Below are positions 1-64,000 of a stretch of DNA of 64,000 nucleotides, piece by piece; the stretch's first letter is position 1, and each line of letters begins with the position of its first letter. Source of the DNA: an uncultured SAR86 cluster bacterium. GTDB lineage: Bacteria > Pseudomonadota > Gammaproteobacteria > Magnimaribacterales > D2472. The stretch is from the NCBI GenBank assembly GCA_905181595.1, contig CAJIYI010000001.1:587938-651937 (forward strand), in the 5' to 3' direction. The position numbers and the translations under genes are program-made. The notes beneath the pieces are model-generated. The model was not told the DNA's origin and did no database searches. It saw only the letters and a program-made list of their open reading frames with translations.

Positions 1-1158
1 ATTAGCGCACTAGATAGCAACAGCTATGTTGGTGTTATAGGAATCGGCAGGATTACCGGTGGGTCTGTTAAACCCAACGCAAGAGTGATTGTTGTTGATA
101 AAGATCTGAAAGAGCGAAAAGCAAAAATCTTACAGGTATTAGGTCATCATGGACTAGAGCGCGTGGAGATTGAACAAGCTAAAGCCGGTGATATTATTTG
201 TATTACAGGAGTAGAAGCTTTAAATATTTCAGATACTCTGTGCGACCCTGAGCATATTAATCCTATGCCCCCATTAACTGTTGATGAGCCCACGGTGAGT
301 ATGGTCTTTCAGGTAAATGATTCTCCATTTTGCGGTCAAGAGGGAAAGTATGTTACTTCAAGAAATATCAAGGATCGTTTAGAGCAAGAGCTTCTTCACA
401 ATGTAGCTTTGAGAGTTGAAGACGGTGAAAGTGCAGATAAGTTTAAAGTTTCCGGGCGAGGTGAGCTGCATCTTTCTGTTCTTATTGAAACTATGAGACG
501 AGAAAATTATGAGGTAGCCGTTTCAAAGCCCCAAGTGATTCAGCGAGAAGTAGATGGTGTGATTCATGAGCCTTTTGAGATCGTGGTTATTGATATTGAA
601 GAGCAACATCAAGGCGCCATTATGGAAGAGATGGGTAACAGGAAGGCTGACCTTCAATCTATTACAGTGACCGAGAATGGCAGAATGAAACTAGACTTCA
701 TGGCTCCTTCGCGGGGCATGATTGGCTTTCGCTCAAGTTTCCTAACGTTAACTAGCGGCAGTGGAATTCTTACCAGCATCTTTGATCATTATGGGCCAGC
801 CAAAAAGGGAGAAATTGCAAAGCGTCAAAACGGAGTTATGTACTCAATGACAGCTGGCAAAACATTAGCCTATGGCTTATTTAATTTGCAAAATAGAGGC
901 AGAATGTTTGTAGGCCATGGCTTGGATGTCTACAAAGGTCAAATTGTTGGATTGCATGCTCGTGATAATGATTTGCCAGTTAATCCAACAAAAGCAAAGC
1001 AATTAAACAATATCCGCGCCGCAGGAACCGATGAAAATCTTATTTTGACCCCTCATATTGTTCACACCCTTGAGCAAGCATTGGAATTTATTGAAGATGA
1101 CGAGCTCGTGGAGGTTACACCGCAAAGTATCAGACTCAGAAAAAAAGTTATCAGATAG
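1..1158 (+). CDS. typA: GTP-binding ribosome-associated protein TypA/BipA, C-terminal part
   Basis: The reading frame is open from the first base of the window, so the gene begins upstream; 385 residues are visible. The GTPase domain with its P-loop is outside the window. What remains covers domain 2 (the ISALDSNSYVGVIGIGRI stretch at the start), the EF-G-like domains III and V (the VSGRGELHLSVLIETMRRE motif near residue 145, then MAPSRGMIGFRS near 240) and the lysine-rich C-terminal domain typical of BipA (KAKQLNNIRAAGTDE). BipA is a translational GTPase that helps 50S assembly and growth in the cold. The identification is firm; only the 5' end is missing. Confidence 0.95.
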   Translation: MSALDSNSYVGVIGIGRITGGSVKPNARVIVVDKDLKERKAKILQVLGHHGLERVEIEQAKAGDIICITGVEALNISDTLCDPEHINPMPPLTVDEPTVSMVFQVNDSPFCGQEGKYVTSRNIKDRLEQELLHNVALRVEDGESADKFKVSGRGELHLSVLIETMRRENYEVAVSKPQVIQREVDGVIHEPFEIVVIDIEEQHQGAIMEEMGNRKADLQSITVTENGRMKLDFMAPSRGMIGFRSSFLTLTSGSGILTSIFDHYGPAKKGEIAKRQNGVMYSMTAGKTLAYGLFNLQNRGRMFVGHGLDVYKGQIVGLHARDNDLPVNPTKAKQLNNIRAAGTDENLILTPHIVHTLEQALEFIEDDELVEVTPQSIRLRKKVIR

Positions 1159-1170
1159 TAGGATGTAATA

Positions 1171-1188
1171 GCTTGCTAGAAAGCAAGC
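1171..1188 (+). terminator. Weak hairpin after typA
   Basis: A perfect 7-bp stem (GCTTGCT, loop AGAA, AGCAAGC) lies 13 bases after the typA stop codon. It is not followed by a clear T run, so it may be only an mRNA 3' end stabiliser or a weak terminator. Confidence 0.35.
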
Positions 1189-1255
1189 AAGCCTTTTGCA
1201 ATTTATTGAAAGAATATAAGATTAAGGTGTTCTAATTTTTTTAAGGTAGTTTTTA

Positions 1256-2164
1256 ATGATATATGTTGTTTTTTCATTATTTTTTGCCCTTGTTTTATTT
1301 ATTGGTAATGCAGCAGCATCTATCTTTCTTGGAATTATTTTTGCTTTAATTATCAAGCCTGACAAGTCTTTTGTGTCTCTTAAGATTGGTACGACACCAT
1401 TGCAAATTGGAATTGTCATTCTGGGAGCAACTATTAGTCTGCCTTATGCCTGGAGCGTTAGCGCTAATTACCTTCCATGGATTTCTCTTTTTGTTCTCGG
1501 TTCTTTTTTTGCCGGCTTAGTGCTTGGAAAAATTCTTGGTATTCATCATCGCATTGCCTTTTTGCTATCTGCAGGAGCAGCTATTTGCGGTGGGACAGCC
1601 ATGGCAGCAGTTGCCCCAATTATCAAGGCAAAGCCTCAAGAGCTCTTAATTGCCATGACGATTGTATTTCTTCTAAATGCGTTAGCTATAATCTTTTTTC
1701 CAATTATCGGAGGCTACCTAGAGATGACCAATTTTCAATTTGGAGCTTGGTCTGCTTTGGCAATTCATGACACCAGTTCTGTTATTGGATCAGCTCTTAC
1801 ATATAGCAACGAGTCAGCTCAAGTTGCAGCCACTTTAAAGCTTGGAAGAACTATTTGGATTATCCCTCTTATTTTAATTACAAATTGGGTCATCAATCGT
1901 CAAGCAGAAACAACAAAATTTCCACGATTCATTTTATTTTTTATTCTAGCTATTGTTTTAAACACGGCACTCAATTTCAATGATCAAGTTTTAGACGTAT
2001 TGAAAATTGCCAGCCAACTTTTTCTGATGCTTGGATTATTTTGTATCGGCACTCAGTTTAATGTGCAAGAGCTCAAATCTATCAGCGGCAAGCCATTAAT
2101 TCTAGCGTTACTTCTTTGGATGATGGTTATACCGTCAGCTTACTGGCTTGTTACGTACTTTTAA
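1256..2164 (+). CDS. YeiH/UPF0324 family putative sulfate exporter
   Basis: A 302-residue, very hydrophobic protein with about nine or ten predicted membrane segments. The conserved UPF0324 stretches are visible: IGIVILGATISL near residue 52, LLSAGAAICGGTAMAAVAP near 103, and WSALAIHDTSSVIGSA near 165. The family (E. coli YeiH) is usually about 340 residues, so the N-terminus is slightly short. An AAGGTAG ribosome site six bases before the ATG supports this start. The family is annotated as putative sulfate or anion exporters, but the substrate is poorly established. It stands alone between typA and an SDR gene. The family call is strong, the function weak. Confidence 0.85.
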   Translation: MIYVVFSLFFALVLFIGNAAASIFLGIIFALIIKPDKSFVSLKIGTTPLQIGIVILGATISLPYAWSVSANYLPWISLFVLGSFFAGLVLGKILGIHHRIAFLLSAGAAICGGTAMAAVAPIIKAKPQELLIAMTIVFLLNALAIIFFPIIGGYLEMTNFQFGAWSALAIHDTSSVIGSALTYSNESAQVAATLKLGRTIWIIPLILITNWVINRQAETTKFPRFILFFILAIVLNTALNFNDQVLDVLKIASQLFLMLGLFCIGTQFNVQELKSISGKPLILALLLWMMVIPSAYWLVTYF

Positions 2165-2254
2165 TTCATTCTTAATAGTGAATATAAAATTTTAATCATC
2201 AGTAAAGAAAAAATAAGCATCATCAGCTATGATCTATGTGAGTAGGGGAAAAAT

Positions 2255-3097
2255 ATGAAAGATTTAAATAATAAAGTTGCTGTGGTAACTGGTGCTGGCA
2301 GTGGAATTGGAAGAGGGATCGCAGAGCATGCTGCTAAGGCAGGTATGCGCTTAGTGCTAGCAGATATAAACGAAGAAGGTCTGAATGAAACTCTTACCAT
2401 GGTCAAATCATGTGGAGTTGAAGCGATCTCAAGGGTGACAGATGTCAGCAGTCTTGATGAAGTGGAAAATCTTGCAAGCCAAACCTACGAGACCTTTCAA
2501 AACTGCCATCTTCTTTTTAATAATGCTGGCGTCCTGGGGCCTGCTTCACTTAGTGAGGTAAATAGAGATATGTATGATTGGCTTATTAATATTAATCTTG
2601 GAGGATGCTTCAATGGCGTTCATGCGTTTCTTCCAAGAATGAAAGCATCTGGCGAGGAATCTCATATCATTGCAACTTGTTCTACTTCAGGCTTTATTGC
2701 GTATCCAATGTTGAGCCTCTATTCTGCATCAAAGTTTGGGATTCGAGGCTTGATGACATCTTTAAGAGCAGAGCTGGCTATGAGCAACTCAAACGTTGGA
2801 GTTAGTATTGTTTGCCCTGGTGAAGTAACCACAAATATAGTAAATAGCACTTTTCAATCTAATGAGTCCGCTGAAAATAAACCAGTAGCTGATATCGATC
2901 CTACGGCAATGCTAGAGGTTGCAGCAGAGGATGCTCAAAATACTTACCCAATATCTCCATTAGAAGCAGCTCAAGGTATTTTTGCAGGAATTAAAAACAA
3001 AGAGTTTTATATTTTTACCCACAAAGGCTACAAGCGACAATTAGAAGATATTTCAAGCGAGTACCTTGAGGCTTTTGATAGAGCAATGTTCCAGTAA
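2255..3097 (+). CDS. SDR family NAD(P)-dependent oxidoreductase
   Basis: 280 residues in the classical short-chain dehydrogenase/reductase layout. The cofactor motif TGAGSGIGRG is at about residue 12, NNAG at about 89, the catalytic Ser in CSTSGF and the YSASKFG Tyr/Lys pair at about 156-160. A GGGG-rich ribosome site precedes the ATG. The C-terminal half (after PGEVTTNI) is the variable substrate-binding region, so the substrate cannot be read from sequence. The next gene starts ten bases downstream on the same strand, suggesting co-transcription with the serine hydrolase and nuclease that follow. Confidence 0.85.
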   Translation: MKDLNNKVAVVTGAGSGIGRGIAEHAAKAGMRLVLADINEEGLNETLTMVKSCGVEAISRVTDVSSLDEVENLASQTYETFQNCHLLFNNAGVLGPASLSEVNRDMYDWLININLGGCFNGVHAFLPRMKASGEESHIIATCSTSGFIAYPMLSLYSASKFGIRGLMTSLRAELAMSNSNVGVSIVCPGEVTTNIVNSTFQSNESAENKPVADIDPTAMLEVAAEDAQNTYPISPLEAAQGIFAGIKNKEFYIFTHKGYKRQLEDISSEYLEAFDRAMFQ

Positions 3098-3107
3098 CTT
3101 CTAAAAT

Positions 3108-4316
3108 ATGCTGTATAAGATATTGTTTGGAATTTTTATTGTCGTTATATTAGCGGCCTTAATTTTTGGCCCTAAGGCTCTTAGAGTTTACAACTTTATT
3201 CATTTATTTGATGAAGATAAGATTTCGAATAACTTTATTAATATAAACAAAGTTTTCCCAACTACCCCTATTGCCAAATCAAAGAGTCCTCATGTCTTTG
3301 TGAAACGAGCTTTTGAGCTTCCTGAATTTTATGAACTTGATGGTAAAACATACAATCTTGAAGAGTCGTTGGATTATTTCAAATCAGATGGATTGATCGT
3401 TTTACATAAAGGCGATTTACTTTATGAGAGTTATTGGCAAGGTAACTCTAAAGATACTACTCATATTTCTTGGTCAGTAGCGAAATCTTTTCTGTCAGCT
3501 CTTATTGGCATTGCATATCATGATGGCTTGATTGCAGATTTAAATGATCCTATTACCAAATACCTTAAAGATTTTATTGGAACAGGATATGAGAATGTTC
3601 CCATTAGAGATATTTTACAAATGTCATCTGGAGTTGTTTTCAATGAAGACTATGCCGACCCTAATTCTGATATTAACAAGTTTGCTCGAGCTGTAGCAGA
3701 GGGCACATCAATGAGAGATTTTGCGAAGACTCTCAGAAATGGAAAAGTTCCAGGAACCTTTAATCACTATGTGAGTATTGATACTCAGATGCTGGGTATG
3801 CTGCTTGAAGAGGTAACTGGCAAGCGACTTGCCCAAAGTTTACATGAAAAAATTTGGGCTAAAATAGGAATGGAGAATGATGCCTATTATATGGTGGATG
3901 ACACTGGCATGGAGTGGGCTCTTGGTGGTCTGAACGCAACCCTCAGAGATTATGCAAAATTTGGCTTACTCTACTTAAATAAGGGTAATTGGGAAGGGCA
4001 GCAGGTTGTCCCTGAAGATTGGGTAGACGCCTCTCATGTTGCTGATCAGCCGCATCTTCTGCCTGGTAAAAATGATCTATCTTCTAATGACTGGGGGTAT
4101 GGTTATCAATGGTGGATTCCTGGTTTCCCTGATACAGATTATTTAGCCGCAGGGATTTACAATCAATATATTTACATAGATCCGGTTACAAATGTTGTAA
4201 TAGCCAAAACCTCATCTAATTACAAATTCAATGAAGAGCGAGAATATTCCAAAGCTGCCCATGTGGCAATATTTCGCGCCATCGCTAACTCTACCAAAGG
4301 AGAACTTTTACCATGA
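3108..4316 (+). CDS. Beta-lactamase-fold serine hydrolase, membrane-anchored
   Basis: 402 residues. An N-terminal hydrophobic segment (residues 3-24) anchors or exports the protein. The catalytic SxxK is SVAK (in ISWSVAKSFLSALIG, near residue 123), and the second Tyr motif is HYVS (near 222). The DWGYGYQWWIPG stretch near 340 is typical of class C beta-lactamase-related esterases and 6-aminohexanoate-dimer hydrolases. This fold covers esterases, amidases and peptidases; true beta-lactam hydrolysis should not be assumed. It overlaps the next gene by four bases (ATGA at 4313), so the two are probably translationally coupled. Confidence 0.8.
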   Translation: MLYKILFGIFIVVILAALIFGPKALRVYNFIHLFDEDKISNNFININKVFPTTPIAKSKSPHVFVKRAFELPEFYELDGKTYNLEESLDYFKSDGLIVLHKGDLLYESYWQGNSKDTTHISWSVAKSFLSALIGIAYHDGLIADLNDPITKYLKDFIGTGYENVPIRDILQMSSGVVFNEDYADPNSDINKFARAVAEGTSMRDFAKTLRNGKVPGTFNHYVSIDTQMLGMLLEEVTGKRLAQSLHEKIWAKIGMENDAYYMVDDTGMEWALGGLNATLRDYAKFGLLYLNKGNWEGQQVVPEDWVDASHVADQPHLLPGKNDLSSNDWGYGYQWWIPGFPDTDYLAAGIYNQYIYIDPVTNVVIAKTSSNYKFNEEREYSKAAHVAIFRAIANSTKGELLP

Positions 4317-5103
4317 TTAAAAATAGTTTATTGGCTTTAGTATTGATGATTTCTTTTAACGCAAATGCTTGGTGGGATACTGGTCATGAAATGGTCTGCT
4401 CCGAAGCTTATAATTTACTTTCTCCAGCAGCCAAAAAAGCTGTTGATCCTTTGTCTGAAGCAGAAGGTTCATTTGGGCGTTCTTGTTTGTGGGCTGATTG
4501 GGTTAAAAGAGAGAGAAAGGATACAAGAGATTGGCACTATATTAATCTATCTGATGATCAGCAAGATGTCTCTGAGGCGCGTTGCCCAGAAAACGGATGC
4601 CTTATTCAAGCTTTTCATGATCAGGTAAAAATCTTAAAAAATTCACAAACTTCTTTTCTTCAAAAACAAGAAGCCCTATGGTTCATTGGACATTTTGTTG
4701 GGGACATTCACCAGCCAATGCATGTTGGTTACCCAGAGGATTTAGGTGGCAATCGCCATCAATTAGAGTTAGCAGATGGTACTAAAACAAATATGCATAA
4801 GGTTTGGGATGGTCAAATTATTGAGTATGTTGAATCTAAGATTGGTAAAAAGAATTTTCATTTAGGAGTAAAGAACAAAATTAAAATCTTTCTTGATTAG
4901 AGCATTCTCCTGAAATAGAAAACTGGGCTCAGGAGAGCAGAGACATCGCTATGTCTAATTCAGTTGGATATAAGGGGGCAGTTTTAAAAGTGACCTCAAA
5001 TGAGTACATGGAGACACATGGCCCAATTGTTCAAGATCGCATAGCTTTAGGAGCCATTAGACTAAGCAATACATTAAACAGTATCTTTGATAATAAGGAT
5101 TAA
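4313..5103 (+). CDS. S1/P1 zinc nuclease, exported (frameshifted near 4890)
   Basis: A signal peptide (about 19 residues) ends at ANA before WWDTGHEM, so the mature protein would begin with the Trp whose amino group binds zinc in this family. Zinc ligands and family motifs follow: DWHYINL, GHFVGDIHQPMHVG, DLGGNRHQ and NMHKVWDGQIIE. The first frame stops at 4900. The C-terminus continues in another frame from about 4897 (EHSPEIENWAQESRDIA, then a conserved helical tail) to a stop at 5101-5103. One missing base restores about 263 residues, the usual length. It degrades single-stranded DNA/RNA in the periplasm, probably for phosphate or nucleotide scavenging. The break may be a sequencing error. 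Confidence 0.85.
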
Positions 5104-5113
5104 GTAACACTTA

Positions 5114-6041
5114 ATGCGTAGTCTTTTTCAATACTTTAATCGACGCAAACCGACAACAAAATACGTTCTATCGCTTGATGGCGGCGGAGTCAGAGCGATA
5201 GCTGCATTAGTTTTCCTGAAACGCCTTGAAGCAGCGTCAGGCAAAAAAGTGTTTGATATCTTTGATTTTTTTATTGGCACAAGCGCAGGCGGCATCAATG
5301 CTCTAAATATAGGTGGTTTAGGCATGGATTCAAATGAGTTAGAAGAATTCTGGTCTCAAGAAAATTTAAACAAAACAATGTCTAAATCTTTCTGGGGCAC
5401 GGGCTCATTCCTGCAAACTAAACCTAAGTATGATGGGATTGGCAAAAGAGAAGTTCTTTTTAATACTTTTAAAGATTTGTCTTTAGGGGAGTCCAAGAAA
5501 CCTGTTGCTGTTTTAGCCTATGACGTTGAAAAGAGAATACCGCGCTTACTGAGCTCATACGATGAACCGGGAATAAAAATCTTGAGTGCAGCCAGTGCAA
5601 CTAGCGCAGCGCCAATTTACTACTCAACCCAAGAGATTGATGATGGTAGTTGGTTGATAGATGGAGGAATCGTAGCTAATAATCCTTCTTTGCTTGGTTA
5701 CGCAGAAGCTCAAAAACTTTTCCCAAATAATAATATAAAAATATTAAGCATTGGAGCAGGGATTAATCGTCGCAAGATAAATGGTAAGAACTCTTCCAAA
5801 TGGGGAGCCCTCAATTGGTTTAACCACGATATTTTAGGAATCATGCTCGAATCAAGTATTTTTGATGAGATAGCCACAGACTTAGTGGGAGAAAATTACT
5901 TGAGAATTAATTCCTCCTACAGGCCTTGTCAACAGAAGAATGGATGACAATTCAGAAGTGAATTTAGAGAGGATACATCTGATGGGTATGGAGTGGTGGT
6001 CAGAGTTTGGGAGCAAAACTAGCAAGTTCTTAAATCTCTAA
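5114..6041 (+). CDS. Patatin-like phospholipase (two single-base breaks near the 3' end)
   Basis: Patatin signatures are complete: the oxyanion loop DGGGVRA (residue 23), the catalytic serine in GTSAGG (about 57) and the catalytic Asp in DGGIVANNPS (about 187). The annotated frame stops at 5947. The expected family C-terminus (MDDNSEVNLERIHLMG, then EWWSEFG) lies in another frame and ends at 6041. Two missing bases, one near 5917 in a C run and one near 5940 in a G run, give a continuous protein of about 309 residues. No signal peptide is seen. Probably an acyl hydrolase acting on membrane lipids. It starts ten bases after the nuclease gene and is likely in the same transcript. Confidence 0.82.
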
Positions 6042-6107
6042 TTTATAGAGTTTTATTGCATAAAATACTGTACACTTGCTTTTTTGTTTTTATTAGAAAG
6101 GAATTTT

Positions 6108-6350
6108 ATGAATATTTATGTTGGAAATCTCCCTTGGAGTATAGACGACTCAGGTCTAGAGCAGGTTTTTGCGGAACACGGTACAGTAACCTCGGCTAGA
6201 GTGATTACTGATCGTCAAACAAACCGCTCACGTGGTTTTGGCTTTGTTGAAATGTCTGACGGTGGTGAAAATGCCATCGAAGCACTAAACGATGCTGAAG
6301 TAGATGGTAGAAAATTAACTGTTAACGAATCTCGTCCTAGAGACGAATAA
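6108..6350 (+). CDS. RRM RNA-binding protein, first of a tandem pair
   Basis: 80 residues forming a single RNA recognition motif. RNP2 is NIYVGNLPW at the N-terminus and RNP1 is RGFGFVEM at about residue 43. The start at 6108 is chosen over an upstream in-frame ATG because AGAAAGGA lies seven bases before it and the RRM begins at once. The glycine-rich tail seen in cyanobacterial Rbp proteins is missing. These small RRM proteins are often cold-induced RNA chaperones. It is followed 12 bases later by a close paralogue. Confidence 0.9.
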
Positions 6351-6362
6351 AAAGGGAATAAT

Positions 6363-6602
6363 ATGAATATTTATGTAGGAAATCTTCCATGGAGTATAGA
6401 TAACTCTGGATTAGAGCAAGTATTTGCTGAGCACGGTACTGTAACTTCAGCTAAAGTTGTTACTGATCGTGAAACTAACCGCTCACGTGGTTTTGGTTTT
6501 GTTGAAATGTCTGACGGTGGCGAAAATGCTATTCAAGCATTAAACGATGCTGAAGTAGACGGTAGAAAACTGGTAGTTAACGAGTCTCGTCCAAGAGACT
6601 AG
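6363..6602 (+). CDS. RRM RNA-binding protein, second of a tandem pair
   Basis: 79 residues, differing from its upstream neighbour at only a handful of positions (for example ARVITDRQ against AKVVTDRE). Both RNP motifs are intact (NIYVGNLPW and RGFGFVEM). The DNA differs mainly at third codon positions, so this is an older tandem duplication kept under protein-level selection, not a recent assembly duplication. An AAAGGGAA ribosome site precedes the ATG. Probably co-transcribed with the first copy. Confidence 0.9.
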
Positions 6603-6607
6603 TTTTT

Positions 6608-6883
6608 ATGAGTTACCTCGGACTGGTTGGATTATTTGGTCTTATCGGTTTAACAGGCTTACTCAATAAAGTACATCCAAGTCAATCAGGAAGCTCAATA
6701 AGGTTATTGGGCTTGCTTGGTTTATTAGGCTTGGTAGGATTGTACATTCCCACTCTCGGTGCTTGCGGTGCTTTTGGTGCTCTAGGGGTTTGGAATCATC
6801 AAAATACTTCAATAGCTCGGCTCTCTTACTTGGGCTGCCTAGGTGTAATTGGTATCGTCCAAACTATTAGTTTTTATCTTTAG
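6608..6883 (+). CDS. Small Gly/Leu-rich membrane protein of unknown function
   Basis: 91 residues, strikingly rich in Gly-Leu steps (GLVGLFGLIGLTGLL at residues 5-19; LLGLLGLLGLVGLY at 33-46), with three to four predicted membrane segments. I do not recognise a family. It starts six bases after the second RRM gene and so is probably in the same operon. Its last 17 bases overlap the 3' end of the convergent DoxX gene. Whether it helps cold adaptation with the RRM proteins is only a guess from position. Confidence 0.6.
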   Translation: MSYLGLVGLFGLIGLTGLLNKVHPSQSGSSIRLLGLLGLLGLVGLYIPTLGACGAFGALGVWNHQNTSIARLSYLGCLGVIGIVQTISFYL

Positions 6884-7256
6884 TTGCCAATACCAGCAAG
6901 CCTGCTGCTATTGCTAAATTTTTAACAAAATTCTGCATTTCGTGTGCATACGACGGATCGCCTGCTAATGTCCAAAAATCATGTATGTAAATATTGATAA
7001 GAATAGTTAATCCAAAAAGCATAATGGATGTCAGCCTAAGATTATGCCCCAGTATCAAAAAGAGCCCGCCTAATAATTGAATTGCTATTGTTAGAGGCAG
7101 AAGCACTGTGCTGAAAGGCACTCCTTTTAGTCTCATTAAAGTTAACGTTGCCATAAAATCAAAAATCTTTCCTAAACCTGGAAGAATAAAATATATACCT
7201 AGCAAAGATCGTCCAACCACAAAATATAAAGTATCAAATTTTTTTAACCATTCCAT
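6867..7256 (-). CDS. DoxX family membrane protein
   Basis: 129 residues with four membrane segments and the DoxX pattern: GRSLLGIYFILPGLGKI near the N-terminus, LLGGLFLILG in the middle, and a terminal hydrophobic helix. The ATG at 7256 is preferred over an upstream TTG at 7280 because AGGAC lies a good distance before it. DoxX proteins are small quinone- or thiol-linked membrane proteins of uncertain activity. Its upstream region is shared with the divergent methyltransferase gene. Confidence 0.8.
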   Translation of the reverse strand: MEWLKKFDTLYFVVGRSLLGIYFILPGLGKIFDFMATLTLMRLKGVPFSTVLLPLTIAIQLLGGLFLILGHNLRLTSIMLFGLTILINIYIHDFWTLAGDPSYAHEMQNFVKNLAIAAGLLVLATKDKN

Positions 7257-7317
7257 TTTATGTCCTGTTATTAATTGCAATACTAGACTAACATTAAAAT
7301 ATACCTAGGAGAAAACC

Positions 7318-8109
7318 ATGAAAAATATTTTTAACTCAGTAGGATTTATTAGCCTCTTATTAGCATTTTCATCTATGACGCAGTCAGCTCATCATGCTGA
7401 TCCATTGCTAGAAGCTATTAAAGATCCAGCAAGAAATAGCGCCTATGCAGCAAGAGATAATTCTCGTCATCCATATGAGACTTTATCTTTTTTTAACATC
7501 ACCCCATCAATGCAGGTTTTAGAGCTATCTTCTGGAGGTGGCTGGTATACAGAAATTCTTGCGCCATACTTAAGAGGCGCTGGTTCATTGACTGTGACTC
7601 ATAACAACCCTGAATCAGGGGCTTATTCAAAACGATCCAGAGAAGCGTTTGATAAAAAGATTCAATCTAATCCATTATTTGAAGGTGTAACAGTTGTTAC
7701 CATGGGAGAGCCCCTGACTCCAAAATCTAAGGACTTAGTCCTAACTTTCAGAAATCTCCATAATTGGCTGGCCCGTGACACCATGAAAGCAACCATGCTA
7801 GAAGCATACGATGCTTTAAAGCCTGGGGGACATTTTGGTGTAGTGGAGCATAGAGCGCCTGAGGGCTCTTCAATGGAATATATGACCACCAGTGGTTATG
7901 TTTCCCAATCTCTTGCTATTGAAGTTGCTGAGAGTGTTGGCTTTACCTTGGTTGAAACCTCGGAGATTAACGCCAATTCCAAAGATACTAAAGATCACCC
8001 TAAGGGAGTTTGGACACTGCCTCCTTCTTATAGATTGAAAGATGAAAATCGTTCCAAATATGAAGCAATTGGTGAGTCTGACAGAATGACTTTATTATTT
8101 ATGAAGTAG
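7318..8109 (+). CDS. Exported SAM-dependent methyltransferase-like protein
   Basis: 263 residues. A signal peptide of about 23 residues ends near QSA before HHADPLLEAI. A class I methyltransferase core follows, with motif I as VLELSSGGGWYTEILAPYL (about residue 67), a post-motif acidic region, and ALKPGGHFGVVEHR (motif III region) at about 170. Export is unusual for a methyltransferase because SAM is cytoplasmic, but this predicted-secreted family recurs in marine and other Gram-negative bacteria. Target unknown. AGGAG precedes the ATG. Its stop overlaps that of the convergent PepSY gene by 11 bases. Confidence 0.8.
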   Translation: MKNIFNSVGFISLLLAFSSMTQSAHHADPLLEAIKDPARNSAYAARDNSRHPYETLSFFNITPSMQVLELSSGGGWYTEILAPYLRGAGSLTVTHNNPESGAYSKRSREAFDKKIQSNPLFEGVTVVTMGEPLTPKSKDLVLTFRNLHNWLARDTMKATMLEAYDALKPGGHFGVVEHRAPEGSSMEYMTTSGYVSQSLAIEVAESVGFTLVETSEINANSKDTKDHPKGVWTLPPSYRLKDENRSKYEAIGESDRMTLLFMK

Positions 8110-8758
8110 CCTTCTTTTGGGTGATAAAAAATAGTATCACCCCCGATAGAGAGCTAATCAGGGCTAAAATAGAAAATATTTTTAACAATATATTGTTAAT
8201 ATTATCCCTATCTACGTAATCCATGATGTGGAGTCCCCATAAAAAATCCCATATTCTCCAGCTAGAGGATCTAATTGCTACAATTTCTCCACTCAAAGCA
8301 TCCAGATAGACTTTAATATTATCTTGATGGTCTGTTATGACTTGATATAAAGGTAACTGCCTTCCTCTGTACTCAGCACCAGCTGGCACCTCAAATATTT
8401 CTAATGCAGAAAGGGGGTTAAGAAAGGTTTTATTTTTTACAATCATCATTGCTTCATCGAGGCTTATCTTGGAGGCTAAAGAGCCATCCTGGTTAAGATA
8501 AGATATTCCATTAATTGTATTAATTTTAATAATAGGCTGATCCATCCTCGTAAAAATATTAATAGACTTAGCCTGAAGTTCTGGAAGTTCTTGCAGATCA
8601 AAGCTTAGCTCTTCGATCTTTTGATTTCTGAGATGCTCACCTCTAACAAGTTCAATTTTATTGAACGCAAAGTAAATTCCAGAAACGGTCCAGAGCAATA
8701 GCTGTATAGAAATAAATAAGCTTAGGTACTTATGTATTTTTCTAATTAAAGGCCTCAT
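8099..8758 (-). CDS. PepSY-domain membrane protein
   Basis: 219 residues. A first membrane helix (about 13-33) is followed by a periplasmic region with PepSY-type repeats (SLDEAMMIVKN; YQVITDHQDNIKVYLDALSGEIVAI) and a second helix near the C-terminus (ILALISSLSGVILFFI). It resembles the PepSY_TM proteins often encoded with iron or copper genes. The start codon overlaps the stop of the CsoR-type gene (ATGA at 8755-8758), making it the last gene of the metal operon. Function beyond a metal or redox link is unknown. Confidence 0.75.
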   Translation of the reverse strand: MRPLIRKIHKYLSLFISIQLLLWTVSGIYFAFNKIELVRGEHLRNQKIEELSFDLQELPELQAKSINIFTRMDQPIIKINTINGISYLNQDGSLASKISLDEAMMIVKNKTFLNPLSALEIFEVPAGAEYRGRQLPLYQVITDHQDNIKVYLDALSGEIVAIRSSSWRIWDFLWGLHIMDYVDRDNINNILLKIFSILALISSLSGVILFFITQKKATS

Positions 8759-9006
8759 CTTTTAAGCAAATTCACTATTTCTTCAACCTTGTCATCAAAC
8801 GAAGCGCTCTCACTTAAAGAATCTTTAACGCAAGCCTTCAGATGACTTTTAAGAATCTTACCCTCCACAGACACTAATGCATTTTTTACAGCCTTTAATT
8901 GGTTGAGGATATCGATGCAATACTTTTCATCATCAATCATAGATTGCAATCCACGAACCTGCCCTTCAATTTTCTTAAGATTAATTAACTGCTCTTTATG
9001 ATTCAT
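8755..9006 (-). CDS. csoR: CsoR/RcnR/FrmR family metal-sensing repressor
   Basis: 83 residues, all-helical DUF156 layout. The metal-ligand set is Cys30 (DEKYCIDIL), His55 and Cys59 (KSHLKAC), matching the Cys-His-Cys set of copper-sensing CsoR rather than the nickel or formaldehyde sensors. It sits inside the metal operon, ten bases after the MerT-like gene, and has no clear ribosome site, so coupled translation is likely. A GC-tract inverted repeat of CsoR-operator style overlaps the operon promoter (10425-10441), pointing to autoregulation. Copper is the best guess; mercury-type cargo genes nearby leave room for another soft metal. Confidence 0.85.
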   Translation of the reverse strand: MNHKEQLINLKKIEGQVRGLQSMIDDEKYCIDILNQLKAVKNALVSVEGKILKSHLKACVKDSLSESASFDDKVEEIVNLLKR

Positions 9007-9015
9007 ATTATAAAT

Positions 9016-9399
9016 TTATAAAAATTGTGGAACTAAATATGTGAATATTGTTGCAAATAAAAAGATGCAAGCAGACGCATAAAACACATTCCTAGATCGT
9101 CTTCGTGTTGTCATGCATAGGCGGCCCAGCTCAGGGTCAGCAGGGCATGGTAGATTAAAATTTCTATAATTGGCATAACCTGCAATAAGGAGCATTACCA
9201 AAGCAAAAAAAGTAATATACAGCTTGTATTGCGATAGGGTTATTAAGAATGGAAATGTACTAACTAAACTAGCAAAACTTGCACCAGCACCCAGAGCTAC
9301 AAAAATAGCTGGAAGAGCGCAACATACAAGTGTCGATGATGAAGCAAAGAGCGCAAAAAAATTGGCTGCTTTCTCGTTGACAGCTTGTTCAGGTTCCAT
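9016..9399 (-). CDS. MerT-like metal transport protein
   Basis: 127 residues, three membrane helices. A Cys-Cys pair lies in the first helix (STLVCCALPAIFVALG, Cys26/27), as in mercuric transporter MerT, and a second pair is in the loop before the last helix (NLPCPADPELGRLC). In Mer systems MerT accepts the metal from periplasmic MerP and moves it inward. Its gene follows a small HMA-domain protein by two bases, reproducing the MerP-MerT pairing. No mercuric reductase is present, so the true substrate may be copper or another thiophilic metal. Confidence 0.78.
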   Translation of the reverse strand: MEPEQAVNEKAANFFALFASSSTLVCCALPAIFVALGAGASFASLVSTFPFLITLSQYKLYITFFALVMLLIAGYANYRNFNLPCPADPELGRLCMTTRRRSRNVFYASACIFLFATIFTYLVPQFL

Positions 9400-9401
9400 A
9401 A

Positions 9402-9816
9402 CTAAATTTTAATTATCTGAATATCAGTTGCATTTTGACCATTGGAAAGAATCTTCTTTTGAATCTCTTCAAAATTAATATTTTTATCTTGGCTATAAGC
9501 TATTAATACCTTTCCACCGCTTAAATCGACGTCAACTTTTAGCACTGTTTTATCTTTTGCAAATGTTTTCTCAATTCCTCTTGCGCAAAAATCACAAACC
9601 ATTCCGCTCACACTGATTATAGCGACCTGTTTTCCTTCAAGGGTTGATACAAATTTATCAAATCGCTCTGGATTAACCACCAACAGCTTTCCATCCACCA
9701 TCGTATCGTGAAGGTGTCCCTCGTGACTATGGCCCTCCATATCATGCATCGCATGATCTTGGGCAGCAGCGGTAATACATACCATTATCAAGAATACACA
9801 GTTATAGCTTTTTCAT
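9402..9816 (-). CDS. Periplasmic HMA-domain metal-binding protein (frameshifted at the signal peptide)
   Basis: The C-terminal half is a heavy-metal-associated domain with the CxxC motif GMVCDFCARGIEK. Before it lies a His-rich segment (HAMHDMEGHSHEGHLHD). An ATG at 9814-9816 with an AAGGAG ribosome site starts MKSYNCVFLIMVC, a good signal peptide, once one extra A in a run of five (about 9809-9813) is removed. That gives 137 residues. As sequenced, the frame from this ATG stops after four codons. Likely a MerP-like periplasmic carrier feeding the MerT-like protein. The A-run shift suggests a sequencing error. Confidence 0.8.
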
Positions 9817-9825
9817 ATTGTCTCC

Positions 9826-10432
9826 TTAAAACCTATACATTAAATGAATATCCCAGTTGGAGGTATCGCTATACCCAAACTCAACAAGAGCATTCCCCTT
9901 AAAAAATTTTAGAACTGGGTAGGTATCCCAATTACTCGTTAAATCGTTCTTTTTAGATTTTAACATCAGCCAGGTATGAAGATCGCCATATTCTCCAATG
10001 TACGGAGCCACACCAACTTGCAGGTATTGCTCTATGTAGTCCAATGTCTTCATCATAGTTTTTTTGTAACCGAAACCCTGCATATAAGCTTCTAGTCTCC
10101 CAATCTCCATGCGTTCCATAGAAATAATGATCCAGGCCATTGGATGATAAGCCAGATTGGAGGTAAAGATTTCTTTGAGAGTTTTTCGTATTTCGTCGAT
10201 TGAGCAAATAGGTCAATCTTAGGTAAGAGTAATTCGAATTAAAATATTTATCTTTTATTTGTTGAATGCCAACGGAGTATTTATATGATGGAGAATAATG
10301 ATAATAAGCTGAATCTTGCATATTATTTGATTCCATCATTAGGGTGTAGCCCCCCGAGTAAGAAATAGGACGCGCCTCAAGATTTGCAAAATGAAAGAAA
10401 AATACTAATATAATCAACGCCTTTATACCCAT
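9826..10432 (-). CDS. Exported beta-barrel-like protein, first gene of the metal operon (frameshifted near 10068)
   Basis: The signal peptide (MGIKALIILVFFFHFANLEA) is followed by alternating aromatic/polar strands such as YSGGYTLMMESN, SYLRLTYLL and YLQSGLS, ending in the terminal strand NWDIHLMYRF. A last-residue Phe is typical of outer-membrane barrels. Two overlapping frames join if one A is removed from a run of seven at about 10065-10071, giving 201 residues. I do not recognise a named family. It leads the metal operon, so an outer-membrane or surface role in metal handling is inferred from position only. Its start codon lies inside the operator. Confidence 0.65.
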
Positions 10433-10467
10433 GGGGGGTATCTTAACGCATTAGTCATTTGTGTCAA
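10425..10467 (-). promoter_or_regulatory. Metal-operon promoter with overlapping CsoR-type operator; leaderless start
   Basis: On the minus strand a perfect -35 TTGACA (10467-10462), a 16-base spacer and a -10 TAAGAT (10445-10440) are followed by only seven bases before the ATG at 10432. Transcription should therefore begin at or very near the start codon. An exact inverted repeat ATACCC-N5-GGGTAT (10425-10441) covers the end of the -10, the predicted start site and the start codon. Its C/G tract flanked by A/T resembles operators of CsoR/RcnR proteins, and the operon itself encodes such a repressor. Confidence 0.7.
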
Positions 10468-10545
10468 CAGATCATTTTCTATGTTGCTAAATTGCATGCA
10501 ATGATTACACTTAAACTTAAGTTAATTATTATTGGAGACTTGCAA

Positions 10546-11239
10546 ATGAAATATTTACTATCACTATGCGTTCTAGCTTTTAGCTTTTAGCGTATCTGCG
10601 GCGCATCATGAAGAGGGTGAGCACTCGTCTGATATGCATTCAAATAGCTTTGTATACATCTCAACCTATGTTCAGACTGTTGGTAAAAATCCAGAGGTCC
10701 TAAAGAAGGATCTGTTAAAAAATATTACGACTTTAGAAGAAAATGGTTATAACGCTTGCGGCATGTTGAGACACCAATTTGGTGGAGAAAGATCTTTTAT
10801 GACTTACTGTTATTTTGATGACTGGGATCAGTTTGCAAAAATTAATGATAATAGTGAGCCTTTAGGTGGAAATCCAAAGCAATTATTTGGCGATCATACC
10901 GATAAATTAGCTGCGGTAGTTGTTCGAAATCTCACAAAACCAACGACATATGTTTTGGAAGCTAAGTACTCTTTTGGTCCTTACCTTACAGACAATGAAA
11001 GAAGAGCCAACGCAAAGACACTTTTTGCTGCATATGACAAAGCTTTTGGTGGTTGTAATATGGCAGAACATATGTGGGGACCTGAGCTAACATGGAATTT
11101 CTACTGTGGATATGACAGTTACGCTGACTGGGCAAAGAAAGTTGAAGTTTTATCTGTAATTCATGAAGAGGAGCTTGCTGATCTTGAGCTTGGGGTATTA
11201 AATCATTCGGATCATTTGATGGTGCGAGTAGAAAGATAA
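10546..11239 (+). CDS. Exported two-repeat protein with duplicated C-x4-H-x11-C pattern, unknown family (frameshifted near 10588)
   Basis: An ATG at 10546 after a TTGGAGA ribosome site starts the signal peptide MKYLLSLCVLAFSFSVSAA if one T is removed from the T run at about 10586-10589; the mature protein begins HHEEGEH. The corrected length is 230 residues. Two homologous halves are visible: ACGMLRHQFGGERSFMTYC (about 70-88) and GCNMAEHMWGPELTWNFYC (about 169-187). Each ends in an aromatic (D/S)-x-(W/Y)-x-x-x-AK segment, and Cys-x4-His-x11-Cys is kept exactly in both. The halves may be two ferredoxin-like domains. It is divergent from the metal operon, so metal binding is a reasonable but unproven idea. 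Confidence 0.65.
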
Positions 11240-11262
11240 GCCCTATATATTAGACTCAGAAA

Positions 11263-11289
11263 AGAGGGCATTTGCCCTCTTTTTTTTTG
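11263..11289 (+). terminator. Intrinsic terminator after the two-repeat protein gene
   Basis: An 8-bp stem AGAGGGCA/TGCCCTCT with a two-base minimal loop is followed by a run of eight or more T residues. Confidence 0.9.
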
Positions 11290-11371
11290 TTAAATAATTA
11301 GCAACCGCACATCGTTAAATCCCTTTGTTTCACTCGCATGATTACTCATGTGCATTAAAAAAGTATATTGC

Positions 11372-11398
11372 TTGACAACATTGTCAATTAGGGATAAT
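11372..11398 (+). promoter_or_regulatory. TonB-receptor promoter with perfect palindromic operator
   Basis: TTGACAACATTGTCAA (11372-11387) is an exact inverted repeat (TTGACAA, CA, TTGTCAA). Its left arm is also a consensus -35. A GATAAT -10 follows at 11393-11398 after a short 15-base spacer. The receptor gene starts 37 bases downstream. A dimeric repressor bound here would block the -35 directly. No regulator gene is adjacent, so the cognate protein is unknown. Confidence 0.5.
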
Positions 11399-11435
11399 TT
11401 TAGCGTATATATATTCATATTTTGGGGAAAAAATA

Positions 11436-14400
11436 ATGAAATTTTCAAAAATTAGTCTTTTAATGGTTTTACCTTTATTTGTTTTTGCTGATAATCCTAT
11501 AGTTCCAGCAGATAAAGATACATCTCAAAGTGCACCATCCTCGTCTCAGGCTCAGGTAGAGACCCGTTCAGTTGAAGTAACTGGCTTTGATACTTCTACC
11601 TCTTACTCATCGGATGAAGAGGGTGTTGAAGAGGTTATTGTTACAGGCATAAGAAGAAGCTTACAAAATGCTATTGATATCAAACGAAACAATGTTGGGA
11701 TTGTTGATGCAATTACGGCAGAGGACTTTGGTAAATTTCCAGACGGCAATTTAGCTGAATCGCTTGCTAGAGTAGTTGGTATTGGAATAGATAGAAGCAA
11801 TGTAGAAGGTGCAAGGATAGCAGTTCGTGGTTTGGTCCAGAATTAAATTTGGTAACTTTAAATGGAAGGCAGATGCCAACAGTCCCGGGTCAATACGAAG
11901 GGGGGAGATCATTTAATTTTGGTGATATTTCATCTCATGGAGTTGCAGCCGTTGAAGTATACAAATCAGTTAATAGTGCATTACCTTCAGGTGGTATTGG
12001 TGCCGCGGTTAATATGGTTACGACTAAACCTTTAGATATTGAAGGAACTCTTACCTCAGGCAGCATTAACTACTTGCATGACTCATCCAGTAAAGAAGAT
12101 AAGCCTATTGAAGCCGCTTTTGTTCATAGTGCGAATAAAGGTAATTGGGGTTATGCAATTTCAGGTTCTATCCAGGAAAGAAATAATGTTGAAGAAGGTA
12201 CTAGGGAATCAAACTGGATAACTGTAGAGGACATGGCTCTTACAGAAGGTTACTTTAGAGTGGACAAAAATGCTGCTGGCATTAGTAATGGAAATACACG
12301 AGCTGACGGCAAAACATTTTATCAAGAACCTAGCGCCTACCTTATCAAGGAGAATGATAGAGAAAGAGTTAATGCTCAAGGTTCGGTTCAATATGATTTT
12401 GAGAAAGCTAGAGCAACGTTAGATTACACTTACTCCAAAGTTGATTTCAGCTCAAATGGTCAAATGTTTGGATCATGGTTAGGTGGCTGGGGAACAACAG
12501 CAGGAACAATCAATAAAAACGGAGCTTATACAGATGTTACGGTCGGTGGCAGGGGTTATGACCATCAATTAATCTGGGGCAATACTGAGAGTGAGAATAA
12601 ATCATTAGGTTTTAATCTAGCCATTCAGCATTCGGATTCATTAAGCATAGAGCTTGATTATCATAATTCTTCTGCTGAAAAAATTGGAACAGAGCTTCCA
12701 AACGAAATGGGTTTTGTCACTCCTGCTGATGCAGTTATTACTCATAGAAATGGTGGCAGTAATGGCATTAATACTTTTAGCTATTCTAAAGATTTCAGTG
12801 CCAATGACTTTAGTCATTCTGGTTTAATTTATCGTGATGCCTCCAAGCAGAATGATATGGAGCAACTGCAATTAAAAGGTGAATGGCTTAATCTTGAGGG
12901 TGGATTTTTAAAATCTGTTCAATTCGGAATGTCTACCAATGAATCTGAGTTTAGTGATGTTCGATCTGAGCTAAATACTCCGCTGGCACCAGTAGTTGCT
13001 GCCTCTTCAGACCTCTTCACTAAAACTCCATTAAATGGTTTTATGGATGGGTTTAATGTTAATTTTGGATCCAGCTACTACTTTGCAATCGATCCTGCTG
13101 TAGCAAAAAATGCATGGCAAGTTAATGTTGGTCTTTTTGATTCTGGACCGGTTGATACCAATGATAGGGTTGTAGAGAACTTAGACTCATTGTTTGTTCA
13201 AGCAGACATGGAATTCTCAGTAAATGACAAGCCGTTACTAGTTGTTGCCGGCTTAAGATATGAAGAGTCAGAGGTTACCTCAACTGGTCTCGAGTCTACT
13301 CCTACAAATATCAGATGGGACATGATTCAAGGTTTAACCTATATTACAGGTGGTGCAGTAGATGCTCCTAAAACTGGAAGCAGCGACATGTTATTGCCTT
13401 CACTGGCAATGTCCTATGCTATAGAAGAAGATAAAATTTTAAGATTTTCAGCCAGTCGCTCTATGGCGAGACCTAGCTTGCAAGACTTAAGATCTTCTCT
13501 TTCTTTTTCTAATAAAGACTTTTTTACTCCCACTGCATCAGGCGGCAATCCTTCGCTGGAGTCTCTAAAATCTACAAATTTTGATTTAGCATATGAATGG
13601 TATTACGCAGAAGGAAGCTATTTCTCAGTAAACTATTTCTTTAAAGAAATTGAGGATTTCATTAGTAGTTCTATTACGACTGGAAACCTTTATGGTCTAA
13701 CTAATCCTGCACAATCAGAAATTGGTCAATACGCTCAAGCATGTGTAAATGCTTGGGATGCTGCTGGAAGACCTCAAACTGGCTTTCCTGGTGAAGGTGG
13801 AACAGGCGATTGCGTTTCTCAACAAGCGCTTTGGGCTCAAAGCTGGATGACACCTCAGCAACATATGGGTTGGGTTGCTTTGGCAATGAGTCGTGGCATA
13901 GACGTTTCTGCAGGTTTTCCATACGGAGCTTGTGACTATGATGGTTGGTGGAGATGTGAGCCTGGATATATCGATGGAACAGCCAGCGATCCAGCAGCAA
14001 ACTTTCAAATCACAAGACCTGCAAATCTAGAAACAGGAGACGTTGATGGTTTTGAAATTGTTTTACAGCATTTATTTGCTGACACAGGATATGGAGCTCA
14101 ATTTAATGCAACCATAGTAAATGGGGGTGACGTTGATGTTGACAGATCTAAAATTGGAAAACAATTTATCTTACCTGGCCTTGGCGACTCTGGTAACGCA
14201 TCATTCTTCTACGAAGATGAAAAAGTAACTGCTCGAATTGCACTGAACAAAAGAGGAGAAACAATTGTCGGTTTCGGCAATTATGATCAACCGCTTTATG
14301 TCATGGAGAGAGATCAAATAGATGCCTCTTTTGCTTATAGAATTAATGAGCATGCAACTGTGTTTGTTGAAGGTCAAAACCTTAACGATGAAAATACTAG

Positions 14401-14485
14401 ACTGTATGCAAGGCACCCAGAAATGCTTTTCTTGGCGCAAGATCATGGTCCAATTTATAGAGTTGGATTTAGATATAAGTATTAA
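11436..14485 (+). CDS. TonB-dependent receptor, Xanthomonas/Caulobacter large type (frameshifted near 11838)
   Basis: The signal peptide MKFSKISLLMVLPLFVFA is followed by a linker and the TonB box region EEVIVTGIRRSLQNAIDIKR, then the plug (ITAEDFGKFPDGNLAESLARV). The first frame ends at 11846. The barrel continues in another frame from GLGPELNLVTLNGRQMP once one G is restored in the GG at about 11834. The corrected length is about 1016 residues, normal for this subfamily (TonB-Xanth-Caul), whose members often import oligosaccharides. The C-terminal strand RVGFRYKY ends in an aromatic pattern. A rho-independent terminator follows. Substrate unknown. Confidence 0.88.
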
Positions 14486-14506
14486 ATCATATTAGTAAAA
14501 TATAAA

Positions 14507-14533
14507 AGAGGAGCTTTTGCTCCTCTTTTTTTT
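14507..14533 (+). terminator. Intrinsic terminator after the TonB receptor
   Basis: An 8-bp stem AGAGGAGC/GCTCCTCT with a TTTT loop is followed by a T run. Confidence 0.92.
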
Positions 14534-14547
14534 GGTAACATATAAAA

Positions 14548-15543
14548 ATGAAAAAATTAATTCAATTGCTATTGCCAGTAATATTATTTGCTGGGTGTGC
14601 TCCCCAGCAACCTCCAGAAGTTAATTACCTGCAAGAAAAAATCACTTACTCATCGAAGAATATTATTGGATTTGAGAATCTCTTTGGTGAAGCCTTGCTA
14701 ACGCAAGAAGATTTAGAAATATTTGGCATCATGCATTTTCCTGATGATTATGATGCGAGCCAAAAATATCCAGTCATAGTTGCATCTCATGGCTCCTTGA
14801 ACTGGAGAGCGCATCACCTAGATTACTTAGAGCAAATGAGACAAGCGAATTATATAGTTTTCGCTATGCATCCTTTTGATTCAAGGGGGGTTAATAGCAC
14901 TGTAGGCAATCAGATTAATGTAACCAGCGAATCTGTTATTTATGATATGGCCACTTCATTAAATTTATTATGGGATGATCCCAGGATAAACAATCAAAAG
15001 ATATATGCAGCAGGTTGGAGTCTCGGAGGAACAGCCGCTCTTTTCAATGCATGGAGCCCACTTCAAGAAGCCTTGAATCTTCCCAATGCATCATTTGCAG
15101 GATATTTAATGTGGTATCCAGGATGCTTAGCTTTACCTGATCTTAATGAATGGGATAAAGACTTTATGCAAATTTATATTGGAGAAGATGATAATTGGAC
15201 ACCACCCCAGCCATGTAAGGAATTAGTTGCTTTAATGAATAATCAAGGTGGTAATGCTCATATTGAGTTATACCCTAATGCATTTCACTCTTTCGATAGT
15301 CCGAATCCTTTAAAGCTATGGCCAGATGCATATAGCTGGGCAAACTGTAAATTGAAGCTAAATGGTGAAACTAAAAAAGTATATGATCCTAGTAATACTG
15401 AGCTAGATTTCTCTGATCCAAAAGCAAGGCGGGCTGCATATGAAAGCTGTGCTGTTAAAGGGGAGGTTATGGCAGGTGCTAGCCCTGAGTACCAAAATGC
15501 TGCGTTTGAACATTTGGCAACTTTATTGCCAAAGCTGGATTAG
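14548..15543 (+). CDS. Lipoprotein alpha/beta hydrolase, dienelactone-hydrolase-like
   Basis: 331 residues. The lipobox LFAGC (Cys17) predicts a lipid-anchored periplasmic protein. The alpha/beta hydrolase core shows an oxyanion-region VIVASHGS at about 70, the nucleophile in AGWSLGGTAALF (about 155), an acidic position in YIGEDDNWTPP, and the His in NAFHSFDS (about 249). The arrangement fits the dienelactone hydrolase superfamily, with an esterase or related activity. It lies between two terminators except for its convergent 3' overlap (4 bases) with the rhodanese gene, and is probably a single-gene transcript. Confidence 0.8.
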   Translation: MKKLIQLLLPVILFAGCAPQQPPEVNYLQEKITYSSKNIIGFENLFGEALLTQEDLEIFGIMHFPDDYDASQKYPVIVASHGSLNWRAHHLDYLEQMRQANYIVFAMHPFDSRGVNSTVGNQINVTSESVIYDMATSLNLLWDDPRINNQKIYAAGWSLGGTAALFNAWSPLQEALNLPNASFAGYLMWYPGCLALPDLNEWDKDFMQIYIGEDDNWTPPQPCKELVALMNNQGGNAHIELYPNAFHSFDSPNPLKLWPDAYSWANCKLKLNGETKKVYDPSNTELDFSDPKARRAAYESCAVKGEVMAGASPEYQNAAFEHLATLLPKLD

Positions 15544-15887
15544 CCAGAAAACTCTTTCCAGCCTCTAAAGCCACCTTCTAAATTTTGGACATTGGTAAAC
15601 CCAATGTCTTTTAATGTTTTTCCAGCAAGAGAGGCTCTGCTTCCGCCCCCACAATAAACCACTATAGGCGTGTCTGCATGGAGCTCATTTTCATCAGGGG
15701 CTAACTTCATCTCTATTAAGCCTCTGGGAACATTCACGGCGCTATCAATTGCTCCTGTATCTTTAATCTCACTGCCTTCTCTTACATCAATAATTAAAAA
15801 TTTCTTTTGATCTAAAGCGAATTCCTCACATGTAATTTTTGGCACAAGTCCATGCGCCAAATCAATTAAGTGTTTTAAGTTTTTCAT
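15540..15887 (-). CDS. Rhodanese-like sulfurtransferase
   Basis: 115 residues, a single rhodanese domain without a signal peptide. The CH2A-type motif FLIIDVREGSEI begins at about residue 30, and the active loop is VVYCGGGSRASLAG with the persulfide Cys at about 79. The C-terminus has the family NLEGGFRGWKE ending. It would move sulfur in the cytoplasm; the acceptor is unknown. Confidence 0.88.
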   Translation of the reverse strand: MKNLKHLIDLAHGLVPKITCEEFALDQKKFLIIDVREGSEIKDTGAIDSAVNVPRGLIEMKLAPDENELHADTPIVVYCGGGSRASLAGKTLKDIGFTNVQNLEGGFRGWKEFSG

Positions 15888-15980
15888 AGATTTATTATCA
15901 GCATATTAAGGTTTTCAATCAAATATTTTTATTATTTATCGTCATATGCCTTCAACTTTATTCTTTTAATGTTATAGTCA

Positions 15981-15999
15981 ATGTGTTCACTGAACACAT
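15981..15999. promoter_or_regulatory. Perfect 19-bp palindrome, likely operator
   Basis: ATGTGTTCA-C-TGAACACAT has exact 9-bp arms around a single central base, 51 bases before the PAN-like miniprotein gene. It resembles operators of TetR-type dimeric repressors. No -35/-10 pair is clear around it. A transcript hairpin is the alternative, but there is no T run after it. Confidence 0.5.
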
Positions 16000-16049
16000 A
16001 TATAAATAATTAGTATATGTCAATAAATTAAACATAAAGGATCTATATA

Positions 16050-16325
16050 ATGAAAAAAATCATAATGACAGCTATTTTAATATCTTTGCCATTTCAGGCT
16101 ACTGCATCGATGGATATGCAAGAAGGCGTTGCGCTTAAAGGATCAATTTTTGCAGTTAAAACAGCAAAGAAATACTCTTCAGTTGAAGGGTGTACAACTG
16201 CTGCAAATGCTAAAAGCAGAGTAAAAGGATTTACTTTTAACACTACTTCAAAAAAATGTACTTTGTACAAGTCTATTCGGGGCGAAAGGAAAAATACCTC
16301 CTCAGTTTCTGGCAAGAAATCCTAA
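16050..16325 (+). CDS. Small exported PAN/Apple-like protein
   Basis: 91 residues. The signal peptide MKKIIMTAILISLPFQATA is followed by a compact basic domain with two cysteines in the order EGCTTAANAKSRVKGFTFN and SKKCTLYKSIRG, ending SSVSGKKS. Spacing and the F-T-F-N before the second Cys, plus the closing V-S-G, match the core of PAN_4 modules, which bind proteins or carbohydrates. The domain is minimal (one disulfide). An AAAGGA ribosome site precedes the ATG and a strong terminator follows, so it is a stand-alone gene. Confidence 0.6.
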   Translation: MKKIIMTAILISLPFQATASMDMQEGVALKGSIFAVKTAKKYSSVEGCTTAANAKSRVKGFTFNTTSKKCTLYKSIRGERKNTSSVSGKKS

Positions 16326-16342
16326 GATAGTTAATCTTTTAA

Positions 16343-16368
16343 AGAGGGGTTTTAGCCCCTCTTTTTTT
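16343..16368 (+). terminator. Intrinsic terminator after the PAN-like gene
   Basis: A 7-bp stem AGAGGGG/CCCCTCT with a six-base loop is followed by a run of seven T residues. Confidence 0.9.
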
Positions 16369-16489
16369 GTATTCGATAAATCCTCACTCATCTTGATTGC
16401 AGGCATGCCTTTGTTCTCCTCAGCACTAGATTCAATTCCTTCCATTTAACCTTGGTTTTACAATGAATTTCTTGCATACTTATTTTTCT

Positions 16490-16618
16490 ATGAAAAAAGT
16501 AATGCTACATTTTAGTCTTTCTCAAAACCATGTAGCTCAGTTTGAACTGAAGCAAGAGCACTTTTGTGCCCTAAAATTCAGTATCAGCACCTCTTCTCCA
16601 AAACTTAGATCACTTTAA
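16490..16618 (+). CDS. Possible 42-residue ORF in the arginine-operon leader region
   Basis: The stretch between the PAN-like gene and the arginine operon (16326-16650) holds a terminator and little else. One ATG-started frame here encodes MKKVMLHFSLSQNHVAQFEL and continues to a stop 32 bases before the operon. No ribosome site is seen, arginine codons are not enriched, and there is no hairpin pair of attenuator type. It is listed only because it is the sole open frame of any size in the gap. Confidence 0.2.
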   Translation: MKKVMLHFSLSQNHVAQFELKQEHFCALKFSISTSSPKLRSL

Positions 16619-16640
16619 TCTACCCCTTTAATGGCGTACC

Positions 16641-16658
16641 TTCATAATTAATGATGAA
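16641..16658 (+). promoter_or_regulatory. Near-palindrome over the argF' start codon
   Basis: TTCATAATTAATGATGAA is an 18-bp inverted repeat with one mismatched pair, and it overlaps the ATGATG start of the first arginine gene. It is not the E. coli ARG box (TGAAT-N4-ATTCA), although it is similar in length and AT content. No Shine-Dalgarno sequence precedes the start, so this could be a repressor site at a leaderless or weakly translated start. It may also be chance. Confidence 0.3.
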
Positions 16659-17646
16659 AAATTTTATATCCACTCAATCTTGGTCCAGGTCTCAGCTTCA
16701 GGACATTCTAGATTTCGCAAGATCTCTTAAAGAGAATCCTTATCAGCCGCTGCTAAAAAATAAATCTGTGGCCATGCTCTTTTTTAACCCATCTCTAAGA
16801 ACAAAAACCAGTTTTGAAATTGGTATTAGCGAACTTCAGGGCACAGCTGTTATTTTACAACCGGGTAAGGATGCTTGGCCGATTGAGTTTAAGGATAATA
16901 TTGAGATGAATGGAGACGAAGAAGAGCATGTTAAAGAAGTGGCTCAGGTTCTATCTTCATACTGTGACTGCATAGCAATTAGAGCCTTTCCAGCTTTTGA
17001 AGATTGGAGTGTTGATCGAACAGATCATGTGATCAATAGTTTTGCACAATACGCAACTGTGCCAGTGGTCAATATGGAAACCATCGAGCATCCTTGCCAG
17101 GAACTCGCTCATATTCTTACTTTGCAGGAGCATTATGGTGATTTACAAGGCAAAGACTACCTATTAACTTGGACTTATCACCCTAAGCCTTTGAATACAG
17201 CAGTGGCTAATTCTAGCCTCCTTATTGCAAGTAAATTCGGGATGAATGTTAAGTTGCTATGTCCCTCGGAAGATTATTTGCTAGATGAAAGATACATCAA
17301 TGCAGCCTCTAAAAATTGTTTGAGTGAAGGAACCTCATTTAGCGTTACTCATGACATTGAATCAGCTTATTCTGGCGCTGAAATTGTATATGCAAAAAGT
17401 TGGGGCTCGCTGGTGCATTATGGCAATTTGCCAGCAGAATTGAATTGTCGAAAAGATTTTAAGCACTTTATTGTTGATGAGCAGAAGATGGGCATGACCA
17501 ATAATGCAGTTTTTAGTCACTGCTTGCCACTGCGTAGGAATGTCAAAGCAACAGATGCGGTGATGGATGCAGATTATTGTTTAGCAGTTAAGGAAGCAGC
17601 CAATAGGAAGCATGTTCAAAAATCCATGCTTACAAAAATTTTATAG
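16651..17646 (+). CDS. argF': N-acetylornithine carbamoyltransferase (Xanthomonas type)
   Basis: 331 residues. The carbamoyl phosphate loop is NPSLRTKTSFE (46-56), HPCQ lies at about 147, and the diagnostic TWTYHPKPLNTAVANSSLL and FSHCLPLRRNVKATDAVMD follow. This is the N-acetyl-L-ornithine transcarbamylase family rather than ordinary OTCase. From memory of work on the Xanthomonas enzyme, Glu92 decides acetyl over succinyl substrate. The aligned position here is Glu91 in NGDEEEH, favouring acetylornithine. It makes acetylcitrulline and is the first gene of a six-gene arginine operon. The start may be either of two adjacent ATGs. Confidence 0.92.
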   Translation: MMKNFISTQSWSRSQLQDILDFARSLKENPYQPLLKNKSVAMLFFNPSLRTKTSFEIGISELQGTAVILQPGKDAWPIEFKDNIEMNGDEEEHVKEVAQVLSSYCDCIAIRAFPAFEDWSVDRTDHVINSFAQYATVPVVNMETIEHPCQELAHILTLQEHYGDLQGKDYLLTWTYHPKPLNTAVANSSLLIASKFGMNVKLLCPSEDYLLDERYINAASKNCLSEGTSFSVTHDIESAYSGAEIVYAKSWGSLVHYGNLPAELNCRKDFKHFIVDEQKMGMTNNAVFSHCLPLRRNVKATDAVMDADYCLAVKEAANRKHVQKSMLTKIL

Positions 17647-17657
17647 GAAATATATTA

Positions 17658-18855
17658 ATGAATAAAAAAATAGTCTTAGCATTTTCAGGTGGCCTCGATA
17701 CTAGCTTTTGTATTCCATATCTGCTGGAGCAGAACTATGAAGTTCATACACTCTTTGTAAATACAGGTGGAATATCAGCAAAAGAGGAGAGAGCCATCAC
17801 AAAAAGAGCGATGGAGCTTGGTGCAAAAAAACATCTAAATATTAATGTAGAAAAAAGTCTATGGTCTGAGGTCCTTAACACCATTGATCTATTCAGGTGC
17901 TTTGTATCAAAATAAGTATCCTGTTCTTTGTTCTGATAGATATTTGATCGTAAAAGAGTCGATTAAACTATGTCAAAAACTTAAAACAAAAAATATAGCT
18001 CACGGTTGCACTGGCATGGGCAATGATCAGGTGAGATTTGACCTTTCAATTAGGGCTCATGGCAGTTTTAATATTATTACCCCTATTCGTGAAATTCAAA
18101 ACATTACAAAAAATGTTCGATCCTACGAAGAAGACTATTTAAAAGCTAAGGGTTTTAAGGTTCCATCACTGCACAAAAAATATAGTGTTAATGAAAACCT
18201 TATGGGAGCAACCATCTCTGGTTCTGAGATTGATGTTTGGGATGAGCCATCAAAGGAGAGCTTTGTTTTATGCAAGCAACCCCATCAATATCCAAAAAAA
18301 CCTAAGTCAATGAAGATTAAGTTCTCTAAAGGAAGAGTTGTTTCCTTAAACGGCAAGAAAATATATGGCCCTGATCTTTTGCGTGATCTAAATAATATTG
18401 GCGGGTCATTTGGAATAGGTCGTTCAGTCTTTGCAAGTGACACCATTATTGGCTTGAAGGGAAGATTTGTTTTTGAGGCTCCTGGCATATCAATCTTAAT
18501 GTCTGCACACAGAGCTTTAGAAGAATCTGTTTTAACGGACAAACAAAATACTTTTAAAAGAGCTGTTGGGCAAGAATGGGTTAATCTTGTTTATCGTGGA
18601 TTTTTCTTTGAGCCCTTGAGAGAAAATCTAGAATCATTCTTAGTGGACTCTCAAAAAAATGTTACAGGCGAAGTTTTAATCAATCTAAGCCCAGGCAAAG
18701 TTGAAGCATTGGCAGTGCAATCCAAAAATATTTTAAAAAGCCAAGAGGGAGCTTATGCACAGTCAGCAACTTGGAGCGAAGCAGAGTCCAAGGGTTTTAT
18801 TAAGCTGATAGGGCAAAGTACTTCTACTTGGTCATCCATCCATTACAAAAAATGA
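17658..18855 (+). CDS. argG: Argininosuccinate synthase (frameshifted near 17885)
   Basis: The N-terminal ATP pyrophosphatase loop is LAFSGGLDTSF (residues 7-17). The frame is lost near 17885, and the family stretch IYSGALYQNKYPVLCSDRYLI resumes in another frame. Further on come HGCTGMGNDQVRFDLSI and the SGSEIDVW/DEPS region, with a C-terminal GRFVFEAPGI. One base removed restores about 398 residues. It joins citrulline and aspartate in the penultimate step of arginine synthesis. An essential biosynthetic gene in an otherwise intact operon is unlikely to be a pseudogene, so a sequencing error is probable. Confidence 0.9.
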
Positions 18856-19919
18856 ATACTGATCTAGAGCTATGCTTAAAACATCTTCAAGCTCTAGTTA
18901 GTTTCGATACTTCCAATCCTCCTAAAAAGATTCAATCTTCTGGCTTATTAGACTATTTGAATTCATTAAGTTATTTAAATCCTCAGGTTACTGATTTGGG
19001 AGATGGTTCGTTCAATATAATGCTTATCAAAGGTGACCCTAAGTACATATTTAATGTTCACTTAGATACGGTGCCACCAGGAGAGGGTTGGAACACAGAT
19101 CCTCATGCTCTGTCTATTACTGATGAAAAAGCTATTGGCCTTGGGGCGTGTGACATCAAAGGCGCAGCAGCTTGCTTGTTGACACTGATCGAGCTTGGCC
19201 TTGATGATTACGCAGTTTTATTTTCAACGGATGAAGAGGCAGGTCAAAGCACTTGCATTAAAGAATTCATTAAAACGAAACCCAAATTTAAGGGAGTCAT
19301 AGTTTCAGAGCCAACCAATAACTTAGGCGTTACATGTCACCGCGGAATTTACACCGGAACCCAGGAATTTTATGGCATTGCTGGGCATAGCTCAGACCAA
19401 AGAGCCATGGAAGATAATGCAATTCATAAACTTACCAATTGGTGCCATCATGCGTTGAATGCAGCACGTTCATTTGATAATGAAGCCATAGGACCTTTGA
19501 AAGGGCTGGCTTTTAATTTAGGTCTGATTGCGGGGGGCATTAAACCCAATATCATCGCTGATTCTGCAAGCATTAAATTTGGTTTTAGACCTCTGCCAGG
19601 ACAAAATATTGATTTAATTTTAAGTTCATTGCAAACAGAATCAAACTTGAATGAATCTTCTTTTACCCCAGGTTTTATTGCGCCTGCTTTGCCAGCAAAC
19701 GGGGATCTCAAGCCCTCAGAACTTATGTTGCAAGATCTCAACTTGCCGCCATCAGAGCCAGTAAATTTCTGGACGGAAGCATCTTTATTCAGTGAGGCTG
19801 GATTACCTGCCATCGTTTTTGGTCCCGGAGATATTTCTAATGCGCATCAACCCAATGAATACGTTGAGCTAAGTCAGCTATCCCAAGCATTAGATATTTA
19901 CCGAGAAATAGTGAAATGA
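18852..19919 (+). CDS. argE: Acetylornithine/acetylcitrulline deacetylase, M20 family
   Basis: 355 residues from the ATG at 18852, which overlaps the argG stop by four bases (ATGA); an upstream in-frame start at 18828 would lie inside argG. Dinuclear metal motifs are NVHLDTVPPG (about 75), GACDIKGAAACLL (about 103), and STDEEAGQ with the catalytic Glu (about 128). Because the operon uses an acetylornithine carbamoyltransferase, its true substrate is probably N-acetylcitrulline, as in Xanthomonas. This is an inference from the pathway. Confidence 0.88.
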   Translation: MNTDLELCLKHLQALVSFDTSNPPKKIQSSGLLDYLNSLSYLNPQVTDLGDGSFNIMLIKGDPKYIFNVHLDTVPPGEGWNTDPHALSITDEKAIGLGACDIKGAAACLLTLIELGLDDYAVLFSTDEEAGQSTCIKEFIKTKPKFKGVIVSEPTNNLGVTCHRGIYTGTQEFYGIAGHSSDQRAMEDNAIHKLTNWCHHALNAARSFDNEAIGPLKGLAFNLGLIAGGIKPNIIADSASIKFGFRPLPGQNIDLILSSLQTESNLNESSFTPGFIAPALPANGDLKPSELMLQDLNLPPSEPVNFWTEASLFSEAGLPAIVFGPGDISNAHQPNEYVELSQLSQALDIYREIVK

Positions 19920-21226
19920 ATTCACAATCCCCACTCTTTATTAAGGACACAATTCTAAAGTTGTTAGGTGCGATTGGCTCCGAGAAAGAAATTAAGAAAT
20001 ACATTGAAAAATATTCTTCACCTGAGCAGAGGTTTGCAATTATTAAGGTTGGCGGCTCTGTCATTCAAAATGATCTTGATAATTTAGTTACATCTTTAGT
20101 TTTTCTGGATCAGGTAGGATTAAAGCCAGTGATCTTGCATGGAGCAGGCCCCATGCTTTCTGCTGAATTAGATAATCTGGGTCTTGATTTCTCATTTATT
20201 GATGGTCAACGCGTTACATCTCCTCAGGTTCGTGATGTTGCCCAACGCATTTTTAAACAAACCAATCATCAAATTGTTGAAGCTCTTGAGCTACTAGGTG
20301 CCAATGCCGTAGGGCTAACATCAGATATCTTTGAATGCAAAATAGGTAAACCTGAGTTGGGATTGGTGGGAGAGATTGCCCAGGTAAATTTAGAGTCAAT
20401 TAATCATGCTTTGGAGGCTGGAGCAATACCTGTGATAGCCCCTATTGGAGCTGATGATACCGAGATATTAAATATCAACGCTGATATAGCTTCAGTGGAG
20501 TTAGTGAAGGCAATGAATCCTTACAAGGTGATATTTTTATCTGAAATAGGGGGCATCTTCAATCAATCAAATAAGCTTATAGAAACCATTAACTTAGTGC
20601 TTGAGTATGATGATTTGATGCAACAAGATTGGTTGCACTCGGGCATGAAATTAAAATTAGAGCAGGTTAAAACAGTGCTGGATCATTTGCCAAAAACTTC
20701 TTCAGTTTCTATTACACAGCCAATTAATTTACCAAAAGAATTATTTACAGACTCAGGCTCTGGAACACTGGTAAAGCATGGTTTTAAGGTGGATGAGTTC
20801 AAGCAACCGGATCATCAAACTCAAGCTCACTTTAAAGCTATTATTGAATCTTCTTTTGATGGCAAGCTTGTTGATAATTTTTTTGATAAATCCGATGACT
20901 TACAAATTTTTATGACTGCTTGTAAAAGGGCAACCATAGCTATCTCTAATGAATTTAATATTCCTTACATGGATAAGTTCGGAGTGATTCCTGAAGCAAA
21001 AGGAGAGGGCTTGGGTGCAGGCATATGGCATGAGATGCGCAAGACATATCCTCAAGTTTTTTGGCGCTCAAGGTCAAGCAACCCAATCAATAAGTTCTAT
21101 TCTTCAATCTGCGAAGGCTGTCAAAAAAATTCAGATTGGCATGTATTTTGGATTGGTATTTCCGACTACACATTGCTTAAAGATTGCATTGAATATGCTT
21201 TGAATAAACCGAAGAGTGTTATTTAA
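19916..21226 (+). CDS. argB: Bifunctional N-acetylglutamate kinase/synthase (NAGS/K)
   Basis: 436 residues in two domains. Residues 1-285 are an amino-acid kinase fold with AIIKVGGSVI (about 41), VILHGAGPMLSAEL (about 72) and LNINADIASVEL. Residues about 290-436 are a GNAT-like (DUF619) acetyltransferase domain with IPYMDKFGVIPEAKGEGLGAGIW. This fused layout is the vertebrate-like NAGS/K found in Xanthomonas and relatives, which performs the first two steps of arginine synthesis in one protein and is usually inhibited by arginine. It overlaps argE by four bases. Confidence 0.9.
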   Translation: MNSQSPLFIKDTILKLLGAIGSEKEIKKYIEKYSSPEQRFAIIKVGGSVIQNDLDNLVTSLVFLDQVGLKPVILHGAGPMLSAELDNLGLDFSFIDGQRVTSPQVRDVAQRIFKQTNHQIVEALELLGANAVGLTSDIFECKIGKPELGLVGEIAQVNLESINHALEAGAIPVIAPIGADDTEILNINADIASVELVKAMNPYKVIFLSEIGGIFNQSNKLIETINLVLEYDDLMQQDWLHSGMKLKLEQVKTVLDHLPKTSSVSITQPINLPKELFTDSGSGTLVKHGFKVDEFKQPDHQTQAHFKAIIESSFDGKLVDNFFDKSDDLQIFMTACKRATIAISNEFNIPYMDKFGVIPEAKGEGLGAGIWHEMRKTYPQVFWRSRSSNPINKFYSSICEGCQKNSDWHVFWIGISDYTLLKDCIEYALNKPKSVI

Positions 21227-22162
21227 ATGGATGTTAAAAAAATTGGATTATTAGGCGGCAGAGGTTATGTAGGCCAAGAAATATTTGAGCTTGTAAATAA
21301 TCATCCTAAGCTCTCTATCACATCTGTCTATTCCTCATCTCAAGCAGGTCTTTCAGTGCCAGGTTCCGCTAAAGACAATTCGCTAAGCTACCTATCAATG
21401 GATTTAGCCAATTTGGAGTTAGGCAATGAAGATGCCTATGTGCTGGCACTTCCTAACGACCAATCGAAAGGTTACGTGGATAAAATTCTAGAGCATAATC
21501 CAAAGGCTATTTTGCTAGATATAAGCTCTGACCATCGATTCAATGCTTCCTGGGAATACCGGCTTCCAGAGCTCTCAGAGCCCGTCTCTGCAACTAAAAT
21601 AAGTAATCCAGGATGTTATGCCACTGCCATGCAGCTTATGCTGGCTCCTCTTATAGATAAAATTAGCGGTCCTGTTAATTTTTTTGGTATTTCTGGCTAT
21701 AGCGGGGCAGGAGCATCACCAAATCCTCGAAACGATAAAGAGCTGCTTTCTAATAACATATTGGCCTACTCCATGATTAACCACCTGCATGAGCAAGAGG
21801 TTAAGCACCAAATGTACAAGGAGATTTTTTTCACACCACACGTTGCTGAATTTTTTAGAGGCATTCATATGACAGGCAATATTATTTTGACAGATTCAAT
21901 GTCGGCAGATGATGCTGAGAGAGTTTTTCAAGACTTTTATGCTGATAGCTCGTTGATAAAAGTGCAACATCCTGCTCCAAATCTCCAGCAGGTAAGAGGG
22001 ACTTCTTTTGCAGTGATGGGTGGTTTTGAAGCAGACATAAACTCTAAAAGACTGACTTTTTGTTGCACTATTGATAACCTGCTAAAAGGCGCTGCAACCC
22101 AAGCAGTGCAAAATCTTAATAGTGCGTTTGGCTGGGATGATAATTTAGGGATTATTGAATAA
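21227..22162 (+). CDS. argC: N-acetyl-gamma-glutamyl-phosphate reductase
   Basis: 311 residues. The NADP-binding GLLGGRGYVGQE lies at residues 7-18 and the active-site SNPGCYATAMQL has Cys at about 131. The conserved SGYSGAGASPN and FTPHVAEFFRGIHMT stretches follow. It abuts the NAGS/K stop codon, and its own stop overlaps the argH start by one base. It converts acetylglutamyl phosphate to the semialdehyde. An acetylornithine aminotransferase (argD) is not in this operon and must be elsewhere. Confidence 0.93.
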   Translation: MDVKKIGLLGGRGYVGQEIFELVNNHPKLSITSVYSSSQAGLSVPGSAKDNSLSYLSMDLANLELGNEDAYVLALPNDQSKGYVDKILEHNPKAILLDISSDHRFNASWEYRLPELSEPVSATKISNPGCYATAMQLMLAPLIDKISGPVNFFGISGYSGAGASPNPRNDKELLSNNILAYSMINHLHEQEVKHQMYKEIFFTPHVAEFFRGIHMTGNIILTDSMSADDAERVFQDFYADSSLIKVQHPAPNLQQVRGTSFAVMGGFEADINSKRLTFCCTIDNLLKGAATQAVQNLNSAFGWDDNLGIIE

Positions 22163-23449
22163 TGAAAATTTGGAATAAAAATATTAAAACCTCTAACTCG
22201 TCGATTGATGCTTTCTTATCTGGCGAAGATATTGTGTTAGATCAAGAGCTATTTCTTTATGACATTGAAGCCTCTATTGCGCATGCAGAAGAGCTTAAAG
22301 CGATTAATATTTTGAATGCCTCCGAGCTTAAAAAAATGGTTTCTGCGCTAAATAAACTTGCGAAATTATTTTCAATCAATAAATTTAAACTTGACCAAAA
22401 AATATGAAGATTGCCATTCAGCAATAGAAGATTTTCTCATTAAAGAGTTAGGTGACTTGGGAAAAAAAATTCACACCGGCAGAAGCCGAAATGATCAAGT
22501 CTTAGTTGCCATGCGACTTTATGCCAGAGATCATCTTCAGGACATTCAAGCATTAAACCTAAAAATTGCTCAAGCCTTTTTAGATAAAGCATCCAAGCAT
22601 TCAACGGACATCATGCCTGGTTATACTCACATGCAAAGAGCCATGCCATCTACATGGGGTCTATGGTTTGGAGCTTTTGCAGAGTCTTTTATAGATAACG
22701 CAGAATTACTAGAAAACACTCAATCTTGGATGAATGTTAATCCTCTGGGCACAGCAGCTGGTTATGGAGTCAATCTCCCCATGAGAAGAGATCTCAGCAC
22801 AAAAAAATTAGAATTTAAAAGAAAGCAACTCAATAGCCTCTATGTACAAAATAGTAGAGGAAAGTTTGAATTAGAACTTTTGGGTTCTCTGAAACAACCT
22901 ATGCTGGATGTCCGTAAATTCTCTTGGGACATAAGCTTATTTGTCACTCAGGAATTTAACCTTTTAAGTTTAGATTCTAAATACTCAACTGGCTCATCCA
23001 TCATGCCAAATAAATCCAACCCCGATGTAATTGAAGTTATGCGAGCTAATTACTCTATTTTAGCTGGACATTATTCTGAGTTAGAGAATTTAATTTCACT
23101 TCCAAGTGGCTATCACCGCGATCTGCAATTGACCAAAAGATCGCTTATTCATTCATTGCATGCAGTGTCTGGATCCTTGTCGTTATTACCTGACCTGATT
23201 AAATCAATCAAGATCAACAAAGCCAGGTCCCTAGATTTTGTTGATGATGATATGAAGATGACCGACCAGGCCTATGACTTAGTTCAGTCTGGCATGCCCT
23301 TTAGGGATGCATATATGATGGTGAAAGATAATCTGAACGTGGATACAAAAGCACCTCCTAAATCCGCTAAACGATTTTCTTCCGGCTCTCCGATGAATTT
23401 AGAGCTTCATGTATTAAGCTCAAGACTTAAAAAATTATCTAAGAGATAG
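22162..23449 (+). CDS. argH: Argininosuccinate lyase (frameshifted near 22397)
   Basis: The frame starting at 22162 stops at 22407. The protein continues in another frame if one A is removed from the run of six at about 22396-22401, giving KLDQKYEDCHSAIEDFLI and a 428-residue enzyme. Family signatures are HTGRSRNDQV, the TSTWG-like PSTWGLWFGAFAES region, and GSSIMPNKSNPDVIE with the catalytic serine loop. It cleaves argininosuccinate to arginine and fumarate. It is the last gene of the operon. As with argG, a real inactivation is unlikely. Confidence 0.9.
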
Positions 23450-23494
23450 CTCTTTTTTGCTTTTCATTTTTTAATATGAGAGTATTAAATAAGA

Positions 23495-23623
23495 ATGAAT
23501 AAGGCTATTAGAATTCAAAAATCTGAAGCTGCTAGAAATAAGCGTCATACAAGACGCGATATTGCTAACCAAAAACTTCTTAATGAGTACGCAAAATTAA
23601 GAAAGTTAAAAAAAAGTAAGTAA
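23495..23623 (+). CDS. Very small basic protein, unknown
   Basis: A 42-residue frame with about one third Lys/Arg (MNKAIRIQKSEAARNKRHTR, and a helical Lys-rich tail). It is predicted helical throughout, reminiscent of small ribosome- or nucleic-acid-associated proteins, but I cannot name a family. It starts 45 bases after argH. No strong ribosome site is seen. Charge pattern and length make it more credible than a random frame. Confidence 0.4.
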   Translation: MNKAIRIQKSEAARNKRHTRRDIANQKLLNEYAKLRKLKKSK

Positions 23624-23723
23624 CTAAAAGCAGCTCCATAAATTTTCATGCATCTCTATTGCAAGGATACTTTTTAATATAAATACTCTTGCAAATTGAG
23701 TGTTCGAGTCATTTAATACTCTT

Positions 23724-24122
23724 ATGAGCGAAACTAAAAAATTTTTAGATAAATGGTATCAAGGCTATCGATCTGATGATCCGCAATTCTTAGAAGAGAT
23801 ACTAGATGAGTCTGTTGTTTTCTCTTCTCCAGTGGTCTTTAAGCCCATTGTGGGCAAGGAGATGACAAAACTCTATTTAATGGGTGCAGGCATTACTTTT
23901 AATATGGATAAGTTCTCTTATGTCCGAGAGGTCATTGATGGTCTAGATGTTATTTTAGAATTTGAGACTTTTATAGATGATATTTCAGTCAATGGCGTTG
24001 ATATGATCCGCTGGAATGCCGAGGGCAAAATTATTGATTTCAAAGTGATGGTCAGGCCTCTGCAGGCAATCCACAAGCTGCAGCAAAAAATGTCTGAGGC
24101 TTTAGATTCCTTTAAACCCTAG
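23724..24122 (+). CDS. NTF2/SnoaL-like fold protein
   Basis: 132 residues from the ATG at 23724; an in-frame GTG at 23700 would add eight residues of weak character. It begins SETKKFLDKWYQGYRSDDPQ, with the family features of a helical N-terminus, the LDESVVFSSPVVF strand, and EFETFIDDISVNGVDMIRWN with the conserved D-x-I-x-W-x-x-x-G-K-I core. NTF2-like proteins include ketosteroid isomerase-type enzymes and binding proteins; the ligand is unknown. No operon partner. Confidence 0.7.
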   Translation: MSETKKFLDKWYQGYRSDDPQFLEEILDESVVFSSPVVFKPIVGKEMTKLYLMGAGITFNMDKFSYVREVIDGLDVILEFETFIDDISVNGVDMIRWNAEGKIIDFKVMVRPLQAIHKLQQKMSEALDSFKP

Positions 24123-24166
24123 ATTTATTCATATCTAAATTCCTAGCTTCTGTTAGATATCTTACG

Positions 24167-24195
24167 CAAAAAAAAGGAGCTCATCTGAGCTCCTT
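24167..24195 (-). terminator. Bidirectional-style intrinsic terminator
   Basis: A perfect inverted repeat with 10-bp arms (AAGGAGCTCA, loop TC, and its complement) lies at 24174-24195. It is preceded by a run of A on the plus strand, which is the T run for the minus-strand TonB gene. Confidence 0.9.
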
Positions 24196-24216
24196 GAAGT
24201 ATCAAGTTAGTTAAAA

Positions 24217-26643
24217 CTAGAAACTGTAATTAAATGTTACCCCATATGTTTTTGGTGCATTTGGATATCCCTCAAAGGATGTTCTAAATGGATCACCAAC
24301 AGATGAAAAAGCTGTGTGGAGATACTTATCATCATTTATGTTGTTGCCGAAGAATATTATATCTAAATTACCCCTAGTTATTCCTGCACTAAAATTCAGA
24401 GTATCTTTTGTCTTTTCACAAGTTCCTGCTGCACACATAGCCACATTCTCTGAAGGAATAATTCTTATCAGTGTTGGTCCAGAATATAGATGATTGAATC
24501 TGACATAGCCTTCAGTGTTTCCTCGCATCCAATTCCAAGTTATTGAACTTGTAAGGGAATCATCGTGAACATTTTCAGGTTTAGTTCCACTCACGTCACC
24601 TGCAGCTGAGCCAGTAAAAGAGTCATATTTTGAGTCCATAATTAGCCCACCAAAAGTTATATCTATGTTTTCCACAGGAGAGAAAAGTAAGTCAAATTCA
24701 AAACCTTCTGACGATTGCATTCCTGCATTAGCTAATATGAAACCTGAGCTAACAAATGTATTAGACTGAAAGTCTTTAATCTCCTGGCTAAATGCTGTGA
24801 GGTTGAAATATCCTGTTGTCAATCTCATTTTTAGACCAAGCTCAAGAACCTCTGCTTCTTCTGGAGATGCATACCTTTGGCCTATAGCAGTATTTTCTGC
24901 AACTGGAGTACCAGCTGCCGCTAATGCTGCTCTTTCAGCCAGATTTGGTAATGAGTTTGTTGATAAGTTCCATGCAGAAGATTTAAATCCAGTTGAAACT
25001 CCTCCATAAAAATTCACATCGTCATTGAGCATGTATGTCAGTTTTGCTGTGTAATCAATGTTGTCATCGGATGATTGACCACTTTCGCCAGCGTTTGGGA
25101 ACTGCTGCATTTCAGGAATGAACTGAAGAGCTTGAAACCCAAGTAATGCATTTGTCGCCGGATTTGCAGCTAATGCTGCTGCAGTAGCAGGATCAAAACC
25201 AGCTCCTATAAAAGCTGCAGTCCCAATACCTACAAAACCAAGTTGAGAAAAAACATCAGTGTTGACATCTATGCCTGTTGCCGCTTTTTCATCTTCAATG
25301 TAACTTGCACCAAGGATAGCGCCTAACTTATCAGTTAGACTTATGTCTACTTGCCCAAACAAAGTTGTTGTTTCGGTCTCTTGTGTAAAGTAACCGACGC
25401 TTCCTGTACCTTCCTGGAAAAATATTGATGCAGGCACGCCTAAAAGACCTGCAACAGTAGGAAGAGCTCCGCCTGATGCAACATTTGCAAATGTATTAAA
25501 TGTTGGTCCCCAAATAACACTGCTATCATTTTTCAGGTCTTCTTCATAAAAGTATGCTCCTACCAACCAATTGACCTTTGCATTACCGTTGGATGCAAGT
25601 CTAAATTCTTGAGATTTTGACGATAAATTCACATTTGTTGTATTGGGGTTAAGTATCCTAGAGCTATCAAAATCAATATCTTGACTCTCAAGGCTATCTG
25701 AATCTCTTGATGAGGTAATACTTGTAAATGTCATGTTGTCCATCTCTTTTACAATGTTTACTGAGATTCCAGAATTTTCACCTTTTGCAAAAGAGTCAAA
25801 ATTGAAGTGCACCTCATCAGTGAATGGATTATTTGGAGCAGCTTGAGCGCCAAGAGCATAAGCAACTCCTTTCGCAGGACCCGCAGAAACATTACCTACT
25901 TGGCAACAAAACTCGTCGTATTCATCGTAATCAGCTGTGATCCTAATTTCTAAATCGTCTGCAGGTTCGATCAATAAATCTGCTCTTAAAGAATATCGAT
26001 CTCTGTTGTTGGTATCATTGCCTGTCACTGTATTTTTAGCATGACCATCAGCTTGGTTAGTATTAGCATTTAAACTAAAAGCCATAGATTCACTTAGTGG
26101 CGCAGTATAATAAGCTTTTACTATTTTTGAATTGTAATTACCGAATGATGTTGAAATCTTTCCGAATTTTTCAAAAGAAGGTTTTTTTGTAATAATGCTA
26201 ATCACACCGGCAGTTGCATTTTTACCAAACAAAGTACTTTGCGGCCCACGAAGAACCTCAACTCTTTCAACCATAGGCAAGTCGCTTATTCGACTCTGCA
26301 TTTTTGATCGATATACTCCGTCAACAAATAAAGCCACTGAAGGTTCAACACCGTTATTATTAGAGCCATTTCCGAAACCCCTTATAAAAAAGGCTGCATT
26401 TTTGGATGATTGATATTGTCTGGTATCTAAAGAGGGTACCACTTGCATTAGATCAAAGGCGTCAACGATGTTTGCCTTGCCTATTTCATCAGCACTGATT
26501 ACTGAAACAGCAACAGGAACCTCTTGTAAGGTTTTCTCTGACTTGGTAGCAGTTGTAATGATTTCTTCAATATCATTGTTTTGAGCAAAACTACTATTAG
26601 CAAGGATGCTCATCATACATAAACTTAAAAATTTGTTTTTCAT
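24217..26643 (-). CDS. TonB-dependent receptor (intact)
   Basis: 808 residues in one frame. The signal peptide ends near SSFA, followed by the TonB box IEEIITTATKSEKTLQEVPVA. The plug domain carries AFFIRGFGNGSNNN and the signature VERVEVLRGPQSTLFGKNA. The barrel ends with YGVTFNYSF, the terminal Phe needed for outer-membrane assembly. Its class resembles receptors annotated for iron chelates or unknown small molecules; nothing adjacent reveals the cargo. It is one of the few long genes in this part of the window with no frameshift. Confidence 0.92.
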   Translation of the reverse strand: MKNKFLSLCMMSILANSSFAQNNDIEEIITTATKSEKTLQEVPVAVSVISADEIGKANIVDAFDLMQVVPSLDTRQYQSSKNAAFFIRGFGNGSNNNGVEPSVALFVDGVYRSKMQSRISDLPMVERVEVLRGPQSTLFGKNATAGVISIITKKPSFEKFGKISTSFGNYNSKIVKAYYTAPLSESMAFSLNANTNQADGHAKNTVTGNDTNNRDRYSLRADLLIEPADDLEIRITADYDEYDEFCCQVGNVSAGPAKGVAYALGAQAAPNNPFTDEVHFNFDSFAKGENSGISVNIVKEMDNMTFTSITSSRDSDSLESQDIDFDSSRILNPNTTNVNLSSKSQEFRLASNGNAKVNWLVGAYFYEEDLKNDSSVIWGPTFNTFANVASGGALPTVAGLLGVPASIFFQEGTGSVGYFTQETETTTLFGQVDISLTDKLGAILGASYIEDEKAATGIDVNTDVFSQLGFVGIGTAAFIGAGFDPATAAALAANPATNALLGFQALQFIPEMQQFPNAGESGQSSDDNIDYTAKLTYMLNDDVNFYGGVSTGFKSSAWNLSTNSLPNLAERAALAAAGTPVAENTAIGQRYASPEEAEVLELGLKMRLTTGYFNLTAFSQEIKDFQSNTFVSSGFILANAGMQSSEGFEFDLLFSPVENIDITFGGLIMDSKYDSFTGSAAGDVSGTKPENVHDDSLTSSITWNWMRGNTEGYVRFNHLYSGPTLIRIIPSENVAMCAAGTCEKTKDTLNFSAGITRGNLDIIFFGNNINDDKYLHTAFSSVGDPFRTSFEGYPNAPKTYGVTFNYSF

Positions 26644-26933
26644 TATTTAATTTCCCTTTATTTAAAATGATAATTTAATTCAATATGACGACTTTATAGA
26701 AAAAATTAAAAATTAAAACTTTCATTTTGCTTATGAATATTAGCAATCCAACGTTATATTAATTGCTTATATATGCTTAATATATATGCTTAAATGGTGC
26801 TATATTTTGCAGAACTAAGATGCCTTAGGGAGAAGTTAATGATTACATTTACTTAGATCCATCTAAGCTACTTAAATCTAAGAATCAAACATGGAGATAC
26901 CCTTTTCGTAGCATCTGGTTAAAGCTTCAAAAC

Positions 26934-26963
26934 TTGTCAAAATGTTTGACCACTAGATATATA
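26934..26963 (+). promoter_or_regulatory. Promoter for the tRNA-Gly leader transcript
   Basis: TTGTCA (26934-26939), an 18-base spacer and TATATA (26958-26963) are followed by a G-rich start near 26970. This is the only good sigma70 promoter between the TonB gene and tRNA-Gly, and the tRNA begins about 210 bases downstream. Confidence 0.5.
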
Positions 26964-26965
26964 TA

Positions 26966-27179
26966 GGGGAGGGGCTATGGCGTTCCTGCCTACCGGGGTC
27001 AAGGAAAGAAGGGCATAAAGGAATAAGACTCTTTACCTCGTTGCGAAAATCAGTATCATAAGCAGTCTCTACTGACTAAGAATACCAGTGTTAGTAGATA
27101 GGTCGAAGTTACGGAGAAGTTACGGTGGCAAGTAACCAGAATTAATCCATAGCCAAGAATGCTGTATTAACAGTCATTA
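26966..27179 (+). ncRNA. Candidate structured leader or independent small RNA upstream of tRNA-Gly
   Basis: The gap 26644-27179 has no convincing gene. Its AT-rich left part carries short ATATATGCTTA repeats. From 26966 it turns G-rich (GGGGAGGGGC) and shows helices: CTACTGAC at 27069-27076 with GTTAGTAG at 27090-27097 (eight pairs, one G-U), and GTTAC/GTAAC near 27130. It does not match tmRNA, RNase P RNA or 6S RNA as I know them. It is either the processed 5' leader of the tRNA transcript or a small RNA of its own. Confidence 0.35.
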
Positions 27180-27255
27180 GCGGGAATAGCTCAGCTGGTA
27201 GAGCGCAACCTTGCCAAGGTTGAGGTCGCCAGTTCGAACCTGGTTTCCCGCTCCA
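27180..27255 (+). tRNA. tRNA-Gly (GCC)
   Basis: A 76-base cloverleaf with encoded CCA. The acceptor GCGGGAA pairs with TTCCCGC, the D arm is GCTC/GAGC, the anticodon stem CAACC/GGTTG carries loop TTGCCAA (anticodon GCC), and the T arm has TTCGAAC. All stems pair. Its 3' 34 bases are repeated exactly at 30437-30470. Confidence 0.98.
27222..27255 (+). repeat. Attachment-site repeat, copy within tRNA-Gly
   Basis: This is the 3' part of tRNA-Gly, from GAGGTC through the T arm and acceptor strand to CCA. It is identical base for base to 30437-30470; the flanking base differs on each side, so the repeat is exactly 34 bp. It is typical of a tyrosine-recombinase att core in a tRNA 3' end. Confidence 0.85.
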
Positions 27256-27289
27256 TTTTTTATAAGGTCTAAGCCCTATTATTTAATAT

Positions 27290-28720
27290 TTATTCTCTAT
27301 TAAAGCAGATCACTTTTGATTGCGTCATTTCTTGTATTGCATAACGCACGCCTTCGCGCCCTAAGCTGCCACGTTTATAACCGCCAAAGGGCATGGCATC
27401 AAAGCGAAAGTCGGAAGAATCATTGATCATCACGCCACTTGCTTCTAGGCTATCTGCTGCTTTTAAAGCCGTTTCCAAGTCAGAAGTAAAAATACCTGCA
27501 TGCAAACTATAATCTACACGATTTGCCCAAGAAATTACCTCATCAAAACAATCAAATGATTCCAAGATAACGACTGGAGCAAAGACTTCTTTCATGCATA
27601 ATCGAGATGTAGCAGGAACCTTAGTCAATACTGTTGGGGTATATATATTATCGTTACGTTGATGCCCTGTTAGTAACATAGCGCCTTGCTTAATTGCATC
27701 CTCCACCCAAGATTGGATACGCATGGATTGCTCAGGCGTTATCATCGGTCCAACATCGGTTGACTCATTCATAGGATCACCCACATTGAGTGCTTTTGTT
27801 TGTTCGACAAATGCTGGTAAGAATTTATCGAAAATACTGCGTTCAACAAAAATACGTTGGGTACCGATACAATTTTGGCCCGATGCCCAAAAAGATCCCG
27901 AAACTGTTGCTTTTACTGCCTTATCAAGATCGCTGTCAGCCATAATAATTACCGGCGCATTGCCTCCCAAATCCATTGTTATTTTTTTTAAGCCAGCAGT
28001 CTTTGTAATTGCTTCACCTGTTGTCATTCCTCCTGTAAAGGAGACCATACGAATATCATTAGCAGATACTAGTTCCCTTCCAATATCGGCATCGCCAATC
28101 ACCACAGAAATAATATGCTTATTTAATCCTGCGCGCACAAACGCATCAACCAGTTTAATAGAAGATAGTGGAGCAAGTTCTGACGGTTTTAAAATAACAG
28201 AATTACCAGCAGCAACTGCAGGCCCTAACTTGTGCGCAACCAGATTAAGAGGATCGTTGAATGGAGTAATCGCCAATATAATACCTAGAGGGTCGACGTG
28301 GGTGTAGCCTTGTCTTCCTATGGCACCCTCAAAGGAATCAAAAGGAATTATCTCACCACTTATTCTCTTAGCTTCTTCTCCGGACAATTCCAGTGTATTA
28401 ATGCACCGGGTTACTTCTTTGCGGGCCTGCATAATAGTTTTTCCTGCCTCGTTCACTATTAATAAAGCAAAGTCTTCTAGCTCATCACGAACAATGGCAG
28501 CCGTTGCAAATAAAATATTGGCACGCTGATAACGCGCTAATTTACGACTGATTTCAAAGCCGTGTTTGGCACTTACTAACGCAGCCTCAACATCTTTTGA
28601 AGTTGCCGCAGGAATAGAATCAATAATGATCTGTGAAAAAGGGTTTATTACATCAATCATTTGTTGATGCTGTTTATTTTTCTCAAGTGATTCAGTGTTA
28701 AAGGATTTCATACTAAACAT
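27290..28720 (-). CDS. NAD(P)-dependent aldehyde dehydrogenase
   Basis: 476 residues. The ALDH core shows ITPFNDPLN (about 156), SFTGGMTTGEAI (about 225), the catalytic Cys in SGQNCIGTQR (about 285), and the EVFAPVV motif. The general-base position normally Glu in E-L-G-G is Asp here (MDLGGNAP, about 251), a rare but conservative change. The start overlaps the homoserine dehydrogenase stop by eight bases, so the two are coupled. The pair suggests oxidation of the aldehyde made by the partner enzyme, perhaps aspartate semialdehyde to aspartate. This role is inference. Confidence 0.85.
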   Translation of the reverse strand: MFSMKSFNTESLEKNKQHQQMIDVINPFSQIIIDSIPAATSKDVEAALVSAKHGFEISRKLARYQRANILFATAAIVRDELEDFALLIVNEAGKTIMQARKEVTRCINTLELSGEEAKRISGEIIPFDSFEGAIGRQGYTHVDPLGIILAITPFNDPLNLVAHKLGPAVAAGNSVILKPSELAPLSSIKLVDAFVRAGLNKHIISVVIGDADIGRELVSANDIRMVSFTGGMTTGEAITKTAGLKKITMDLGGNAPVIIMADSDLDKAVKATVSGSFWASGQNCIGTQRIFVERSIFDKFLPAFVEQTKALNVGDPMNESTDVGPMITPEQSMRIQSWVEDAIKQGAMLLTGHQRNDNIYTPTVLTKVPATSRLCMKEVFAPVVILESFDCFDEVISWANRVDYSLHAGIFTSDLETALKAADSLEASGVMINDSSDFRFDAMPFGGYKRGSLGREGVRYAIQEMTQSKVICFNRE

Positions 28721-29759
28721 TCACACGCTGATGAATTGCAATAATATCTGACAAGATAGCGTATGCGGTCTCAGTTCGTCCTGCACCAGGTCCAGAAATC
28801 GTCACATCACCCAGCATTCCTGAGGTAAAAGTGATCGCATTAACCACGCCATTGATACTGCTAAGTGGATGAAATAGGTCAAGCTTCTTTGGTGAAACAC
28901 TTGCAATAATAGACCCATCGTCTTTCTTGCTAGCCTCACCTATAAGCTTCCAATGCTGACCTTCCGCAACGGCTTCTTTTACCATAGCTTCAGAAAGGCA
29001 AGTAATGCCTACACACTTAACATCATCTTGAGTTAAATTAGCACCCCATAAGCGATTCGCCAAAACTATAACCTTTAACATTACATCCTTACCTTCAACA
29101 TCAGCACTAGGGTCCGCTTCAGCAAATCCTTGTTGCTGTGCAGAGGTAATAGCATCTGTAAAAGTTTGACCTTGCTCAACCAAACCCAAAACATAATTTG
29201 CAGTGCCATTCATGATGCCAGTGAATTTATTAATCTCACTGCCCTTCATTAATTTGTCTACAAAGCGAAGGATTGGTGTGCCGCTCATCACAACGCCCTC
29301 ATATTCAAAACTGACATTATTTATTAGCGCTAAATCCATTAACTCCTTTTCTGCAAAAGCAAGAGGGCCTTTATTTGTAGTTGACACATGCTTGCCATTA
29401 GCGAGTGCCCAGCGACAATGCGACGTAGCAGCCTGTCCTGTAACTGAGTCAGTTACCGTGGCCTCAACAATAATATCTGCATTGCTATTTTTAATAATGT
29501 CTTCATTGTCTGCCTTTGCATTCCCATTTCGCAATGAAGCAAAAGCTCCTTCAGCTACCGGCAATTCGTTAAGTAAGTCTAAGTCGATACCTTCTGGTGA
29601 ATACACTGATCCTAAAAATATATCTGAAACTGCAACAATGCGTATATTAAAACCCATTTCACGATAAAAATTTTCTGGATTTATCGAAATAATGTTAGCT
29701 AGAGCTCTATTAACACCGCCAAAACCAATAAGTGCAATGTTGTAATTGATTTTATGCAT
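28713..29759 (-). CDS. Homoserine dehydrogenase (stand-alone)
   Basis: 348 residues, catalytic domain only, with no aspartokinase and no ACT domain. The Rossmann loop is ALIGFGGVNRAL (9-20), the catalytic region has TTNKGPLA (about 132), and the signature GIMNGTANYVL with PSADVEGKDVMLK follows. Biosynthetic enzymes usually carry an ACT domain for feedback by threonine; its absence, with an ALDH and an Lrp regulator beside it, points to a catabolic, homoserine-oxidising role. That reading is inference. Confidence 0.88.
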   Translation of the reverse strand: MHKINYNIALIGFGGVNRALANIISINPENFYREMGFNIRIVAVSDIFLGSVYSPEGIDLDLLNELPVAEGAFASLRNGNAKADNEDIIKNSNADIIVEATVTDSVTGQAATSHCRWALANGKHVSTTNKGPLAFAEKELMDLALINNVSFEYEGVVMSGTPILRFVDKLMKGSEINKFTGIMNGTANYVLGLVEQGQTFTDAITSAQQQGFAEADPSADVEGKDVMLKVIVLANRLWGANLTQDDVKCVGITCLSEAMVKEAVAEGQHWKLIGEASKKDDGSIIASVSPKKLDLFHPLSSINGVVNAITFTSGMLGDVTISGPGAGRTETAYAILSDIIAIHQRVNV

Positions 29760-29923
29760 AATGCGAAACCTCTAAAATTGAATTTTCGCTATTATTACAA
29801 AGGAGGCTCCAAAAGACTTGCACGAATCAACCAAAGATATGGTCAAAATGACTATATTGATAGGCAATATACCCAAATAAAATGAACTATAAAAAACAAG
29901 TTAGAAACTAGTTAAAAGCATGC

Positions 29924-30370
29924 TTATTGAGAGGATTTTGTTTCAGATAAAACAAAAACTGTATTTGTGTTGTCAACACTTTTTAGATTGCTTATGTCTT
30001 TCCATATTTCATGAATACGCTCTTGGGAGGATGCACTTACATTAAGAAAAATATCATATTCACCACTCACAATGAAACAGGATTTTATTTCTGGTACCTT
30101 GTCTGCATACTCAATCACTTCGTTATTTCGCATACGATCTTTACGAAAAACCATAATAGATGCAACTACTGATTCATTATCAGTCAAACCATCACCTAAG
30201 ATTGCTGTGTAGCCTTTAATAAAGCCAGATTTTTCTAGCTTACTTATGCGATTGGTTACCGCGTTACGTGATAAATTCACATGATGAGACAAGTCAGTTA
30301 TTGATATGCGTGCATTGCCTGTCAATGCTTGGATAATCTTATGATCAAAATTGTCTAGCTGTGTTTTCAT
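29924..30370 (-). CDS. Lrp/AsnC family transcriptional regulator
   Basis: 148 residues. The N-terminal winged helix-turn-helix is LDNFDHKIIQALTGNARISI, then LSHHVNLSRNAVTNRISKLE with the recognition helix. The C-terminal RAM domain (about 70-140) has IMVFRKDR and VSGEYDIFLNVSA. Lrp regulators often sense an amino acid and control the adjacent catabolic genes. It lies upstream of and on the same strand as homoserine dehydrogenase and ALDH, with a 164-base gap for a regulated promoter. Confidence 0.9.
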   Translation of the reverse strand: MKTQLDNFDHKIIQALTGNARISITDLSHHVNLSRNAVTNRISKLEKSGFIKGYTAILGDGLTDNESVVASIMVFRKDRMRNNEVIEYADKVPEIKSCFIVSGEYDIFLNVSASSQERIHEIWKDISNLKSVDNTNTVFVLSETKSSQ

Positions 30371-30436
30371 CGGAATAATACTATCACAAGACTTTAATTT
30401 TTTTTAATGGTAAGAATACCTAGCCTAATATTATTA

Positions 30437-30470
30437 GAGGTCGCCAGTTCGAACCTGGTTTCCCGCTCCA
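30437..30470 (+). repeat. Attachment-site repeat, distal copy
   Basis: This is an exact 34-bp copy of the tRNA-Gly 3' end (27222-27255) with no 5' half and so no functional tRNA. It is preceded at 30420-30430 by CTAGCCTAATA, an 11-mer that recurs at 33600-33610. Confidence 0.9.
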
Positions 30471-30491
30471 GTTTCTTACCTTTCACATATA

Positions 30492-31460
30492 TTAAATTAG
30501 CAATAATTCTTTTTGTATACTTTCATCAAGCAGCGGTAACAGTTCTGTGCTTTTGAGATTCTCTTCTAACTGCTCTATTTTAGAGGCTCCTAGAATTACG
30601 GTTGAAACATTTTCATTTAACAGACACCAGGCAATAGCTAGCTTAGACATACTTACATTTAATTTTTCTGCAATAAGAACTAATGATGCAACTCTTGTCA
30701 TTCTCTCTTGACCACGATCAGACTCAACCATGCTCTTCTTGAGCCATTCATAACCTGCTAAAGATGCTCTTGATCCTTCGGGAATTCCCTCTAGATATTT
30801 TCCTGTCAAAGCACCAGAAGCCAAGGGTGACCAGATTGTTGTTCCAAGTCCATATTTCTCGTAAAGAGGCCCATATTCCTTTTCGAATCTATTCCTATCA
30901 AGAAGATTGTATTGAGGCTGCTCCATAGTAGGAGGGGTTAGATGATTTGCATAAGCAAATTCATAAGCTTCTGAAATTTCTTCTGCACTCCATTCAGATG
31001 TTCCCCAATAGAGAATTTTTCCTTGTGTTACGAGATTATGCATTGCCCATACAGTTTCGCTAATAGGAGTATCAGGATCTGCTCGATGACAAAAATATAG
31101 ATCTAAATAATCAACCTGCAACCTTTCCAAAGCTTGGTGACAGGCTTCGGTTATATGTTTTCTGCTTAGCCCTATTTGAGTAGGCAGGGGATTTTCTTTG
31201 GCGCCGAAAAATACTTTTGAAGATACACAGTAAGAATCTCTTGGGTTGCTGAGTGCTTTAAGCGCTTTGCCCATCACCACCTCAGATTGTCCTCTCTCAT
31301 AACCCTCAGCATTATCAAAAAAGTTAATGCCTGCATCTAAGCAAGTTCCGAACATCTTTTCAGCTAAATTTGTATCTACTTGCTTATTAAATGTTACCCA
31401 AGATCCAAATGATAACTCCGAAACTTTTAATCCTGATCTACCTAAATTTCTATATTTCAT
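30492..31460 (-). CDS. Aldo/keto reductase
   Basis: 322 residues from the ATG at 31460 (KYRNLGRSGLKVSELSFGSW), the usual family N-terminus; a longer frame from 31526 would add 22 residues that lie inside the upstream peptidase gene. The catalytic tetrad is visible: Asp and Tyr in FFDNAEGYERGQSE, Lys in SSKVFFG, His in YFCHRADP. The family match is to the potassium-channel beta-subunit-like (AKR6/YghZ) group. It starts seven bases after the S9 peptidase stop, so the two form an operon. Confidence 0.88.
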   Translation of the reverse strand: MKYRNLGRSGLKVSELSFGSWVTFNKQVDTNLAEKMFGTCLDAGINFFDNAEGYERGQSEVVMGKALKALSNPRDSYCVSSKVFFGAKENPLPTQIGLSRKHITEACHQALERLQVDYLDLYFCHRADPDTPISETVWAMHNLVTQGKILYWGTSEWSAEEISEAYEFAYANHLTPPTMEQPQYNLLDRNRFEKEYGPLYEKYGLGTTIWSPLASGALTGKYLEGIPEGSRASLAGYEWLKKSMVESDRGQERMTRVASLVLIAEKLNVSMSKLAIAWCLLNENVSTVILGASKIEQLEENLKSTELLPLLDESIQKELLLI

Positions 31461-31467
31461 ATTGTTA

Positions 31468-33551
31468 TTAATTAGTTTTGTCCTTGTCAGTCCGATATCG
31501 CTCAAACCAAGCAAGAATATGATCAACTTTTGATATCAGTCGCGATGGCCTTCCAGCAATCCCATGAGAAGTATCGGGAAGACGAACCATAGCACTATCT
31601 ACTCCTCGCAATCGAAGAGCTTGGTAGAATTGTTCGGTTTCCGAAATTGGTGTTCTTCTATCATCCTCACCTGTCAGCAACATGGTTGGTGTAGTTACAT
31701 TTCCCATGAGTGATAGCGGCGATCTTTTCCAATAATGCTCTAGATGCTCCCAGGGAGGTCCTGGAAATTGATGGTATATTTGACTAACCATAGAGTCAGC
31801 CGTAAGCGGTTTGCTCAGCCAGTTAATTACAGGTTTAGCAGCAACTGCTGCGTTAAAGCGATCAGTTAGGCCAACTGCATAAGCGGTTGCAATACCCCCG
31901 GCACTCCCACCAGCAATAAAGAGATTTTCGGCATCAACAAAGCCAAGATCGATCATCGCATCAATCCCTGACATGTGATCTGCAAAATCTTCACTGCTTG
32001 AATATTTGTACTGCAAAAGCAGAGCAAAATCTTCTCCATAGGATAAGCTGCCTCGATAGTTGTCATAGAAGACAACGTATCCAGCTGCAGCCATGATTTG
32101 CATTTCAGCCGAGAAATATGGGCCGTAAGCAAGATGTGGGCCACCATGAATTTCAAGAATCAGTGGGTACTTCTTGGATGGATCGAAGTCTGGTGGAGTG
32201 ATATACCACCCCTGTATTTCCTGACCATCAAAAGACGAGTTATAGACAATTTCATTAACCAATCCTAGTTTTTTATGTTCCAACAGATCTTCGTTTAAAG
32301 CAGTGAGAACTTTTGCCTGACCTTCATTGACGACAGCAATGTTAGCTGGTCGATTGGGCAGACCATAGGTGAAAGCAATTGTATTATTGATGGCATGGAA
32401 CCCACCTGAAAGATAAGGTCTTCCGACCGTTGTTCCGCCTAACCCTTTGATAACCTCATTAAATTTACCTTTGATGGTCACTTGACCAATCTTACGAACG
32501 CCTCGTTCGTCATATGCAAAGTAGAGAGATTTACTATCATTCGTCCAAATAACATTATTTGCATCTCCATCAAGGTCTTCTGTTAGGAGGCGTATATTTT
32601 TTCCATTTATATCCATGATGGCAGATGATCAGGCGTATAAGCTAGTGGCCGTCTGTCTTCTTGACTAAAAGCAATCAATTTTCCATTTGGTGAGATAACT
32701 GGGGAGCGCTCTGCACCAGGTTGAGTTGTAATTTGTTTAATTTCCTTTGTTGATAGTGCGACCGAATAAATATCAGCCTCATCGCTTACAAGCTCCCAAT
32801 CCTCAGAGCGGTATGCTGAAAAGAAAATACGATTGCTGTCTGGGGACCATGCAAGTGAACCATAGTGATTAAAATTTCCTTCTGTTAGTTGCCGTGCTGA
32901 GCCACCATCTGCAGGAATTACAAACACATGGCGGTAGGCTGGCTCAACAATTCCCTGACCGTCATACTGATATTGGGTCGTAGTAACAGTTATGGCTTTC
33001 TTTGCCCAAGAAGCGCCTTTGGGTTGCGTGCGTGGTTTTGCAATTGACTCGGATGAGGCTTTGACATTCATGGTGAACGCAAGCCACTTGCCATCGGGTG
33101 ACCAGGAGAGGCTCGAAGGTGACTCAAGCAACTGTGAAATTAATGCGGTCTCACCGTTATCAACCCAGCGGACATGAATCTGTTGTGAGCCACTATCATT
33201 GGAGACGAATGCAAGCTTTTTTCCATCCGGCGCCCACCGAGGTGTGCGTGCACTTTTTAAACCTGAGTAAAGTGGTCGGTGATCGTCACCATTGCTTGAA
33301 ACCTGCCATAAGTTAGAGCGTTCGCGATCTTTCATAATATCATTTGATCGGCGCACGTATACGATGGTGCTGCCATCGGGTGAGACTCGGGGATCCGATC
33401 CCCATTCAAGATCAAATACGTCCATTGGATCAAAGACAGCAAGGTTGTCTTCAGCATTAATAGACAAGGACATAATTACAGCTAGAGATAGAGCCAAAAA
33501 GGACCTGTTAGATAAAAGGAAAGCAAAGGGAGATGTTATTTTATGTTTCAT
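31468..33551 (-). CDS. Exported S9 family prolyl oligopeptidase-like peptidase (frameshifted near 32612)
   Basis: A signal peptide ends near SINA, followed by a beta-propeller region with WD/TolB-like repeats (WGSDPRVSPDGSTIVYV; PRWAPDGKKLAFVS; SWSPDGKWLAF). The frame from 33551 stops at 32607 and the second frame continues from DINGKNIRLLTEDLDGDANN. One base restores about 694 residues. The C-terminal alpha/beta hydrolase has the nucleophile in GGSAGGIATAYAVG, Asp in LTGEDDRRTP and His in DTSHGIAG. It probably degrades peptides in the periplasm. Transcribed with the aldo/keto reductase. Confidence 0.87.
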
Positions 33552-33629
33552 TGAAACAGCATAATTGATAAAAATTGCATATAAAAGTTAAAAAAATATC
33601 TAGCCTAATAATGAGATGTTGAAGGTTAC

Positions 33630-33663
33630 GAAATACTAATTCAAACTTGGTTTTCTATCACCA
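33630..33663 (+). repeat. Possible decayed third copy of the tRNA-Gly attachment repeat
   Basis: TTCAAACTTGGTTTTCT (33640-33656) aligns to the T-arm region TTCGAACCTGGTTTCCC of tRNA-Gly with 13 of 17 matches. All four mismatches are G-to-A or C-to-T transitions, and the segment ends in CCA at 33661-33663. CTAGCCTAATA, the 11-mer found before the distal repeat, lies at 33600-33610. The similarity is short and one indel is needed, so chance cannot be excluded. Confidence 0.35.
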
Positions 33664-33709
33664 CTTTTTTTGATTGTAAGCATTACAATAATCATATGTA
33701 TTTTAAGTT

Positions 33710-35474
33710 ATGACATTACCTAATTATCAAATAGGTTTACTAACTCTCATTATTCCATTATTGATATCTTGTGGAGGGGGAGGTGGTGGCTCTGCCCTTG
33801 AAATTCCTGCAGTCACTCCATCCTTTAACATTTCAGCAGCTGCTGGTGTCAATGGATCTATTTCTCCCTCAATGGTTTCGGTTGTCCAGGGTCAGACTGC
33901 CACATTCACAGTAACGCCTGAGACAGGATATTCTGTGTTATCTGCATCCGGCTGCAATGGCACATTGAGCGAAAATACCTATACTACTGGCACTATTTTA
34001 GCGGCATGCTCAGTGACAGTTCAATATGCAAAGTATATGAGCACTGTCTTCGAAACATCAGCCTATGAATTTCCTTACCCAGGAGATATGTTGGAAAGCT
34101 TGTGCATAGAAGATCCATCATCTGTGCCCGTTTCTTCCTCTATTTTTCTACCAATAGATTTTAATCTGGATACTTTTAACGACTTAGTAGTCCACTATTG
34201 GTGTGGTCCGAAGGCTCAAGGGCAGTATCTTGATAGGCCTACACCAGATGCAATGGTGGCTTTTAAAAATAATGGTGACAAGACATTCTCACTTGCCAAT
34301 ACAGAGGTCTTTGGCTCTGAAAGCGTTAAGCTAGGCGGCTCAACCAGGAAAGGTGTGCTGGCTGATTTCAATGGCGATAACTATCTTGATATTTTATACG
34401 CCCTCAACAGAGAAGATGGAAGAGCTCAAGGCTGCGATGGTTGCGGTGCTTCGAATGAGGCACCTCAAAAAATTATTTTGTCTAATGGTGACGGCACTTA
34501 TACAGTTACCGACTTAGGCTTTAGCGAATGGACTCATGCAGTTGATGCGGTTCAGCTCTCCTCTGGCAGCTATGATGCAGTGATCTCTGGTTTTCGCAAT
34601 AACACCGTTACTGGTTTCCGGTTCATAGTTAGCCCTGAGCCCTTCGGCGGCTCTATGCAAGAAGTAGCAGACTATGCAAATCCAGGAGGTCCTACGAACC
34701 GTTTTGGTGCCAGCACCCTTAGATTTTTTCCAGAACTTACACCTGCAGCTGGAAGCATGCTTGCTGTTTCTGATAGTGGAGATTGCGGCATTCAAGTTAA
34801 TCTAAGCAGTTTTTCAAAAGCCAGCGGTGCATGGAGTTTTGTTGATAAAACTGATTTTAATTGTCGCACCATCCCTAATGCATATCAGGGGTATACCAAT
34901 GAAGTTGGGGATCTTACCTTTAGTAACTATCGATGGGCAAGATTACACGGGGGGAGGATTCGGTAACGAGGAATCATGCACCTTGAGCTCATCGCCCGGC
35001 GATGCCCTGTGGCTGTGGTCAATTTTCAGCCCAACCCATTGCAGGAAACTATGTGGAGGGTGTTGTATACAAGCAAGGAGATCTTCCAGTTCAAAATAGA
35101 CTGAATGTTTTTGATGTTAGCGATACTGCGCTTGTGCTTAAAACAGGAGTGGTTGTAAATGAAAAAATTGATGCGTTATACAGGATTGATGCCTGCAGAG
35201 ACATAAACAATGATGGTTATGATGATGTGGTGCTGCTTCAAAATGCTGGAGGTGGCGGGAGAGGCAACAAACACCAGAGCTGAACCAATCATTTATTTAA
35301 ATGATAAAGAAAATCATCTGGTCAAGACTTGATCTGGGTGATTCCTGGAGATACCTGTGGTTGATAATAAGTGAAGACTATCTTGTGCATGGATTTTTAG
35401 CAGACATGAATGGAGATGGCATTGAAGATTTAGTTTATTTTAGAGCATCAAGCAGGATACATGCTCCATCATGA
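33710..35474 (+). pseudogene. FG-GAP repeat lipoprotein, broken by several frameshifts
   Basis: It starts with a lipobox (LLISCGGGGGG, Cys near 21), followed by a bacterial-repeat-type domain (SAAAGVNGSISPSMVSVVQG) and FG-GAP/VCBS calcium-loop repeats such as ADFNGDNYLDIL, RDINNDGYDDVVLL and ADMNGDGIEDLVYF. The frame changes at about 34950, 35020, 35278 and 35328, so at least four breaks separate recognisable pieces. The density exceeds that of neighbouring genes, leaving open true decay as well as sequence error. Intact homologues would be surface beta-propeller lipoproteins. Confidence 0.65.
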
Positions 35475-35525
35475 CACGCTTGGACCCTAGGCATATGACG
35501 AACTTTATCCGTGTTTATTGGGGCG

Positions 35526-37302
35526 TCAAAAACCTGAAACCTCTAGATTTTGATCTATATCTTTCAGAGCCTTCTGCAGATTGGCCTGATAGATTTCTTG
35601 GCCATGAGAGTAGGTTGCCACAACTATCTGAAGGTTTAACAAATCTCTGACGTCTTGCATAGATAGGGATTTTCTGATAGCACAACAAGATCAGCTAATT
35701 TACCAACCTCAATGGTCCCTTTGATGTCTTCCTCAAAATGCTGATATGCGGCATTTATTGTCATAGCCTTCAGCGCTTCATAGGTCGAAATCCTTTGGTC
35801 TGGTCCAAGCACTTTCCCGGATCTAGTAAGACGATTTGTGGTCGACCAAAGCAGCCTAATCATGTCTGGTGGAACAATAGGAGCATCATTGTGGACAGTG
35901 AAGGGCATCTTTCTTTTGAGGGTTGAGTTTGTTGGGCTTATTGCGAGAAGCTCTTTCATCGCCAAAGACAGAATCTCTATGCCAGTCTCCCCAGTAAAAA
36001 GTATGCGTTGAGAAATAAGATGGAATAATTTTAAGCTCCTTCATTTGATCAAGTTGATCTTCTCTAACTGTTTGCGCATGAATCATGACTGTTCGATGAT
36101 CCGAAGCAATAGAAGATTTCCGCACAGCTTCAAGCAACATGTCTGCCGCTGCATCTCCGTTTGCGTGAGCCATGATTGGAATTTCTGCCATTGAATATTT
36201 GTTAATGAGTTGATCAACTGACTCTTGAGGAATTAGAGGATAGCCTTTGTATTGTTCATCTTGACCATGAGGTGGGACGAGATAGGGTTTAGTAATGTAT
36301 GCAGTTTTACCTTGAGGAGAACCGTCTAAAATTAATTTAACTCCTCCCATTTTTAATCTACCTGAATAACCCCCAAAGTTTAGCGATTGAATTGATTCAT
36401 CTGGAACGCCTTGAGCGATTGGAAAGCTAATCACATCTATGGTCAGAAGATTTTGGGCATCAGCTGCTTGCAAGAGCCCAATTGACGCTTGATTTGATGC
36501 TCCGTCTTGCGCAGTGGTAATACCATTACTGGCATATACCTGCATGGCTTTAACAACGCTGCCCATGGGATCTTTGTATGAAGCCATGGCCAATTGTTGC
36601 ACAGGGTATGCTGCTGTCTCCTCTAAAACACCATTTGGTTGTGAAGAATTCATCTCTCTGCGGATTTTGCCACCAGGTGGGTCTTGCGATTCAGAAGTAA
36701 TATTGGCCAAAGATAAGCCAAGCGTGTTTGCTGCTCCCAGATGACCTGATACATGAATTAAATATATAGGATTGATTGTGCTCACTGCATCTAAATCTTC
36801 TCTTGTTGGATGTCTTTGCTCCTCTAAGAGCGAATCATCGTAACCCATTCCTATGACCCATTCGCCTGGTTTGAGATTTCCTTTTATTAATGAACTCTCT
36901 CAACTCCGACTGAATATTTTCGATTGCATTTACAGGACCCACAGGCTTGGATGCAATGTTTGCTACTTGAGTGGAAAAAGCCACAAAAGAAGCATGTCCA
37001 TGCGCATCAATAAAACCTGGCAATATTGATTGATCACCATAATCAAGATGTTTCCCTTGAATTTTTTTGCCTTCCTTGATGCTGCCAATCCAAACAATCT
37101 CTTTATCCGCAATAGCGATTGATAAAGGCTCAGCATCTTTATCTGCGTTCATTAAAATTACATTGCTTGAGCTTAAAATTAAGTCCGCCTTATTTGGAGC
37201 ATCAGAACAGCTAGCAAAAACTAAGAGCCCAAGAAAGATTGCGAAGGTTTTAGGGTTGATTATTAACATCTCTTTTGTGATTTTATTGGCGATTGATAGC
37301 AT
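35526..37302 (-). CDS. YtcJ-like amidohydrolase, lipoprotein (three frameshifts)
   Basis: Possible starts are 37302 or, better for a signal peptide, 37269 (MLIINPKTFAIFLGLLVFASC, a lipobox). Pieces in order: PGFIDAHGHASFVAFS (metal-binding His pair), the YIHVSGHLG-type stretch, NGITTAQDGA, MAHANGDAAADMLL, HAQTVREDQL, VHNDAPIVPPDMIRLLW and the closing EVGKLADLVVLSENP. Frame changes occur at about 36842, 35915 and 35660. After the last, LSMQDVRDLLNLQIVV runs to a stop at 35526-35528, beyond the obvious open frame. The family hydrolyses amides or cyclic amides in the periplasm; substrate unknown. Confidence 0.8.
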
Positions 37303-37439
37303 AGCTGTATTAGCCTTAATTTTAAACTAGTTGCATTCATACCGTTTATTTGATTAAGTAGAGTCTATATGTATTATTTATAACACTATAACTAGTTCAT
37401 TAATTACTAATTTTTACTTAATTTAGGAGCAGTAAAATT

Positions 37440-40332
37440 ATGAGAAATTTATTTCAACATTTAACCCTAAAGGCATCAGTCTTATCTTTAAGTCTTTTAT
37501 TTTTAGCATACCCAGCTCAATCACAAGAATCTTCTGCAAGTCTTATAGAAGAAATCATTGTCACATCTCAAAGAACAGAAGAAAGTCTTCAAGATGTCCC
37601 GATAGCAGTTACAGCTTTAACATCTAGCATGCTTGAGGATATGCAAATTGAAGGTGGATCAGATCTACAGCTTGTTACGCCAAGTTTAAGTTTTCAGGGA
37701 AGTGATGCAACTGGAGGCGCTTTTAATATTCGCGGTATTACCAATTTAGCCGTATCTCCAACAGCTGAATCAGGGGTTGAGATTCATGTGAATGATCTGC
37801 CTGTTGGCGCAACAACTATGCAGGATGGTGATTTTTTAGACATGGAACGAATTGAAGTTCTAAGAGGTCCTCAAGGAACGTTGTATGGAAAGAACTCTGT
37901 TGGCGGTGTTATTAATTTGATTACAGCTAAACCTCAGTTCGGCCAAACCTTTGGCAGCATGACCTTAGAAAAAGGCAGTTATGATTTAGTGAAAACAAAA
38001 ATGATGTTCAATATGCCTATTGGTGATTCATTGGCTTTGAGAATTGCTGGAGCCTCAAATGACAGAGACGGAGATATCAAGAATATCTACTCTAAGGCTA
38101 AAACCAGCCATGTTAACAACAGAAATTCTGGTGCTTATAGGATTTCTTTGGCATGGGATGCAACTGATCGAACAGATGTTTTATTTGTGCATGAAAATTA
38201 TAGCGAGAACTCTATGAGACATTATGTAAATAATGTTTACTGTCAACGAGATCCATCTTTTGTAGCAGGGTGTACTCCTGGGGGAGAAAGGGTGCATGAG
38301 CTAACTCATCCCATGGCAACCTATGTTGAAAATCTAGCAGTTTTAACTGGAATTTTAGATTTACACATCCTACTGATATGTCTGGAGCTCCTAAAGGTTT
38401 TTGGGAGACTAATATCAGAGGTAACCCTAACTACATAGTTGATCAAGATATTACTCAATTGATTATTAATCATGAGCTTAATGACGATTGGAATTTAATT
38501 GCTTCAGCATCAATAAAAGATAGGCTCTATGACAGGACAGGTTCTTATGCATCCGAAGAGATGGATCGCTTGAGATTTAAAGATAATCCATTTTTTCCTG
38601 GTGGAAACGTTCCTATGAGTGGGTTTGGCCCAAACTGTAAACTTGCCGATGGAACCTCTGGTATTTATGGAGGTTGTATTACGGATACCATGAATTATCC
38701 GGATGGTTTTGATAGACAGTTTACACAATCAGAGAGTGAAACTGTTGAGATAAGACTTCAGTCCAATCTTGATGGTCAATGGAACTATTTATTGGGTGCC
38801 ATTCATGCAGAGGGTAGCGGAGACACTTCTTACACTATAGCTGCAAATGGATTAGATGCATTGGCTCTTGCTCCTCCTGGAGTATTAACAGGTGGCTTAC
38901 CTCAAGGATTTGTTCAGCTTTACGCTCCTTTGTTTCAACAGAGTACTTTACTGCCACCAGAAGCTACCGCAATTTTTGGTGAAGTTTATTATCAAGCAAG
39001 CGATAGGCTCAAATACACCCTGGGCGTAAGAAACACTGAAGATTATAAAGAGCAATATGCCTATTCACCTTTCTTGACTTCACCAGGTTTTGGAAGCATA
39101 GGAGGTGGGTTTACCGCTTTTCCTGGAACCAAACTTCCTACTTATGGCGACTCTTGGTATAAATCAGGAGCTGTGGGTGACCCAGAAACTGAATACAGCA
39201 ACACCACTGGAAGGTTCGTGGTTGACTATGTTTTAAATGATAACGCTCTAGTTTATGGATCAATATCCAAAGGTTTTAAAGGAGGAGGGTTTAACCCACC
39301 TCTGGATCCAGCAAAATATCCTGATACTCCTCAAGTTTTCCCTGACTACAGAGTTAATGGCTTATGAGGTTGGTATAAAAATTGATTTTCCTGAAAGAGG
39401 CATGAGGCTAAATACTTCAGCTTATATGTATGATGCTTCAGACTATCAAGTCACTAAAATTCAGAATAAAACACGAGTGAACGAAGGCATTGATGTCGAT
39501 ATGATGGGCATAGAGTCTGAATTTATTTGGGTTCCTTTAAATGCACCTCAATGGCAAATTAATGCTGGCATAAGTTTTGAGGAGTCTGAAATTGCAAGCG
39601 GTAATATGCTTCTCAATCCAGCCAATGCTGATCTTTGCTTGAGCACTGGATGCGGAAACTGGCATCTCATGAAAGATGGCTCAGATGGAGAAGTCTTTGT
39701 TGTAAGGAAAGATGTTGCAACAGTAATATGGAACATGTGGCAGGCGGACTTTGGGGCCCAGCACAAGCGCTTATCGTTCCAGTAGAATTCCATGGCGATA
39801 GAGCAACAGGCGTCCCAACTCCGGTTAGCTTCTTACCAAATGTTACACCTGGGCATTTGCCTTCTTTAACAGCTACTAGAAACCTTTACTCTTCAGTTAT
39901 GGTTGGAACAGCTTGTTCAATCTTGGGTTGTAATCCAGCAGATGTTATCAAAGATGGTTTGCTTTCAGACATTAGCGGCAACCAATTAACCCATCCAGAT
40001 TACATGGCCAATCTTGGTATTCAGTACACCATGACAACAGAAACTTACAGGGTGAACTTTAGACTTGATGCTTATAAGCAAGGGGAGAGGTATACCTCTT
40101 GTTTAATTTAGGCTGGGATAAAGTAGATCCATGGACTGAATACAATGCATTGATATCAATTACTCCTGCAACAGCAGATGGTAATTGGCGTGTTGATATC
40201 TATGGTCAAAATATAACCGACGAAGAAAATGTTACTAACATAGGTGATGCCACTGCTCCTCTAGGCTTTAATAAAAGCATATGGGCAAGACCACAGGCAA
40301 CTTATGGAGTGAAGTGGACCTATAACTTCTAA
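37440..40332 (+). CDS. TonB-dependent receptor (four frameshifts)
   Basis: The signal peptide ends near AQS; the TonB box and plug follow with IEEIIVTSQRTEESLQDVPI and the signature ERIEVLRGPQGTLYGKNSV. Frame changes at about 38350, 39350, 39750 and 40099 separate otherwise continuous barrel sequence, which closes with WARPQATYGVKWTYNF. The restored protein is about 960 residues. An AGGAG ribosome site precedes the ATG. The plug is of the type seen in many marine receptors of unknown cargo. It may serve the neighbouring amidohydrolase or esterase, but that is only proximity. Confidence 0.85.
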
Positions 40333-40351
40333 GTTATTAGTTGTTAATTAA

Positions 40352-40378
40352 AAGCCTCGCATTTGCGGGGCTTTTTTA
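40352..40378 (+). terminator. Intrinsic terminator between convergent genes
   Basis: A 10-bp stem AAGCCTCGCA/TGCGGGGCTT (one T-G pair) with a TT loop is followed by a T run. It serves the TonB gene and overlaps the stop of the convergent esterase gene. Confidence 0.9.
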
Positions 40379-41364
40379 TTGTATGACACCATTAATGTCA
40401 TACTTTGAAAAAAACTCCCAAATTCTTTTACTAGAATCTGGCTCTCTTATACTTGCATATATTGAACCTGGCCAAATATGACCTGCTCCTTGAACATACA
40501 AATGAATATTCTCAGTACCATTTAAACAATTTGAATACTGATAAGTTTCTGTCCAAGATGTTGTACCGGGTAGAATGCCGGGAAGTGACAACACGTAATC
40601 ATCACATGCATTGCTTACTTTCCAATACTCCATAACATCCATTATTGGTTTCATGTTTAGGGTATCTAATCCCTTGTAGGGCACGGTGAAATCAAGTGAG
40701 CCATGTATCTGCATAACTGGAGTAGGCTTTCTAGGGTTGCAGCTATCAAAAGTGCTTTTTGTCATTGAGCCAGTTACAGATGCTACGGCTGCGAAGCTCG
40801 CGCTTAAATTGCATGCTAGATGGAAGCTAAAAAAACCTCCATTTGACATTCCGGTTGAGTAAATTCTTTCTGCATTAATGGAATATTTATCCATTAATAA
40901 ATTAATAAGATTCTCAGTAAACTTAACATCATCATGCACGCTTTCTGACCAGCCTTTAATATTCCAATAACTGGTTCCAACAATATCATCAAGGGCTTCA
41001 GGATGCACAAGAATAAATCCATTGGCATCGGCTTGCGATCTAAGATCTCCATAGTTCATTTGCTCGCTGGCATTACTGCCATAGCCATGAAAATTAAATA
41101 CTAAAGGTTGTTTTGTATGAGCTGCTCGTAGCTTGATGGGACATAAAGAATAAACGTACGATCAATGTTTTCGTAATTTATGGTTCCGTTTATTGTGCCC
41201 TGTGCTTGAGATTCAAGATTACTGGATATAGCTGGTGTTGGGGGAGCGACTGGCGAAGCTGGCGTTGGTTGAATCGATGGGCCACTGCCTCCGCCGCCTC
41301 CACCACAAGAAATGAGGAGTTGAGCAGCAAGTAAAATTACACATAAATTGGATACTTTCATCAT
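40376..41364 (-). CDS. Lipoprotein PHB-depolymerase/feruloyl-esterase-like hydrolase (frameshifted near 41125)
   Basis: The lipobox LLISCGGGGGG is followed by a Pro/Ser linker and a catalytic domain. One missing A near 41125 rejoins LYVPSSYE to AAHTKQPLVFNFHGYGSN, which holds the oxyanion HG motif. The nucleophile is in YSTGMSNGGFFS, the acid in HGSLDFTVPY and the His in GAGHIWPGS. Restored length is 329 residues. The family (LpqC/PHB depolymerase, carbohydrate esterase 1-like) acts on polyesters or plant esters outside the cell membrane. Confidence 0.84.
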
Positions 41365-41494
41365 TGCTGTCTATCTTAAGGCGAGTTTAAATTTCGTACA
41401 AATTTCTTTTTAATCGTTCGTTAATAATTAATATTAAGAGAATCAATTTTATTTGTTAGACTATATTTTTAATTTTTAACAAGTGAGATAAATA

Positions 41495-43666
41495 GTGTCA
41501 GACAAGTATATTGCTAAAGGTTCCTTATCAGTTTCCATAAAATTAGATGAATTCTTAACCTCAGAGGTCTTACCTGATCTCAATATTACTTCAGATCATT
41601 TTTGGCAGAGCCTTGAGGCAATAGTTCAAGAATTTGGTCCACGCAATAGAGAGCTTTTAGGCCTTAGAGAAACAATTCAGCAGAAAATTGATGATTGGCA
41701 TTTGTCCAATAAGGGTCAAACTCATGATTTTGAATCCTATAAATCTTTTCTTAAAGAAATTGGCTATTTAACCGAAGATAAAGGTGAATTCACAATCGAA
41801 ACTCAAAACGTCGATCCTGAAATTGCAACTATTGCTGGACCGCAACTAGTGGTTCCAGTGATGAATGCTAGATTTGCATTGAACGCAGCCAACGCCAGAT
41901 GGGGAAGCCTATACGATGCTCTTTATGGAACAGATATGATTTCCGAGGATGACGGGGCGACTAGGGCCGGTGCTTATAATCCCGTTCGAGGAGACAAGGT
42001 TATCGCTTTTGCTAAAAATTTTTTAGATGAGCATTTTCCTTTAAGCCACGGATCTTATAACGATGTTTCATCATTTTCTTTGGTTGATAACTCTCTTAGT
42101 ATGGGAACAGTTAGTGGAGAATTAACTTCTTTAAAAGATGCTGCTCAGTTTCAAGGTTTCCAGGGCTCTACTGAAAACCCTTCAGGCATTCTGCTGAAGA
42201 ATAATAATCTACATGCAGAAATTCAAATTGATCCTAGTCACTCTGTTGGAGCAACAGACAAAGCAGGGATTAAAGATGTTTTATTAGAATCTGCGGTAAC
42301 CACTATTCAAGATTGCGAGGATTCAGTAGCAGCTGTTGATGGCGAAGATAAAGTTGAGGTTTATAGAAATTGGCTTGGGTTGATGAGAGGAGACCTGAAA
42401 GAAACATTTATCAAAGGCGGCAGTGAGATGACGAGATCTCTAAATCTTGATCGAGAGTATCTATCACCAAATGGATCTCAATTCTCAGTGCCAGGAAGAA
42501 GCTTGATGCTAGTAAGAAATGTTGGGCACTTAATGACCAACCCAGCAATACTTGATCAAGACGGCCTAGAAATTCCAGAAGGTATTCTCGATGCTATGTT
42601 TACTATTTGTATTGCTATGCATGATCTTAATGGAACTGGTCCCATAAAGAATTCTAGAGCTGGAAGTATTTATATTGTTAAGCCGAAGATGCATGGACCA
42701 GATGAAGTTCAGTTTACCTGTGATTTATTTTCTGCTGTTGAGAAAGCCTTGGGCATGAAACATTTAACTGCCAAAGTTGGAATTATGGATGAGGAGAGAA
42801 GAACAACCGTGAATCTTAAAGAATGTATTCGCGTTGCAAAAGATCGCGTCATCTTTATTAATACCGGATTCTTGGATAGAACTGGAGATGAAATTCATAC
42901 AAGTATGGAGGCTGGCCCTATGATTCCCAAAGCTGAAATGAAACAACAGCCATGGATAACTGCTTACGAAGATTGGAATGTAGACTCTGGTCTTGAGACA
43001 GGCTTTATGGGCAAGGCACAAATTGGCAAAGGTATGTGGCCTATGCCTGATGAAATGCTCAACATGTATAAAATTAAAACAATGCATCCTGAGTCTGGAG
43101 CCAACTGTGCATGGGTTCCTTCTCCGACAGGAGCAACATTGCACGCGATGCATTATCATCAAATATTAGTCTCCGATCAGCAGGAAAAACATATCAATAG
43201 ACCCAAGGCGAGTCTTGACGATATCCTAACTATTCCATTAATGACTGATCCATCTTCATTGTCCAGCGAGGCTATCCAGAATGAACTGGATAACAATGCT
43301 CAAGGTATATTGGGCTATGTTGTGCGCTGGATTGATCAAGGCGTTGGATGCTCAAAAGTTCCTGACATTAATAACGTAGGACTTATGGAGGATAGGGCAA
43401 CGTGTAGAATATCAAGCCAACATATTACTAATTGGTTGCATCATGGCATTTGCTCTCAAGAACAAGTTATCGAAACCATGAAGCGAATGGCTGTCATTGT
43501 CGATCAGCAGAATTCTGGAGATCCTCAATACCAATCCATGTCCCCATCTTATGACGGCATTGCTTTCGAAGCAGCATGCAATCTGGCGATTGAAGGGCGC
43601 ACGCAACCAAGCGGATACACTGAGCCCATTTTGCATGAGATGAGACTAAGGTTTAAAGCACAATGA
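41495..43666 (+). CDS. glcB: Malate synthase G
   Basis: 723 residues in a single frame from a GTG start with a GTGAGA ribosome site. Family hallmarks are [22 protein letters not shown]-type sequence near residue 112, [28 protein letters not shown], and the catalytic Arg and Asp/Glu region [18 protein letters not shown]. It condenses glyoxylate and acetyl-CoA to malate. No isocitrate lyase or glycolate oxidase is nearby, so the glyoxylate source is not shown. The next gene overlaps it by four bases. Confidence 0.96.
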
Positions 43667-43950
43667 AGGCCTATTGGATAACTCGTTGCCACGTCCACAA
43701 TGCAGAAGAATACGATGAGTATATTAAATTAGCTGGGCCAGCCATTACAAAGTTTGGTGGAAATTTTCTTGTTAGAGGTGGAGATCAAATTGAATTAGAA
43801 GGAGGTCCTTATGAGAGAACAGTATTGGTTGAATTTGACTCTATGGAAAAAGCAGAATTTTGTTATCAGTCTGATGAATACCAAGAAGCATTAATGTATT
43901 CTAAAAATTCATCAAATCGCCATGTTGTTCTTGTTGAAGGAGTTAAATAA
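43663..43950 (+). CDS. DUF1330 family protein
   Basis: 95 residues with the ferredoxin-like dimeric alpha/beta barrel pattern of DUF1330: an [19 protein letters not shown] first strand and helix, [14 protein letters not shown], and [20 protein letters not shown]. Such proteins are small monooxygenase-like or binding proteins of unknown reaction. It overlaps malate synthase (ATGA) and is followed directly by the M20 peptidase (one-base overlap), so all three are co-transcribed. Confidence 0.85.
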
Positions 43951-45311
43951 TGATTAAAAAATACTTTCTATTAAATGCTTTATTTGTTCTTAGCGTGACT
44001 TCCTATGCTGAGCCCCTTGATCCAGTTAAGCTTCTTTCCAGTTATGTTGGTATAGATACAGTTAATCCTCCAGGCAATGAATCAAGAGCGGTAGATTTCT
44101 ACGCTAAAATTTTTGAAGAGGAAGGCATTGAGTTTTCTAGCGCAGAGAGTGCACCTGGTAGAGGAAATATTTGGGCAAGAATCAAAGGTGGAGATCTTCC
44201 AGCTTTAGTTCTCTTGCAGCACACAGATGTTGTACCTGCGACTAAAAAGTATTGGGATACTGATCCTTTTGTGGCTGAGATCAAAGATGGCTATCTCTAT
44301 GGAAGAGGAGTCATCGACATGAAGGGAGCAGGCATTTCTCAGCTAGTATCTTTTATCAGATTGCATAGAAGTGGCCTTAGCCTAAATAGGGATGTGGTTT
44401 TTGTTGCAACGGCTGATGAAGAAGCCGGTGGCATGTTTGGAGCTGGATGGTTAATTGATAATCATCCTGAGATTTTTGAAGGCGCAGGTTTTGTAATTAA
44501 TGAAGGTGGAAGCGGTCAAATTATTGAGGGAGAAAAAGTCTTTGCCATAGAGATCACTCAGAAGGTTCCGGTCTGGCTTCGATTTACTGCTGTTGATACT
44601 CCTGGGCACGGCTCATCACCAAGAACTACCAGCTCTGTTTCTAGAATAGTTCATGCGCTTAATCTGGTAAGGGAAAATCCTTTTGAGCCAAGAATTATCC
44701 CATCGGTGGATACTTATTTTAAAAGTCTGTCTCTAAAGATGACAGGCAAGGAAGCCGAAGCTTTTGCAAACATGAAAAATTTCATTGGCAGTAAGGAGTA
44801 TCAAGCAGAATTACAAGAATCTTCACCGTCTTATCATGCGCTCACAAGAGATACTTGCTCACTGACTATGCTTGAGGGCTCACAAAAAATTAATGTTGTG
44901 CCGCCCGTTGCAGCTGCAGAGATTGATTGCAGGATGCTTCCAGATAGAACTTCTGAGGAATTCATTCAGGACATTAAAACTCTAGTTGAGCCAGCGGGAG
45001 TGACCGTCAGTGTTGTTTTAGCATTTAGCCCAGCGGTGTCGTCTGTTGATTCAGAGTTTTTTCAGCATATTGCTAAAGTTACGCAAAAGATTCATCCAGG
45101 TTCGCGCATAGTCCCTGCAGTTAGTACGGGTTTTACTGACAGTCATTTCACCAGAGATTTAGGCATAGACAGTTATGGGTTTAACCCAGTGCTATTTGAC
45201 TCTGGGGACTGGACAGGCGTGCATGGGAATAACGAGAGAGTGAAAGTTACTAGTTTTCTTCAGGGCACAGAAGACCTCCATCAGATAGTCAGCCAGTTTG
45301 TAATAGACTAA
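43950..45311 (+). CDS. Exported M20 family metallopeptidase
   Basis: 453 residues. A signal peptide ends at SYA. Dinuclear zinc motifs are LLQHTDVVPA (about 90), GRGVIDMKGAGI (about 119) with the bridging Asp, and ATADEEAGG (about 153) with the catalytic Glu. A dimerisation/lid domain lies at about 200-330. It is close to the carboxypeptidase and aminoacylase group (CPG2-like), cutting peptides or N-acyl amino acids in the periplasm. Intact, with no frameshift. Confidence 0.9.
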   Translation: MIKKYFLLNALFVLSVTSYAEPLDPVKLLSSYVGIDTVNPPGNESRAVDFYAKIFEEEGIEFSSAESAPGRGNIWARIKGGDLPALVLLQHTDVVPATKKYWDTDPFVAEIKDGYLYGRGVIDMKGAGISQLVSFIRLHRSGLSLNRDVVFVATADEEAGGMFGAGWLIDNHPEIFEGAGFVINEGGSGQIIEGEKVFAIEITQKVPVWLRFTAVDTPGHGSSPRTTSSVSRIVHALNLVRENPFEPRIIPSVDTYFKSLSLKMTGKEAEAFANMKNFIGSKEYQAELQESSPSYHALTRDTCSLTMLEGSQKINVVPPVAAAEIDCRMLPDRTSEEFIQDIKTLVEPAGVTVSVVLAFSPAVSSVDSEFFQHIAKVTQKIHPGSRIVPAVSTGFTDSHFTRDLGIDSYGFNPVLFDSGDWTGVHGNNERVKVTSFLQGTEDLHQIVSQFVID

Positions 45312-45379
45312 TTTTTTACAGTAATTAGGGCGACGAATTAAATAAAAGTAAAAAACTTAAACTTTTTTATCAAAAGGTG

Positions 45380-45407
45380 TTGACACTTTTATTCAGAGGC
45401 GTATATT
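45380..45407 (+). promoter_or_regulatory. Promoter of RNA cassette copy 1
   Basis: A perfect -35 TTGACA, 16-base spacer and -10 TATATT, with predicted start near 45414. Both hexamers are unchanged in the second copy although bases just outside them differ. Confidence 0.75.
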
Positions 45408-45607
45408 TAATAGACCAACTCAGACCGACTTACAAACAACTGCAGACGGGAGTAAGAGAGAAAGAGAAGGCAGAGACGAAGGGCGAAAGCGATGCTAAGA
45501 GTTGACGATAAAAAAGAGCTTAGTATCCCACCAAGAAGGCAAGAGAAAACCTTCAAGGAGCTAAAGAGAATCTCACTTTAGACCTCTTCCAATCTCGAAC
45601 TTAAGAA

Positions 45608-45630
45608 ACAGAGCTTGCTCTGTTTTTTTT
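45608..45630 (+). terminator. Terminator of RNA cassette copy 1
   Basis: A 7- to 8-bp stem ACAGAGC/GCTCTGT with a TT minimal loop and T8. It is identical in copy 2. Confidence 0.92.
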
Positions 45631-45671
45631 CGTCTCTAAGTTATGCGATCCTATTTATAAAAAGAGAGCAA

Positions 45672-46514
45672 ATGATAAACCCGAAGAAAGCATTAATTAT
45701 AGAAGGCGGAGGTAGCAGGGGTGTATTCTCGTTTGGAGTTATTGACTCTTTTATTAAAGCTTCCTATAACCCATTTGATCTTCATTTTGGTGTCTCTAAC
45801 GGAGCTGTAGTTCAGCTTTGGTACCTTCTGGCAGTGACAGACTACAATCTGGATAAGATGCTTTTTTCTGCATCAAAAAAATACGTCAGTTATAAAAATA
45901 TATTTTTTAACAAAAGTATCATGAATTTTACTGAGTTGTACAAAGATGCTAATAAAATTTTTCCAATAGACTTTATTCGACTAACCAAAAAGCTTAAAGA
46001 TAAAAATTTTTACGTAGTGGTCTCTGATGCTGAGACCGGAACTTCTGAGTTCATTGAATTAGATCAAGACAATTATGTCGATCAGCTGTTGGCAACCGGA
46101 TCCTTGCCAGTTTTGATGCGTGAACCTATTCTCTTGGATGGCTTGAGAAAATACGATGGAGGAATTACAGATCCATTGCCAGTTCAAAAGGCATACGAGT
46201 ATGGCGCTAAAGATATTGTAATTATTCGAACCTACGAAGAAACATTTATTCGAAAGACTAAAATGGAAAATCATATTGCTGCATTTTTTACTAAGCAGTA
46301 TCCCAATATTGCTCATGCCTTAAAAATTAATGCGGCAACATACAATGCTTCATTAGACTTTATTAAGAATCCTCCGGCAGATTGTAGAATTACTCAAATA
46401 TGCCCACCATCAAGATTGACAGCAAAGAGAGCAACAACCGATATAAAAATTATGAAGGCAGATTATGAAATTGGTTTAGCGTCTGGCGCTAAATACCTTA
46501 GTAAAAAAATTTAG
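45672..46514 (+). CDS. Patatin-like phospholipase
   Basis: 280 residues from the ATG at 45672, which follows AAAGAGAG; an upstream in-frame start at 45615 lies inside the RNA cassette terminator. The oxyanion loop is IEGGGSRGVFSFGVID (9-24), the nucleophile Ser is in FGVSNGAVV (about 43), and the Asp is in YDGGITDPLPV (about 163). It belongs to the YjjU-like cytoplasmic patatin group. It is not the same subfamily as the patatin at 5.1 kb. Convergent with the HMG-CoA lyase gene. Confidence 0.87.
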   Translation: MINPKKALIIEGGGSRGVFSFGVIDSFIKASYNPFDLHFGVSNGAVVQLWYLLAVTDYNLDKMLFSASKKYVSYKNIFFNKSIMNFTELYKDANKIFPIDFIRLTKKLKDKNFYVVVSDAETGTSEFIELDQDNYVDQLLATGSLPVLMREPILLDGLRKYDGGITDPLPVQKAYEYGAKDIVIIRTYEETFIRKTKMENHIAAFFTKQYPNIAHALKINAATYNASLDFIKNPPADCRITQICPPSRLTAKRATTDIKIMKADYEIGLASGAKYLSKKI

Positions 46515-46515
46515 A

Positions 46516-47415
46516 TTAGTTCGCCTTTGCAAGCCAAGCAGACATTCTTCCGCCAACAGGCTCTTGGAGTTGTTCTCTGCAATAGCTAACAATGGCTGGA
46601 AGTTTTTCTAGAGCAACACCTGTTACATATCCCATTTGACTAAGCATATTTGCAAGATCTTCTGTGGCTAAGTTACCTGCAGCTCCTGGAGCAAATGGAC
46701 ATCCTCCCAATCCTCCAATGCAGCTATCGAACTTTCTAATGCCCTCAGAAAGAGCTGCACAAACGTTTGCTAACGCCATAGCTCTAGTATCATGAAAATG
46801 AGCAGAAAAAATTTGATGGTCAAACTCACTGACACATTTATTAAATAATGAGGTGACGCTTGAGGGGTTTGCTGCCCCGATCGTATCAGCAAGGATAATC
46901 TCATCCACACCTGCGCCTAGCATTTGATTTGCTATATCGAGAACAATTGACTCTTGCACCTTTCCTTCAAAAGGGCACTCCCATGCAACAGCGACATACC
47001 CGCGAGTCTTAAGGTTTTCTTTTTTTGCAGTTTCAATGATTTTACAAGAGGACTCAATGGTTTCCCTTAATCCCATATTAATATTTTTTTGGTTCATTGT
47101 TTCTGTTGCAGAAGGGACAACTGAAATAACTTTGGCTCCAGCAGCATTTGCTAACTCATAACCTTTCATATTAGGAACTAGAACAGAAATCTCGCATTCA
47201 TTAGTATCAACTAGACCTTCAATGATTTCATGAGCTCCTGCCATAGCTGGCACTGCCTTGGGACTGACAAAACTTGCGGCCTCGATGCCTGGAAGATTTG
47301 CTTCTATTAGTTGCCTGATAAGCTCAAGACGAGATTGAGATCCTAGGATTGTTTTTTGATTTTGCAGCCCATCTCTTGGACTAACTTCATTAATATAAAC
47401 AAATTCCGAACTCAT
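46516..47415 (-). CDS. Hydroxymethylglutaryl-CoA lyase
   Basis: 299 residues. The catalytic Arg and metal Asp are in NEVSPRDGLQNQK (9-21), metal His residues are in SAHFHDTRAMALANV (about 205), and the glycine-rich loop with the catalytic Cys is GGLGGCPFAPGAAGN (about 238). It splits HMG-CoA into acetyl-CoA and acetoacetate, normally in leucine breakdown. The upstream CaiB/BaiF gene overlaps it by four bases, so the two act together. No methylcrotonyl-CoA carboxylase is present, which argues for a different source of HMG-CoA. Confidence 0.92.
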   Translation of the reverse strand: MSSEFVYINEVSPRDGLQNQKTILGSQSRLELIRQLIEANLPGIEAASFVSPKAVPAMAGAHEIIEGLVDTNECEISVLVPNMKGYELANAAGAKVISVVPSATETMNQKNINMGLRETIESSCKIIETAKKENLKTRGYVAVAWECPFEGKVQESIVLDIANQMLGAGVDEIILADTIGAANPSSVTSLFNKCVSEFDHQIFSAHFHDTRAMALANVCAALSEGIRKFDSCIGGLGGCPFAPGAAGNLATEDLANMLSQMGYVTGVALEKLPAIVSYCREQLQEPVGGRMSAWLAKAN

Positions 47416-48632
47416 TTAAGCATCTCAATTATTTGCAGTTTATCTAGTGACTCTAACTCTTCGTCCGAATATCCCAGCCACCCATTTAATACTTGTTTAG
47501 TGTGCTCTCCCAAAAGAGGGGGCGCAAGAAATTCTTCCTCTGCACTTTCTGAGAATTTAATAGGGTTGCCAGGAACCTTAACTGAACCTCCGTCTGGATG
47601 AGGGACATCAACTAGCATGTTTCTATGCTGAACCTGTTGATCATTGAGTGCTTGCTCAATATTATTCACTCTTGCGCATGGCACTGCTTCTTCTTCTAAC
47701 AAGCGCAACCAATGGTCAGATTTTTCTTTTATCAACTCATCTTGGATAATCTTCTCAAGTTTTGCTTTATCTTTTTGTCTTTCTAATGCAGTTGCATATT
47801 TTGGATTATGCAATTCTGGGTGATTAAATAGTTTTAATAATCTTGGCCAAAACTGATCTCCTACTGCTGCTATGACTATAGGATAATCTTTTGTAAGGAA
47901 TGAGTTATAGGGCATATGAACAAAATGAGAATTACCAATCGGCTCAGGCACTACTCCTGACATAGTTTGCATGGTTGCCATGTAATTGAGCATAGAGATT
48001 TGGCAATCAAGCATTGAAATATCTACATGCTGACCCAAGCCTGAGCTAGCTCTATCTATAATTGCAGCTTGAATACCCATGACAGCAAACATGCCACCTC
48101 CCAGATCTCCAATTGGAATTCCAGCTCGCATTGGCTCTGAGGATGAAATGCCTGTGATTGACATGCCTCCACCCAGAGCTTGAGCTATTTGATCAAATGC
48201 GGGCCTCTTAAAGTTAGGCCCTGATTCTCCAAAACCACTAACCGTGCATGTAATAATTTTTGGGTTTACAGTTTTCAGACTATTGAAATCAATTTTTAGT
48301 TTCTCGGTAACGCCTGCTGAAAAATTACTAATTACAACATCAGCCTTTTCGGCTAACTTATAAAAAATTTTTAATCCTTCAGGTTTCTTTAAATCAAGAG
48401 AAAGACTTTTTTTATTTCTGTTAAGAGTATAAAAATATGCCCCCATTCCATTAAAAGAATAGTCAGGATCATTTTCTAGCAAGCGTCTTGTGCCTTCACC
48501 TTTGACTGGCGGCTCTATTTTTATTACTTCACACCCTAAGTCTGCAAGAATCATGCTTCCATAGGGGCCAGATAACATATGAGTTAAATCAAGAACTTTG
48601 ATACCTTTAAGTGGCTTTTTTGCGACTGACAT
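47412..48632 (-). CDS. CaiB/BaiF family CoA-transferase
   Basis: 406 residues in the class III CoA-transferase layout: GIKVLDLTHMLSGPYGSMIL near the N-terminus, LDLKKPEGLKIF, ISGFGESGP-type motif (TVSGFGESGPNF), and GDLGGGMFAVMG with the catalytic Asp at about 171. Human SUGCT, a member of this family, activates 3-hydroxy-3-methylglutarate with succinyl-CoA. Paired with HMG-CoA lyase, the same role is plausible here: free HMG to HMG-CoA, then cleavage. The pairing is seen; the substrate is inference. Confidence 0.88.
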   Translation of the reverse strand: MSVAKKPLKGIKVLDLTHMLSGPYGSMILADLGCEVIKIEPPVKGEGTRRLLENDPDYSFNGMGAYFYTLNRNKKSLSLDLKKPEGLKIFYKLAEKADVVISNFSAGVTEKLKIDFNSLKTVNPKIITCTVSGFGESGPNFKRPAFDQIAQALGGGMSITGISSSEPMRAGIPIGDLGGGMFAVMGIQAAIIDRASSGLGQHVDISMLDCQISMLNYMATMQTMSGVVPEPIGNSHFVHMPYNSFLTKDYPIVIAAVGDQFWPRLLKLFNHPELHNPKYATALERQKDKAKLEKIIQDELIKEKSDHWLRLLEEEAVPCARVNNIEQALNDQQVQHRNMLVDVPHPDGGSVKVPGNPIKFSESAEEEFLAPPLLGEHTKQVLNGWLGYSDEELESLDKLQIIEMLK

Positions 48633-48770
48633 ATTTGTATTATATACAGATCGAACTTAAGAAAAATATGTATTAAAAAGGTACATATAACAGGGCTTCC
48701 AGGGAAGTTGTGTTAATTATAGATATGGTGAATAATATTAAAATACTATTTTTTACTGAGGGGGTAAACA

Positions 48771-51233
48771 ATGTCTATTTCTAATACATTTTTTAGATTC
48801 GTATTTGCATTTTCTTTTTTCTTTATTTCATTTGCTTTGATCGCTGAACCAACTTTAGAAGAGGTTGTCGTATCAGCTCGAAAAGTTGATGAAAGTGTTC
48901 AAGATGTACCTATTGCAATGAGTGTTTTTACTTCAAGCGATATAAGTGATGCAGGCATCGAAAGACCTGAAGATTTTATTGCCTTAACTCCAAACGTAGT
49001 AATGGCAAATACTGTTAATGTTGGAGACACACTTGTAACCATTCGAGGCCTTACATCTACCCGAGATGCAGAGTCTAACTTTGCTTTTGTTGTAGATGGT
49101 GTTTTACAAACAAATCCAAATGCTTTTAACAGAGAGCTTTTAGATATTGCTCAAATTGAAGTACTTAAAGGACCACAAGGTGCGCTTTATGGAAGAAATG
49201 CTACGTCCGGAGCGATTTTAATTACGACCAAAGCTCCCTCTGAAGAATCTGAAAGCACAGCAGTAATAGGCATGGGTGTTAATAACGCCTCTAAATTACA
49301 GTATGTTAATTCCGGCAAGATGGGCGATAACGTGTATACAAGATTTTCTGTCAGTACAAGAGAAACTGATGGAGAGCACACAAACGTTTATTCAAACCTT
49401 AAAAATGTAGATTTCTTTGAAGACACAACTCTTCGAGGAAGGGTATTGGTTGAAGAAGATGATAGCTCTTGGGATTTTAGATTTGGCATGAGCGAGGCCA
49501 GCGGTGGAACTATTAATTTTAATGCTGTTTTTGCGCTTCCTGCCTTTCAGGGCTTTGGAACTCCAGGTGCTGACCAGTTCTTTAAAGATGTAAACGATCA
49601 TAAATTTACATACATGTTTAACGTTCCCCCGGTTAACGAGCAAGAAACATCTGATCTATCTATTAAATACACAGAAGATTTAGCAAACGGCAGAGAGTTC
49701 TCTGCTATCTTTGCCTACAACCATCTTGAAGAATTTTTGATGTCCGATGGAACGTCTGGCGCTTTTGGTGGTTATTTTGGAGTGCCTTCCTGTGCAGCTT
49801 CCAATACAGCCGCTAATCTAGCCTTGATTAATTCCTTGCCTCCTGGCTTTTCATTCGCTGCTCCAGGCACAGCGCCCTCAGGTGCAAACTCTGTATTAGG
49901 GCCTTATCTGCCTCATACGTGTGATGGCTATCAATTCCAGTCACGGGATCAAGATGATATGTCGATTGAGGTGAAGTTAACCAGCAATCAAACTGAAGCA
50001 ACTAGATGGTTGATCGGTGGATACTATGCCGAAATTGACAGAGATGTTGCAGTTGCATATGGTGCTGATCTAGGTAAAGGTTTTGAATTTAAATCTTATG
50101 TTCCAGCGACAGGGAAAAATCCTACTGATTTATCATTTGATGATACTTTTACTACAGATGTCTTCTCTATCTTTGGTCAATACTCTATAGATTTATCTGA
50201 TGCTACTGAGCTTTCTTTGGAAGGAAGATATGATAAAGAAAAACGTTCAGTTGATAACAATGTTCCGGCTACAGATCGTCAGCTTTATATTATGGTGGCG
50301 GCGCTCCAATCAACCCTGCAATGACAGCAGGTGGCAGTAAAATTCCATCAAGAGACAAATCATATGATCAGTTCCAGCCTAAAATTTCTTTAACCACAAC
50401 TGCTGAAAACACCACAGTCTATGCTTCTTACGGTGTTGGCTTTCAGATCAGGTGGTTTTAACTCATCTGGAAGTGCAGCTTTGATTAATTCCCAGCTAAA
50501 TATTCCAGTATCTGCTGGTTTAGGCGTATCTGATTCTTTTAATAAAGAAGTTTCTAAATCATTTGAAGTTGGCTTTAAGGGTAGATACCTTGATGGCAGA
50601 CTTGCTATCAATGGTGCAATTTTTGAGACAGAAGTTGATGACAATCAGTTTTTTGAATTCTTTGCAGGGCCATGGGGTTTACTAAGAGTAGTGACTTCTA
50701 TTGATCAGCTAGATATTAGCGGCTCAGAGTTAGACTTTAAATATGCTCTAACTGATAGCATCAGATTAGACGGTGGTATTGGTTATACAGATGGTGAAAT
50801 TAAAAAGAACGCGCATAGACCAAATACTGTAGGAAATAACGCACCGTTAGCTCCTGAACATACTTACAATCTCGGGATGCAATACGAAACTGCATTCTCA
50901 GCAAACTACGATCTTGTAGTGAGAGTAGATTACATGGAAGTTGGCGAAACTTGGTTCCATACTGTTCAAAATAATCAGCAACCTTCAGTTTGGGGAGCTT
51001 TACTTGGATTCCCAGTGGCCTCTGACATGAGTAAATCTGTTCGAGACCCATATACTTTGGTTGATCTTAGAGCCTCTATAGTTGGAGAGAAGTTAAGTCT
51101 TACTCTGTGGGGCAGAAATATTAATGATGAGGAGTATCTAGCAGAGGTTATTCCAGCTCCAGAATTTGGTGGATCTTTCATTCATCAAGCACCTTACGCA
51201 ACCTATGGTTTAGACTTAAAATATAATTTTTAA
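48771..51233 (+). CDS. TonB-dependent receptor (two frameshifts near 50290 and 50440)
   Basis: The signal peptide ends at LIA; TonB box LEEVVVSARKVDESVQDVPI and the plug signature AQIEVLKGPQGALYGRNAT follow. The first frame ends at 50324, a middle piece (NPAMTAGGSKIPSRDKSYDQ and on to YASYGVGF) is in a third frame, and the last frame begins RSGGFNSSGSAAL. The barrel closes with ATYGLDLKYNF. The two shifts cancel, giving 820 residues. It lies just upstream of, and on the same strand as, the hydantoinase genes (gap 15 bases) and probably imports their substrate. Confidence 0.87.
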
Positions 51234-51248
51234 AAGGGATTAATTTTT

Positions 51249-53310
51249 ATGTCATATCGCCTAGGTGTTGATGTTGGTGGAACCTTTACAGATTTTTTAT
51301 TAATCAATGAATCTGATGGCTCCACATATACTGCAAAGGTTCCATCCACTCCGGAGGATTCATCTATTGGAGTTCTCAATGGGGTTGCGCGAATCTGTGA
51401 GCAATCAGGCGTAAACCCAAAAGACATAAAGCTCGTTATGCATGGTACAACTGTTGCAACTAACGCTGTTTTAACTGGAAATGGAGCAAAGGTAGGACTC
51501 CTTACCACTCAAGGATACGAGAGTATCTTGCAAGTAGCTCGTTCATTTTGTCCGGGTGGTCTTGGTGGCTGGGTCAGTTTTGTGAAAGGGCCATTGCTAG
51601 CTCCACTGGAATTAACCTATGGCATCAAAGAGCGAACAGATGCTTCCGGAGAGATTTCCATACCATTGGATGAAGATCATTTAAAAGAGCAGCTAACTCA
51701 ACTAAAGAAAAGGGGACAAGTTGAGGCTTTAACAATTAGCTTTGTTAATTCATACATCAACAATGCGAATGAAGTTCTTGCAGCAAAAATTGCTGCAGAA
51801 ATTTTTACAGATGTTCCTATTTCTATTTCAAGTGAAGTTATTCCTGAAATGCAAGAGTATGAAAGAGCCGAAACAACGGTCTTAAATTCCTATGTCAGAC
51901 CACAAGTTTCTAGCTATGTTAATAATCTGCAATCCAATCTAGAGAAATCATTAGGGAGCGATGTTCAGCTATCCATCTCTAAGATCTGATGGTGGGCTTG
52001 CATCAAGTCGCTCTACTGGAGACTCTCCAGTTAATCACCTTATGTCAGGTCCTGCTGGTGGAGTTGCGGGCGCAATACATTTTTGTAACCAAGCAGGTTT
52101 TGAAAATATCTTAACCTTTGATATGGGAGGAACTTCAACAGACGTTGCGTTGATTCAAAATTCAAAAGCAAAAATTAGAAGAGAAACTTTAGTTGGAGAT
52201 GTTAGGGTTAAAGCTCCTTCAGTTGACGTTAGAACAGTTGGTGCAGGCGGTGGTTCGATAGCCTTTGTCCCCGAGCTTACAAAAGCTCTGAGAGTAGGTC
52301 CAGAATCTGCTGGAGCTGTTCCAGGTCCTGCCGCATACATGAAAGGGGGAGAGCAACCTACCGTTTGCGATGCAAATATAGTTCTTGGTCTTCTTCCTAG
52401 CGATGTTCAGCTTGGTGGTGACATGATTATTAATAAAGAAGCTGCTGAAAAAGCTGTTCAAACTATTGCTGATGGAATTGGCATTGATTTAATGGAAGCT
52501 GCTGAAGGAATTATTAGAATCGTAAATGAGTCTATGTTTGGTGCCTTGAGATTAGTGTCTGTTGAGCAAGGATTTGACCCCAGGGATTTTGCGTTAGTTG
52601 GGTTTGGGGGTGCTGGACCACTTCATGCTAATGCTTTGGGTATTTTGTCTAATTCCTTTCCTGTAATTATTCCTCCAGGGCCTGGCGTTTTGTGCGCCTA
52701 CGGTGATGCTACAACTCAGATTCAGGATGAATCTTCTAGATCTTATCTATCTATGGCTCAAGATATTACAACAGATAAATTCTTAAATGACTTGAGTGAA
52801 CTAAAAGAAAAGGCTTCTTCATCTCTCTTAAAAGACGGTGTAAGCGATGCTAATTTAGAAGTAACCTATCAAGCTGATGTTAGATATGCTGGCCAAGCAT
52901 TTCAAATTACTGTTGAATTTGATGAGAAAGAATATCAAAGCAAAGGGATTCAATTAATTACTGATGCATTTGATGAAGAGCATTATCAATTATTTACCTT
53001 TAAATTAAGTGATGGTCATGAAATCTTGATGATCAGGGCTATTGTAAAAGTTCAACAATCCGAAATTAAATCTTTAGTAAATGAGAACTTCGCTGGTTCA
53101 CTGGATGATGCTGTAATTCAAGATTCTCGCTTTTATCATGAGGCTCAATGGCATGATGCAAAGATATATGATCGAACAAAGCTGCATGCAAAACTAGTGG
53201 TTCCTGGCCCTGCTATTGTTTCTGAGATGGATTCTACTAGCGTTATCTTGCCTGGCTATGCTGCGGAAGTTGATCAGGTAGGCAATTTAATTATCAACCC
53301 TAAAAAATAA
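51249..53310 (+). CDS. hyuA: Hydantoinase/oxoprolinase subunit A (frameshifted near 51976)
   Basis: The N-terminal ATPase-like lobe is YRLGVDVGGTFTDFLLIN, followed by MHGTTVATNAVL (about 58). The frame breaks near 51976, where one extra T separates VQLSI from LRSDGGLAS. Then come MSGPAGGVAGAIHF, FDMGGTSTDVAL and FGGAGPLHANALG. Restored length is 686 residues. HyuA with HyuB performs ATP-dependent opening of hydantoin-type rings (N-methylhydantoin, 5-oxoproline or acetophenone carboxylation relatives). The next gene, subunit B, starts two bases after the stop. Confidence 0.9.
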
Positions 53311-53311
53311 T

Positions 53312-55178
53312 ATGTCAGCAAGAATTATTGAAACAAATGAATCTCCATTACAGACTGTTGATGTTGATGGCATTACCGTTGATCTTATAGAGAATGCCCT
53401 AAAAAATGCTCGAGAAGAAATGGATGCGTTGGTAAGTAGAACGGCATTATCTCCAGGAATTAGGGAGCAGGGCGACTGTTTTCCGATGATTGCAAATAAT
53501 GATGGCAAGATGGTTGTTGGCCAATTCGGATCATTTATTCACGGTTTTACTGAGGCTTATGACGAGGAGATTGAGGAAGGAGATATTATCCTCACCAATG
53601 ATCCATATATGTGTAATGCAGCAGTTTCTCATTTACCAGACTGGATGGTATTAAAACCAATTTTTAGAGAGGGCAGGCATATTGCATGGTCAGCTATGTT
53701 TGGTCACATGTCTGATAATGGCGGCATGGTTCCAGGGTCTATTCCAACTGAAGCTACCACAATCTTCCAAGAGGGAATCAGAATTCCACCCATCAAGCTA
53801 TATAAAAAAGGTGAGCTACAGGCCGATGTTTTAGAGCTTATTTTACATAATGTAAGAACCTCACAATGGAATCGCTTTGACCTAAATGCTCTCGTTGCAG
53901 CTTGCAACACAGCAGGCAAAAGATGTAATGAGATAGCAGATCGTTTTGGCGATGATGTCTTTTGTTCCACCATGAATATAATGCTCCAAAGAAATTACGA
54001 TGCTATGAAGCATATTATTTCGATGTTTATCCCTGAAGAACCAAGAGAATTCTCTGATTATATTTGTGATGATGGTATGGGCATGGGTCCATATAAAATA
54101 CATTGCAAGATGTGGCGTGAGGGTGATAAGGCTATTTTTGATTTTGAGGGCACTGATCCTCAGGCACAAAGCTCAGTAAATTTTTATCTTAATGAGGATA
54201 TGTTTAAAATGTTCTTTGGATCATTTACGATCAATGTTGTCGATCCTCAAATTGTCTTCAATGATGGTTTTTATGATTTAGTTGATGTCAGAATTCCTCA
54301 GGGAACATTATTAAAGCCGAATTATCCAGCTGCTCTTTCCGGAAGAACTCATGCCTTAGGTAGAATTTTTGACGTATTGGGTGCTTTGCTTGGTATGGGC
54401 GCTCCAAATGAAATGCTTAACGCCGCAGGATTTTCTGATTCACCCCATTTATTTTTCTCTGGTTATGATGATAAAGGTGATTGGTTTCAGCTATTTCAGA
54501 TAGGTTTTGGAGGAGTGCCAGGAAGACCAATTGGAGATGGACCTGATGGTCACTCATTATGGCCATCTTTTACCAACGTGCCGAATGAATTTGTAGAAGC
54601 ATATTTTCCGCTTAGAGTAGAAACGTATGAATTTATTGTCGATTCTGGCGGGGCTGGTCTCCATAGGGGAGGTAATGGACTGTCCGTTGCTTATAGATTC
54701 CTTGTAGACGGCCATATAGGTATTCATGACGATAGATGGTTGACATATCCATGGGGTGTTAATGGAGGTAAGCCAGGCAAAAGATCGACTAAATTACTAG
54801 TTAGAGCAGATGGCACTGAAGAACATGTCCCGGCTAAATGTGAAGGTGTTAAAGTCCATAAAGGCGACCTTCTTTATTTCAATACATGGGGGGGAGGTGG
54901 TTGGGGAGATCCACTTCAAAGAGATCCTGCTATTGTTGCCTCAGATGTTGATAAAAAACTTGTCTCAGCAGAAGGAGCAAAAAGGTATGGTGTCGTTCTC
55001 AACGATGACCTATCTGTCGATCAATCTAAAACCGATGAAGCTGCGAGCTGAAATGTCAAAAGACACAGTTCCAGATGAGATGTTTAATTTTGGTGGAACC
55101 ATTGAAGAAATTAAGGCTAGGTGCCTAGAAGAAACACATCTAGAGCCACCCGTATCTCCAACTTTCTTAAAACAATAA
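53312..55178 (+). CDS. hyuB: Hydantoinase/oxoprolinase subunit B (frameshifted near 55040)
   Basis: It begins after a spacer of one base and shows IVENALKNAREEMD-type start (DLIENALKNAREEMDALVSR), TNDPYMCNAAVSHLPDWMV, GHMSDNGGMVPGS and, near the C-terminus, GGAGLHRGGNGLSV and NTWGGGGWGDPLQRDP. The first frame stops at 55051. One extra base near 55041 hides the true ending (LRAEMSKDTVPDEMFNFGG to 55178), giving 621 residues. It is the partner of subunit A in ATP-driven amide-ring hydrolysis. Confidence 0.9.
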
Positions 55179-55180
55179 GT

Positions 55181-55769
55181 TTGAGCACCCTCGAATCTAA
55201 CTCTACAGGACTGGGTAGTGCACCTGCTTTAGTGGTAGTTGATATGTGTCGAGGTTTTATTGATCCTTCATCCCCGCTAGGCTTTCAAGTGCGATGAATT
55301 AATTCAAGCCAATATCGTATTAGTTAATAAATTCCGAGAAATGAATTTACCTGTAATTTTTACAACCACTATTTATAGAGACATATCTGAAGCAAGTGTT
55401 TTTAGATCCAAGATTCCAGCATTAAATATTTTAAAGCCCGACTCCGAAGAAACATCTTTTCTTGCAGAGCTATCTCCTGATTCTGAAGATATTTTAATTG
55501 AAAAGAAATTTGCGAGCTCTTTCTTTGAAACTACTTTAGCAGCAGATCTTCGTCAAATGAATGTAGATTCAGTTGTGGTATCTGGTGTTACAACTAGTGG
55601 CTGCGTGCGTGCCACAGCGCTAGATTCTTTGCAAAATAATTTTCTTACATTAGTAGCCGAGGACTGTGTAGGGGATAGAGATTTAAATGCCCATCGAGCA
55701 AACTTATTTGACTTGCAATCAAAGTATGCTGATGTTGTTCATTCAGAACAGATTTTTAAATCGTTGTAA
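55181..55769 (+). CDS. Isochorismatase-like hydrolase, probably N-carbamoyl amidase (frameshifted near 55292)
   Basis: A TTG at 55181, two bases after hyuB, starts a frame with ALVVVDMCRGFIDPSSPL (catalytic Asp). One extra C near 55292 interrupts it before KCDELIQANIVLVNKFREM. The catalytic Lys is in IEKKFASSFF and the nucleophilic Cys in VSGVTTSGCVRATALDS. Restored length is 195 residues. N-carbamoylsarcosine amidase belongs to this fold and follows N-methylhydantoinase in creatinine breakdown. The gene order HyuA-HyuB-amidase therefore suggests hydantoin ring opening followed by decarbamoylation. The exact substrate is not shown. Confidence 0.82.
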
Positions 55770-55809
55770 CAAATAATACAAAAAACTTAAACTTTTTTAT
55801 AAAAAGGTA

Positions 55810-55837
55810 TTGACACTTTTAATCAGAGGCGTATATT
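55810..55837 (+). promoter_or_regulatory. Promoter of RNA cassette copy 2
   Basis: TTGACA, 16-base spacer, TATATT, identical in both hexamers to copy 1; predicted start near 55844. Confidence 0.75.
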
Positions 55838-56038
55838 TAATAGACCAACTCGGACCGACTTACAAACAACTGCAGACGGGAGTAAGAGAGAAAGAGAAGG
55901 TAGAGACGAAGAGCGAAAGCGATACTAAGAGTCGACAATAAAAAAGAGCTTAGTAACCCACCAAGAAGGCAAGAGAATACCTTCAAGGAGCTAAAGAAAA
56001 TCTCACTTTAGACCTCTTCTAATCTCGAACTTTAAGAA

Positions 56039-56061
56039 ACAGAGCTTGCTCTGTTTTTTTT
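56039..56061 (+). terminator. Terminator of RNA cassette copy 2
   Basis: ACAGAGC-TT-GCTCTGT stem followed by eight T residues, identical to copy 1. Confidence 0.92.
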
Positions 56062-56122
56062 CGTCTACAAGTTCCTAGATACTCTCTTCAAATTTAAAAA
56101 ATATGGCGTATAGTGCAAAAAT

Positions 56123-57536
56123 ATGAAAGCCTATCAAAACAAAAATTATTGCCACCATTGGGCCTAGTACCAATACTTACGAGAGTTTAAAGAAACTTCA
56201 TAAGGCCGGGATGAATGTTGCAAGAATTAATATGTCTCATGCCACTCATGCAGATGCACAAAATATTATAGATATAGTTCATCAAATTAATTCTGAGCAA
56301 TCTGATGATCATGGACCTATCGGACTATTACTTGACACCCAAGGCCCTGAGATAAGAACAGGGATCAATCAAAGCGATATGGACTTAACAGTTGGAGATA
56401 TTGTCAATTTAACTATCAGGGAAGATCTTGATGTTGAGACTTCTTCAATCCAAATAAATTACAAAGGCCTTATTAAAAGTGTTTCCAAGGGCTCAAGAAT
56501 CAGTATAGATAATGGGTTAATCAATTTTAAAGTACTGGCTAAGGATAAAGAAAATCTAACATGCAAAGTACTTGATGGGGGTAAGCTAGGTAGTAAGCGC
56601 CATGTGAATCTTCCAGGCGTAAGGGTAGATCTTCCATCAATTACAAAAAAAGATCGCAAGGACATTCATTTAGCTATTAAAAATAATGTAAGTTTTATTG
56701 CACTTTCATTTGTTAGAAGTGCTCAAGATATTTATGATCTTCGAGATATTCTTAAGAAAAAGAAGTCATCTGCTAGAATTATTGCAAAAATAGAAAATCA
56801 AGAAGGCCTAGATAATATTCATGAGATCACGAAAGCTACTGACATAGTAATGGTCGCTAGAGGAGACTTGGGTATTGAAACAGACCTGGCTGACTTGCCT
56901 AATATTCAGAGAAGAATTATGTATGCGACTGCAAAGTGGGGCAAACGATCCATTGTTGCAACTCATCTTCTTGAGTCCATGATCGTCAATCCGACCCCAA
57001 CAAGAGCTGAGGTCACAGATGTGGCTAATGCAATTTATGAAGGTGCTGATGCGGTAATGCTATCAGGAGAAACTAGTGTAGGTAAATACCCTGTTCAATG
57101 TATCAAGATGTTAAAAAATATTGCCACTAAGACTGAAAATTTTAGAACACTGGGCTATGAAAAATTTCTTACTGATATGTCAGATTGGCAGAATATTGCA
57201 ATCGCTGCAAGAGATCTCGCAACAAGAATTAATGCAGATGGCATAGTTGTGGTTACTAGATCAGGTCAAACTGCAGATGTTATTTCTAGCACTAAGCCCT
57301 TTAGAATGCCTATCCACGCATTTACAAATAATCAACAAACTTTCCAGCAGCTAAGTCTTGTTGGTGGCATGCAACCATATTTTATGAAATCAATCTCAAA
57401 TCAAGCATCTGCTATTAATAAGATTAAGTTGATACTCGCATCAAAAGTTCGAGCAAAAAAATCCTTAAAATTCGTCTTAATTGGTGGGGTTTATTCAGCA
57501 TCCCACTCTGATTCTATTCAAATAATTTCTACGTAG
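56123..57536 (+). CDS. pyk: Pyruvate kinase (frameshifted at the second codon region)
   Basis: The family N-terminus KTKIIATIGPSTNTYESLKK is in frame with the long open part but lies before its first ATG. An ATG at 56123 joins it if one A is removed from the AAA that follows (ATG-AAG-CCT), giving 470 residues. Motifs: AGMNVARINMSH, DTQGPEIR, ENQEGLDNI, MVARGDLGIE and the signature EGADAVMLSGETSVGKYP. It makes pyruvate and ATP from phosphoenolpyruvate. The preceding 50 bases show no ribosome site, and the nearest upstream promoter is that of the RNA cassette, which has its own terminator. Confidence 0.92.
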
Positions 57537-57537
57537 C

Positions 57538-58170
57538 ATGTTTGATCAAGTTATAGAGAGTGTTATTTTATTATTTGTTGCTGTAGACCCCATAGCTTTG
57601 ATTCCAATTTTTGCAAGTTTAACTCAAGGGTTGAGCAAGCAAGATACCAAGAAGGTATATATTCATGCCAGCTTAGTTGCCTTTGGTATTTTGTCAGCAT
57701 TTTGGTTATTTGGATCATCGTTGCTAGCAGTCATGGGCATTTCAATGAGCTCATTCAAAATCATTGGTGGATTATTTTTGATTGCGATTGCTTTCCAAAT
57801 GGTTTTTGAGCAAAGGCAGGAGAGAAGACAAAATACAGCTGATACTGCCTTGGATGATGAATCCCTTCAATCTCTAGCTATATTCCCGCTTGCAACACCC
57901 CTAATAGCAGGCCCTGGCGCAATGACCGCAGCTTTATTGTTAGCTGAAAAGAGATCTAGCGAGCCTTTAGAAATGCTAATCAACTTTACTCCTATTATTG
58001 CAATTATTTTAATGGCAGCCATAGCAATGTGGTTATCAGCAAATCTTGCTAATAAGGTTAGCCCAACAATTATTACTGTTGTTCAAAAAATATTTGGAAT
58101 TCTCTTAGGGGCTCTTGCAATAGAGTTTGTTGTCAGTGGAATTAGAGAATCATTTAATCTGATAGGTTGA
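57538..58170 (+). CDS. MarC family integral membrane protein
   Basis: 210 residues with six membrane segments and the two half-repeats of the MarC family: FVAVDPIALIPIFASLT (about 13-29) and FPLATPLIAGPGAMTAALLL (about 119-138). The second carries the conserved A-G-P-G. It starts one base after the pyruvate kinase stop, so they are co-transcribed. The once proposed multidrug role of MarC is not supported; function is unknown. Its 3' end overlaps the convergent LacI-type gene by 17 bases. Confidence 0.88.
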   Translation: MFDQVIESVILLFVAVDPIALIPIFASLTQGLSKQDTKKVYIHASLVAFGILSAFWLFGSSLLAVMGISMSSFKIIGGLFLIAIAFQMVFEQRQERRQNTADTALDDESLQSLAIFPLATPLIAGPGAMTAALLLAEKRSSEPLEMLINFTPIIAIILMAAIAMWLSANLANKVSPTIITVVQKIFGILLGALAIEFVVSGIRESFNLIG

Positions 58171-59179
58171 CCAAAGATTCTCTTAAGATTAATTCCGATT
58201 TAAATTCCCTCGATTCAGTTTGTTGACTTAAACCATCAACATTTCCAAGTAGAATTTTAGCTGCATGACACGCCATTTCCTTAACTGGTTGCCTGACGGT
58301 AGAAAGTGAAGGCCAAAGCTGTTCTGCAATAGGCGAATCATCAAATCCGATAATACAGAGTTCAGATGGAATTTTAATTCCCTTCATTTGAGCTGCTTTC
58401 ATAACGCCTGCAGCCATATAATCATTGCTTGCAAAAATTACGGAAGGGCATAGTGGAGAGTCAAGTATTTCAAGGCCAGCATTAAATCCTGAATCAAAGG
58501 TAAAATTCCCCTCTTTTACCCATTTGCTATTAAGGGGAATATTTTTTTGGGTAACAGCATCGGAAAAACCTTTGTACCTTAGGGATGATGCCGAATGCTT
58601 GTGGTGCCCCTTAATAAAACCTATGTCAGTATGTCCTTTGCTAATAATTTCATTGGTCATTGCGTAACTTGCATCATAATCATTGGAGGAGACGTAAGAA
58701 GAAGATGTGCGCTTATCGCTCGGCGCTATAATTGAATAGTGGACTTTTGCATTGTCTAAACTAGCCAGTAAATCATCCATGTCACTAAGCGGGGGTGTAA
58801 CAATCAACCCATCGATTTGAAAGTCACTTATAAACTCAATGATTTCAGTGCCTAGATTTTTATTTTGATAGTTGCATTCTTGCAATACCAAGTTATAGCC
58901 TGTTTCTTTGCACACTTGTAAAATGCCGCTTTGAATATCAGCTAGGTAATGCTTGTTTGGATTGTCATAAAGTAAAGCTATCATGTAAGAGCGCTTAGAT
59001 CTTAGGCTTTGAGCATTTTTATTTGGCTTAAATCCAAGCTTCAAGATTGATTGCAGCACTCTATCTTTTGTATCCTCTGATACATTAATCTCATTATTGA
59101 TAACTCTTGAAACTGTTTTTATTGATACGTTTGCATCTTTAGAAACATCCTTGATTGTTACTGACATTTGATTAGACAT
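58154..59179 (-). CDS. LacI family transcriptional regulator
   Basis: 341 residues. The N-terminal helix-turn-helix and hinge is VTIKDVSKDANVSIKTVSRV then INNEINVSEDTKDRV and AQSLRSKRS. The rest is a periplasmic-binding-protein-like sugar-sensing domain (IALLYDNPN; IIGFDDSPIAEQLWPSLSTVRQ). It is divergent from the sugar transporter and probably represses it through the operator at 59221-59234, with a glucoside or glucose derivative as inducer. Confidence 0.92.
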   Translation of the reverse strand: MSNQMSVTIKDVSKDANVSIKTVSRVINNEINVSEDTKDRVLQSILKLGFKPNKNAQSLRSKRSYMIALLYDNPNKHYLADIQSGILQVCKETGYNLVLQECNYQNKNLGTEIIEFISDFQIDGLIVTPPLSDMDDLLASLDNAKVHYSIIAPSDKRTSSSYVSSNDYDASYAMTNEIISKGHTDIGFIKGHHKHSASSLRYKGFSDAVTQKNIPLNSKWVKEGNFTFDSGFNAGLEILDSPLCPSVIFASNDYMAAGVMKAAQMKGIKIPSELCIIGFDDSPIAEQLWPSLSTVRQPVKEMACHAAKILLGNVDGLSQQTESREFKSELILRESLVNLSD

Positions 59180-59181
59180 AG

Positions 59182-59234
59182 TTGCTTTATATTACTATTT
59201 TAATGATAATTTATGTTCTTTGACAACGATATCA
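59182..59234 (+). promoter_or_regulatory. Sugar-cluster promoter and LacI-type operator
   Basis: TTGCTT (59182-59187), a 17-base spacer and GATAAT (59205-59210) place the start near 59217. TGACAACGATATCA (59221-59234) follows, a 14-bp imperfect palindrome (five of seven pairs) with the central CG usual for LacI-family sites. Binding just after the start site would block transcription. Confidence 0.55.
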
Positions 59235-59254
59235 GCAATTGCCTGGGAGATGGT

Positions 59255-60836
59255 ATGTATTTTAATAATTTAGATTTTTTAATTCTAGGATTATATTGCG
59301 TCGGTATTATTGGGCTTGCTCAATACGTCTCCAGAAATAAATCAGGCAAAGAGGTCACTTCAGAGGATTACTTCCTTGGCTGGCAGGTCATTGCCATGGT
59401 GGGCTATTGGCGCTTCCCTTATTGCAGCCAATATTTCAGCTGAACAAATTATTGGAATGTCAGGTCAAGGCTTTGTAGTAGGAATGGCAATTGCCGTATG
59501 GGAGCTAACGGCAGCCATTGCTTTGATTGTCATGGCAAAATATTTTTTACCTCTTTTCCTTGAAAAGAAAATTTATACAATGCCCCAATTTCTTGAGCAA
59601 CGCTTTGATAAAAGAGTGAGCTTAGTTCTATCCTTTTTTTGGCTAACTGTTTACATATTTATTAATCTTACAACTGTGCTTTGGTTAGGAGCCCTTGCCA
59701 TAAATACTCTTACTGGCCTAGACCCTATGTATGGAAGCATTCTACTGGCATTATTTGCACTCGCCTATTCACTTTCCGGGGGCCTCAAAGCAGTAGCTAT
59801 GACTGATATTGTTCAGGTAGTTTTATTAATATTTGGTGGATTTGCAGTTTTATACATAGCTCTTAACCAAATATCTGGTTCCAATGGAGTGTTTGAAGGT
59901 CTAGGCATTGTTTTCAATGCAATGCCAGAAAAATTCGATATGATTTTATCTCCAGATAATCCTTCGTACATTAATTTACCGGGTGTATGGGTTCTTATTG
60001 GGGCCGGGGTTTGGATCGGCCATTTTTCGTATTGGGGCTTTAATCAATATATTACTCAAAGAGCATTGGGTGCTAAGTCGCTTCAAGAGGCTCAAAAAGG
60101 CGTCATGTTTGCAGCCTATTTAAAATTATTGATGCCAATTGTTATAGTTCTCCCAGGTATCTGTGCTGCTATGGCCATGGAGATGGAGCTCATTCCTTCG
60201 ATTACCAAATCCGATCAAGCATACCCTAGCATGATGACTTTACTCCCTCATGGCTTGCTTGGCCTAACATTTGCTGCCTTAATTGCTGCAATAGTTTCCT
60301 CGCTTGCCTCTATGACCAACAGCATCGGTACTATTTTTGCTATGGATGTATATAGATCTTTTGCGACCAAAGAAGTAAGCCAGGCTAATCTCATTAAAAC
60401 TGGAAGAATGGCTGTGGTTGGAGGGTTGTTTATCGCAGTTTTAGTTGCACCAATGTTAGATAGTTTTGATTCATTGTTTCAATATATCCAAGAGTTTACG
60501 GGCTTATTTACTCCAGGTATTTTAGTGATATTCCTTGTCGCGTTATTTTGGAAAAAAGCTACTACCATGTCAGTTCTTGTTGCGGCTATTTCATCTTTAG
60601 TTCTTTCAATCTCAATTAGTGCTCTATTTCCAGATTTTGCATATATTCACAGAATGGGTGTTGTATTCTTTTTATCTGGCTTTGGTTGCTACCTTACTGC
60701 TTTAATACAAGGTTACTCTAATCAGCCTAAAGCCATTGATTTAGAAGGTATAGATTTTTCTACATCACAAGCATTCAATATTAATGCTGTCATTATCTCC
60801 TTCATTCTTGCGATGATTTACATCTTGCTATGGTAA
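59255..60836 (+). CDS. Sodium:solute (SSS/SGLT-type) sugar transporter (frameshifted near 59373)
   Basis: Start at 59255 (MYFNNLDFLILGLYCVG) after GGGAGA. One extra G near 59373 separates SEDYFL from AGRSLPWWAIGASLIAANIS, the usual SSS signature. Restored length is 526 residues with about 14 membrane helices. ITQRALGAKSLQEAQKG and ALIAAIVSSLASMTNS, near the sodium site, mark the SGLT-like branch. The gene lies in a cluster with glucokinase, 6-phosphogluconolactonase and a beta-glucosidase, so glucose or a glucoside is the likely cargo. Confidence 0.9.
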
Positions 60837-61777
60837 TTAATCCAGAAACATTGTCGGCTTCTAAAAAAGTTCTTTTGATTGATATTGGTGGAACTAATGT
60901 TAGAACATGTTCTGCTGATATAGGTACTTCAGTCCTTTTAAATCCTCAAAAAGTAAACACTAGCTGCCTTAATTCCTTTGATGACCTGATTCATAAATTT
61001 TTAACTGAGGACCCATTAATTGATCACATAGTTTTTTCAGTTGCTGGCCCTAAAGTGAATAATTCAATCACGATGACCAACAGAGAATTTACATTAGATG
61101 CTGATGCTGTTTTGGAGAAATTTAATATTTCTTCTTGTCATATTCTTAACGATTGGGAATCTATTGGCTATAGTTTGAGCCTATTTACTGACGATGATAT
61201 GACCCAAATAGTTCCAGGGAGCTCATTTAATGAGACTGCCCTGATTATTGGTCCTGGGACAGGGCTGGGCGCTGCTCTTGTTATTAGAGACAACATTGTT
61301 TTACCAACGGAAATAGGCAATAGCATTCTTTCGATCGATTCATTAATGGTTAGTTCAACCTTAAAAAATTCCAGTGATTTCAATGTGATAGAAGATTTAA
61401 TTTCTGGTCGAGGTATTTCTAATATTTATCGTCATTTCTCAGGGGCTGAAAAAACTTCAGAAAATATTCTTCTTAGCTACCATGAGGACGAAATGGCCAA
61501 GAGATCTATTGATCAATTTCTTATTTCCCTATCTCAGGTCCTCTCAGAGCTCGCCTTAGCCTATATTCCAGGAAATGGCATATATCTTGCTGGAGGTTTG
61601 ATGAGATCGCTGATGATGTATATAGATACAGATGACTTTACAGGAAACTTCTTAATTAACCGGAAGCCAATGCATAAAGATCTTTTACAGAAAATCTCTA
61701 TTTCCTTGATTGAAAAAGAGATGACGTGCCTTCACGGAAATTTAAATTATTTTAATAAATTAACCCTAGCAAATTAG
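60830..61777 (+). CDS. glk: Glucokinase (Glk-type)
   Basis: 315 residues. The phosphate-1 motif is VLLIDIGGTNVRTCSADIG (14-32), the sugar-binding ILNDWESIGYSL lies at about 104 (catalytic Asp), and the adenosine region IIGPGTGLGAALVI is at about 142. It is the proteobacterial glucokinase family (PF02685), not ROK, which lacks the CxCGxxGC zinc motif also absent here. It overlaps the transporter by seven bases. It would phosphorylate the glucose released by the GH3 enzyme. Confidence 0.88.
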   Translation: MVINPETLSASKKVLLIDIGGTNVRTCSADIGTSVLLNPQKVNTSCLNSFDDLIHKFLTEDPLIDHIVFSVAGPKVNNSITMTNREFTLDADAVLEKFNISSCHILNDWESIGYSLSLFTDDDMTQIVPGSSFNETALIIGPGTGLGAALVIRDNIVLPTEIGNSILSIDSLMVSSTLKNSSDFNVIEDLISGRGISNIYRHFSGAEKTSENILLSYHEDEMAKRSIDQFLISLSQVLSELALAYIPGNGIYLAGGLMRSLMMYIDTDDFTGNFLINRKPMHKDLLQKISISLIEKEMTCLHGNLNYFNKLTLAN

Positions 61778-61785
61778 TATCTAAA

Positions 61786-62421
61786 TTGGAGAATATCGCT
61801 TTTAAAATTGCCAAATCCATTGCAAACACTTTAGAAGATAGCGTATTAAAAAAAGGATATGCAACCTTGGTGGTCTCTGGTGGAAATAGCCCCTTAGAAA
61901 TATTTTTTCACTTAAACCAGATGCCTATTCCATGGTCTAAGGTAACTATTATATTGGGTGATGATAGGATGTTAGATTCAGACAATAGTGACTCAAACGA
62001 TAAGCTGATTAGAGAAAATTTAATCATCAACAAGGCAGGGTCTGCTAGATACCTCTCGCTCATTGATCCTCTGATGACTCCTTCGAAACTAAATTTTCCA
62101 TTCGATATTTCTTTGCTGGGCATGGGCTTAGATGGTCATTTTGCATCATTATTTCCAGAGTTATTGGAGAATATTTCGCTGTTTGAATTGAATGCCCCTC
62201 ATGAAATATATCTTTCTCAGAAATCTCTTGGGGATCCATCACATAAAAGAATTACTATGAACTTATCTATGCTACTTAATTCAGATAGATGCATCCTTTT
62301 AGTTTCCAGTGAATCTAAGAGAGTAGTTCTGGATCGAGCTATTGGCGATACTCGCCTGCCTGTTCATCATTTAATAAATCAAAATAAGGTCAAGATCGAG
62401 TTTTCTGATGTTGATTTTTAA
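61786..62421 (+). CDS. pgl: 6-phosphogluconolactonase
   Basis: 211 residues, with a TTG start eight bases after the glucokinase stop. Family motifs: LVVSGGNSPLEIFF (about 28), the D-D-R of LGDDRMLDSDNSDSN (usually D-E-R), GMGLDGHFASLFPE (about 110) and HKRITMNLSMLL (about 152). It hydrolyses 6-phosphogluconolactone to feed the pentose phosphate or Entner-Doudoroff route. Short compared with the usual 225-250. No zwf or edd is in the window. The start codon is the least certain part. Confidence 0.85.
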   Translation: MENIAFKIAKSIANTLEDSVLKKGYATLVVSGGNSPLEIFFHLNQMPIPWSKVTIILGDDRMLDSDNSDSNDKLIRENLIINKAGSARYLSLIDPLMTPSKLNFPFDISLLGMGLDGHFASLFPELLENISLFELNAPHEIYLSQKSLGDPSHKRITMNLSMLLNSDRCILLVSSESKRVVLDRAIGDTRLPVHHLINQNKVKIEFSDVDF

Positions 62422-62434
62422 TTTAGGAGAAAAT

Positions 62435-64000
62435 ATGAAATTTATTCAAATCAACATGGTAATTTTTGCACTATTTTTCTCAATAGTATTAAGTGCGCAA
62501 GAAGATTGGAGCAGGACTAGCTCATGTGAATATCCCAATGATTCAAATGAAAAAATAATTAACAATCTAATAAATAAAATGACTATTGAAGAGAAGGTAG
62601 GTCAGATTATTCAGGGTGATTTAGAATTCATTGATCCATCAGACATTAAACAATTTAATATTGGCTCAGTGCTTAATGGAGGGAATACAGCTCCCTATGG
62701 CAATAAATATAGCTCAGCTGATGATTGGAAGAGGTTAAGCAAAGAATTTTACGACGCTTCAATTGAGATAGATGGAATTAAAATTCCAGTTTTATGGGGC
62801 ACTGACGCGGTTCATGGTCACAATAATCTTGTTGGCGCCACTCTTTTTCCTCACAACATAGGTTTAGGCGCATCTAGAAACTATTCTCTTGTTAAGCAGA
62901 TAGGTGAGGCAATTGCTCTAGAAGTACTTTCAACAGGAGTGGCTTGGACATTTGCTCCAACAATTGCAGTTCCTCAGAACGATACATGGGGAAGAACTTA
63001 CGAAGGCTTTTCTGAAGACCCTCAACTTGTTTCTAAGCTTGGGGAAGCATTTATTCTTGGGTTGCAGGGCGAAAAATTAAATTTCTTAGATAACAACCAT
63101 GTGATTGCTACTGCCAAGCATTTTATGGGCGATGGCGGAACTTTTGAAGGAGTAGATCAGGGCGATACTAGGGTGTCTGAGAAGGAATTAAGAGATATAC
63201 ATGGTTATCCATACTTTGAGGCATTAGACGCTTGTGCCCAAACAGTTATGGCTAGCTTTAATTCATGGAATGGGAGCAAGTTACATGGCGATCGGGATCT
63301 TTTAACGACCGTATTAAAAGAGAATATGCAATTCGATGGCTTTGTTGTGGGTGATTGGAATGGACATGGCCAAGTTCCAGGCTGCTCGAATCAGAGTTGC
63401 GCACAAGCATTTAACGCTGGCGTCGATATGTTTATGGCGCCCGAGGATTGGCAGCCACTTTTAAAAAATACCATTGCACAAGTTCAATCTGGCGTTATTC
63501 CATTAGAGCGGCTTAATGATGCGGTCACAAGAATACTTAGGGTTAAAGCTAGAATGGGTCTTTTAAGCGGAAGGAAGCCCCATGCCTTTGCAGAAAATTT
63601 CTTAGGCCATCCTCGACATATAGAGCTTGCAAGGCAAGCGGTCAGAGAGTCACTTGTACTTCTTAAAAATAATCAACAAACTCTTCCGCTAAACCCCAGG
63701 GCGCATGTCGGAGTTATAGGCAACGCCGCTAATAAGATATCTTCTCAAACAGGCGGATGGACAATTACATGGCAGGGCAGGGAAAATAAAAATGAAGATT
63801 TTATTGATACCAATACCATCTTTGAAGCAATTTTTGATGCAGTAAATTTGTCTGGAGGCACAATAGAATTTTCTGACAATGGGGTGTTCGATAAGACCCC
63901 TGATTATGTAATCGGTGTATTCGGTGAAGAGCCTTATGCCGAGATGCTTGGCGACCTTCAAGATGTGTCATTTGCTGCAACAGATCCAAAATACCTTTCT
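62435..64000 (+). CDS. Exported glycoside hydrolase family 3 beta-glucosidase (cut by window end)
   Basis: It starts at ATG 62435 after TTTAGGAG and stays open to the last base (522 codons), so the 3' end is outside. A signal peptide (ALFFSIVLSAQ) precedes KMTIEEKVGQIIQGD, the GH3 opening. Substrate-site motifs are LWGTDAVHGHNN (about 119) and ATAKHFMGDGGTFEGVDQG. The nucleophile Asp is in FVVGDWNGHG (about 307), and ESLVLLKNNQQTLPL begins the C-terminal domain. The layout matches ExoP/1,4-beta-glucosidase-type enzymes acting on cello- or laminari-oligosaccharides. It completes the LacI-controlled cluster. Confidence 0.93.
   Translation, partial: MKFIQINMVIFALFFSIVLSAQEDWSRTSSCEYPNDSNEKIINNLINKMTIEEKVGQIIQGDLEFIDPSDIKQFNIGSVLNGGNTAPYGNKYSSADDWKRLSKEFYDASIEIDGIKIPVLWGTDAVHGHNNLVGATLFPHNIGLGASRNYSLVKQIGEAIALEVLSTGVAWTFAPTIAVPQNDTWGRTYEGFSEDPQLVSKLGEAFILGLQGEKLNFLDNNHVIATAKHFMGDGGTFEGVDQGDTRVSEKELRDIHGYPYFEALDACAQTVMASFNSWNGSKLHGDRDLLTTVLKENMQFDGFVVGDWNGHGQVPGCSNQSCAQAFNAGVDMFMAPEDWQPLLKNTIAQVQSGVIPLERLNDAVTRILRVKARMGLLSGRKPHAFAENFLGHPRHIELARQAVRESLVLLKNNQQTLPLNPRAHVGVIGNAANKISSQTGGWTITWQGRENKNEDFIDTNTIFEAIFDAVNLSGGTIEFSDNGVFDKTPDYVIGVFGEEPYAEMLGDLQDVSFAATDPKYLS

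Follow-up and report, generated by a model that had tools for sequence, protein, structure and literature searches.

IMES-1 of SAR86 bacteria, a duplicated RNA gene whose product probably associates with itself through palindromic loops

Two genes for IMES-1 in a SAR86 genome

What is encoded by a small gene unit that stands twice on the same strand of a bacterial genome, each time with signals of its own for the start and the end of transcription? The window analysed here, a stretch of 64,000 nucleotides from a relative of SAR86, a group of marine bacteria, carries two such units on its plus strand, at 45350–45642 (293 bp) and 55780–56073 (294 bp). The repetition is real: 278 of 294 aligned columns are identical (94.6%), and the two copies share only 30% identity in the 60 bp upstream of the units and 40% in the 60 bp downstream. 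A search of the whole genome (1.41 Mb in two contigs, 87.6% complete) located two copies, both in the window.

Copy 1 consists of an upstream A/T tract, a promoter, the RNA and a terminator. Read directly, the -35 hexamer TTGACA (plus strand, 45380–45385 in copy 1 and 55810–55815 in copy 2) and the -10 hexamer TATATT (45402–45407 and 55832–55837) are identical in both copies and separated by 16 bases, and the stem and T run of the intrinsic terminator (45608–45630 and 56039–56061) are likewise the same. The predicted transcript is about 217 bases long, close to the 215 or so proposed in the initial annotation. That annotation had described a small-RNA gene that is free-standing, duplicated and equipped with a promoter and a terminator of its own, a description which our analysis supports; its further statement that the RNA belongs to no known family was wrong. 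An Rfam scan of the window returned three matches, a tRNA and two full-length copies of IMES-1 (RF02034), at 45419–45608 (plus strand; 195.9 bits, E 2e-44) and 55849–56039 (plus strand; 190.4 bits, E 5e-43), each covering model positions 1–191 of 191. Because both exceed the curated cut-off of 81 bits by more than 100 bits, the resemblance is beyond chance and membership of the family is established by the match itself. IMES-1 is the only family that the units match at gathering level, so the earlier exclusion of tmRNA, 6S, RNase P, SRP and riboswitches holds; even at E 1 or better the sole other match of copy 1 is to AgrB, over the terminator, with 28.5 bits against a cut-off of 40. We thus take the units to be genes of IMES-1, a structured RNA of SAR86, presumably made from a consensus-like promoter and ended by an intrinsic terminator.

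IMES-1 is described as an abundant transcript in marine metatranscriptomes, and we know of no function ascribed to the family so far. Our literature search returned no paper with the whole word IMES-1 and none combining IMES with Rfam and metatranscriptom; the original family descriptions lay outside its scope, and the palindromes or the link to IMES-5 discussed below may already stand there.

Among 203 genomes of the window's order, 128 have a match to IMES-1 at E 0.001 (121 above the cut-off), and the same search found it in none of 14 control genomes. By tally, the positive genomes comprise 84 from the window's own family (f1), 25 from f3, 15 from f4 and four weak cases from f2. A draw across the class gave IMES-1 in 3 of 369 genomes, all three within the order, to which four of the 369 belong (the kinship of 346 genomes being inferred); none of the 365 sampled genomes of the class from outside the order had it. 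A 16-base search word, for which chance matches are expected, gave 102 matches in genome contigs, 12 of them from records named SAR86, and when six of these loci were put through Rfam only the SAR86 one contained IMES-1. The records with this RNA are named SAR86, a marine host. A phage origin was also considered and rejected, as loci with the search word from 10 viral contigs included none with IMES-1. Several of the IMES-1 matches are found at the ends of contigs (e.g. G041:C4:16-161, G052:C80:16-162, G087:C7:5-151 and G133:C5:1-171). Assemblies may be interrupted at this repeated gene, so that some absences in fragmented genomes could be artefacts.

The transcription signals extend beyond the window. 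The terminator pattern is present in 137 of 138 anchored copies (94/94 in f1, 27/28 in f3 and 16/16 in f4), and promoter-like hexamers, with at least four of six bases matching at both, in 94/94, 17/28 and 11/16 respectively, the latter counts being made in A+T-rich DNA without a random control; four copies without an anchor are left out of both. In f1 copies the best gap between the hexamers was 19 in 53 and 16 in 38, ties being given to the longer gap, so that the spacing is settled for the window only. An A/T-rich tract upstream of the -35 hexamer was seen by eye in most of 72 copies.

Duplication of IMES-1 is not rare: copies were read from 117 genomes, and 25 of these have at least two distinct ones. 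Seventeen two-copy genomes were represented in the first 72 copies, and in five of them (G066, G067, G090, G134 and G141) the cores are identical, an indication of gene conversion or of recent duplication. The genes next to IMES-1, named by Pfam on one example each, vary from family to family, but f3 and f4 each have a steady set. Upstream of 25 of the 29 f3 copies stands an electron-transfer-flavoprotein quinone oxidoreductase, and downstream of 24 a DUF1285 gene; in f4, 14 of the 15 copies have a short-chain dehydrogenase on their upstream side, and all 15 are followed by prephenate dehydratase; and pyruvate kinase lies next downstream of 31 of 98 f1 copies, including copy 2 of the window. 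This copy has an isochorismatase-like frame on its other side, and copy 1 is flanked by an M20 peptidase and a patatin-like gene. IMES-1 thus looks like a free-standing RNA gene, independent of any single protein gene, and its RNA would probably act in trans. Nearby duplicates in many genomes might equally be expected of a mobile or repeat element that is no RNA gene at all, but this is hardly credible given the steady neighbours in f3 and f4, the retention of the terminator and the compensatory changes in the helices described below.

Some protein genes of the window appear to be split. Frames 48771–50324 and 50421–51233 together make up what is presumably a TonB-receptor-like protein, for which a pseudogene or an assembly error is possible; the overlapping frames 51249–51989 and 51961–53310 make up one that we take to be hydantoinase-like; and frames 40376–41059 and 41101–41364, on the minus strand, one that we assume to be esterase-like.

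Structure and self-complementary loops of the RNA

The RNA would be laid out as a 5' arm (P1–P2) followed by a 3' domain, whose outer helix surrounds P3, P4 and P5. RNAalifold on 60 sequences pooled from all families (72 copies less 12 that were duplicates or contained N) failed to recover P1, P2 and the greater part of the outer helix, and in the MAFFT alignment the P3 loops of different families stand three columns apart. The families were then folded separately (85 f1, 28 f3 and 13 f4 sequences, those identical or with N having been dropped). In f1, f3 and f4 alike, this predicted the outer helix enclosing P3, P4 and P5, followed by the terminator. The 5' arm was predicted in f1 and f4 only; RNAalifold pairs it otherwise in f3, where P1 can be recognised by eye in several copies as CUAUC/GAUAG.

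The paired helices announced in the initial annotation are borne out by covariation in the outer, P3, P4 and P5 helices. We scored 37 pairs, of which 31 belong to these helices and six to the two loop words introduced below (P1 and the P2 stem being excluded), on 39 f3 and f4 sequences (42 minus L162, L171 and L183). Of the cells, 94.6% are paired, compared with 24–45% when the partners are slid by one to three columns, and 160 cells are changed on both sides as against 43.5 in shuffles. Two further measures hardly depart from the shuffles: 18 pairs have a two-sided change against 15.1 (a value reached by 16 of 500 shuffles), and there are 40 further pair types against 40.1.

The loops of P4 and P5 are complementary to each other, with GAGA at 45543–45546 and TCTC at 45571–45574 in copy 1, and at 55973–55976 and 56001–56004 in copy 2 (all plus strand). 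The combination GAGA/UCUC is found in 130 of 142 copies and GAGA/ACUC in nine f3 copies; two copies have compensated variants (AAGA/UCUU in L186 and GAAGA/UCUUC in L153) and one could not be parsed. This covariation suggests a kissing contact of P4 with P5, which probably lies inside one molecule.

P2 and P3 each have, in the apical loop, a six-base word that is complementary to itself. P2 carries the palindrome CTGCAG in both window copies (plus strand, 45440–45445 and 55870–55875), and every one of the 142 copies has either CUGCAG (114, in f1 and f4) or CUCGAG (28, in f3), a linked switch of two bases and the one kind of change seen in this word. In P3, copy 1 has GTTGAC (45501–45506), with G–U as the centre pair, and copy 2 the palindrome GTCGAC (55931–55936), both on the plus strand. 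Across the same copies the P3 word takes 12 forms (GUCGAC, GUCGAU, GUCGGC, GUUAAC, GUAUAC, GUGCGC, GUGCAU, GUUGAC, GCUAGC, GCAUGC, GGUACC and GCCGGC) and is self-complementary in 142 of 142, strictly in 103 and with G–U in 39; in L197_5002 the word GTCGAT was taken from the alignment and set by hand in the counts. The 142 copies are the 162 matches minus two partial ones and loci that were fetched twice or identical with their flanks, and they contain 121 distinct cores. Six-column windows were scored along the alignments, 163 for f1 and 157 for f3 and f4 together; self-complementarity in 100% of copies was confined to the P2 and P3 words, the next-best windows reaching 92% and 55% in the two groups.

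On a tree of the 121 distinct cores, built from the RNA itself without the loops and carrying no support values, 25 changes are required to explain the P3 words; 14 of them are two-sided, and all 25 keep self-complementarity. Random changes of equal size kept it in 3.2 of 25 on average and in at most 11 (20,000 trials). The outcome of 25 out of 25 follows from all tips being self-complementary, so its weight lies in the number of changes. Adjacent bases within a loop thus covary in a way that retains the palindrome, which is the pattern of a symmetric kissing loop; since six adjacent bases cannot pair inside their own loop, it points to kissing between two RNA molecules, in a homodimer or a chain.

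The two words of the window can also pair with each other, GUUGAC of copy 1 with GUCGAC of copy 2. As bare duplexes the former is weak (-2.6 kcal/mol) and the latter has -7.5 kcal/mol. Wherever a genome has two copies, 25 cases in all, their words are compatible, and in 23 cases they are identical; over the whole set, 9 of 66 pairs of different words are compatible. RNA from both genomic copies would join one pool, if the copies meet as proposed. Part of the P2 word is used otherwise in some RNAalifold predictions, which pair positions 28–30 with 35–37 in f1 and CCGA with UCG of the P2 word in f3; these alternative pairings could be competitors of kissing or products of small samples.

Taken together, the loops argue that IMES-1 probably works as an RNA-only homomultimer, in which P2–P2 and P3–P3 kissing would hold molecules together as a homodimer or a higher-order chain. 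We infer that the loops meet in the cell, in some such stoichiometry, and that the assembly would be what acts there, perhaps by serving some further protein as a scaffold. Several points count against the proposal: the alternative pairings of the P2 word and its single kind of switch, the weak duplex of the copy 1 word, the prevalence of identical words within a genome, and the lack of a palindrome in the corresponding hairpin of IMES-5, the apparently related RNA treated below. That IMES-1 is a monomer and offers its palindromic loops to a symmetric protein dimer, or to a different RNA with the same words, is an unlikely alternative: a dimeric protein could equally select loops with two-fold symmetry, and a partner of some kind is suggested by the many bases that are invariant without belonging to the proposed pairs. 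A protein that reads sequence, or a fixed RNA target, would not be expected to let the P3 word drift through 12 variants while leaving it self-complementary throughout. It is very improbable that the words are protein-binding sites at the level of DNA. Many of them are perfect DNA palindromes, but they sit in the apical loops of hairpins, with a covarying stem in the case of P3, and they differ between close relatives as an operator would not.

Relation to IMES-5 and the question of protein partners

A model built from 37 IMES-1 sequences (R1) matched 8 of 40 f2 genomes at E 0.001. Seven of the eight loci contain the loop AACUCGAGA, in a smaller RNA; L262 is without it. Three of the seven were put through Rfam and all proved to be IMES-5 (RF02995), with 126–154 bits, and the Rfam model of IMES-1 found two of these three weakly (34 and 31 bits; cut-off 81). 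By eye, IMES-5 has in common with IMES-1 a P2 loop with CUCGAG, the stretch GGGUGAAAAG, CCACC and a tail of the form CCCCUUC..CUUCG. It differs in that the hairpin matching P3 has no palindrome and in that the 3' domain has another loop pair, read by eye as GGGU/ACCC (AGGU/ACCU in L275). Judged from these likenesses, the two RNAs look related, with the P2 loop and the 3' tail in common. The link would merge two orphan families into one superfamily.

IMES-5 scores above its cut-off in 48 of the 203 genomes of the order, 27 from f2 and 21 from f3, with none from f1 or f4, and an Rfam cut-off search of the window's own genome did not find it. In f2, a class I tRNA synthetase gene lies next downstream of 23 of 24 copies, e.g. 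L269:1501-2678, where Pfam assigns it to the W/Y type. IMES-1 and IMES-5 occur together in one SAR86 family, f3, and in 13 f3 genomes they lie 13.1–14.0 kb apart on the same contig and on opposite strands, facing each other. The P2 word of IMES-5 is CUCGAG in 29 of 30 copies, the slice of the 30th being incomplete; in single-sequence folds the GAG of this word is paired in 5 of 7 copies. IMES-1 of f3 has this same word, and IMES-1 of f1 and f4, families without IMES-5, has CUGCAG.

This split of the P2 word fits a picture in which mixed IMES-1/IMES-5 dimers form in f3 and the word was released after IMES-5 had been lost. The split may be a single event, and shared descent also explains it. In a fuller version, IMES-1 would self-assemble through its two loops, either as closed dimers or as alternating chains, and would form mixed dimers with IMES-5 in f3 through the shared P2 word; to this version we give a little less than even weight.

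For a small RNA the default explanation would be a base-pairing regulator of the Hfq type, or else a sponge for CsrA. Purine-rich stretches and a pyrimidine loop in IMES-1 would suit such a role, and GGA is slightly more frequent in f1 copies than in mononucleotide shuffles (5.6 versus 4.7); in f3 and f4 copies it is at shuffle level (3.7 versus 4.0 and 4.4 versus 4.1). No Hfq was found in any of the 203 genomes of the order by a search that was positive in 5 of 14 control genomes, which argues against the default, and neither CsrA nor ProQ was found in the window's genome (87.6% complete). CsrA was found in 63 of the 203 genomes, 34 from f2 and 29 from f3, with none in f1 or f4. Hfq, CsrA and ProQ are thus disfavoured as partners of IMES-1 by their absence, and we regard regulation of this type as improbable, although IMES-1 may pair with other RNAs without Hfq.

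The bearing of CsrA on IMES-5 is a separate matter. The two are confined to the same two families, f2 and f3, and the P2 word of IMES-1 differs along the same split. In 24 f2 copies of IMES-5, GGA occurs 3.25 times compared with 3.28 in shuffles; five f3 copies have 6.0 against 3.5 in shuffles. A sponge reading of IMES-5 is a weak lead, and one shared loss or gain could explain the matching distribution.

Comparison with known systems

The Rfam consensus structure of IMES-1 (RF02034) leaves both palindromic loops unpaired, and the reading of them as homodimer contacts is added here. Among free-standing bacterial RNAs, 6S RNA (RF00013) is of comparable length. It is distinct from IMES-1 in that the window's genome has a separate 6S gene on its other contig (contig 2; 65 bits), and RF00013 does not match the units at gathering level.

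In plan, the P2 and P3 loops resemble the dimerization initiation site of HIV-1, an apical loop that likewise carries a purine-flanked palindrome of six bases (PMC4066764; PMC7357161). IMES-1 differs in being bacterial and in having two such loops, and we claim no homology.

Further parallels are the RNA-only multimers OLE and GOLLD (PMC12286853). Both are larger and were solved by cryo-EM, whereas IMES-1 has about 217 bases and its multimer is proposed from sequence comparison. If the homomultimer proposed for IMES-1 is real, a widespread lineage of marine bacteria would possess a natural self-assembling RNA of only this size. For loops L9.3 of OLE and L21a of GOLLD, the same study takes covariation of adjacent bases within a loop palindrome as evidence of intermolecular kissing (PMC12286853), and it is in this respect, symmetric loop palindromes supported by adjacent-base covariation, that IMES-1 is like them.
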